Made by a program: the position numbers and the translations under genes. A stretch of DNA of 35,919 bases from an uncultured Lachnospiraceae bacterium (lineage in GTDB: Bacteria; Bacillota; Clostridia; Lachnospirales; Lachnospiraceae). Positions 1-35,919 of this stretch are shown piece after piece. The stretch's first letter is position 1, and each line of letters opens with the position of its first letter. The DNA lies in contig CACZPJ010000085.1 of the NCBI GenBank assembly GCA_902782995.1, positions 1-35,919 on the forward strand, written 5' to 3'. Below the pieces are notes generated by a model. The model was not told where the DNA came from. It worked only from the letters and a program-made list of their open reading frames with translations, and did no database searches.

Positions 1-16
1 ATTGTAAGCAATATGC

Positions 17-352
17 TCATACTGCACTCCCTGACTGTTCCTGCCGGATCTTCAAATAAGCCCTGATGTCAAAGCCGCCCGTTGCCTGATAGACCTCTTC
101 TACAATACCGCAGCTTAAGTCCACCGCTTCGTCCCTGCCCTTTGAAAGTCCGATAATATATAGTTCTCTTGTTGGATACCCACGCTGCAAAAGCTCTCTT
201 GCCGGGATAATATCCAACAGATTTTTGGGATTCGACGCCAGTGCAATCACAAAAATATCAAGCTGCCCTGCACGGTGTCTGATCTTCCACTTGATCTTTT
301 CCGCCCGATCCGCAATATTCTCACTCAGATATAAATCTTGATACCACTTCAT
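17..352 (-). CDS. Small hypothetical protein, last gene of the left run
   Basis: A 111-residue, charged, apparently soluble protein with no signal peptide or membrane segment. I do not recognise a named domain and assign no function. The middle part alternates hydrophobic strands and polar turns (residues about 30-70), consistent with a small alpha/beta fold. I chose the ATG at 352 because GAGG lies six bases upstream. That Shine-Dalgarno sequence overlaps the stop codon of the NUDIX gene, so the two are probably translationally coupled. An in-frame TTG at 364 lacks a usable ribosome site. The coupling suggests a role related to the NUDIX enzyme, but this is inference only. Confidence 0.7.
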   Translation of the reverse strand: MKWYQDLYLSENIADRAEKIKWKIRHRAGQLDIFVIALASNPKNLLDIIPARELLQRGYPTRELYIIGLSKGRDEAVDLSCGIVEEVYQATGGFDIRAYLKIRQEQSGSAV

Positions 353-360
353 CCGATACC

Positions 361-813
361 TCAAAAATATTTATGTGTTCCCCAGAGATTATTCTTCTTC
401 AGATCCAGATACTCATTATAAGCTTTCTCCAAAATCTGCTTTTCATTCGCAAACTTCAGCAAATGATATGCTTCGTGATACTTATAGAATCCGGAATCAA
501 AAAAGAATTCCTCCTTTTGTGGCTTGCTGTAATAACTATCCGCCATCATCAGATACCAGTGAACCTGCTTCTCCACGACATCCTCCGGTACGGTAAATGT
601 GTACTGACTCCTGCCAACGTACTTGATAATAGATGCATTTGCGCCCGTCTCTTCTAACACCTCACGTAACGCTGTCTCCTTATACTCTTCTCCCGGCTCA
701 ACCGTTCCCTTAGGAAGCACCCAGCCTTCATATCTGTTCTTAAAATTCTTATACAAGATCAGAATCTTACCTCGAAAGATTACTACACCACCACAACTTG
801 TCGCCTGAATCAT
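361..813 (-). CDS. NUDIX hydrolase
   Basis: A 150-residue NUDIX pyrophosphohydrolase. The full 23-residue Nudix box is visible at residues 36-58: G36, E42, R50-E51, E54-E55 and G57, which bind divalent metal and the pyrophosphate of nucleoside-diphosphate-X substrates. A GWVLPKG strand precedes the box, as in dinucleoside polyphosphate and RNA 5'-pyrophosphohydrolase relatives, but the substrate cannot be read from sequence. Start at 813 is supported by GGAG five bases upstream. Its ATG overlaps the stop of an 11-codon ORF (ATGA), and the next gene starts across its own stop. A sigma-A-like promoter lies upstream at 890-918, so NUDIX and the downstream gene can be expressed apart from the cell-division run. 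Confidence 0.9.
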   Translation of the reverse strand: MIQATSCGGVVIFRGKILILYKNFKNRYEGWVLPKGTVEPGEEYKETALREVLEETGANASIIKYVGRSQYTFTVPEDVVEKQVHWYLMMADSYYSKPQKEEFFFDSGFYKYHEAYHLLKFANEKQILEKAYNEYLDLKKNNLWGTHKYF

Positions 814-845
814 ATAATCTCCATTCCTGCGCTGTCTTTGCGCAT
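810..845 (-). CDS. Putative 11-codon leader ORF upstream of the NUDIX gene
   Basis: The reading frame MRKDSAGMEII starts at ATG 845 and is preceded by a perfect AGGAGG at 856-861 with ten bases of spacing. This is the strongest Shine-Dalgarno site in the region. It ends with TGA inside the ATGA that also contains the NUDIX start codon. The arrangement suggests a translated leader peptide that couples ribosomes onto the NUDIX cistron. The peptide shows no obvious run of one amino acid that would suggest attenuation. Expression is not proven. Confidence 0.35.
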   Translation of the reverse strand: MRKDSAGMEII

Positions 846-889
846 ACTACCTGTGCCTCCTGTTGTGGTCATTTCTTACATTAAAAATA

Positions 890-918
890 AGTATAACGCT
901 TTTTGTGTTATCTTGCAA
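890..918 (-). promoter_or_regulatory. Promoter for NUDIX gene
   Basis: On the minus strand TTGCAA (913-918) is followed after 17 bases by TATACT (890-895). Matches to the sigma-A consensus are 4/6 and 5/6. The expected start site near 883 leaves a leader of about 70 bases containing the 11-codon ORF. Confidence 0.55.
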
Positions 919-937
919 GCATTCCAAAGTATGAAAG

Positions 938-2437
938 CTACTGGTAATAAGCATCAAAAATCTGCTTTGCGGCAGGAACGGCAAAGGTACTTCCGGTTCC
1001 TGCGCCTTCTGCGATCACGGCAAGTGCAATATCCGGCTTATCCTCCCGGTGTGCATAGCCGACAAACCAGGAATGGCTCTGGCTCTTATCACTCGAAAAC
1101 TCTGCCGATCCGGTCTTACCATACGCTGTATAGCTTGCGCCCGCTAACTTCTGACCTGTACCATTCGTAACCACATACTGCATGTATTCCTGTAAGGCAG
1201 ATGCCTCTTCCTTCGATAAAAATTCTTCCGAATAAACGGTTGGCTCGAACTGCTTGACTAATTCGCCCTCAGAGCTTTGTGTATGATCCACGACATATGG
1301 CTTCATCAACACGCCGTCATTTGCAACCGCACTGGCAATCAAAGCCATATGAAGCGGTGTAACAAGTGTTTCTCCCTGTCCGATCGCTGTCTGCATCGTA
1401 AGTCCGTTTGAACTGTCTGCATTTAACGTAAAACGGCTCTTGGTTGTCTCGATTCCACCTGCTGAGATAGTCTTATTAAACAGCATCTGCTCACAAAGCT
1501 TCGCAAAGCTGCTCTTATCAAGTCCGACACCGATCGTCGCATATGCTGAATTGCAGGAATTTGCAAATGCCGTTTTTAAGTCCTCTGCTCCATGGACAGA
1601 ATTGCCATAGCAATGGATCGTCGTATTATCGACCGACGCACTTCCATTACACTGGAACGCAAACGAGCCATAGTCCGGATTCTCACGCATGTATTCTAAG
1701 GTCGTAAAAATCTTAAAGGTCGATCCCGGAGGATAAAGTCCCTGCGTCGCACGGTTTAATAAGACAGACTCTCCCGCTTCATCAGCCGTGATAATATCCC
1801 AGTTTGTCTCTAAGGTATTCGGATCAAAATCCGGTCTTGATACCATGGCAAGGATCTTGCCGGTAGACGGTTCTAAGACGATTACTGCACCCTGATAGGT
1901 TCCGAGTGCCTGATATGCCGTCTGCTGTAAGGAAGTATCTAAGGTTGTCACCACCGTATCTCCCATGCTTTTTTCGTTCTGGATCTCATTGACCGCACGT
2001 TCCACGACAAAAGAATGAGAACGCAGCAGATTAAAGTTCATCGCGGATTCGATACCCGATTTTCCCTTCGAGGTATAACCAACGACATGGGAAAACAGAT
2101 TGCTGTACGGATAATAACGTGTCTCATTTCCCTCTGCATCCGTATTCGTCTGTGCTAACACCTGTCCATCCGCGGAAAGGATCTCTCCCCTTGTGATACG
2201 TGTCTGGAAGCTGTCCTGTCTTGCATTATAGGAGCTGTTGATAAAGTCCTCACTTCTTAGCACCTGAAAATAGACCATATAACCCATCAGGCAGATAAAA
2301 ATTGCTAAAAACAGATAGGTTACCACGGCAAACTCCCGGTTATTCACCGAGTTTTTCGAACTCCGTGTCGAAGCTTGTTGCTTTTTTCTTCTTTTTTCCT
2401 GTACTTTGTTTCTTTCTTTTTCCTGTTTTACTGCCAT
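938..2437 (-). CDS. Class B penicillin-binding protein (PbpA-like transpeptidase)
   Basis: A 499-residue monofunctional transpeptidase that cross-links peptidoglycan outside the membrane. One membrane anchor follows a very basic cytoplasmic tail (residues about 36-56). Active-site motifs are STFK near 239-242, SCN near 294-296 and KTG near 441-443. The short N-terminal module between anchor and catalytic domain makes it like actinobacterial PbpA rather than a large PBP2 or PBP3. It follows its likely SEDS partner gene, the usual pairing of glycosyltransferase and transpeptidase. I chose ATG 2437 because GAGG sits eight to nine bases upstream. Upstream in-frame starts up to 2488 have worse ribosome sites. 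Even so the gene overlaps the SEDS gene by 98 bases. Confidence 0.9.
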   Translation of the reverse strand: MAVKQEKERNKVQEKRRKKQQASTRSSKNSVNNREFAVVTYLFLAIFICLMGYMVYFQVLRSEDFINSSYNARQDSFQTRITRGEILSADGQVLAQTNTDAEGNETRYYPYSNLFSHVVGYTSKGKSGIESAMNFNLLRSHSFVVERAVNEIQNEKSMGDTVVTTLDTSLQQTAYQALGTYQGAVIVLEPSTGKILAMVSRPDFDPNTLETNWDIITADEAGESVLLNRATQGLYPPGSTFKIFTTLEYMRENPDYGSFAFQCNGSASVDNTTIHCYGNSVHGAEDLKTAFANSCNSAYATIGVGLDKSSFAKLCEQMLFNKTISAGGIETTKSRFTLNADSSNGLTMQTAIGQGETLVTPLHMALIASAVANDGVLMKPYVVDHTQSSEGELVKQFEPTVYSEEFLSKEEASALQEYMQYVVTNGTGQKLAGASYTAYGKTGSAEFSSDKSQSHSWFVGYAHREDKPDIALAVIAEGAGTGSTFAVPAAKQIFDAYYQ

Positions 2438-3746
2438 ATTCATTTTCCTCATCTTCACGCAAAATATACAGTCCCTGAATGATTCCAAAAATAATCAGTG
2501 TACTAAGCACCGAACTTCCACCATAGCTGACAAGCGGAAGCGTAACCCCGGTAGACGGAATAAACTTCGTAACCCCGCCGATCGTCAAAAAGCACTGGAA
2601 GCCGTATACTGTTCCGAGTCCGAGAGCTACCAGCTTATAAAACAGATTCTTGATCTGCATTGCAATATTTAAAAACATCAGAAAACAGCTCGCACAGACT
2701 AAGATCAGACAGAGTGCAAACATTATACCCATCTCTTCTGAAATAGCAGCAAACACGAAGTCCTGTTCTACGACCGGGATCTTTCCCGGCATTCCCTGAT
2801 ACAGTCCGAGTCCAAAAAAACCGCCCGTACCGATCGCAAAAAGCGACTGGCAGATCTGATAGCCTTCATTATCAATCACGCTGAGCGGATCACGCCACGC
2901 AATGACACGGACACGGACATGCGAAAACAGCTTATAGGCAACCACCGATGCCGCACTTCCGCATAAGATGCCCCCCAGAAAATAAGACAGCTTTCTGGTG
3001 GCAACATAGAGCATCACTAAATAGACCACAAAAAAGATCAGCGCACCACCTAAGTCCTTCGATACTACAAGGATCAGGACATGCAGTGCCGCTACCAGTG
3101 TCGTTAAGATCAGATCCTTCATCTTCACCGAAGCACTGAAGCGTGCCGCGATAAAGAATACGAATAAGATCTTGATAAATTCCGACGGCTGTATCGTAAT
3201 TCCCGCAATGGTAAACGAGATCTTTGCTCCATAACTGGTTGCACCTGCGATTGCAACAATTCCTAGCATTACGATGCCGATTGCCGCGTACAGCCAGGTC
3301 AGCTTATGGAAAAACTTCAGCTTCCGGATCAGCATCGGAATGAGCAGCGTTATGATGATCGATATTGTTACAATGATAAACTGCTTGACTGCCTTTGTTT
3401 CATTTAAACGGGTTAAAATTATAAACCCGATCAGTAAAAGCATGCACATATTATTGATGACGAGCCTGGATGCCTTCGGATAAAAGATCTGGTAGCAGTT
3501 CAGTACCACGGTGATTAAGATCACCTGTGCTAAATAAAACAGGATCAGTGCAAATTCCTGCGTCACCGCAAAGATGACAACATATGCATTCAGATGCAGC
3601 AGATACATAAGTGCTGTCTGCCTTGCAAAGATCCTTGCCTGTTTTTCCTTTGACTTTCTTCCGAGCACCGAAAAACATTCATAGGTATATCCTGCAAACA
3701 GGATGATCATAATATACTTCGATAACTCTACAATCAGATTTACCAT
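2340..3746 (-). CDS. SEDS family peptidoglycan polymerase (FtsW/RodA/SpoVE)
   Basis: A 468-residue polytopic membrane protein with about ten or more hydrophobic segments. SEDS proteins polymerise lipid II into glycan strands. Family hallmarks visible are the QPSEF motif before a central helix, the long extracellular loop with the run ending VVEQDFVFAAISEE, and the C-terminal IPSTGVTLPLVSYGGSS signature. The tail after the last helix is strongly Lys-rich, and its codons overlap the PBP start in another frame. The start lies only two bases after the U32 stop codon, with GGAG inside the end of the U32 gene. Whether it serves division, elongation or sporulation cannot be decided from sequence. 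Confidence 0.92.
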   Translation of the reverse strand: MVNLIVELSKYIMIILFAGYTYECFSVLGRKSKEKQARIFARQTALMYLLHLNAYVVIFAVTQEFALILFYLAQVILITVVLNCYQIFYPKASRLVINNMCMLLLIGFIILTRLNETKAVKQFIIVTISIIITLLIPMLIRKLKFFHKLTWLYAAIGIVMLGIVAIAGATSYGAKISFTIAGITIQPSEFIKILFVFFIAARFSASVKMKDLILTTLVAALHVLILVVSKDLGGALIFFVVYLVMLYVATRKLSYFLGGILCGSAASVVAYKLFSHVRVRVIAWRDPLSVIDNEGYQICQSLFAIGTGGFFGLGLYQGMPGKIPVVEQDFVFAAISEEMGIMFALCLILVCASCFLMFLNIAMQIKNLFYKLVALGLGTVYGFQCFLTIGGVTKFIPSTGVTLPLVSYGGSSVLSTLIIFGIIQGLYILREDEENEYGSKTGKRKKQSTGKKKKKATSFDTEFEKLGE

Positions 3747-3748
3747 AC

Positions 3749-6019
3749 TTATTCCACTCCACGTTTATAATGTCCATTCGTATAGTCGGTTACATAATCT
3801 TCCGGACGGATCTCTTCTCCCCCGGTTACTGCCCTCTGGTATGCGCGAAGGATTGCTTTCACCTGCGCTTCATCCTCTATGGTAAAATGAATCCGGTAAG
3901 CCCGCACATCAAGCCGCTTAAAATCCCCCGCAAGATGCAGTAAAAATAACGGCTTTGCGTTATAGATCGTATTATAACACTCCATGCACTGATTTTTTAC
4001 CGGGAACTTTACCCCATAACGATCCTTCAGATACAGGATCTGCGGCTGTCTGTCACAGTCGGACACGTTCTTATGTACACAGCCGGCACTTGTCATTAAC
4101 GGCAGGTGTCCGTAGATCATAAAATCACTCTCTTTATTAGAACGATGCAGCAGTTCCTTTTTATTCAATTCGACCGGAATGGTATCCCGTAAAATACCTG
4201 CTTTATCAAATGCCTGCTTTGCCTGATCGGAATAGGTATACATATTATGGTCTAAGCGCAGCTCTTTTCCATGCAGATCCATTGCCTGTAAGTATCCCAG
4301 TTCATCATAGCTTTTCACAAGAAATCCATCCAGATCCGAGGTAAGCAGTTTGGGCATGACCGTTTCATAAAAGTCTCTTGTATGCTTCCGGAATATTGTC
4401 GGGAAAATATAGTATACACGCTTTTTTGCCTGCTTGCAAATGGAAATATCTGTGAGCAGATCACAAAGCAGCGTCTTATGCTCATACAGCGTGGCATCTA
4501 AGCAGATCTCATCCACAAAGTCAGCCGCACATGCCGCACGAAGTGCCGTTTTTGTTTCGATTGAAACAACCAGCCGCGGATTCTTTTCATCTGTGCATCC
4601 GGATCGCTGCTCCCCGTTTTCGGATGCCTTATCGCCGCACTCCGCTTTGGCTGTCCGGCGGTATGGTGCTAACAGCTTTTCGGTCAGTTCTTCTAATGCC
4701 TGTTGTCTTAAGTGGTTTAAGCCTGCCACCGGGATAAAAATATCCTCATCCATGTCGATCGTAAGTGCATCAAACACATATGGCGTATTCCCTGTCTTAT
4801 GGATCTTATCCGAGATGTTTTCTCTTGTCATCGGACGGTTTTTCGCCTGATCTACCATCGTTCCTTCTACCGAAACCGTATGCACACCATCGGTAACCGT
4901 AAGGCCTGCATTCTGATTTTTCCGCAATATCAGCTCTGCCCGCAGCTTCTTTTTGATCTCCTGATGCACATAAGCATCCACCAGTCCGCTGACATCTGTC
5001 TTTTGTGCCTTGCTGTGGCTAGACGATGCACCGGTTAACATATCAGCCCCATTATGGCGGTAATAATAGCCATCGGTAAATCCATTCCGATTTCCAAAGT
5101 CATAGAGCTTTTTCTCGTCTGCCTTCGTCAGACGATAGCCTTCCTTTCCTTTTTCCAGATACCGGTTCATATACTCCCGGTAAACCGATACCACACCGGA
5201 AGCATATTCGATCGACTTCATACGTCCTTCGATCTTAAAGGAATAGACCCCGCTTTCTGCGATCTCCGGAAGGAATGCGATCGTATTTAAGTCCTTTAGG
5301 CTTAAAATATACGGATTCTTCGGATTAAGCTGTGTTCCCTGTCTGTCATATACTTCAAATGGCAGCCGGCATGGCTGTGCACAGCGTCCGCGGTTTCCGC
5401 TTCTTCCGCCAAGGATACTGCTGAGCAGGCACTGACCGGAATAACTGTAGCACAATGCGCCATGGATAAAGCTCTCAATCTCTACACCTAATTCTTCATA
5501 GATCACCAGGATCTCATCCAGTGACATCTCTCTGGCAGTCACAATACGCTCCGCTCCCTGCTCCATCAGAAATCTTGCACCATCGACTCCGGTTACCGTC
5601 ATCTGGGTACTGGTATGGATCGGCAGTTTCGGAAAATTCCTGCGTACAAACTGCATGACACCATAGTCCTGTACGATCACTGCATCTAAGCCTGCTTCAT
5701 AATATGGCAGCAGGTAATCGTACAGCTTTCCCTCGATCTCGGTGTTTTTTAACAGCGTATTCACCGCTAAGATGATCTTACGGTCATGGATATGTCCATA
5801 ATCGATCGCTTCTAAGAGTGCTTCCCGATCCAGATTCCCTGCATAAGCTCTTGCACCAAACAGTTCTCCACCCAGATACACCGCATCGGCACCCGCACGG
5901 ATGACTGCCTTGCAGATCTCAAGTGAACCTGCCGGTGCAAGCAGTTCTAAGCCTCTTTTTTGTATTGTCTGTTCTATATTTCCAGTCCGTAATAACTTTT
6001 CTTCCACGTTAATATCCAT
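3749..6019 (-). CDS. U32 family protein, RlhA-like (DUF3656)
   Basis: About 756 residues. The N-terminal half is a U32 domain beginning with the characteristic ELLAPAGSLE and GADAVYLGG motifs. It carries the conserved Cys group around QCLLSSILGGRSGNRGRC and CRLPF, which binds an iron-sulfur cluster in characterised members. A DUF3656 domain lies in the middle, and a second Cys cluster (CVHKN, CMECYN) is near the C-terminus. This layout matches RlhA, the E. coli enzyme for hydroxylation of 23S rRNA C2501, rather than a true collagenase. The role in this organism is inferred from family. I prefer ATG 6019. An in-frame TTG at 6082 would add 21 residues but lacks a spaced ribosome site. Confidence 0.85.
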   Translation of the reverse strand: MDINVEEKLLRTGNIEQTIQKRGLELLAPAGSLEICKAVIRAGADAVYLGGELFGARAYAGNLDREALLEAIDYGHIHDRKIILAVNTLLKNTEIEGKLYDYLLPYYEAGLDAVIVQDYGVMQFVRRNFPKLPIHTSTQMTVTGVDGARFLMEQGAERIVTAREMSLDEILVIYEELGVEIESFIHGALCYSYSGQCLLSSILGGRSGNRGRCAQPCRLPFEVYDRQGTQLNPKNPYILSLKDLNTIAFLPEIAESGVYSFKIEGRMKSIEYASGVVSVYREYMNRYLEKGKEGYRLTKADEKKLYDFGNRNGFTDGYYYRHNGADMLTGASSSHSKAQKTDVSGLVDAYVHQEIKKKLRAELILRKNQNAGLTVTDGVHTVSVEGTMVDQAKNRPMTRENISDKIHKTGNTPYVFDALTIDMDEDIFIPVAGLNHLRQQALEELTEKLLAPYRRTAKAECGDKASENGEQRSGCTDEKNPRLVVSIETKTALRAACAADFVDEICLDATLYEHKTLLCDLLTDISICKQAKKRVYYIFPTIFRKHTRDFYETVMPKLLTSDLDGFLVKSYDELGYLQAMDLHGKELRLDHNMYTYSDQAKQAFDKAGILRDTIPVELNKKELLHRSNKESDFMIYGHLPLMTSAGCVHKNVSDCDRQPQILYLKDRYGVKFPVKNQCMECYNTIYNAKPLFLLHLAGDFKRLDVRAYRIHFTIEDEAQVKAILRAYQRAVTGGEEIRPEDYVTDYTNGHYKRGVE

Positions 6020-6099
6020 ACCTTTTCCCAGATGTCTGTCACGATACGAAAGGGACAGAAAGTCTTCTGTCCCCTTATCCAAATCCCATTTATCCGAAT

Positions 6100-6657
6100 C
6101 TACGAATGCTTCTTATCCTGCCCTGCTTTGTTATGCTCTGTGTCCTTGCTTTCTTCCTTATCACTTACTGCCGTTTCTTTTGCTGACATGTCATTTGATG
6201 CCATCGTATCCTTTTTCTCACTGTCCTCTTTTTTCTGTCCAGGGACTTTTCCTAACAGGGCATCCTCTAAGTTCGCCTCTAACTTTGTCTTGTTCAAAAG
6301 CAGTTCTTTGTTTTCTTTTTCTAACTCTTTTAATGCCTTCTCATCGCTTTCCATCTTGATCTGGTTCGAGATCAGATCATGTCTGAGATCGTAGATCTCC
6401 TTTTCCTTCGCCTCAAGATCCTGCTCTAACTTCTCTACCTGGCTTTTCGCCTTGAAGTAGTCATCTGCGATATTTAACTCTAATAAGGTAGACTGCATGT
6501 CCACCGGAAGTCTCTTATAGCCTTCTAACGCATCGTATTCGTTCCGTTTGTTGTTGATATAGGATGCAACCTTCTGCAGATATTCTTCACTCTCATAACC
6601 ACTTAATGTATATACTTTTCCGCCAATGATTACCTCGGCATCTGTTTTCGCTGACAT
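6100..6657 (-). CDS. zapA: Cell division protein ZapA
   Basis: A 185-residue ZapA-type protein. The N-terminal globular domain (residues about 5-50, EVIIGGKVYTLSGYESEEYL) matches the ZapA fold that binds FtsZ. It is followed by a long heptad-rich coiled coil (about 75-140) that dimerises or tetramerises. The last 45 residues are a charged, low-complexity tail rich in Lys, Asp, Glu and Ser, making it longer than the roughly 90-110 residues of typical ZapA. Start 6657 is set by GGAGG ten bases upstream. An ORF extension to 6756 overlaps ruvB and is rejected. The position between ruvB and the SEDS/PBP genes fits a division role. Confidence 0.85.
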   Translation of the reverse strand: MSAKTDAEVIIGGKVYTLSGYESEEYLQKVASYINNKRNEYDALEGYKRLPVDMQSTLLELNIADDYFKAKSQVEKLEQDLEAKEKEIYDLRHDLISNQIKMESDEKALKELEKENKELLLNKTKLEANLEDALLGKVPGQKKEDSEKKDTMASNDMSAKETAVSDKEESKDTEHNKAGQDKKHS

Positions 6658-6724
6658 ATTGTGTGTTCCTCCCTGTAGGTCTGTTAGATTTATTATAAAT
6701 GTGTTCGCCCTGAAAAACAACTCT

Positions 6725-7717
6725 TTATTTTGTGATACCAAAGTGCTGATAGCCAAAGTCTGTTACCACACGTCCCTTCGGCGTACGGTTGATAAAACCG
6801 TTTTTCACCAGATATGGCTCGTAGACATCCTCGATCGTTCCGGCATCCTCGCCGATCGCAGCGGCTAAGGTATCGAGTCCGACCGGGCCGCCCTGAAACT
6901 TTTCGATGATCGTAAGCAGGATATTGCGGTCATTCTGATCAAGTCCTAACTTATCGACCTCTAAGAGATCAAGTGCAAAGGATGCAACCTCTTTTGTGAT
7001 CTTCCCATCGTACTGCACCTGTGCGAAATCACGCACTCTTTTTAACAGACGGTTCGCCAGTCTTGGCGTACCTCTTGAACGTCTTGCAAGCTCCGTGGCT
7101 CCCGCCGCATCAATCTCTACCCCAAGCTTTGCGGCAGAATGGACGATGATCGTCTTTAGTTCCTCTACATTATAGAACTCCAGATGATGTACCACGCCAA
7201 AACGGTCACGCAGTGGTGCGGACAAAAGTCCCGCTCTTGTCGTAGCTCCAACCAAGGTAAACTTCGGCAGATCCAAACGGATCGATCTTGCCGTTGCCCC
7301 CTTGCCGACCATAATATCGATCACATAATCTTCCATTGCAGGATAGAGAACCTCTTCGACCTGACGGTTTAAACGGTGGATCTCATCGACAAACAGCAGA
7401 TCGCCTTCCGCAAGATTGCTTAAGATCGCCGCCATCTCTCCCGGCTTTCCGATCGCAGGACCGGAAGTGACCTTCATATGTACGCCCATTTCATTTGCAA
7501 TAATCCCGGCAAGGGTTGTCTTACCAAGTCCCGGCGGTCCGTAAAAAAGCACATGATCTAACGGCTCTTTCCGCTGCTTTGCTGCCTCAATATAGACACG
7601 CAGATTGTTTTTTGCCTTTTCCTGACCGATATATTCATCTAAGGTAAGCGGGCGCAGGCTGGTTTCAATCTTTATATCCTCTTCCTGCACCTGCGTCGAT
7701 ATCACTCTTTTTTCCAT
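6725..7717 (-). CDS. ruvB: Holliday junction branch migration ATPase RuvB
   Basis: A 330-residue RuvB, the hexameric AAA+ motor that pulls DNA through RuvA at Holliday junctions during recombinational repair. Visible are Walker [10 protein letters not shown], Walker [10 protein letters not shown], the sensor region GATTRAG, the arginine finger PLRDRFG and the C-terminal winged helix. Length is normal. I prefer ATG 7717, which has GGAG six bases upstream. An alternative ATG at 7729 would add four residues and is closely preceded by AAAGG. The gene lies 29 bases after ruvA, as in many Firmicutes. Confidence 0.95.
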
Positions 7718-7746
7718 CCGATACTCCATGCCTTTCTCATATCGTC

Positions 7747-8364
7747 TTACAGAAACGCCATTGATTTTAACGCCTGCTTTAAGATCTCTTCAACGGTACT
7801 GTCCGCTGTTATCTCAATTCCACTTAATACCTTTAAGGCTTCGGAAGAAGCGTAACCCAAAGATACCAGTGCTTCCACCGCTTCCTTCTTCTTGCCCTTT
7901 ACTTCGTCTTTTCCGGCATCTGCGGCGACATGCGCCGTCTTTAACTCGAAAGCTTCCTCTAAGCTTAACTTGTCTTTCAGCTCTATGATCACACGCTGTG
8001 CGGTCTTGCCACCGACTCCCGGTGCCTTTGCGATCGCCTTTGCATCTTCGCTTAACACGGCAAACCGCAGCGTATCCGCAGACATCACCGAAAGGATTCC
8101 GAGTGCGCCCTTAGGCCCGATCCCGCTTACACCGATCAACAGCTTAAAGACCTTGCGGTCATCCGGGCTTAAGAAGCCATACAGCATAAAAATATCTTCC
8201 TTTACATGCAGATAAGTATAGATCTTAATCTCTGCCCCGATCTCCGGGAGTGTCTCAAGCAATGTGGCTGGGACACAGATGTCATACCCGATCCCATGAT
8301 TTTCCACAACAATATGATTTTCATCGATAACTTCTGCAAGCTGTCCTTTGATATAAGAATACAT
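7747..8364 (-). CDS. ruvA: Holliday junction DNA helicase subunit RuvA
   Basis: A 205-residue RuvA. Its N-terminal OB-fold begins MYSYIKGQL. Two helix-hairpin-helix motifs follow ([14 protein letters not shown] and [17 protein letters not shown]) and contact the four-way junction. A flexible Lys-rich linker leads to the C-terminal three-helix domain that binds RuvB (residues about 155-205). The start at 8364 has AAGG eight bases upstream. An upstream in-frame start at 8394 would overlap the preceding gene. RuvA assembles as tetramers with RuvB, whose gene follows directly. Confidence 0.95.
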
Positions 8365-8381
8365 ATATTTTCCTTCCTTTT

Positions 8382-8876
8382 CTAATGGAACCACTCCGGT
8401 CTTAACCTGCCTGACACTTCACCGGCAATCACACCGATCAGCATTCCGGTGATCAGACCCGCAATCAGCAGAACCGGAATATAATAAAAGATGCTGTAAG
8501 TCTCAACGATCACTGATGCGATGAGGATCTGTCCGATATTATGCGTGATCCCGCCACAGATACTGACCGACATCACATGGAACTTTCCGGTCCGTTTTAC
8601 CAGCCACATCACAAGAAAGCTTAAAATTCCTCCGGCAAAGCTGTATAGGATGCTGAACAGATTGCCAAACAAAAAACCGGATAACAGAATCCGTAACATC
8701 GAAATTGCAAATGCTTCCTTCGCTCCGACTGCATAGAGCATGATTACCACGATCAGATTCGCCAGTCCAAGCTTTACACCCGGAATGCCAAAATAAAATG
8801 GGATCAGTGACTCCACATAGCTTAATATCAGTGCCAGTGCTAAAAACACGCCCATGTAAGCGACTTTATTTTTCAT
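8382..8876 (-). CDS. Gx transporter / HepS-like integral membrane protein
   Basis: A 164-residue, very hydrophobic protein with about five membrane segments. Sequence features such as FGIPGVKLGLAN near residue 30 and the Gly-rich HNIGQ segment near residue 115 match the family named heptaprenyl diphosphate synthase component I or Gx transporter (PF07456). This family resembles ECF-transporter substrate-binding subunits, and its substrate is not established. It sits 18 bases after a NusG-domain-II gene. That pair recurs in Firmicutes and resembles EetA/EetB of the Listeria flavin-based electron-transfer locus. I prefer ATG 8876. A GTG at 8888 is also in frame. Confidence 0.8.
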   Translation of the reverse strand: MKNKVAYMGVFLALALILSYVESLIPFYFGIPGVKLGLANLIVVIMLYAVGAKEAFAISMLRILLSGFLFGNLFSILYSFAGGILSFLVMWLVKRTGKFHVMSVSICGGITHNIGQILIASVIVETYSIFYYIPVLLIAGLITGMLIGVIAGEVSGRLRPEWFH

Positions 8877-8894
8877 ATGACTAACCACGCCTTC

Positions 8895-9275
8895 CTATCT
8901 TGCCATCGAATCAAAGTTACCTTCCACTCCGCCTTCAATCGTTACAACCACTTTATTCGGAAGACAGATAATGCTCTCTGCACTTTTTGAGATTGCTTTC
9001 TGATGGACACAGAGCTTATCCGGGCAGTTGGCATCTGTCATATCTGCATGGCCATCGATAATCTGAAGGGTATTTGTGACGATTCCGTCCTTGCGTATCG
9101 CAATCGTCTGTTCCTTTGACAGATCGTATCTGCCATACTCACTGCCATCGACCGTCACCACAGCATATGCTCCATTTTTCGACTGTAAGAAATACACCGC
9201 TGCGGCACTGACCGCACAGACAAGAAGCAGCCCTATGATCAAAAGCAGATCCCGTTTTCCCGGTCGTCTTTTCAT
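8895..9275 (-). CDS. NusG domain II-containing membrane-anchored protein
   Basis: A 126-residue protein with one N-terminal membrane helix (residues about 9-31) preceded by a basic KRRPGKR cytoplasmic end. An extracytoplasmic NusG-domain-II beta fold follows (about 36-125). Two Cys residues in the NCPDKLCVHQ segment and a third in the ICLPN segment are visible. Despite the domain name it is not a transcription factor, because it lacks the NusG N-terminal domain. In Listeria a protein of this architecture (EetA) acts with a Gx-type protein in extracellular electron transfer. A role here is inference. AAAGG lies about eleven bases before the ATG. Confidence 0.8.
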   Translation of the reverse strand: MKRRPGKRDLLLIIGLLLVCAVSAAAVYFLQSKNGAYAVVTVDGSEYGRYDLSKEQTIAIRKDGIVTNTLQIIDGHADMTDANCPDKLCVHQKAISKSAESIICLPNKVVVTIEGGVEGNFDSMAR

Positions 9276-9308
9276 GTTATACCAAGCCTTTCTCTTCGTG
9301 TGAAGCTT

Positions 9309-10751
9309 TTATTTCTCACACTGCTCTCCCATATAATAAAAGCCCTTGCACTCCTTTAAGCATACATCAACGATCTTACCGATCAGGGAACTGTCTCCCG
9401 GAAAATGTACAACGGAATTGTTGCTCAATCTTCCGGTTACCAGACTCTTATCATGCTCGTTGACATCCTCCACTAAAACAGGCAGTGTCTGTCCTTCATA
9501 GACCTGTGCCTTTTTCGCTGCGATCGTCTGAACTTCGGCAAGCAGCCGGTCAAAATGTTCCTTGACAACAGCCTCCGGTACCTGGTCTTCCTTTTCGGCA
9601 GCAGGTGTACCGGTACGCTTTGAATAGATAAAGGTAAAGGCACTGTCATACTGTACCTGTCTTACGACCTCCATGGTCTCTTCGAAATCTTCCTCCGTCT
9701 CACCCGGGAAGCCCACAATGATGTCTGTTGTCAGTGCAATATCGGGTACTGCCGCACGGATCTTATCGACTAAGGTAAGATACTGCTCTTTCGTGTAATG
9801 ACGGTTCATTTCCTTGAGCACCCGGCTGCTTCCTGACTGTAACGGAAGATGCAGATGCTTACAGATCTTCTTCGAATGTTTCATCACTTCGATCAGTTCA
9901 TCGGAAAGATCCTTCGGATGGGAGGTCATAAAACGGATCCGCTCTAAGCCGTCGATCTTCTCGATCTCCTGTAACAGTTCCGCAAAGGTAACCGGTACAT
10001 CTAAGTTCTTACCATAGGAATTGACATTCTGACCCAGCAGCATGACCTCCACGACACCGTCTGCAACCAGTCCCTCGATCTCACGGATAATATCCTGCGG
10101 CTTTCGGCTGCGTTCCCTGCCACGTACATACGGTACGATGCAATAACTACAGAAATTATTGCAGCCGAACATGATATTGACACCGGATTTAAAGCGGTAT
10201 TTCCGTTCTACCGGAAGCTCTTCCACGATCTTGTCGGTATCCTTCCAGATGTCGATCACCATCTTATCGGATTCAAAGGTCTGAACGATCAGTTCTGCAA
10301 ATTTGTAAATGTTATGCGTACCAAAGATCAGATTGACATAGCGGTAGCTCTTTTTCAACTTCTCTACAACCTTCTCTTCCTGCATCATGCAGCCGCAAAG
10401 CGCAATGATCATATCCGGATTCTTGCGCTTTAAGCCCTGTAAATAGCCCAGACGTCCGTACACCTTGTTGTTTGCGTTTTCACGTACCGTACAGGTATTA
10501 TAGATGACAAAATCTGCCTCTTCAGTATCTGTTTCCACATAACCGACCGCTTCAAGGATTCCACATAACTTTTCCGAATCCCTTGCATTCATCTGACAGC
10601 CAAAGGTATTGACGCAGAAGGTCAGCTTTCTTCCCTTTTTCTCTTCTAAGCGTGCAACATATTGCTTCGCAATATCCATAAAATAAAACTGTCTCTGCGG
10701 CTCCATTACCGGGATTTCAGCAGATGGTACGATTTTTTCTAACTCTTTCAT
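9309..10751 (-). CDS. miaB: tRNA-2-methylthio-N6-dimethylallyladenosine synthase MiaB
   Basis: A 480-residue radical-SAM methylthiotransferase that adds the 2-methylthio group to i6A37 of tRNAs reading UNN codons. The N-terminal UPF0004 domain carries the three cluster-binding cysteines (C52 in TFGCQMN, C87 in NTCTVR, C121 in CGCMMQ). The radical-SAM CxxxCxxC motif is at C197, C201 and C204, and a C-terminal TRAM domain follows (about 410-475). An N-terminal extension of about 40 residues before the UPF0004 domain is common in clostridial MiaB. The start at 10751 has AAGGAAG upstream. Confidence 0.95.
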   Translation of the reverse strand: MKELEKIVPSAEIPVMEPQRQFYFMDIAKQYVARLEEKKGRKLTFCVNTFGCQMNARDSEKLCGILEAVGYVETDTEEADFVIYNTCTVRENANNKVYGRLGYLQGLKRKNPDMIIALCGCMMQEEKVVEKLKKSYRYVNLIFGTHNIYKFAELIVQTFESDKMVIDIWKDTDKIVEELPVERKYRFKSGVNIMFGCNNFCSYCIVPYVRGRERSRKPQDIIREIEGLVADGVVEVMLLGQNVNSYGKNLDVPVTFAELLQEIEKIDGLERIRFMTSHPKDLSDELIEVMKHSKKICKHLHLPLQSGSSRVLKEMNRHYTKEQYLTLVDKIRAAVPDIALTTDIIVGFPGETEEDFEETMEVVRQVQYDSAFTFIYSKRTGTPAAEKEDQVPEAVVKEHFDRLLAEVQTIAAKKAQVYEGQTLPVLVEDVNEHDKSLVTGRLSNNSVVHFPGDSSLIGKIVDVCLKECKGFYYMGEQCEK

Positions 10752-10809
10752 ACTTTCTTCCTTATCTATCCTGATTCTTTCTTACTTCCGTTCTGATAAA
10801 CGGTTCATC

Positions 10810-12054
10810 CTATGGACGGATCTGTCCGTTTCCATAGATCACATACTTCGTACTGGTAAGCGCAAGCAGTCCCATCGGTCCTCTTGCATGCAGCTTCTGG
10901 GTACTGATTCCGATCTCTGCGCCAAAGCCAAATTCAAATCCATCGGTAAAACGGGTGGATGCATTGACATAGACACAGGCTGCATCGACCTGATCTAAGA
11001 ACTTCTCTGCATTCTCATAACTGTTTGTAATAATTGCTTCCGAATGACCGGTGTTATATTTGTTGATATGTGCAATCGCCTCATCCACATTTTTTACCGT
11101 CTTTGCCGAGATAATATAATCTAAGTATTCCGTTCCCCAGTCTTCTTCGGTTGCCGGCACGATGCCGTCTGCTGCTGCCGCTGCCTTTTCGTCTCCGCGG
11201 ATCTCCACCTGTTTTGCACGGAGTTTTTCCTTTAACAGCGGCATAAAGCGGTCAACGACTGCCTCATGGATCACTAAGGATTCACAGGCGTTGCAGACAC
11301 CGATCCGCTGTGTTTTTGCATTGAAGATAATGTTTAATGCCATATCAAAATCTGCACTCTCATCTACGAAAATATGGCAGTTTCCGGTACCTGTCTCGAT
11401 AACCGGCACGGTTGCGTTATTGACAACTGCACGGATCAGTCCTGCCCCACCTCTTGGGATCAGCACGTCAACATATCCATTCATCTTCATAAACTGTGCC
11501 GCAGTTTCACGGCTGGTATCCTCGATCAGAGTGATCGCATCTGCGGTAACACCTGCCTGCTCTAAGGTCTTACGGATACTTGCCACGATCGCAATATTTG
11601 AATGGATCGCATCACTGCCGCCCTTTAAGATCACGACATTTCCGGTCTTAAAGCACAATGCAAACGCATCTGCGGTAACATTTGGTCTTGCTTCATATAT
11701 GATTCCGATCACACCAAGCGGTACACGCTTCTGACCGATCCGAAGTCCATTCGGACGGCACTTCATACCAGTCACCTCTCCGATCGGGTCTTCTAAGGCA
11801 GCAACCTGACGGATGCCCTCTGCCATCTGTGCGATACGTTCCTTTGTTAAGAGCAGACGGTCTAACAGTCCCTGTGCCATACCATTTTTTCGTCCGTTTT
11901 CCATATCCAGCTCATTGGCTGCAAGTAATGCATCGGTATCCTCGATCAGGTGGTCTGCCGCCTGAAGAAGTACTTCATTTTTTTTCACAGTGGATAAGTT
12001 TCTGATGGTCTGTTCCGCGGCCTTTGCTGCCTTTCCAATCTCGATCAATTCCAT
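10810..12054 (-). CDS. proA: Gamma-glutamyl phosphate reductase ProA
   Basis: A 414-residue NADPH-dependent reductase converting gamma-glutamyl phosphate to glutamate-5-semialdehyde, the second step of proline synthesis. The aldehyde-dehydrogenase fold is clear, with the catalytic Cys in [12 protein letters not shown] (near residue 250) and the PRGGAGLI segment. Length equals the family norm. Start 12054 has AAAGGA about ten bases upstream, whereas the upstream start at 12105 would add an atypical polar extension. It is separated from proB by the DUF896 and cyclo-ligase genes rather than directly adjacent. The 167-base gap upstream holds no clear promoter or terminator that I can identify. 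Confidence 0.95.
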
Positions 12055-12221
12055 TTCAAATCCATCCTTTCTGCTTTCATCGGATTCCTTTTGCATTCTG
12101 GTCATTCATCTTCTGAAAGCCTTGCTGTTTTTCCTGCAGTTGTGTAATTTGTATCTATTGTTTTTACTATTTCTATTATTTCTTTTGCTTTAAATTCTGG
12201 CACATCTGCATGATTTCCTGC

Positions 12222-12803
12222 TTATTCTACAATCTTTTCATTCTTTGCTGCAAAATCATAGATCCGATGTTCTGTGATCAGATACTGCATCTGCATATCA
12301 CCGTCCCAGTGCGCGATCTCCTCCTCCGTCACCTGAAGATCATAGGCGATCCCTGCACGGGTCAGCTTCGGGTACCGGTCAAAATACCGGTCATAATAGC
12401 CCTTCCCATAACCGATGCGGTTGCCAAAAACATCAAATGCCACACCGGGTACCAGCACAAGCCCCTGTGCCGTTTCGATCCTATCCTGTGTCACCGGCTC
12501 CATCACATGAAAACAGCCTTCTCGTACTTCACCAAGGTCACGGATCCGGTAAAAATCCATCGAATCTCCGTTCACGCGCGGAAGTGCCACCGTCTTTTGC
12601 TGCTGCAAGGCAGATTCCAATATATGGAGTAAAGAGACTTCGTTTCCAAGCGGATAATAACCATAGATCACTTCTGCCTGTGCATAGACCTCAAAGTTCC
12701 GTAGCTGCTCTTCGATTGCGGCAGAACGTGTCTGTACCTCTGCTGAGCTCAGTCCGTTCCTGCGCGCTTTACATCTAGTGCGAAGTTCTTTTTTTGTTTC
12801 CAT
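12222..12803 (-). CDS. 5-formyltetrahydrofolate cyclo-ligase
   Basis: A 193-residue enzyme that uses ATP to convert 5-formyl-THF to 5,10-methenyl-THF in one-carbon metabolism. The signature VLVPGVAFDVFGNRIGYG, followed by KGYYDRYF (residues about 128-155), forms the substrate and ATP site. The N-terminal basic RTRCKARRNGLS segment is also typical. I chose ATG 12803 because GGGGA lies upstream. ATG 12833 has no ribosome site. With this start the gene overlaps the DUF896 gene by 29 bases in another frame. Confidence 0.9.
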   Translation of the reverse strand: METKKELRTRCKARRNGLSSAEVQTRSAAIEEQLRNFEVYAQAEVIYGYYPLGNEVSLLHILESALQQQKTVALPRVNGDSMDFYRIRDLGEVREGCFHVMEPVTQDRIETAQGLVLVPGVAFDVFGNRIGYGKGYYDRYFDRYPKLTRAGIAYDLQVTEEEIAHWDGDMQMQYLITEHRIYDFAAKNEKIVE

Positions 12804-13005
12804 ACTTTTCCCCAAGATTTTCGATCGTTCCATCCGCGTTTTTCACGTCAATGTTATTCAACTGACTCTTTAAATTATTGCGGACGGATGCGATATATTC
12901 CCCACGCAGTCTTGCCTGCTCGTCCTTTTCCTCCGGTGTCAGTCCTTCCGGTGTCTTAGACTTGTGGTATAATTCATTGATTCGTCTGATTGTATCCTCG
13001 ATCAT
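12775..13005 (-). CDS. DUF896 (YnzC-like) protein
   Basis: A 76-residue polar helical protein. Residues 1-55 (RINELYHKSKTPEGLTPEEK, then the RLRGEYIASVRNNLKSQL segment) match the DUF896 family represented by B. subtilis YnzC, a three-helix-bundle protein of unknown role. AAAGGA eight bases upstream of the ATG overlaps the proB stop codon, indicating coupling to proB. Its 3' end overlaps the cyclo-ligase start by 29 bases. Confidence 0.85.
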   Translation of the reverse strand: MIEDTIRRINELYHKSKTPEGLTPEEKDEQARLRGEYIASVRNNLKSQLNNIDVKNADGTIENLGEKYGNKKRTSH

Positions 13006-13019
13006 GCTCTGATTCCTTT

Positions 13020-13874
13020 CTAGCCCATACTTTCTTCAATAAAATCTGCAATGTAAAAATCCTCATTGCGGTGCGCCTGAAACAGCGTACCGACAAAATC
13101 GCCTTCAAAAATCTGATGCAGGATACCGACATCCCTGCCATTTGCAATAATCATATCTGCTCCGGATACCGTCGCGATCTTTGCTGCGATCAGCTTTGTT
13201 GCCATTCCGCCGGTTCCGACATCACTTCCGGTCGTTCCCTTTGCCATTCCCTGCACATGCTCATCAAGCCTGTCTACATATGGGATCAGCTTCGCATCCG
13301 GGTTCTTATGCGGATCATCGGTAAAGAGTCCGTCAATATCGGATAACAGGATCAACAGATCTGCCCTGACTAACGATGCGACGATGGCAGACAGTGAATC
13401 GTTGTCACCAAACTGCATTTCATAGGTAGAAACCGTATCATTTTCATTCACGATCGGGATCACACCCATACGGAACAGTTCTTCAAAGGTATTCTGTGCA
13501 TTCTTTCTTGCCACATTATCTAACATGGTATTTTTCGTCATCAGAACCTGTCCTGCCTGCTGGTGATACTCGGAAAACAGCTTCTGATATGTCATCATAA
13601 GTCTTGCCTGTCCAACGGCTGCACATGCCTGCTTCGTTGAGATATTCTTCGGACGTTCTGTCAGTCCCATGGACTGTCTTCCGACTGCGATCGCACCGGA
13701 ACTTACCAGACAGACGTCGATTCCCTGATTACGGATATCGCAAAGCTCCCGTACCAGACGTTCTACCTTAAACAGATTTAACTTTCCGGTCTCCTGATGC
13801 TGTAAGGAGGACGAACCGATCTTAACAACTACCCTCTTTTTATGTTTTAGCATTTTTCTTAACTGTGCATCCAT
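13020..13874 (-). CDS. proB: Glutamate 5-kinase ProB (short form)
   Basis: A 284-residue amino-acid kinase catalysing ATP-dependent phosphorylation of glutamate, the committed step of proline synthesis. Motifs include VVKIGSSSL near residue 15, VSSGAIAVG, the NENDTVS segment and GTGGMATKLIAA, all part of the nucleotide and glutamate sites. The C-terminal PUA domain present in the roughly 367-residue E. coli enzyme is absent, as in some Firmicutes. It is the first gene of the left run and has its own promoter, back-to-back with that of apbE. No T-box-like leader is apparent in the roughly 80-base 5' region. Confidence 0.93.
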   Translation of the reverse strand: MDAQLRKMLKHKKRVVVKIGSSSLQHQETGKLNLFKVERLVRELCDIRNQGIDVCLVSSGAIAVGRQSMGLTERPKNISTKQACAAVGQARLMMTYQKLFSEYHQQAGQVLMTKNTMLDNVARKNAQNTFEELFRMGVIPIVNENDTVSTYEMQFGDNDSLSAIVASLVRADLLILLSDIDGLFTDDPHKNPDAKLIPYVDRLDEHVQGMAKGTTGSDVGTGGMATKLIAAKIATVSGADMIIANGRDVGILHQIFEGDFVGTLFQAHRNEDFYIADFIEESMG

Positions 13875-13962
13875 TTTCCTGCCTTCTTTTCTATCCTGAT
13901 TTCATCATTAAATTACATACATTTTTTACTTTAACACACTTTGTATGAAAAATCATCAAAAA

Positions 13963-13991
13963 ATTATCTTATTGCACTTCCTGATACACAA
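13963..13991 (-). promoter_or_regulatory. Promoter for proB
   Basis: On the minus strand TTGTGT (13986-13991) is followed after 17 bases by GATAAT (13963-13968). The -35 hexamer lies in the left arm of a 10-bp inverted repeat whose right arm supplies the -35 of the divergent apbE promoter. Confidence 0.45.
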
Positions 13992-14020
13992 CAAAAGTCC
14001 ATAGAAATAATTTTGTTGTG
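13987..14020. promoter_or_regulatory. Inverted repeat shared by divergent proB/apbE promoters
   Basis: CACAACAAAA at 13987-13996 and TTTTGTTGTG at 14011-14020 form perfect 10-bp arms separated by 14 bases. Each arm contains the TTGTG core of one outward-facing -35 element. It could be a regulator operator or simply symmetrical promoter architecture. Confidence 0.5.
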
Positions 14021-14044
14021 CTCTGCCTGAATTTAGACTATACT
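14016..14044 (+). promoter_or_regulatory. Promoter for apbE
   Basis: TTGTGC (14016-14021) is followed after 17 bases by TATACT (14039-14044). The -10 matches consensus at 5/6. The expected 5' leader is about 43 bases. Confidence 0.5.
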
Positions 14045-14093
14045 TACAGCGTTATCTTTTGAACTACAATTATTCCATACAAAGGAGTCCATG

Positions 14094-15116
14094 ATGAAAT
14101 ATAAATATAGAACAAAAAAATACACCGCACTCGTCCTGTCCCTGATCCTGCTTTGTACCAGCTTCTTATATACCGGTTGCGGCAGGAAGCAGGAGCTGAC
14201 AAAGTCCGGCTTCTATTTTAATACGGTGATCACGATCACCTTCTATGACAGTACGGATGCTTCCCTGATGGATGGCTGCTTTGCTCTTGCTGACCGCTAT
14301 GAGAAGCTGTTTAGCAACACCGTAAAGGGCAGTGACATCTATAACATCAACACCCACGCCACCGAGCCGGTTACCGTTGACCCGGAAACGATCACGCTGT
14401 TACAAAAAGGGCTCGAATATGCCAAGGTAAGCAATGGCAGATTCGATATCACGATCGGCAAGCTGTCCTCCCTGTGGGATTTCAGCAACAATGAAGGAAC
14501 TGTCCCGGATGATGCGGATATTAAGAATGCACTTGCCACGGTCGATTACCACGCTGTCTCGATCAATGGAGATACTGTCACCCTGACGAATCCGGATGCC
14601 ATGATCGACCTTGGCGGTATTGCAAAGGGTTATATTGCCGATCAGATGAAAGCATACCTGAACGAAAATGGTGTTACCTCCGGCATGATCAATCTTGGCG
14701 GCAATGTCTTGACCATCGGGTCAAAGGCCTCCGGGAACGCCTATACGATCGGTATCCAGAAGCCTTTTGCAGAGGATGGAACAGCCATTGCAGCCGTTAA
14801 GATCTCCGATGCCTCCGTCGTAAGCTCTGGCGTCTATGAACGCTGTTTCTATGTCGGTGATACACTCTATCACCATATCTTAGATACCGACACCGGTTAT
14901 CCATATGACAACGGGCTGCTCGGTGTCACGATCATCTGCAAAAACTCTGTCGATGGTGATGGCTTAAGCACCACCTGTTTTTCCCTTGGGCTGACCGATG
15001 GCATGAAGCTGATCGAATCACTCGATGATACGGAAGCAATTTTTATCACCGATGATTATAAACTGCACTTTTCCTCCGGTATGGGCGATACGATCCCCTA
15101 TACCGAGATGGATTAA
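14094..15116 (+). CDS. apbE: FAD:protein FMN transferase ApbE, lipoprotein
   Basis: A 340-residue secreted flavinyltransferase that attaches FMN covalently to Ser/Thr of partner flavoproteins. It has a basic start, a hydrophobic signal and a lipobox ending in LYTGC near residue 25, so it is predicted to be anchored outside the membrane. Family motifs are DLGGIAKGYIAD (near 180), MINLGGN, HHILDTDTGYP and the metal-site segment DGDGLSTTCF near the C-terminus. The start could be 14091 or 14094. AAAGGAG is three bases from the first ATG and six from the second, so I favour the second. No FMN-bearing target gene is visible nearby. The stop overlaps the convergent MATE stop by four bases. Confidence 0.92.
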   Translation: MKYKYRTKKYTALVLSLILLCTSFLYTGCGRKQELTKSGFYFNTVITITFYDSTDASLMDGCFALADRYEKLFSNTVKGSDIYNINTHATEPVTVDPETITLLQKGLEYAKVSNGRFDITIGKLSSLWDFSNNEGTVPDDADIKNALATVDYHAVSINGDTVTLTNPDAMIDLGGIAKGYIADQMKAYLNENGVTSGMINLGGNVLTIGSKASGNAYTIGIQKPFAEDGTAIAAVKISDASVVSSGVYERCFYVGDTLYHHILDTDTGYPYDNGLLGVTIICKNSVDGDGLSTTCFSLGLTDGMKLIESLDDTEAIFITDDYKLHFSSGMGDTIPYTEMD

Positions 15117-16510
15117 TTGTTTTCAGCAACCATATTGTTTACCCAGACCTGTTTTTTCACCAGAACAAATCCTATGATGCACTTCACGATCTCGATCAAC
15201 TGGCACATCAGATAGATCGGTACGATCGGAAGTGTGGTCAGTCTTGTTAAAACCATCGCAAGCGGAATGTCTACTACCCATACATATACACTGTCAAACA
15301 GGAAGGTTACGATCGTCTTTCCGCCCGAACGAAGCGTAAAGTATGCGGCATGCATGAATCCATACAACGGCATACACGCCGATGCTACACGGATAAACGA
15401 AGTTGCATAACTGCGCACCTGATCTGTCGTGTTATAGATCTGTGGAAACAGCGGTGCTAATAAAAACATTACCGAGCCGATCACGACACAGCAGAATATG
15501 GAAAATGCGATCATCTTGCGATCCTTATCCACTGCCTCTTCCATCTTACCTGCTCCAAGGAGCTGTCCGATCACGATCGCGATCGCACTTCCCATCGCAA
15601 TATAGACAACATTAAAGAGGTTCGCTACCGTATTCGAAATATTAAATCCGGCAATTACCTCAAGTCCTCTTGTCGAATAGCACTGCATCATGGCAGACAT
15701 TCCGATCGACCAGAGTGCCTCGTTGATCATCAATGGAAATCCCTTCATCATGATCTGTTTACACAATGCTCCCGGAATCCGGAAATGACGATATGCTCCC
15801 ACAATAAAGCGGTTCTTTTCCGCATGGCGGTGTGTCCATATCACAACGATCATACATTCCACAATACGCGCCATAACTGTCGCAACTGCGGCACCAAATA
15901 CACCAAGCTTCGGGAATCCGCACTTTCCAAAGATCAACAGATAATCAAATACCAGATTCACGGCAACGGAAGCAATTCCCGCCTTCATCGGAAGGATCGT
16001 CTCTCCGGTCTCACGCAGCGTCTGTGCGTACGCCTGTATGATTGCAAACGGAATCATCGAAGGCATTACCACATACATGTACTGTTTTGCATAATCAAAG
16101 GTAAGCTTTAAATCGCCCGCATCACTGCCTTCGTGAAGGAACAGATTGATCAGATTCCCACCGGCAGTCAGTAACAGTCCCATGCCAACACCTGTTAAGA
16201 TCAGACAGGATACCAGCTTAAACCGGAAGGCATTCCGCACGCCCTCATGGTCGCCCTTGCCGAAAAACTGCGCACCAAAAATACCTGCACCGGATACCGC
16301 ACCGAAAATACAGATATTGTATACAAACATCAACTGGTTAACGATTGCAACACCTGACATCTGCTCGGTACCGATCTGTCCGACCATAATATTGTCTAAC
16401 AGACTGACAAAGTTCGTGATCCCATTCTGCACCATGATCGGAATGGCTACAAACAGAACCATCTTATAAAATTGCTTATCTCCTACATATCTTCTTATCC
16501 ACTGTTTCAT
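15113..16510 (-). CDS. MATE family efflux transporter
   Basis: A 465-residue transporter with about twelve hydrophobic segments arranged as two MatE repeats. Early features (PIMVQNGITNFVSLLDNIMVGQIGTEQ, of which residues about 25-45 form helix 1 and its loop) are typical. MATE proteins export drugs or metabolites in exchange for Na+ or H+. The substrate is unknown. It is the last gene of a deoC-cdd-MATE set, 38 bases after cdd, which makes a nucleoside-related substrate possible but unproven. Its TAA stop shares the palindrome TTAA with the apbE stop, leaving no room for a terminator between them. Confidence 0.9.
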   Translation of the reverse strand: MKQWIRRYVGDKQFYKMVLFVAIPIMVQNGITNFVSLLDNIMVGQIGTEQMSGVAIVNQLMFVYNICIFGAVSGAGIFGAQFFGKGDHEGVRNAFRFKLVSCLILTGVGMGLLLTAGGNLINLFLHEGSDAGDLKLTFDYAKQYMYVVMPSMIPFAIIQAYAQTLRETGETILPMKAGIASVAVNLVFDYLLIFGKCGFPKLGVFGAAVATVMARIVECMIVVIWTHRHAEKNRFIVGAYRHFRIPGALCKQIMMKGFPLMINEALWSIGMSAMMQCYSTRGLEVIAGFNISNTVANLFNVVYIAMGSAIAIVIGQLLGAGKMEEAVDKDRKMIAFSIFCCVVIGSVMFLLAPLFPQIYNTTDQVRSYATSFIRVASACMPLYGFMHAAYFTLRSGGKTIVTFLFDSVYVWVVDIPLAMVLTRLTTLPIVPIYLMCQLIEIVKCIIGFVLVKKQVWVNNMVAENN

Positions 16511-16548
16511 TTTCTAATCCCTTATTTTACTTCTTATTACTACTTCTA

Positions 16549-16974
16549 TTACTTCTCTAAATCTGTCTTAGAAAAAGATGCCGGGAATAATTCTGCCAAT
16601 GTCATTGCCCGGTAATCCATTCCCTTTCCCACCATCAGTACGATAAATGTTTCCGGATCGGTGAACTCCTGTAACACCTGTCTGCATACTCCGCAGGGTG
16701 CGAGATAATCATCGCCATCTCCTGCAACCGCGATTGCGGTAAACTCCCGCTCTCCGTAGGAAACTGCACGGAAAATTGCAGTACGTTCCGCACAATTTGT
16801 CGGTGTATAGGCTGCATTTTCAATATTACAGCCCGGATAGATCCTGCCACTTTTTCCAAGCAGGGCTGCGCCAACATGAAAGTTCGAATATGGCGCATAA
16901 GACATCTTTTTTGCCTCATATGCTGCCTGTATCAACTGCTTACATACTTCCTTTTCTAAACGCATTTCTTCCAT
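16549..16974 (-). CDS. cdd: Cytidine deaminase
   Basis: A 141-residue zinc enzyme deaminating cytidine and deoxycytidine to uridine forms. Zinc ligands and catalytic acid are visible as C61-A-E63 and P93-C94-G-V-C97. The SYAPYSNFHVGAALL segment (25-39) binds the nucleoside. This is the compact tetrameric type with Cys as the first ligand, as in B. subtilis. ATG 16974 is my choice. GTG 16986 is also in frame but only one base from AAAGG, and ATG 16965 is a further option. It pairs with deoC for pyrimidine deoxynucleoside salvage. Confidence 0.93.
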   Translation of the reverse strand: MEEMRLEKEVCKQLIQAAYEAKKMSYAPYSNFHVGAALLGKSGRIYPGCNIENAAYTPTNCAERTAIFRAVSYGEREFTAIAVAGDGDDYLAPCGVCRQVLQEFTDPETFIVLMVGKGMDYRAMTLAELFPASFSKTDLEK

Positions 16975-17004
16975 AATATATACCACGCCTTTCTCTTACA
17001 CCAC

Positions 17005-17652
17005 TCAGCCTTCTAAGATCGTAACCGCAGAGCTTGTTCCCAGTCTCGCGCATCCTGCCTTCAGATATGCTTCCATATCCTCTCTGCTTCGGATACCGCC
17101 TGCCGCCTTGATCTTCACACCACTTCCGACATGCTCCTTCATCAGAAGTACATCCTCTAATGTTGCTCCGGCTGTTCCAAATCCGGTAGAGGTCTTAATA
17201 AAGTCTGCTCCTGCATTCGTAACCGCATGGCACATTGCAATCTTTTCTTCCCGTGTCAGGTAACAGGTCTCAATAATGACCTTTAAGATATTTGATCCGA
17301 TTGCCTGTTTGATCGTACGGATCTCTTCCTCCACCGCATCGTATTTTCCGTTTTTTACATCACAGAGGTTGATGACCATATCGATCTCCTCTGCACCATC
17401 CTTCACCGCAGTTTCCGCTTCGGCACATTTTGCAGTGGTATTCGCATAACCTAATGGGAATCCGATCACCGTACAGATCCTTATCTTTTCTCCATAGGTC
17501 TTATGCACTTCTGCGACATAGCAGCTTGGAATGCAGACAGAAGCCGTCTCATACCGGACTGCCTCTTCGCATAGCTTTACAATATCTTCCCAGGTCGTGT
17601 ATGGTTTTAATGCTGTATGATCTACATGATGATAAATTTCTCTCTTTTCCAT
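17005..17652 (-). CDS. deoC: Deoxyribose-phosphate aldolase
   Basis: A 215-residue class I aldolase splitting 2-deoxyribose-5-phosphate into glyceraldehyde-3-phosphate and acetaldehyde. The Schiff-base Lys is K153 in GADFIKTSTGFG, and K182 in VKIKAAGGIR is the proton-relay Lys. DHTALKP at 11-17 is also a signature. Start 17652 has AAGGAG nine bases upstream. The longer frame to 17706 lacks a ribosome site. It is the first gene of a deoC-cdd-MATE operon. A TAGAAT-like -10 sits at 17687-17692, but I find no good -35. Confidence 0.95.
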   Translation of the reverse strand: MEKREIYHHVDHTALKPYTTWEDIVKLCEEAVRYETASVCIPSCYVAEVHKTYGEKIRICTVIGFPLGYANTTAKCAEAETAVKDGAEEIDMVINLCDVKNGKYDAVEEEIRTIKQAIGSNILKVIIETCYLTREEKIAMCHAVTNAGADFIKTSTGFGTAGATLEDVLLMKEHVGSGVKIKAAGGIRSREDMEAYLKAGCARLGTSSAVTILEG

Positions 17653-17883
17653 GATTACCGTCTCCTTTTCAAATGGTATAAGCCCTATTCTATCCGAAAC
17701 AGGCAAAAAAAGCCACCCTCTTTTTGGATTTTTCCAAAGACACGCTTATTTCGGTATATTCCGTAAAAAGCTCTAAAATTTTCATGAAATAATTAAAGTT
17801 TCGTTAAATTTTTTAATTTTTTCTTGTACTTTATTTCGTACATATGATAACATAGGTACATATAGACTTGAAGGAGGAATTCT

Positions 17884-19251
17884 ATGACTACAAATAAGTT
17901 TTGTGAAATCACACCTGAAATAATGAAATTAGCTAAATTAAGCTCCGAGTCTTCCTATATTTCACCTGATCTTTATAACAAATACGACGTAAAACGCGGT
18001 CTCCGTGATCTGAACGGAAAGGGTGTTTTAGTCGGTTTAACCCAGATATCAGATGTATGCTCCACGGAGGTTATCAATGGAGAGACCGTTCCTGCACCGG
18101 GAAGTCTTTTTTACAGAGGATACAATGTTCAGGATCTTGTTCGTGGAATTAGTCCCGATAGCCACTTTGGTTTTGAGGAATGTACCTATCTGTTACTGTT
18201 CGGCAAGCTACCGACGAAACAGGAATTGCAGGACTTTTGTGTACAGCTTTCGGAATACCGTACCCTTCCGACCAGCTTTGTCCGTGATATCATTATGAAG
18301 GCACCGAGTAAGGACATGATGAATACACTTGCAAGAAGTGTACTGACCTTATATTCCTATGATGACCGTGCCGATGATATTTCCCTTCCGAACGTTTTAA
18401 GACAATGCTTACAGTTGATCAGTCTGTTCCCACTGCTCTCTGTCTACGGATACCAGGCATACCGCCATTATCACGATGGTGCAAGCCTTTATATCCATAC
18501 ACCGGATCCAAGTCTTTCCACCGCAGAGACGATCTTACAGATCTTACGTCCGGACAGCAAGTATACACCACTTGAAGCAAAGCTTCTTGATATTGCCCTG
18601 ATCCTTCATATGGAACACGGTGGTGGTAATAACTCGACCTTTACGACACACCTTGTATCTTCATCCGGTACCGATACATATTCTGTTATCGCTGCATCAC
18701 TTGGCTCCTTAAAAGGGCCGAAGCATGGTGGTGCAAACATCAAGGTTATCCAGATGTTCGAGGATATGAAGACACAGGTGAAGGACTGGACGGATGAAGA
18801 GGAAGTCGGTAACTATCTGCGTGCCCTTCTTCATAAGGAAGCTTTTGACCACGCAGGACTGATCTATGGTATGGGACATGCGGTTTATTCCCTGTCCGAT
18901 CCGCGTGCAGTTATCTTCCGTTCCTTCGTCGAGAAGTTATCCCAGGAAAAGGGTTACGAGAAGGAATTTGCATTATACAGTATGGTTGAACGTCTTGCTC
19001 CGCAGATCATTGCAGACGAACGCAAGATCTATAAGGGAGTAAGCCCAAATGTCGACTTCTTCAGTGGATTTGTATATCGTATGTTAGACCTCCCATTTGA
19101 ATTATATACACCGATTTTCGCCATCGCACGTATCTCCGGCTGGAGTGCACACCGTCTTGAAGAGATCGCACACAATGGCAAGATCATGCGTCCGGCTTAT
19201 AAGAATGTCGGTGAACGCAAGGAATATGTTCCGATCGATCAGCGTTCTTAA
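17884..19251 (+). CDS. Citrate synthase
   Basis: A 455-residue citrate synthase condensing oxaloacetate and acetyl-CoA. Catalytic residues are visible as H245 in MEHGGGNNS, H281 in GPKHGGAN and D391 in SPNVDFFSG, with H332 in GMGHAVY also conserved. It is somewhat longer than type II enzymes, with an N-terminal extension of about 40 residues, as in other clostridial members. In an anaerobe it probably feeds 2-oxoglutarate and glutamate synthesis, an inference. AAGGAGG precedes the ATG. It is monocistronic, followed by a long nested hairpin. Confidence 0.95.
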   Translation: MTTNKFCEITPEIMKLAKLSSESSYISPDLYNKYDVKRGLRDLNGKGVLVGLTQISDVCSTEVINGETVPAPGSLFYRGYNVQDLVRGISPDSHFGFEECTYLLLFGKLPTKQELQDFCVQLSEYRTLPTSFVRDIIMKAPSKDMMNTLARSVLTLYSYDDRADDISLPNVLRQCLQLISLFPLLSVYGYQAYRHYHDGASLYIHTPDPSLSTAETILQILRPDSKYTPLEAKLLDIALILHMEHGGGNNSTFTTHLVSSSGTDTYSVIAASLGSLKGPKHGGANIKVIQMFEDMKTQVKDWTDEEEVGNYLRALLHKEAFDHAGLIYGMGHAVYSLSDPRAVIFRSFVEKLSQEKGYEKEFALYSMVERLAPQIIADERKIYKGVSPNVDFFSGFVYRMLDLPFELYTPIFAIARISGWSAHRLEEIAHNGKIMRPAYKNVGERKEYVPIDQRS

Positions 19252-19283
19252 TCCAGACAAAAGAGGCTTTCGAATTTCATAAT

Positions 19284-19388
19284 AAAGACAAAATGCACAA
19301 AATATGTTCCGCAAACATTTGCAACGCTCACCGTGAGCAAAAAGCGCAAATAAAAGTTTGCTTTACATATTTTGTGCATTTTGTCTTT
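19284..19388. repeat. Nested palindromic element with 24-bp perfect arms
   Basis: The 24 bases at 19284-19307 are the exact reverse complement of 19365-19388. Inside are further arms: GCAAAC (19311-19316) with GTTTGC (19356-19361), TTTGC with GCAAA, and GCTCA (19326-19330) with TGAGC (19334-19338). The 105-base element fills the gap between convergent citrate synthase and histidine kinase genes. Bases 19352-19385 recur at 29165-29197 (31 of 34 aligned positions). It may act as a bidirectional terminator, but its size and recurrence suggest a dispersed repeat. Confidence 0.75.
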
Positions 19389-19446
19389 CTAATTTTTATA
19401 GAGCTTCTTTTAACACCCAAATCTACAAAATCTACAATAGAAGATC

Positions 19447-20985
19447 TTATTCATCCCCGCCTGCAATATCTAAGGTAAACCAGAAGGTACTTCCCTTACC
19501 GACTTCACTGCTTACCCCATACTTCGCATCATGCAGTTCTAAGATATTTTTTACGATCGAAAGTCCAAGACCTGTTCCGGTCACTGCCCGCTTATGTGTC
19601 TTATCGACCTTATAATACCGGTCCCAGACATAAGCAAGTTCCTCCGGTGCGATTCCATCACCATGATCCATCACTTCGATCGTCACCTTTTCTCCTGCAA
19701 TGATCTGCCTTACGATCACCGTCTTATCTGTTCCGGCATAATTGATCGCATTGTTGATCAGATTATAGATCACCTGATAGATCTTAAACTCATCGGCACA
19801 GACTGCAACCTCCTCATCATATACAAAGCGGATGTTGTATCCTTCCTGCTCCTTTAGCTTATTATAACGTTCCAATACACGCTTGATACTCTCCGTCAGA
19901 TTAAAGATCTTATCCTCCCGCTTCAGTGCTCCTGCCTGAAGCTTCGAAATATCTAACATATCATTTACCAGATTCGTAAGCCGTTTCGATTCATCAATAA
20001 CGACCTGGATATTTTCCGGTGTATTTTCTCCCGGCAGATCACGCATGACCTCTGCATAAGCAATGATCATAGTCAGTGGTGTCCGAAGGTCATGGGAAAC
20101 ATTTGCGATCAGCTCCCTACGCAGGCTCTCGGTCTTTTCTAACTCCTTTGTCATGGTATTTAACGTATTCGACAGTTCCGTGATCTCACGGTAGTCCCTG
20201 CCGGCAAATTCCACGCTGTAATCCCCTTTGGCAAGCTTTTTCGCAGAGTCATTTACGCGGATCATGGAGCTTGAGATCTTTTTCGAAAGCAATAATGCGA
20301 TCAGTAAAGACAGCACTACCATAATAAGTGAAATATATACAAGTTGTTTTTTCAGCGTATTGACGGTTGCATCTACCGGCGTCAAAACGCTGTTTACCAT
20401 AATGACGTACTCGTTATCACCAGATCCTGAGATTGTGACATAGATCACGCTTTCTGCCATTTTCTGCCCATGATTCTGCCAGAAGCGGTCTTCCTTCTGT
20501 GGAGCGTCCGAGACTTCCGTATCTGCTTCCGGTGGTGCTATATGCTCATTCTCCGGTGCGGTTCCCGGATCGTTAAAGGTCATATTCTTACTGCCCTCAA
20601 ATTCAATCTTGGCTGCCCCACCATTTTCCTTTGCCTGTTCATAGTACAGCTCAAACACATCCGGCGGCATCGCTTCCATGGAAGAATTCATGATATATTC
20701 TGCATGATATACCTCGGCTCCCTCCGAATCCGTCACAAGAATGCTCAGATTGTTCGCAGCCGCGATCTCATCGATTGCATCTGAGGTTTCTTCTGTATCC
20801 GCCCCATCAGCCACAAGCTCCGTCACCTGCTTTGATACACTTTCCGCTTCCCTTGTTTTGATCCGCTTATAAAAGGAATCGAGATATGCGATCTGAAACA
20901 GCCACAGGATCACAAGCAGAACTGCGGTAAACGCAAGCATGTAAAAAAAGATCTTCCATTTGATTCCGATTTTTTCTGATTTCAT
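19447..20985 (-). CDS. Sensor histidine kinase
   Basis: A 512-residue membrane kinase. Two membrane helices (about 12-34 and 216-234) flank an extracytoplasmic sensor domain of about 180 residues with an acidic, Pro-rich stretch near 140-165. HAMP lies at about 235-285, the HisKA H-box NVSHDLRTPL carries H298, and the HATPase domain has DGIAPEE and GTGLGLSIVKNI. It phosphorylates the OmpR-type regulator encoded just upstream, 24 bases away. The sensor domain matches nothing I recognise, so the stimulus is unknown. Confidence 0.92.
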   Translation of the reverse strand: MKSEKIGIKWKIFFYMLAFTAVLLVILWLFQIAYLDSFYKRIKTREAESVSKQVTELVADGADTEETSDAIDEIAAANNLSILVTDSEGAEVYHAEYIMNSSMEAMPPDVFELYYEQAKENGGAAKIEFEGSKNMTFNDPGTAPENEHIAPPEADTEVSDAPQKEDRFWQNHGQKMAESVIYVTISGSGDNEYVIMVNSVLTPVDATVNTLKKQLVYISLIMVVLSLLIALLLSKKISSSMIRVNDSAKKLAKGDYSVEFAGRDYREITELSNTLNTMTKELEKTESLRRELIANVSHDLRTPLTMIIAYAEVMRDLPGENTPENIQVVIDESKRLTNLVNDMLDISKLQAGALKREDKIFNLTESIKRVLERYNKLKEQEGYNIRFVYDEEVAVCADEFKIYQVIYNLINNAINYAGTDKTVIVRQIIAGEKVTIEVMDHGDGIAPEELAYVWDRYYKVDKTHKRAVTGTGLGLSIVKNILELHDAKYGVSSEVGKGSTFWFTLDIAGGDE

Positions 20986-21009
20986 CCTCTGCTTCCTTCC
21001 TGTACCGGC

Positions 21010-21684
21010 TTAAGACACTTCAAAACGATAACCTAATCCACGAAGCGTAACAAGAAACTTCCGATACTCTCCAAGACTCGCACGTAACAGCTTGATATGG
21101 GTGTCTAAGGTCCGATCGTCTCCATAATAATCATAGCCCCAGACATCCGTGATCAGTTTTTCACGTTCTAAGGCAATATTCCGGTTACGGATCAGGTAAA
21201 ACAGCAGATCATACTCCTTCGGTGACATGTCCACACGCTTTCCATCCACTGATACGGTTCTTCCGGTAAAGTCCACAAAAAGCCTCTCAGCCTGGAACGT
21301 ATCATGCTCTTTGCTTTCCCTACCCTTATTACGGCTGATCACAACCTTTACCCGCATCATCAGCTCCTTTGGTGAAAACGGCTTAACCACATAATCATCG
21401 ATCCCAAGCTCAAAGCCATGAATACGGTCATATTCTTCCCCACGGGCAGATAACATGATCACCGGTATATCCTTGGTCTTTCGGATCTCACGGCAGGTAG
21501 AAAAGCCATCTAACTCAGGCATCATAACATCTAAGATGATCACGTCAAAGTCCATCTTCTTACAGATTGCGATCGCTTCCATACCATCTCTTGCTTCCAC
21601 GATCTCATAACCTTCAAATTCACCATATTTACGAATGATCGCGCGGATCTTCTCTTCATCATCTACTACAAGAATTCTCTCCAT
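21010..21684 (-). CDS. OmpR/PhoB-family response regulator
   Basis: A 224-residue transcription factor. The receiver has D8-D9, phospho-acceptor D52 in LDVMMPELDG and the conserved Lys in DDYVVKPFSP. A winged-helix DNA-binding domain occupies about 125-224 (DMSPKEYDLLFYLIRN, GLGYRFE). It is co-transcribed with the histidine kinase that follows. Direct repeats with an 11-bp period upstream suggest that it controls its own promoter. GAGG lies four bases before the ATG. Confidence 0.93.
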   Translation of the reverse strand: MERILVVDDEEKIRAIIRKYGEFEGYEIVEARDGMEAIAICKKMDFDVIILDVMMPELDGFSTCREIRKTKDIPVIMLSARGEEYDRIHGFELGIDDYVVKPFSPKELMMRVKVVISRNKGRESKEHDTFQAERLFVDFTGRTVSVDGKRVDMSPKEYDLLFYLIRNRNIALEREKLITDVWGYDYYGDDRTLDTHIKLLRASLGEYRKFLVTLRGLGYRFEVS

Positions 21685-21723
21685 CTGTCCTCATACCTTT
21701 CTGATTATCCTCTGTATATGGTT

Positions 21724-21754
21724 ACTATAACAGCGCAATGTGACGGGCATGTGA
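21724..21754 (-). promoter_or_regulatory. Direct-repeat site and -10 element upstream of the response regulator
   Basis: ATGTGA occurs at 21738-21743 and again at 21749-21754 on the plus strand, exactly 11 bp apart, the spacing used by OmpR/PhoB dimers. A -10-like element (TATAGT on the minus strand, 21724-21729) follows without a good -35. That is the pattern expected when an activator replaces -35 contacts. Confidence 0.4.
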
Positions 21755-21766
21755 TGAAAAACTGAT

Positions 21767-22117
21767 TTATAAATTTAGATACTGTTCTCTTGCCTTGCGC
21801 AGCAGACCAATAAAAAGACCACAGGAAAGCAGGAAAACACCCAGGGATGCAATCCCAAACATCGTATTATGAAATCTGTATTCATTGATCATGTTACACA
21901 CGCCGTAAAGCAGCGTCACGACCCCGAATACAATCATACGGTTAGCAACCATTGCAATGAAGCCCTTTTTATCTTTGCACTTAAACATTTCCTCCGGGGA
22001 TGCCAAAAACGAGCTGACCTCTTCCTTTGCCTTCATCTTAATTGCCGAAAGCAATACATACAGTCCGTATAATGCTGCCGCGCCGTCAATAATATACTGC
22101 CAGTTCCAATTACCCAT
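21767..22117 (-). CDS. Small three-helix membrane protein of unknown function
   Basis: A 116-residue protein with three predicted membrane segments (about 7-28, 52-78 and 85-107) and a cytoplasmic-looking loop rich in Lys and Glu between the first two. I do not recognise the family. Start 22117 is supported by AAGGAG eight bases upstream, and the upstream start at 22138 is rejected. It lies upstream of the two-component genes on the same strand (82-base gap) and is divergent from the CheY-like gene, so either neighbour could share its function. Confidence 0.75.
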   Translation of the reverse strand: MGNWNWQYIIDGAAALYGLYVLLSAIKMKAKEEVSSFLASPEEMFKCKDKKGFIAMVANRMIVFGVVTLLYGVCNMINEYRFHNTMFGIASLGVFLLSCGLFIGLLRKAREQYLNL

Positions 22118-22281
22118 CTTCTGTCTCCTTTTATGCATTTTCTCCTACCATCATATATGATTCATTCTGATCCTGCAATGTGGAATTTGCCGATTTTTCA
22201 GACAATTTGTCATTGAAAGTTGGGAGGTTCTATTGTAAAATATTCTTATGTATATGACATAATCTATTTGGAGGGTTACTT

Positions 22282-22659
22282 ATGAAACTAGAAAATGTAA
22301 AAATACTAATCGGGGATGATTCGATTCTTGCACGGAAGCAGTTAAAGGATACGATCGCTGCTTCTTATGATGTGACTTTTGTAGAAGCCGTAAATGGCCA
22401 GGAAGCCATTGATCTTTACAAAGCTGAAAAACCGGATCTTGTTTTTCTGGATATTGTTATGCCGGTCAAGGATGGTATCACAGCCGTTTCCGAGATCATG
22501 CAGGCAGATCCTTCCGCAAATATTATTATGGTATCTTCTGTTGGTACACAGTCCCAGCTTAAAATGGCGATTGAAGCCGGTGCAAAGGACTTCATTCAGA
22601 AACCATTAGATGCCGAACAGTTAAAGGCTGTTATTAACGCACGCTTTGAAGGGAGATAA
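22282..22659 (+). CDS. Single-domain CheY-like response regulator
   Basis: A 125-residue stand-alone receiver without an output domain. The acidic pair is D12-D13, the phospho-acceptor is D57 in FLDIVMP, the Ser switch is at VSS (84-86), and K107 in QKP completes the active site. Such proteins act by binding a partner when phosphorylated. The next gene, five bases downstream, encodes a CheX-like protein that could dephosphorylate it. No kinase gene is adjacent on this strand. GGAGGG precedes the ATG. Confidence 0.93.
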   Translation: MKLENVKILIGDDSILARKQLKDTIAASYDVTFVEAVNGQEAIDLYKAEKPDLVFLDIVMPVKDGITAVSEIMQADPSANIIMVSSVGTQSQLKMAIEAGAKDFIQKPLDAEQLKAVINARFEGR

Positions 22660-22664
22660 AGAAT

Positions 22665-23546
22665 ATGTACACTCAGTTTTTTGGTAATTTTTTGCTTAGC
22701 AAAGGTGTTATCTCTGCTGAAGAGCTTGTAGAAGCCATGAAGAAAAAGGCAGACGTCCATCTGAAGCTTGGAACGATCGCAATCCATGAAGGAATGCTGA
22801 CTGCATCCGAAGTAGATAATATTGTAATTATGCAGACACACGAAGACAAAAAGTTCGGTGAACTGGCAATCGAGCATGGTTATCTGACCGAAGAACAGGT
22901 TCAGGTATTATTAGATAACCAGAAGCCGGATTATCTTCTGCTTGGTCAGATCTTAATCGAGGATGGCAAGCTGACAAACAGTGACTTCGAGAATCTGATC
23001 TCTGACTACCAGTCCCAGACCGAGATCTTCGATCTTGAGGCAGATGTATCCCAGCATGAGATGGTTCATAAACTGTTAGCTGATTTCTGTCAGTTTGATG
23101 ATCCTAAGACCACAGAACATGCAACCGAATATCTGACACTCTTATTCAACAACCTGATCCGTTTCATCGGCAATGACTTTACACTACTTGACCCGATCAG
23201 TTGCAAAGAGTACCCGACCAATTACTGCATCGCGCAGCATATCTCCGGTAAGATTGCAATTCAGGCAGCTATGGATATGGAACCGGAAGCAGCGATCTCT
23301 TTCGCTTCCCGCTATGCACATGAAGCGTTTACCGAATTTGATGAATATGTGAAGGCTTCCTTAGAAGACTTTTTGAATCTTCACAACGGTCTGTTTAATG
23401 TCAATATGTCAAACAGCCGTTCCATCGAGCTTTCACTCTGTCCACCGGAAGCACACAGTAAGGATGTATTAGATTTCCAGAAGACTTCTTACATCTTCCC
23501 TGTTATCTTCCCATTTGGAACCATTCATTTTGTTCTTGCTTTTTAG
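22665..23546 (+). CDS. MshEN-repeat protein fused to a CheX-like phosphatase domain
   Basis: A 293-residue soluble protein. Residues 5-115 hold four 24-residue repeats of the MshEN type (pattern RLGxx, two hydrophobics, xxG, two hydrophobics, then spaced hydrophobics and a final Gln). They start at 5, 34, 63 and 92, an exact period of 29. Repeats 2 and 3 keep a basic first residue (K34, K63) and the final Gln (Q57, Q86). In MshE this domain binds cyclic di-GMP. Residues about 130-293 look like CheC/CheX, with D235-x2-N238-x22-P261 matching the phosphatase motif except that Asp replaces Glu. Five bases separate it from the receiver gene, implying one operon. Function is inferred. Confidence 0.75.
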   Translation: MYTQFFGNFLLSKGVISAEELVEAMKKKADVHLKLGTIAIHEGMLTASEVDNIVIMQTHEDKKFGELAIEHGYLTEEQVQVLLDNQKPDYLLLGQILIEDGKLTNSDFENLISDYQSQTEIFDLEADVSQHEMVHKLLADFCQFDDPKTTEHATEYLTLLFNNLIRFIGNDFTLLDPISCKEYPTNYCIAQHISGKIAIQAAMDMEPEAAISFASRYAHEAFTEFDEYVKASLEDFLNLHNGLFNVNMSNSRSIELSLCPPEAHSKDVLDFQKTSYIFPVIFPFGTIHFVLAF

Positions 23547-23582
23547 ATAATATCTGATTGGTTTTCCTGCCTTTCAGACAAC

Positions 23583-23614
23583 ATAAAACCGCAGCCGGCT
23601 GGCTGCGGTTTTAT
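23583..23614. terminator. Bidirectional intrinsic terminator
   Basis: Perfect 14-bp arms (ATAAAACCGCAGCC at 23583-23596 and its complement at 23601-23614) enclose a four-base loop. A-rich and T-rich ends on both sides suit termination of the CheX-like gene (+) and the thrC gene (-), which converge here. Confidence 0.85.
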
Positions 23615-23649
23615 GATTGTGCACCAGACGGCACACATTTTACTTAGAT

Positions 23650-25140
23650 TTAGATATTTAAGAACTTCTTAACAGTAGCTTCCATCTCATCTACTTCACA
23701 GACAGTATCATGTAATACTGCTGCGCTGCGGATGTCTTCGATTGCCTGTGGAACTTCTACGTTTGCAATCTTACTCAGCTCATCTACCAGTTCAAAGTCT
23801 GTCATGGAATCATACTTATGATCGATCGCATTCATAACGCTTCTGGTGAACTTAAACGGGCTTGCTGTGGATGCAATGACCGTCTTCGTCTCAGTATCTC
23901 CTGTCTCTGCCTTATACTTGCCATATACACCGGCTGCAACTGCTGTATGTGTATCGATGACATATCCGGTATCCTCGTAAAGCTTCTTAATCACTTCTGC
24001 GGTCTCTGCCTCACTGGAATAATTACCATAGATGTCTGAAAGCTGTGCTTTCATCTCCGGTGTGATCTCGTACTTGCCATCTGTGGTAAGCTCCTTCATA
24101 AACTCTGCATTCTTTGCAGCATCATTTCCGGCGATGCGGTAGATCAGACGCTCTAAGTTGCTGGAGATCAGAATATCCATGGATGGAGATGTCGTCAGGA
24201 TAAACTCTCGGTTCTTATCATATGTTCCGGTTGAGAAGAAATCATATAATACCTTGTTATCGTTCGAAGCACAGATTAATTTTGCGATCGGCACTCCCAT
24301 ATTTTTTGCATAGAATGCTGCTAAGATGTTACCAAAGTTACCGGTCGGAACCACAACGTTGATCTTCTCATCCTTTGCGATCTCTCCATTTGCATACATC
24401 TTTGCATAAGCATATACGTAGTATACGATCTGTGGAACCAGACGTCCGATATTGATAGAGTTTGCAGATGAGAACTGATAGCCTGCAGCATCCATTACCT
24501 TAGCGAGCTCTTTATCGGAGAACATCTTCTTCACACCGGTCTGTGCCTGGTCGAAGTTGCCATTGATACCGACAACAAAGGTGTTCTCACCCTTCTGTGT
24601 TACCATCTGCTTCTCCTGGATCGGGCTTACACCGTTCTTCGGATAGAATACGATGATCTTTGTTCCCTTGACATCTGCAAATCCGGCAAGTGCTGCCTTT
24701 CCTGTATCACCTGAGGTTGCGGTCAGGATAACGATCTCATTTTTGATCTGATTCTTACGTGCAGATGTGATCAGAAGGTGTGGCAGGATCGATAATGCCA
24801 TATCCTTAAATGCAATGGTAGAACCATGGAACAGCTCTAAGTAATATGCACCATCAGCATGAACAAGCGGAGCGATCTCTGCTGTATCGAACTTCTCATC
24901 ATAGGCACTGTTGATACAATGCTTCAGTTCTTCCTCTGTAAAATCTGTCAGGAATAACTTCATAACCTCATAAGCAGTCTCCTGATAACTCATCTTCGCA
25001 AGATCATCCATGCTGACATCAAGCTTTGGAATCTCTGTCGGAACAAATAAGCCGCCTTCTCCTGCAAGACCTTTTAAAATAGCCTGTGAAGCAGTTACCT
25101 TCTCGTCTGCGTTTCTTGTACTTGCATAAATCAAATCCAT
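23650..25140 (-). CDS. thrC: Threonine synthase
   Basis: A 496-residue PLP enzyme converting O-phosphohomoserine to threonine. The PLP Lys is K112 in FHGSTIAFKDMA, and the phosphate-binding loop TATSGDTGKAAL follows near 140. The N-terminal YASTRN start and length are those of the long, E. coli/fungal-like type. GAGG lies about eight bases upstream of the ATG. It is monocistronic with its own consensus promoter and a terminator shared with the convergent signalling operon. Confidence 0.95.
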   Translation of the reverse strand: MDLIYASTRNADEKVTASQAILKGLAGEGGLFVPTEIPKLDVSMDDLAKMSYQETAYEVMKLFLTDFTEEELKHCINSAYDEKFDTAEIAPLVHADGAYYLELFHGSTIAFKDMALSILPHLLITSARKNQIKNEIVILTATSGDTGKAALAGFADVKGTKIIVFYPKNGVSPIQEKQMVTQKGENTFVVGINGNFDQAQTGVKKMFSDKELAKVMDAAGYQFSSANSINIGRLVPQIVYYVYAYAKMYANGEIAKDEKINVVVPTGNFGNILAAFYAKNMGVPIAKLICASNDNKVLYDFFSTGTYDKNREFILTTSPSMDILISSNLERLIYRIAGNDAAKNAEFMKELTTDGKYEITPEMKAQLSDIYGNYSSEAETAEVIKKLYEDTGYVIDTHTAVAAGVYGKYKAETGDTETKTVIASTASPFKFTRSVMNAIDHKYDSMTDFELVDELSKIANVEVPQAIEDIRSAAVLHDTVCEVDEMEATVKKFLNI

Positions 25141-25228
25141 TTTCTCAACCTCTTTATTCTTTTTGTGTATTTACATATTGTACGTGCATTCCGCGTTATC
25201 GATTTACTCTGCTGAATTCACGTATTTT

Positions 25229-25258
25229 ATTATATAGGAAATGCGCGTAGGCTGTCAA
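25229..25258 (-). promoter_or_regulatory. Promoter for thrC
   Basis: Perfect TTGACA (25253-25258) and TATAAT (25229-25234) on the minus strand with 18-base spacing. The leader to the ATG is about 80 bases. I see no T-box or riboswitch core in it. Confidence 0.8.
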
Positions 25259-25280
25259 TGCTTCATCCGATAAATTCTAC

Positions 25281-25309
25281 TTGTGGAAAAGTGAAAAACG
25301 TTTTACACT
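25281..25309 (+). promoter_or_regulatory. Candidate promoter and palindromic operator for the AP2 gene
   Basis: TTGTGG (25281-25286), 17 bases, then TACACT (25304-25309). The near-perfect palindrome GTGAAAAACGTTTTACAC (25291-25308, one mismatched pair) covers the spacer and most of the -10, as expected for repression, perhaps autoregulation by the encoded DNA-binding protein. Confidence 0.4.
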
Positions 25310-25349
25310 GTTTATAGAAACAAAGGATGAATCAGAAAGGAACCATGCG

Positions 25350-26147
25350 ATGCTTGCCGGTGTCTATCTTGCGAAAAAAAAGGATGGAACGATCTACTAC
25401 CGTTCCAATATCACCCATAAAAACAAACACATCAGTCTTGGCAGCTACCCGGATGAAGAGACGGCACATAATGCCTATGTGGAAGCCGGGATCATTCTCT
25501 CCTCTTCCCGTATCCGCATCGATTCCTTTTCCCATGCGCATACACTCTCTTTTGACAAGATCGTAAGTCTTATCAATTTCCGGGACAACGGCATCTATTT
25601 TGGCAATCCGATCTATCTGCATGCGAATTATTTCAGCTATTATCTGTCCATGCATGAGGAGTTAAAGTTCGATATTGATGATCTGTTTTTCTATTCCAGC
25701 CACAAGATCCTGCGTCGTCAGGGGCATCTGTACGTCAATGATTACGGTATGCAGCTTACACTTCTTTCACGCTATGGCATTCATAATTATGCCGTTGCAG
25801 GCAGGGATTACTATTTTGTCAACGGGGATTCTTCTGACCTCCGCTATTCGAATGTCAAGATCGTAAACCGGTACTTTGGTGTAACCGCCTTCGAAAAAAA
25901 GGGCACAATACGATACCGTGTCCAGCTTCATATCAATGGGAATCATACGATCGGCACTTATTCCAGCGAAGAAAAAGCTGCAGTTGCATACAATAAGGCT
26001 GCAGATCTTGCTGTTTCTGCCGGTATCTGCAAAAATTATACACCAAACTATGTAACCGAACTGACCGCCAAAGAGTATGCCGATCTCTATACCAGAATCC
26101 GTATCTCTGCCCGGTTTTTAAACTATCTGGATCGGATTAGCCAGTAA
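25350..26147 (+). CDS. AP2-domain protein with degenerate HNH core
   Basis: A 265-residue putative DNA-binding protein. An AP2-like domain at about 1-48 (GVYLAKKKDGTIYYRSNITH, ISLGSYPDEETAHNAY) and a second at about 177-222 (GVTAFEKKGTIRYR, IGTYSSEEKAAVAYNKA) flank a middle region. That region ends in NGDSSDLRYSNVKIVN (158-173) and resembles the end of an HNH domain of AP2-HNH homing endonucleases. The DH pair expected before the NG turn is Y155-F156 here, so nuclease activity is unlikely. I chose ATG 25350 because AAAGG is nine bases upstream. The TTG at 25281 lies in the promoter region. It stands alone between thrC and leuD. It may be a domesticated homing-endonuclease relative acting as a regulator. 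Confidence 0.7.
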   Translation: MLAGVYLAKKKDGTIYYRSNITHKNKHISLGSYPDEETAHNAYVEAGIILSSSRIRIDSFSHAHTLSFDKIVSLINFRDNGIYFGNPIYLHANYFSYYLSMHEELKFDIDDLFFYSSHKILRRQGHLYVNDYGMQLTLLSRYGIHNYAVAGRDYYFVNGDSSDLRYSNVKIVNRYFGVTAFEKKGTIRYRVQLHINGNHTIGTYSSEEKAAVAYNKAADLAVSAGICKNYTPNYVTELTAKEYADLYTRIRISARFLNYLDRISQ

Positions 26148-26214
26148 CTGGATAAAATCACCGGATTTTTCCTTTACAGCCAATAAAAAAAGAGCCTGCA
26201 GCATCCGAAATATA

Positions 26215-26267
26215 AAATGCACAGACCATGCGTTGCAAACACTTTTCAAACGCATATCTGTGCATTT
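26215..26267. terminator. Hairpin between convergent AP2 gene and leuD
   Basis: AAATGCACAGA (26215-26225) pairs with its complement at 26257-26267, and inside it ATGCGTT (26228-26234) pairs with AACGCAT (26249-26255). T-rich bases follow on both strands. It shares the AAATGCACA arm start and a GCGTTGCAAA core with the large palindrome at 19284-19388, so it may be a diverged relative. Confidence 0.6.
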
Positions 26268-26299
26268 CTTTTCCGGTAATCATCTGAAACTAGATGGTA

Positions 26300-26788
26300 T
26301 TATTTCTGATTGATGTAATTTACCAGTCCTTCACAGTCAATGATCTTCTGCATAAATGGCGGGAATGCCTGTCCCTGATAGGAGGTACCCTTGGTCTTAT
26401 CGGTAATGACTCCGGTATCAAAGTTCACTTCTACCTCATCTCCTGCTTCAATCTCATGTGCAGCTTCCTTACACTCGATGATCGGAAGTCCGATATTGAT
26501 CGCATTCCGGTAGAAAATACGTGCAAAGGTCTCTGCAATAACACAACTGACACCAGCCGCCTTGATCGCGATCGGGGCATGTTCTCTTGAAGATCCACAG
26601 CCAAAGTTCTTTGTAGCAACCATCAGATCGCCAGCCTTTACATTTTTCACAAAGTCCTTATCAATATCTTCCATACAATGGGTTGCAAGTTCCTTCGGAT
26701 CTGAGGAATTCAGATATCTTGCAGGAATAATTACATCTGTATCTACGTTATCGCCATATTTGAATACTTTACCACATGCTGCTTTCAT
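26300..26788 (-). CDS. leuD: 3-isopropylmalate dehydratase small subunit LeuD
   Basis: A 162-residue swivel-domain subunit of isopropylmalate isomerase in leucine synthesis. Visible motifs are [15 protein letters not shown] at the N-terminus and [12 protein letters not shown], which contact substrate. The short length is that of the archaeal/clostridial-type enzyme rather than the roughly 200-residue E. coli LeuD. It follows leuC by 32 bases and the two must form a heterodimer. Confidence 0.95.
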
Positions 26789-26820
26789 CGTTTTACCTTC
26801 TTTCTGTCTTCCCAGACTGC

Positions 26821-28083
26821 TTACTTAACTTCTTCCGGACTTGAAATCTTACCGGTGATTGCACTTGCTGCGGCTACTGCCGGACTTGCAAGATAGATTT
26901 CGGAATCTACATGTCCCATACGTCCGACAAAGTTACGGTTTGTCGTAGAAACGCATCGCTCATTTTCCGCTAAAATTCCCATATATCCGCCAAGACACGG
27001 TCCACAGGTCGGTGTGCTGACAACTGCGCCTGCTTCAATGAAGGTACGGATGTATCCGGCTTCCATTGCATCGAGATAGATCTTCTGTGTTGCAGGAATT
27101 ACGATCACACGTAAGCCCTTTTTGACCTTCTTACCATCTAAGATAGACGCTGCGATCTTAAGATCCTCTAAACGTCCGTTGGTACAGGAACCAATGACAA
27201 CCTGATCGATCTTGATGTCACCCACTTCATCAATGGTCTTTGTATTTTCCGGAAGATGCGGGAATGCAACCGTCGGTCTTAAGGTGCTAAGATCGATCGT
27301 GTATTCTTCGTCATAAACAGCATCTTCATCTGCTTCGTATGCGGTAAACGGACGCTTGGAATGCTCCTTCATATAAGCGATTGCAGCATCGTCTACCGGG
27401 AAGATTCCATTCTTTCCACCGGCTTCGATTGCCATATTTGCAATCGTAAAACGGTCATCCATGCTCAGATACCGGATGCCGTCTCCTACAAATTCCATAG
27501 ACTTATAAAGTGCTCCATCTACACCGATCATGCCGATGATATGAAGGATCACGTCCTTACCGCTGATCCACTTTGCAGGCTTACCGGTGATATTGAACTT
27601 GATCGCTCCAGGCACCTTAAACCATGCCTTACCGGTTGCCATTCCGGCTGCCATATCGGTACTTCCGACACCGGTTGAAAATGCACCAAGTGCACCGTAG
27701 GTACAGGTATGGGAGTCTGCACCGATGATCACATCGCCGGCTACGGTCAGTCCTTTTTCCGGGAGCAGTGCATGCTCAATACCCATCTCTCCAACATCAA
27801 AATAGTTCGTAATATCATGTCTGCATGCGAACTCTCTTACACATTTGCAGTGCTGTGCAGACTTGATATCCTTGTTCGGTACAAAGTGGTCAAGTACCAG
27901 TGCAATCTTGTCCTTATGAAAAACACCGTCTACTTTCATCTTCTCCATCTCATGGATTGCAACCGGTGAAGTAATATCATTTCCTAAAACCAGATCCAGA
28001 TCAGCCTCGATCAGCTGTCCGGCTGTTACAGATTCCAGACCGGCATGTGCGGCTAAAATCTTCTGTGTCATTGTCATTCCCAT
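26821..28083 (-). CDS. leuC: 3-isopropylmalate dehydratase large subunit LeuC
   Basis: A 420-residue aconitase-superfamily subunit. Fe-S cluster cysteines are visible in VIGSCTNGR and in the [13 protein letters not shown] segment. Together with LeuD it isomerises 2-isopropylmalate to 3-isopropylmalate. The short form (about 420 residues) matches the homoaconitase/archaeal-like class common in clostridia. AGGAGG lies eight bases before ATG 28083. It is transcribed divergently from a LysR regulator that probably controls it. leuA and leuB are not in the window. Confidence 0.95.
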
Positions 28084-28112
28084 TTGTATGTCCTCCTGTT
28101 ATTTCTCTTTCT

Positions 28113-28142
28113 ATTGTAAATAATACATCCTGTTTATTGCAA
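28113..28142 (-). promoter_or_regulatory. Promoter for leuCD
   Basis: On the minus strand TTGCAA (28137-28142), 18 bases, then TACAAT (28113-28118). AAACAGG lies just inside the -35, as in the ilvC and ilvN promoters. Confidence 0.6.
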
Positions 28143-28169
28143 GTATTTTCTGCAATTTGATTTATCATG

Positions 28170-28199
28170 TTGCTATTCTAGCATAGTTAATGATATAAT
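28170..28199 (+). promoter_or_regulatory. Promoter for the LysR-family gene
   Basis: TTGCTA (28170-28175), 18 bases, then a perfect TATAAT (28194-28199). Ten bases downstream is the AT-rich near-palindrome ATAATAAATATGTTTATTAT (28209-28228), a plausible autoregulatory site. Confidence 0.65.
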
Positions 28200-28257
28200 G
28201 GAAATACATAATAAATATGTTTATTATCACTTAAAGTTATATTAGAGAGGTGTTCCA

Positions 28258-29154
28258 ATGATCCAAAGTCTTTCCTGTTACCGCATCTTTTACACGGTTG
28301 CAAAAACAAAGAATATTTCAAGAGCCGCAAAGGAACTGTATATCAGTCAGCCTGCGATCAGTAAATCGATCCAGAAGCTTGAAGACAGCTTAGGCTGTGA
28401 GCTGTTCCGCCGGAGTTCCAGAGGTGTGATTTTAACCGAAGAGGGGGAACTGCTTTTTACCCATGTAAGCTCTGCCTTTGAGACTCTTGCACTTGGCGAA
28501 GATAAGTTAAAAAACTCCTTAGAACTCGGTGTCGGCCACTTAAAGATCGGTGTCAGTTCCACGCTCTGCAAATACATTCTCCTTCCTTATCTGAAGGAAT
28601 TCACAAAAAAATATCCGCATATCAATATTTCCATCACCTGCCAGTCTACGAATGAAACGTTACAACTGCTTGAGGCAAATAAAATTGATATCGGATTGAT
28701 CGGTCGTCCGGAATCTTTAAAAACCATGGACTTTTTCTATCTTGCTGAGATTGAAGACATCTTCGTCGCAACCCAGGTCTATCTTGATAATCTGAAAAAA
28801 AGAGGTTACGGCACGGATGAGATCTTAAGCAATTCCACGCTGATGCTGCTTGATAAAAACAACATGACCCGCCAGTATATCGACGATTACCTTCAGGAAA
28901 ACCAGATCGAGATCCGCGACCTGATCGAGATCTCTGCGATGGATCTTCTGATCGAATTCGCCAAGATCAACCTCGGTGTTGCCTGTGTGATCCGTGAGTT
29001 TGTTAAGGAAGAGCTTTCCGACGGTACACTGATCGAGATTCCGCTTGGCTTCCCGATGCATAAGCGTGAAGTCGGATTCGCTTATAAAAAGACCTTAAAG
29101 CCTTCGAAATCTCTGGAACTGTTTATTGATTTCTATCATAATTTTAAGTGTTAG
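28258..29154 (+). CDS. LysR-family transcriptional regulator
   Basis: A 298-residue regulator. The N-terminal winged helix-turn-helix (about 5-62, KNISRAAKELYISQPAISKSIQKLEDSLGC, of which SQPAISKSI is the recognition helix) is classic LysR. A periplasmic-binding-protein-like effector domain covers about 90-295. GAGGTG precedes the ATG. Its divergent placement against leuC, with 174 bases between start codons, suggests control of leucine synthesis, perhaps sensing an isopropylmalate-like intermediate as other LysR regulators of leu genes do. The effector is not deducible. Confidence 0.92.
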   Translation: MIQSLSCYRIFYTVAKTKNISRAAKELYISQPAISKSIQKLEDSLGCELFRRSSRGVILTEEGELLFTHVSSAFETLALGEDKLKNSLELGVGHLKIGVSSTLCKYILLPYLKEFTKKYPHINISITCQSTNETLQLLEANKIDIGLIGRPESLKTMDFFYLAEIEDIFVATQVYLDNLKKRGYGTDEILSNSTLMLLDKNNMTRQYIDDYLQENQIEIRDLIEISAMDLLIEFAKINLGVACVIREFVKEELSDGTLIEIPLGFPMHKREVGFAYKKTLKPSKSLELFIDFYHNFKC

Positions 29155-29164
29155 CTTTCCATTG

Positions 29165-29197
29165 AAAAGTCTGCTCTACATATTTTTGCATTTTGTC
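29165..29197. repeat. Partial copy of the citrate-synthase palindrome
   Basis: Aligned to 19352-19385 this segment differs by two substitutions and one deleted base. Weaker similarity continues for about 30 bases on the right side. Only one arm is present, so it does not form the long hairpin. It lies between convergent LysR and GntR genes. Confidence 0.65.
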
Positions 29198-29234
29198 ATT
29201 TTGATTCTATATAGCATTTTCTGACACCGGAATC

Positions 29235-29939
29235 TTATAACAGGATCTCTAACTGCTCGTTTAAGACGGCATGATGCAGATGGATGGTAACGGCACTTTT
29301 TAATGCCTGTGCATCCCGTTTTTCTAAAAAGTTCATGATCAGGATATGATCCTTATAGGCATCTTCTGCCACTACATCTAAGTTATAATTCAGGGAAAAG
29401 GTACGCTCGATCGTCTCCGTAAGCATCGGCATAAACTGACTGATAAAGTCATTGTGGGATGCCTTTAGGATCGCACCATGGAATGCACTTTCGGATTCGA
29501 TCCGCTTTTTCCCTTTCGGGTCTTTTAATAACTGCTTCTGACATTCTTCTCCGAGTGCTAGAATCTCAGCGATCTCATCATCTGTCGCCCGCTTGCATGC
29601 AAGAGCTGCCGCCTCCGGTTCAAAGATCAGACGTGTCTCGTATAAGTCACGCAGCCGGATCTTCATCGTCGAAAAGTCCTGCACATCGATCCTTCCACTC
29701 GCATACTGGTCTACCTGTTCGGTTACAAAAGTTCCCTTTCCGCGGCGTACCGTAAGAAGTCCCTCCGCACTTAAAATACGAATGGCTTCCCGCAGGGTCG
29801 TTCTGCTGATCCCTAGCTTTTCTGACAGATCATTCTCGTTTGGCAGCTTTTCTCCAAACCGGTAAATCTTGTCATCTAAGATCAATTTTCTGATATTTTC
29901 TGCTGTCCGTTGTGACAGATTTTCCTTTTCGCTTCCCAT
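29235..29939 (-). CDS. GntR/FadR-family regulator with FCD domain
   Basis: A 234-residue regulator. Residues about 5-75 form a GntR winged helix (LPNENDLSEKLGISRTTLREAI, residues within 30-55, and LLTVRRGKGTFV). An all-helical FCD domain follows (about 88-230) with the metal-binding His pattern (FHGAIL, then TIHLHHAV). FCD regulators usually sense carboxylic acids. Start 29939 has AGGG nine bases upstream. The frame extends to 30119 only through the palindromic element and is rejected. I find no clear promoter next to the gene. It may be read through from ilvC, or its promoter may lie in the repeat. Confidence 0.88.
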   Translation of the reverse strand: MGSEKENLSQRTAENIRKLILDDKIYRFGEKLPNENDLSEKLGISRTTLREAIRILSAEGLLTVRRGKGTFVTEQVDQYASGRIDVQDFSTMKIRLRDLYETRLIFEPEAAALACKRATDDEIAEILALGEECQKQLLKDPKGKKRIESESAFHGAILKASHNDFISQFMPMLTETIERTFSLNYNLDVVAEDAYKDHILIMNFLEKRDAQALKSAVTIHLHHAVLNEQLEILL

Positions 29940-29965
29940 CTTTTGACACCCTAATTCTATAATAA

Positions 29966-30102
29966 AGTGTGCGCTTGCCGCACACTCGCGCCCGAGCGGA
30001 TGCATCGCATAATCTTCCGCTCCGCGAGGTGCGCATCTTACGATCAAGCATGCATGCTTGATTTTTGCAGTATAGGAATTCCAATGGAATTTCCTATACT
30101 GC
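29966..30102. repeat. GC-rich cluster of four consecutive hairpins
   Basis: In order: AGTGTGCG/CGCACACT (29966-29986, loop of five); CTCGCG plus GAGCGGA pairing with TCCGCTC plus CGCGAG (29985-30027); the perfect 20-base palindrome ATCAAGCATGCATGCTTGAT (30043-30062); and GCAGTATAGGAATTCC with its complement (30067-30102, one bulged base). The left part is far richer in GC than the flanking intergenic DNA. No gene is credible here. It resembles an extragenic palindromic repeat or a small non-autonomous mobile element. Confidence 0.7.
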
Positions 30103-30105
30103 AAG

Positions 30106-30150
30106 AAAGAGCTGTCCACCGCCCAAAAGCAGCCGGTGCAACAGCTCTTT
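30106..30150. terminator. Terminator hairpin after ilvC
   Basis: AAAGAGCTGT (30106-30115) pairs with ACAGCTCTTT (30141-30150), extended inward by CACCG/CGGTG. A short T-rich run follows on both strands. It lies 14 bases downstream of the ilvC stop. Confidence 0.75.
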
Positions 30151-30163
30151 TTCTAAGAATAGC

Positions 30164-31303
<1,140 letters not shown>

Positions 31304-31648
31304 TTAACCTTCCCGTTCTATCCGCCGCTTCTCTCTTTTTGTCTCGATCACATGGTGTATGGCGGCAGCCGGGTGTGTAAAGATCATCCGTGGTCCCGAA
31401 AAACGCATAACCTCTTTTATCTGCTCACGCATCGCAGGCTGATAACAGTGTACCTTGCAGTTTGAACAGAAGGTTTTTGTCTCCATAAACGGACAATGAT
31501 CACTGCGTGATCTCGCATAGTCTGCCAACTTCTGGCACTCTGCACATAACCCCTTTTTCCCTCCATGCTTTTTCCTGCAATACAAGGCGATCATCTGTGA
31601 CACGAGTGCCTTTTCCTGCTCGCGCCTGGTTTCTACATCTTTCTGCAT
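31304..31648 (-). CDS. Nitrous oxide-stimulated promoter family protein (YgbA-like)
   Basis: A 114-residue basic protein with a conserved cysteine set: C in GLCAECQ, HCPFM, FCSNC and HCYQP (residues about 43-80), then the MRFSGPRM segment. This matches the YgbA family (PF11756), linked in enterobacteria to nitric-oxide stress and NsrR control. Its biochemical role is unsettled, and the Cys pattern suggests metal or cluster binding. GGGAGG lies eight bases upstream, and the ATG overlaps the ABC transporter stop (TAATG), so it is the last gene of the exporter operon. Confidence 0.85.
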   Translation of the reverse strand: MQKDVETRREQEKALVSQMIALYCRKKHGGKKGLCAECQKLADYARSRSDHCPFMETKTFCSNCKVHCYQPAMREQIKEVMRFSGPRMIFTHPAAAIHHVIETKREKRRIEREG

Positions 31649-33306
31649 TAACTTATCCTCCCATGTTCGACGGAATAGATCTGATCTGTGATCCGCATGG
31701 TAGATGCCCGGTGCGATACCAGTACAACCGTCTTATTGTTTTTCTCTTCCCGCAATGCCTTTAGGATCACTGCTTCGTTCAGACTGTCAAGATTGCTGGT
31801 CGGCTCATCTAACATCATAAGATCCGCATCATGAAGAAATGCTCTTGCAAGTCCCAGTCTCTGCCGCTCACCACCGGAAAGGGTATCGCCCAGTTCCCCT
31901 ACCGGTGTATCATATCCATCCGCAAGACCCATGATAAACTCATGCACCGATGCTTTTTTACATGCCGCCTCGATCTCTGCATCTGTTGCATCTAATTTTG
32001 CGATCCTGAGGTTGCTCCGTATACTGTCACAAAACAGATGTGTCTCCTGTGAAACCAGACTTTCCATATCCCGCAGGTTTGTCGTATTGATCCGGCTGAT
32101 CTCTTTTCCGGATATCTGTATCTGCCCCTTTTGTGTATCATAGAAACGCAAAAACAGCTTTAACAGTGTGGACTTTCCACTGCCGCTTCTTCCGGAGATT
32201 CCGATCACAGTACCTTTTTTGATCGCAACCGACACCTGATCTAAGATCTGTTCCCCACCATAGGAAAAGCTGACCTTATCCGCACATGCACCCGTAAAGG
32301 TGACCGGCTCCATGCCCTGCACCTCTTCTACCACCGGACTTTCTTCTAATATATCAAGTACACGGTTTCCGGCAGCAAACGTGTTTTGCAGGGTACTTCC
32401 AAGGTTCGCAAGTGCCACAACCGGACCAAACGAGCTCATCAGTGCGATCGTCGGGATCAGCACCCCTGCGAATCCGATCGATCCCTTCTGATAACACATG
32501 GCATTGGCAAAAAGCATCACAAGATCAAAAAGCAGAATCACCGTATTCGTCACTGCCTGATTGCTTCCCTGTACACGCTTCATCTTCTCTTCATCTATGG
32601 ATAACTGCTCTGTCCGGTCATTCATCTGCACTAGTCTTGCCCTGCCCTGTCCATATTGCAGGGTCTCCGAAAGTCCACGGAGGCTGTCTAACACAAAGCC
32701 GGACAGTTCGCCTGCCTTGGTGCGGAAACGAAGTCCGTTTTCCCCGCTTCGCTTTGATACGAGTACCGGGATCACCACTCCGACCGTTCCATAGGCTGCC
32801 AGTGCGATCACACCGAAGCTCCGGTGAAAGCTGCCGATAAACAGGCTCATAATACCGGAAAACAAAGCTGCGATGGCAACCGGTGATATGGTGTGCGCAT
32901 AAAACACCTCTAAAAGTTCAATATCGGATGTGATCACAGAAATCAGATTTCCTTTTTCCTTGCCATCTAACTTCGCCGGGCACAGCTTACGAAGAGCAAA
33001 AAATACCTTATCCCGGATCAGTGCCAACAGCTTAAAGGCAACAAAGTGATTGCATGCCTGTTCCGCATAGCGTAGGATTCCCCGGAGCAGCGCAAACACA
33101 AGAACAAGGCAAAAGATTCCTTTTAATGTGAATGGTGTCTGTATTCCAGCCACTTCTAAGACAGCATAACCGCCAAGAATCGTAATACCGGATGCCGCCA
33201 GATGACCGGCTAAGCCCATGTCGATCGCTAAGATCATAAATCCTGCAAGCGGCCGGACAAGACCGATCAACTGCTTCATTACGCCAAATCCACTTCTCTT
33301 TTTCAT
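31648..33306 (-). CDS. CydC-like ABC exporter subunit (permease-ATPase fusion)
   Basis: A 552-residue half transporter. An N-terminal six-helix exporter domain (about 1-310) includes RGILRYAEQACNHFVAFKL and the ITSDIELLEVFYAHTISP region typical of CydC. The ATPase has Walker A GISGRSGSGKST, signature LSGGERQRLGLARA and Walker B LMMLDEPTSNLD. CydDC heterodimers export cysteine and glutathione in E. coli, and the substrate here is unknown. The start overlaps the stop of the upstream half-transporter gene (ATGA), but that partner is broken, so this intact subunit may lack its mate. Confidence 0.88.
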   Translation of the reverse strand: MKKRSGFGVMKQLIGLVRPLAGFMILAIDMGLAGHLAASGITILGGYAVLEVAGIQTPFTLKGIFCLVLVFALLRGILRYAEQACNHFVAFKLLALIRDKVFFALRKLCPAKLDGKEKGNLISVITSDIELLEVFYAHTISPVAIAALFSGIMSLFIGSFHRSFGVIALAAYGTVGVVIPVLVSKRSGENGLRFRTKAGELSGFVLDSLRGLSETLQYGQGRARLVQMNDRTEQLSIDEEKMKRVQGSNQAVTNTVILLFDLVMLFANAMCYQKGSIGFAGVLIPTIALMSSFGPVVALANLGSTLQNTFAAGNRVLDILEESPVVEEVQGMEPVTFTGACADKVSFSYGGEQILDQVSVAIKKGTVIGISGRSGSGKSTLLKLFLRFYDTQKGQIQISGKEISRINTTNLRDMESLVSQETHLFCDSIRSNLRIAKLDATDAEIEAACKKASVHEFIMGLADGYDTPVGELGDTLSGGERQRLGLARAFLHDADLMMLDEPTSNLDSLNEAVILKALREEKNNKTVVLVSHRASTMRITDQIYSVEHGRIS

Positions 33307-34926
33307 CGGTCTTTCTCCTTTCCGTAATGCTCTAATAACTGCTGTGTGTTCCAGAGCTTTGCATACATGCCGTTTTCCTGAAGTAATGCTTCATGACTGC
33401 CATCCTCTGCAATGTGTCCCTGATCAAGTACATAGATATGATCGGAATCTGTCACATTTGCCAGACGGTGCGAGATTAAGATCACGGTCTTATGCTCTGC
33501 CAATGCCTTGATCTCTTCCATAATATCGTTTTCACTTTCAACATCAATGTTTGACGTTGCTTCATCAAAGATATAAACAGGACTGTTATGTAAAAGTACC
33601 CTTGCTAATGCAAGTCTCTGGCACTGGCCACCGGATAAGTTAGCAGCCTTCTCACTAAGCATAATATCGAGTCCGTTTTCTTCCTGCAAAAAGTCCTTTA
33701 ACTTTACCCGCTCTAAGACCGCCCACAGTTCCTCTTCGGCTGCATCCGGTCTGCCCATAAGCAGATTTTCCCGTACTGTCCCTTTAAAAAGATAACTTTG
33801 GTGGCTCACATAGGTAATATTTTTCATCCGGCTCTCTTCACTGAGATCCCTTAGTTCCGTTCCACCGATGGTCACCTCTCCCTCATACCGCTTATTTTTC
33901 CCGGTCAGAATCCCCGCAATCGTAGACTTGCCGCTTCCGGATTCACCCACGATCGAAATAAAACTGCCCATCGGGATCTGAAGCGAAACGTCATGCAGGA
34001 TCTTACGGTCTTTTTCATACGAAAAGTCCAGATTCTTACAGACAATGGAACAGTCTGCCCAGATCTCTCCGGTTTTCGCTTCCTCTTCCGGCAGATCAAG
34101 CAGCCGGACATGGTAATATTGCCTGCCCGGTACTGCGTGACAGATAAGATCACACCAAGTGCCGCGCCGCCATAAGCGACCAGATCCATGATCGTGATCG
34201 AATTGAGCTGCATCGTTAAGACCTTCATCGTGATCTTACGGAACTTCTCTGCTTCTGCATTCATTTCCTTCTGCTTAAAATCATCTGCCTGATATATTTT
34301 TAAGGTCGTAAGACCCTGCAGATTCTCAAGGAAGGTATCGCCAAGTGCGTATACTGTCCCCAGTATTTTGCCAGAAGCTTCTTCGCCCACCGCTGTACCA
34401 CTACGATCGATACCGGAATCAGCGGTACGCAGATGAGCAGGACAACTGCACATGGTACACTCACAAAACAAAGCACGATATACAGTGTCAGTGGTGCGAT
34501 CATCGCATAGAAAAACTGTGGCAGATACGATCCAAAATATGTTTCTAGCTGATCCACACCTTCGACTGCCACCTGTACCACTTCGGATGTTTTCACCTGC
34601 TCCTTATAGGAAGTGCCAAGTCTTAACAGCTTCTCATAGATCATCTGCCGCAGTCTCTGCTTTACTTCTTTCGAAGATAAATAACTCATTTTCGCAGACA
34701 AGGTTACCGCAAATAAGCGGATACTGATTGCTATTACCGCAACAAGCAGGGTAAGTGCCAGATCACCGGACTGCATGGTATGCTCAAACATTTTTCACAA
34801 CAACCTTGTGATCGCAGCCATCATCGTGATATTAGCAGCAAGGGATGTCCATTGGCACAGGACATTTCCCGCAATGTACTTTTTACTTTCGCTGACCTCG
34901 CCGATCAGTCTCTTGTTGATCATCAT
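33303..34926 (-). pseudogene. Disrupted CydD-like ABC exporter subunit
   Basis: Reading from ATG 34926 (AAAGGA ten bases upstream), the exporter sequence is interrupted three ways. First, an in-frame TGA at 34795-34797 is codon 44, and the homologous frame continues at once (MFEHTMQ). Second, a 1-nt loss near 34348 moves the frame after KYWGQYT, and the protein resumes in the next frame as LGDTFLENLQGL. Third, near 34094-34108 the membrane domain (GNITMSG) joins directly to the linker before the ATPase (RLLDLPEEE) in another frame, so about 35-40 residues expected from the family are missing. The ATPase itself is intact (Walker A GESGSGKST, LSGGQCQRLALARV, FDEATSNID). Confidence 0.85.
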
Positions 34927-34962
34927 AGTAACGATGTCCTTTCCGATATTCTTTTTCAGTTA

Positions 34963-34993
34963 GTTAGTGCTAACAAATAGTATCATACTATTT
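34963..34993. promoter_or_regulatory. Paired palindromes upstream of the ABC exporter operon
   Basis: GTTAG-TG-CTAAC (34963-34974) abuts AAATAGTAT-C-ATACTATTT (34975-34993), a perfect 9+1+9 palindrome. They lie 37-67 bases before the pseudogene start and overlap a weak promoter-like sequence on the minus strand. The first resembles half of a DtxR- or MarR-type operator. The regulator is unknown. Confidence 0.45.
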
Positions 34994-35055
34994 TCATCCT
35001 GCCCAGTGATCTATTTGATATTTTTTCTCATTATGTCCGTATACTTATGCACCAA

Positions 35056-35081
35056 AAATGACCGCACAATGGCGGTCATTT
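35056..35081 (-). terminator. Terminator after ilvN
   Basis: AAATGACCGC (35056-35065) pairs perfectly with 35072-35081 around a six-base loop. On the minus strand a run of T follows. It begins 16 bases after the ilvN stop. Confidence 0.85.
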
Positions 35082-35096
35082 CGTGTTCTGATATTC

Positions 35097-35597
35097 TTAA
35101 TCTAAATAAGTTACGTCCGCAGATCCTCTTGTAAGTCCCGTGATTCCGGTTCTTGCAAGTTCTAAGATCTCATAGCCCTGCAACAGATCCATAAAGGCAT
35201 CTAACTTGCCCTGATGACCGGTCAGTTCGATCACCATAGAATCGTTGGTTACATCAACAACCTTGCCATGGAAGATCTCGGTTACACTTAAGATTGCCTG
35301 ACGCTGTGTATCCAAGGCACGGATCTTTACTAAGATCAGCTCTCTGGTCACAGAAGTTCCCGGCTCTAATTTCTTAATGTCTAAGACATCCTCTAACTTT
35401 GCAAGCTGCTTCTCGATCTGCTCTAAGACCAGCTCATCCCCGCTTGCAACGATCGTGATCCTTGTATATCTCGGATCTGCCGTAACACCTGATGAAAAGC
35501 TGTCTATGTTATAACCTCTCCGGCTGAAAAGACCGGATATATGACTTAATACACCTGCTGTATTTTCGACTAAGATCGATAAAACCTGTTTTCTCAT
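35097..35597 (-). CDS. ilvN: Acetolactate synthase small (regulatory) subunit
   Basis: A 166-residue regulatory subunit conferring valine feedback on acetolactate synthase. An N-terminal ACT domain begins at once (QVLSILVENTAGVLSHISGL, then FSRRGYNIDSFSSG). A second ACT-like C-terminal domain follows (about 80-160). Start 35597 has GAGG six bases upstream and gives the usual length. ATGs at 35603 and 35609 are possible. The gene stands alone with its own promoter and terminator. The catalytic subunit gene ilvB is not adjacent, which is less usual. Confidence 0.93.
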   Translation of the reverse strand: MRKQVLSILVENTAGVLSHISGLFSRRGYNIDSFSSGVTADPRYTRITIVASGDELVLEQIEKQLAKLEDVLDIKKLEPGTSVTRELILVKIRALDTQRQAILSVTEIFHGKVVDVTNDSMVIELTGHQGKLDAFMDLLQGYEILELARTGITGLTRGSADVTYLD

Positions 35598-35632
35598 TTC
35601 CATCCTCATTTCTGTATACACCTTTTTGTTCC

Positions 35633-35660
35633 ATTCTAGCATATGACCCCTGTTTGTCAA
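35633..35660 (-). promoter_or_regulatory. Promoter for ilvN
   Basis: TTGACA (35655-35660) and TAGAAT (35633-35638) on the minus strand with 16-base spacing. The -35 contains the stop codon of the upstream ROK gene. The twelve bases starting at the -35 (TTGACAAACAGG) are identical to those of the ilvC promoter. Confidence 0.75.
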
Positions 35661-35919
35661 TACAAAAAGTCGTACAGATCCGCACCGGTGATCAGCGCAA
35701 CCGCACCGATATAATCCTCACGATCCGAAAGTCTGGTATAGATCAGACGCTTGCTGTCATAGGCTTCATCATAATAGGACGCCGCACGGATCAGACTGTT
35801 AAATGTCCGCTCATTCTTAAACCATCTGCCGGATAATACGATACTCTCCGGTGCTAAAAGTGTCGTGGCATTGATCAGCGTTCTTGCAAACACATCTAAA
35901 ATATCCCCCAGATATAACC
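35657..35919 (-). CDS. Partial ROK-family protein (C-terminal end)
   Basis: The frame is open to the window edge, so only the last 87 or so residues are visible. The segment LYLGDILDVFARTLINATTLLAPESIVLSG resembles the conserved C-terminal region of ROK proteins (sugar kinases and NagC/XylR-type repressors), where a helix is followed by a PExIVLGG strand. The remainder (RLSDREDYIGAVALITGADLYDFL) ends like ROK proteins with a GAA/GAALI-type helix. I cannot tell kinase from repressor because the N-terminus is outside the window. Confidence 0.55.
   Translation of the reverse strand, partial: LYLGDILDVFARTLINATTLLAPESIVLSGRWFKNERTFNSLIRAASYYDEAYDSKRLIYTRLSDREDYIGAVALITGADLYDFLY

Follow-up and report, generated by a model that had tools for sequence, protein, structure and literature searches.

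The locus lies in a window of 35,919 nucleotides, that is, the whole stretch of DNA analysed here, from an uncultured Lachnospiraceae bacterium, and comprises two genes on the forward strand: a lone CheY-type receiver and, after a gap of five bases, a protein in which MshEN-type repeats are fused to a CheX domain (Table 1). The initial annotation had read this arrangement from the sequence, and both open reading frames are confirmed. In the Pfam profile search, the receiver scores 88.7 bits against PF00072 (cut-off 30.2), and it carries the residues that mark a CheY-type receiver, namely an acidic pair (D12/D13), the phosphoacceptor Asp (D57), a Ser/Thr (S85), and a Lys (K107). In an alignment of 91 module receivers of relatives, 90 have D12, 89 have D13, 90 have D57, and all 91 have K107. 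The best match to the module receiver outside the module was, in the four relatives searched, a lone receiver on the CheA contig (45–46% identity), which in three of the four is located between FliG and CheA.

Table 1. Positions of the two genes and their component features in the window
Feature	Position	Strand	Basis or remark
Lone CheY-type receiver, 125 aa	22282..22659	+	PF00072
MshEN-repeat/CheX fusion protein, 293 aa	22665..23546	+	NF053729, AlphaFold model, Foldseek
Repeat 1 (residues 5–28)	22677..22748	+	Departs from the motif at positions 1 (F) and 24 (K)
Repeat 2 (residues 34–57)	22764..22835	+	Fits the relaxed Wang et al. motif in full
Repeat 3 (residues 63–86)	22851..22922	+	Matches the relaxed motif in full
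Repeat 4 (residues 92–115)	22938..23009	+	Departs from the motif at positions 1 (L), 11 (K) and 24 (Y)
Linker helices and CheX domain (residues 125–293)	23037..23543	+	Foldseek; PF13690 in relatives
Catalytic-type motif D235-F-L-N238 (CheX ExxN position), then N241 G242	23367..23378	+	HMMER alignment

In the window, no Rfam family reaches its gathering score, and the operon thus gave no match to a known riboswitch. The promoter scan was uninformative (6 sites, with 5.7 expected in shuffles); terminator-like sites number 4, with 1.5 expected, and two of them lie on the forward strand downstream of the second gene.

The MshEN-type repeats and the CheX domain

The first 115 residues of the 293-aa protein consist of four 24-residue units separated by 5-residue linkers, with the exact 29-residue period described in the initial annotation. 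Scored on 11 motif positions, the repeats reach 9, 11, 11, and 8, and their sum of 39 out of 44 was attained by none of 20,000 residue shuffles (shuffle maximum 27), so that an origin of the repeats by chance was rejected; when periods of 20 to 40 were scanned in the real protein, the runner-up to 29 was a period of 24, with a score of 29. The MshEN identity proposed for these units stands for the inner repeats and with a reservation for the outer ones: the N-terminus scores 73.4 bits against the NCBIfam profile NF053729 (MshE-related c-di-GMP domain; cut-off 38), and repeats 2 and 3 match the motif fully, whereas repeats 1 and 4 depart from the consensus. Every one of the 57 close homologues matches the same profile (E 1 or less), as do 34 of 35 members of a wider homologue set at E 0.001 or less. 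The Pfam MshEN profile PF05157, which the initial annotation had named for the search, leaves the protein unmatched at E 10 or less, and its one match in the genome of the window is at another place. FumaraseC_C, DUF4388, holin, and EF-hand were considered as the true identity of the protein and rejected, all of them being below the Pfam cut-offs.

The AlphaFold model of the protein (pLDDT 89.2, pTM 0.83) contains the expected MshE-like helix pairs, which superpose on MshE with c-di-GMP (5htl_B) at 0.9 Å over 52 columns (Foldseek rank 40, probability 1.00, E 0.98), and repeats 2 and 3 align to MshE 5htl in HMMER at profile positions 32–87 (E 0.00088). Three traits of an MshEN_N domain are found together here, namely two 24-residue motifs with a 5-residue spacer (from residues 34 and 63), the NF053729 match, and the helix-pair fold. 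Scored by repeat pair, NF053729 gives 41.6 bits for repeats 1 and 2, 41.3 for 3 and 4, and 33.6 for 2 and 3 (cut-off 38); since the profile favors the outer pairings over the central one, repeats 2 and 3 are no more than a candidate binding pair in the window protein.

The CheX-like nature of the C-terminus, also proposed in the initial annotation, is supported by the fold: Foldseek ranks 1–13 are CheX and CheC-like structures, including the CheX structures 3hm4, 1squ, 3hzh, 6vpw, and 1xko, with target-normalised TM values of 0.72–0.78 (0.73–0.78 for these five) and E down to 1.2e-8. The corresponding profile search is divided, as the window protein remains below the cut-off of PF13690, with no match at E 10 or less for the whole protein and 16.2 bits (E 0.011; cut-off 27) for the C-terminal half alone, but the profile is matched at E 1 or less, with a best value of 8.7e-7, by 52 of the 57 homologues in the alignment. 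Among isolated C-terminal halves, 13 of 14 match at E 1 or less, with relatives down to 1.9e-11. In the HMMER alignment, D235-x-x-N238 is placed on the E-x-x-N of the CheX proteins of Thermotoga (1squ) and Borrelia (3hzh chain B), and D235, N238, N241, and G242 are invariant in all 57 aligned homologues. According to the part of the literature source available (PMC3035606), the inserted Asn of CheX-type phosphatases orients the water, and the acid forms a salt bridge to the receiver Lys. Compared with this catalytic E-x-x-N, the clade of the window keeps both the acid and the Asn, the acid being shortened (Asp for Glu). Among copies with the receiver upstream (upstream-type; three duplicate rows included), all 63 rows reaching the position have Asp as the acid, and of the 30 rows with the receiver downstream or fused, 29 have Glu and 1 has Asp; the Asn is kept in every row that reaches it in both groups. 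In 18 further loci of the phylum, a pattern search gave Glu 13 times and Asp once, with 4 loci unmatched. This distribution suggests Glu as the ancestral and Asp as the derived state.

Receiver pairing across relatives

A genome scan yielded 56 homologues, each immediately preceded by a receiver ORF. When 150 genomes of the family were surveyed, the protein was located in 49 of them, at 52 places, 40 of which were fetched. Once three duplicates were dropped (L092, L096, and L097, whose contigs are the same as those of L010, L050, and L046; they are retained in the residue-row counts), both sources together give 93 distinct relatives, with the window excluded and one N-terminal fragment (L098) included. 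The receiver is encoded directly upstream in 61 of these relatives, downstream in 26 (including L091, where it lies on the same strand at a distance of 190 bp), as a C-terminal fusion in 5, and is lacking in 1, which is the second copy (L090) in a genome (G087) that also has a paired copy (L069). The initial annotation had called for a survey of genome neighbourhoods, and the partnership that it could read only from one locus is considerably strengthened by this conservation (a receiver partner in 92 of the 93 relatives) and by the natural fusions; the pairing is the strongest part of the new evidence. The profile used to recognize the receivers was itself built from the first 57 receivers and is therefore not independent; the Asp and Lys counts serve as a check. 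Among 718 other non-overlapping ORFs of at least 90 aa at the 93 loci, a count whose overlap filter may drop real genes, the only lone receiver is the partner at L091.

The association extends beyond the family. Of 398 genomes surveyed in the phylum, 18 have a match, the window's own included, at 19 places; 18 of these were fetched, and a receiver is adjacent in 17, spanning nine families. The one place without a receiver (L112) is, once more, an additional copy, its genome also having a paired one (L111). Three genomes from a single family (L125–L127) apparently lack the repeats, as judged from the extent of the match and by eye, and keep the CheX-like part and the adjacent receiver. Shared synteny alone was rejected as the cause of the pairing, because the receiver is kept despite the varied neighbourhoods of the downstream-type and fused copies, where 95 nearby genes are unclustered and the largest cluster counted 6. 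The receiver and the MshEN-CheX protein are a conserved module made of known parts. A receiver tree based on few columns and covering 22 of the 61 upstream-type receivers, 16 of the 25 downstream-type ones, and 5 of the 5 fused ones joins the fused with the downstream-type receivers (98/90); with a midpoint root, the CheY of flagellar loci groups with the downstream-type side. The tree is compatible with one recruitment of upstream-type and downstream-type receivers as well as with separate ones.

At the level of whole genomes, the protein co-occurs with components of chemotaxis, motility, and c-di-GMP signalling. In the survey of the family, and with kinship ignored in all three Fisher tests, CheA is present in 47 of the 49 protein-bearing genomes and in 35 of the 101 others (5e-14), FliG in 45 of 49 and 37 of 101 (3e-11), and GGDEF in 49 of 49 and 80 of 101 (2e-4). 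The genome of the window has 16 GGDEF matches and FliG; CheA was not found in its assembly, which is 84% complete, and this genome and G070 are the two that have the protein without CheA.

Candidate function and competing explanations

The interpretation preferred here, and judged somewhat probable, is that of a dedicated module in which a CheX phosphatase, gated by MshEN and probably by c-di-GMP, acts on its own CheY paralogue, catalytic-type residues being present on both sides of the pair. The receiver would be phosphorylated, most likely by the chemotaxis kinase CheA, and dephosphorylated by the CheX domain of the neighbouring protein; the four-repeat domain, most likely upon binding c-di-GMP, would alter either the phosphatase activity or the access of the receiver. 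The level of c-di-GMP would then set how long the receiver remains phosphorylated, with flagellar or chemotactic behaviour as the most likely output. Among the points that weigh against this interpretation are the Asp that replaces the catalytic Glu in the clade of the window, the PF13690 score below the cut-off, and the failure to find CheA in the 84%-complete assembly. A wider form of this proposal, according to which the module is widespread in the Lachnospiraceae and related bacteria as a soluble response-regulator phosphatase switched directly by c-di-GMP via tandem MshEN, acting on its own CheY paralogue and condensed into a single polypeptide in one lineage, is offered more tentatively, as a possibility rather than an expectation.

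The ligand is the point at which the main competing explanation departs, in which CheX is also the phosphatase for the receiver, and the repeats no longer bind c-di-GMP and serve as a protein–protein or dimerisation scaffold or bind another ligand. A pair of full relaxed motifs at a spacing of 29 residues is retained in the window and in 35 of the 93 relatives, all of them upstream-type (35 of 61), and is absent in 58, which comprise 26 upstream-type copies and the 32 downstream, fused, or unpaired ones (one motif match in 27, two at another spacing in 1, none in 4). The divergence of the outer repeats, the family that seems to have dropped the repeats altogether while keeping the receiver and the CheX-like part, and the loss of binding through changed key residues in some MshEN domains, as noted in the available text of Wang et al. 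2016 (PMC5013675), point in the same direction. Repeats 2 and 3, however, mostly keep K/R at motif position 1 and Q at position 24: position 1 of repeat 2 is K/R in 62 of 64 upstream-type rows and K in 28 of 30 downstream or fused rows, the corresponding figures for repeat 3 being 47 of 64 and 29 of 30, and position 24 is Q in 62 of 64 and 30 of 30 rows for repeat 2 and in 60 of 64 and 30 of 30 for repeat 3. Position 21 of repeat 2, which is Asn in 29 of 30 downstream or fused rows, speaks against the preferred interpretation. For PilF, Lys or Leu as the first motif residue is described as compatible with tight binding in the available part of the source (PMC11731258). Given this tolerance and the motif fit of the window protein, its binding of c-di-GMP appears likely on sequence grounds, and that by distant relatives, where motifs are fewer, is predicted with less assurance. 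Together with the exact spacing of the retained motif pairs and the presence of GGDEF in every protein-bearing genome of the survey, the residues kept at positions 1 and 24 argue against a general loss of binding, which is regarded as unlikely.

Two further explanations place the receiver differently. The flow could be reversed, with the phosphorylated receiver as the input to the CheX-like domain and MshEN-CheX as an output that docks on the flagellar switch or a pilus; a receiver without an output domain, natural fusions compatible with an input-receiver protein, and the Asp instead of Glu in the clade of the window would all agree with it. A pure adaptor, however, need not keep an acidic residue and an Asn at the two motif positions, as is the case in all rows that reach them, and a reversed flow is accordingly considered quite improbable. 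The protein might also be an ordinary accessory of chemotaxis, in which CheX acts mainly on the flagellar CheY, the neighbouring receiver is a phosphate sink, and MshEN has only a tuning role. Such a role fits the strong co-occurrence with CheA and FliG and the CheA-linked lone receiver as the closest receiver outside the module in four relatives, but the one-to-one partnership and the fusions point to the neighbouring receiver as the substrate, and a FliG match is absent from 4 of the 49 protein-bearing genomes; this last explanation is thought very improbable.

Relation to known systems and further genes at the loci

With the c-di-GMP receptors of pilus and secretion ATPases (the MshEN domain of MshE and PilF GSPII-B), the window protein shares the 24-residue motif, the 5-residue spacer, and the helix-pair fold, and it differs from them in having four serial motifs instead of two, with the outer ones diverged, no ATPase, and binding that is predicted. 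With CheX of the CheC/CheX/FliY phosphatases (Thermotoga, Borrelia), it has in common the fold and the acid-x-x-Asn at the catalytic position, but it is fused to a sensor-type domain, carries Asp for Glu in the clade of the window, and has a dedicated receiver as neighbour. In CckA, the phosphatase state is favored by c-di-GMP, and dephosphorylation in a phosphorelay is likewise promoted by this messenger; CckA is, in contrast, a histidine kinase/phosphatase with neither the CheX fold nor an MshEN domain.

The initial annotation knew of no described system with this layout. For the receiver module this agrees with the PubMed Central literature as far as its text was available (including PMC8789113), in which no report was found, subscription papers and preprints lying outside this scope, but the association of MshEN with CheX had been named in 2016. 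In the available text of Wang et al. (PMC5013675), one sentence associates MshEN with CheX, REC, and CheA domains, and an involvement of c-di-GMP in varied regulation is suggested; the same two domain types are thus mentioned there, and this text contains no receiver partner, REC fusion, or experiment. The combination of these known parts was found unstudied in the PubMed Central literature. If the preferred interpretation is correct, the module would be a small, experimentally accessible connection between c-di-GMP and a CheY-type signal in the Lachnospiraceae, a family that includes the motile gut anaerobes Roseburia and Agathobacter, records of both being among the module loci. A second messenger could then directly reset a chemotaxis-type signal, with second-messenger and phosphorelay signalling joined in a pair of genes or, in one lineage, within a single polypeptide; in the natural MshEN-CheX-REC fusions, ligand binding and receiver dephosphorylation would be measurable together in a single protein.

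In 3 loci among the 30 with a downstream or fused receiver (L061, L077, and L078), a divergent GGDEF-matching gene directly adjoins the module on its upstream side, which hints at a local source of c-di-GMP. Two tandem receiver-bearing proteins of 266–275 aa, Spo0A-like by eye, are encoded upstream of the module at L066 and L078. Elsewhere in the genome of the window (G000:C37:15210-15626), two weak CheX-family matches below the cut-off fall in one 217-aa frame, perhaps a CheC. The genes that flank upstream-type copies are syntenic and either metabolic or unrelated, and therefore say little about function. One of the genes in the window, at 25281–26147 on the forward strand, encodes a 288-aa protein without a Pfam match at E 0.001, with repeats that look AP2-like, and a member of the same cluster is present in 47 of the 64 upstream-type loci, duplicates included.
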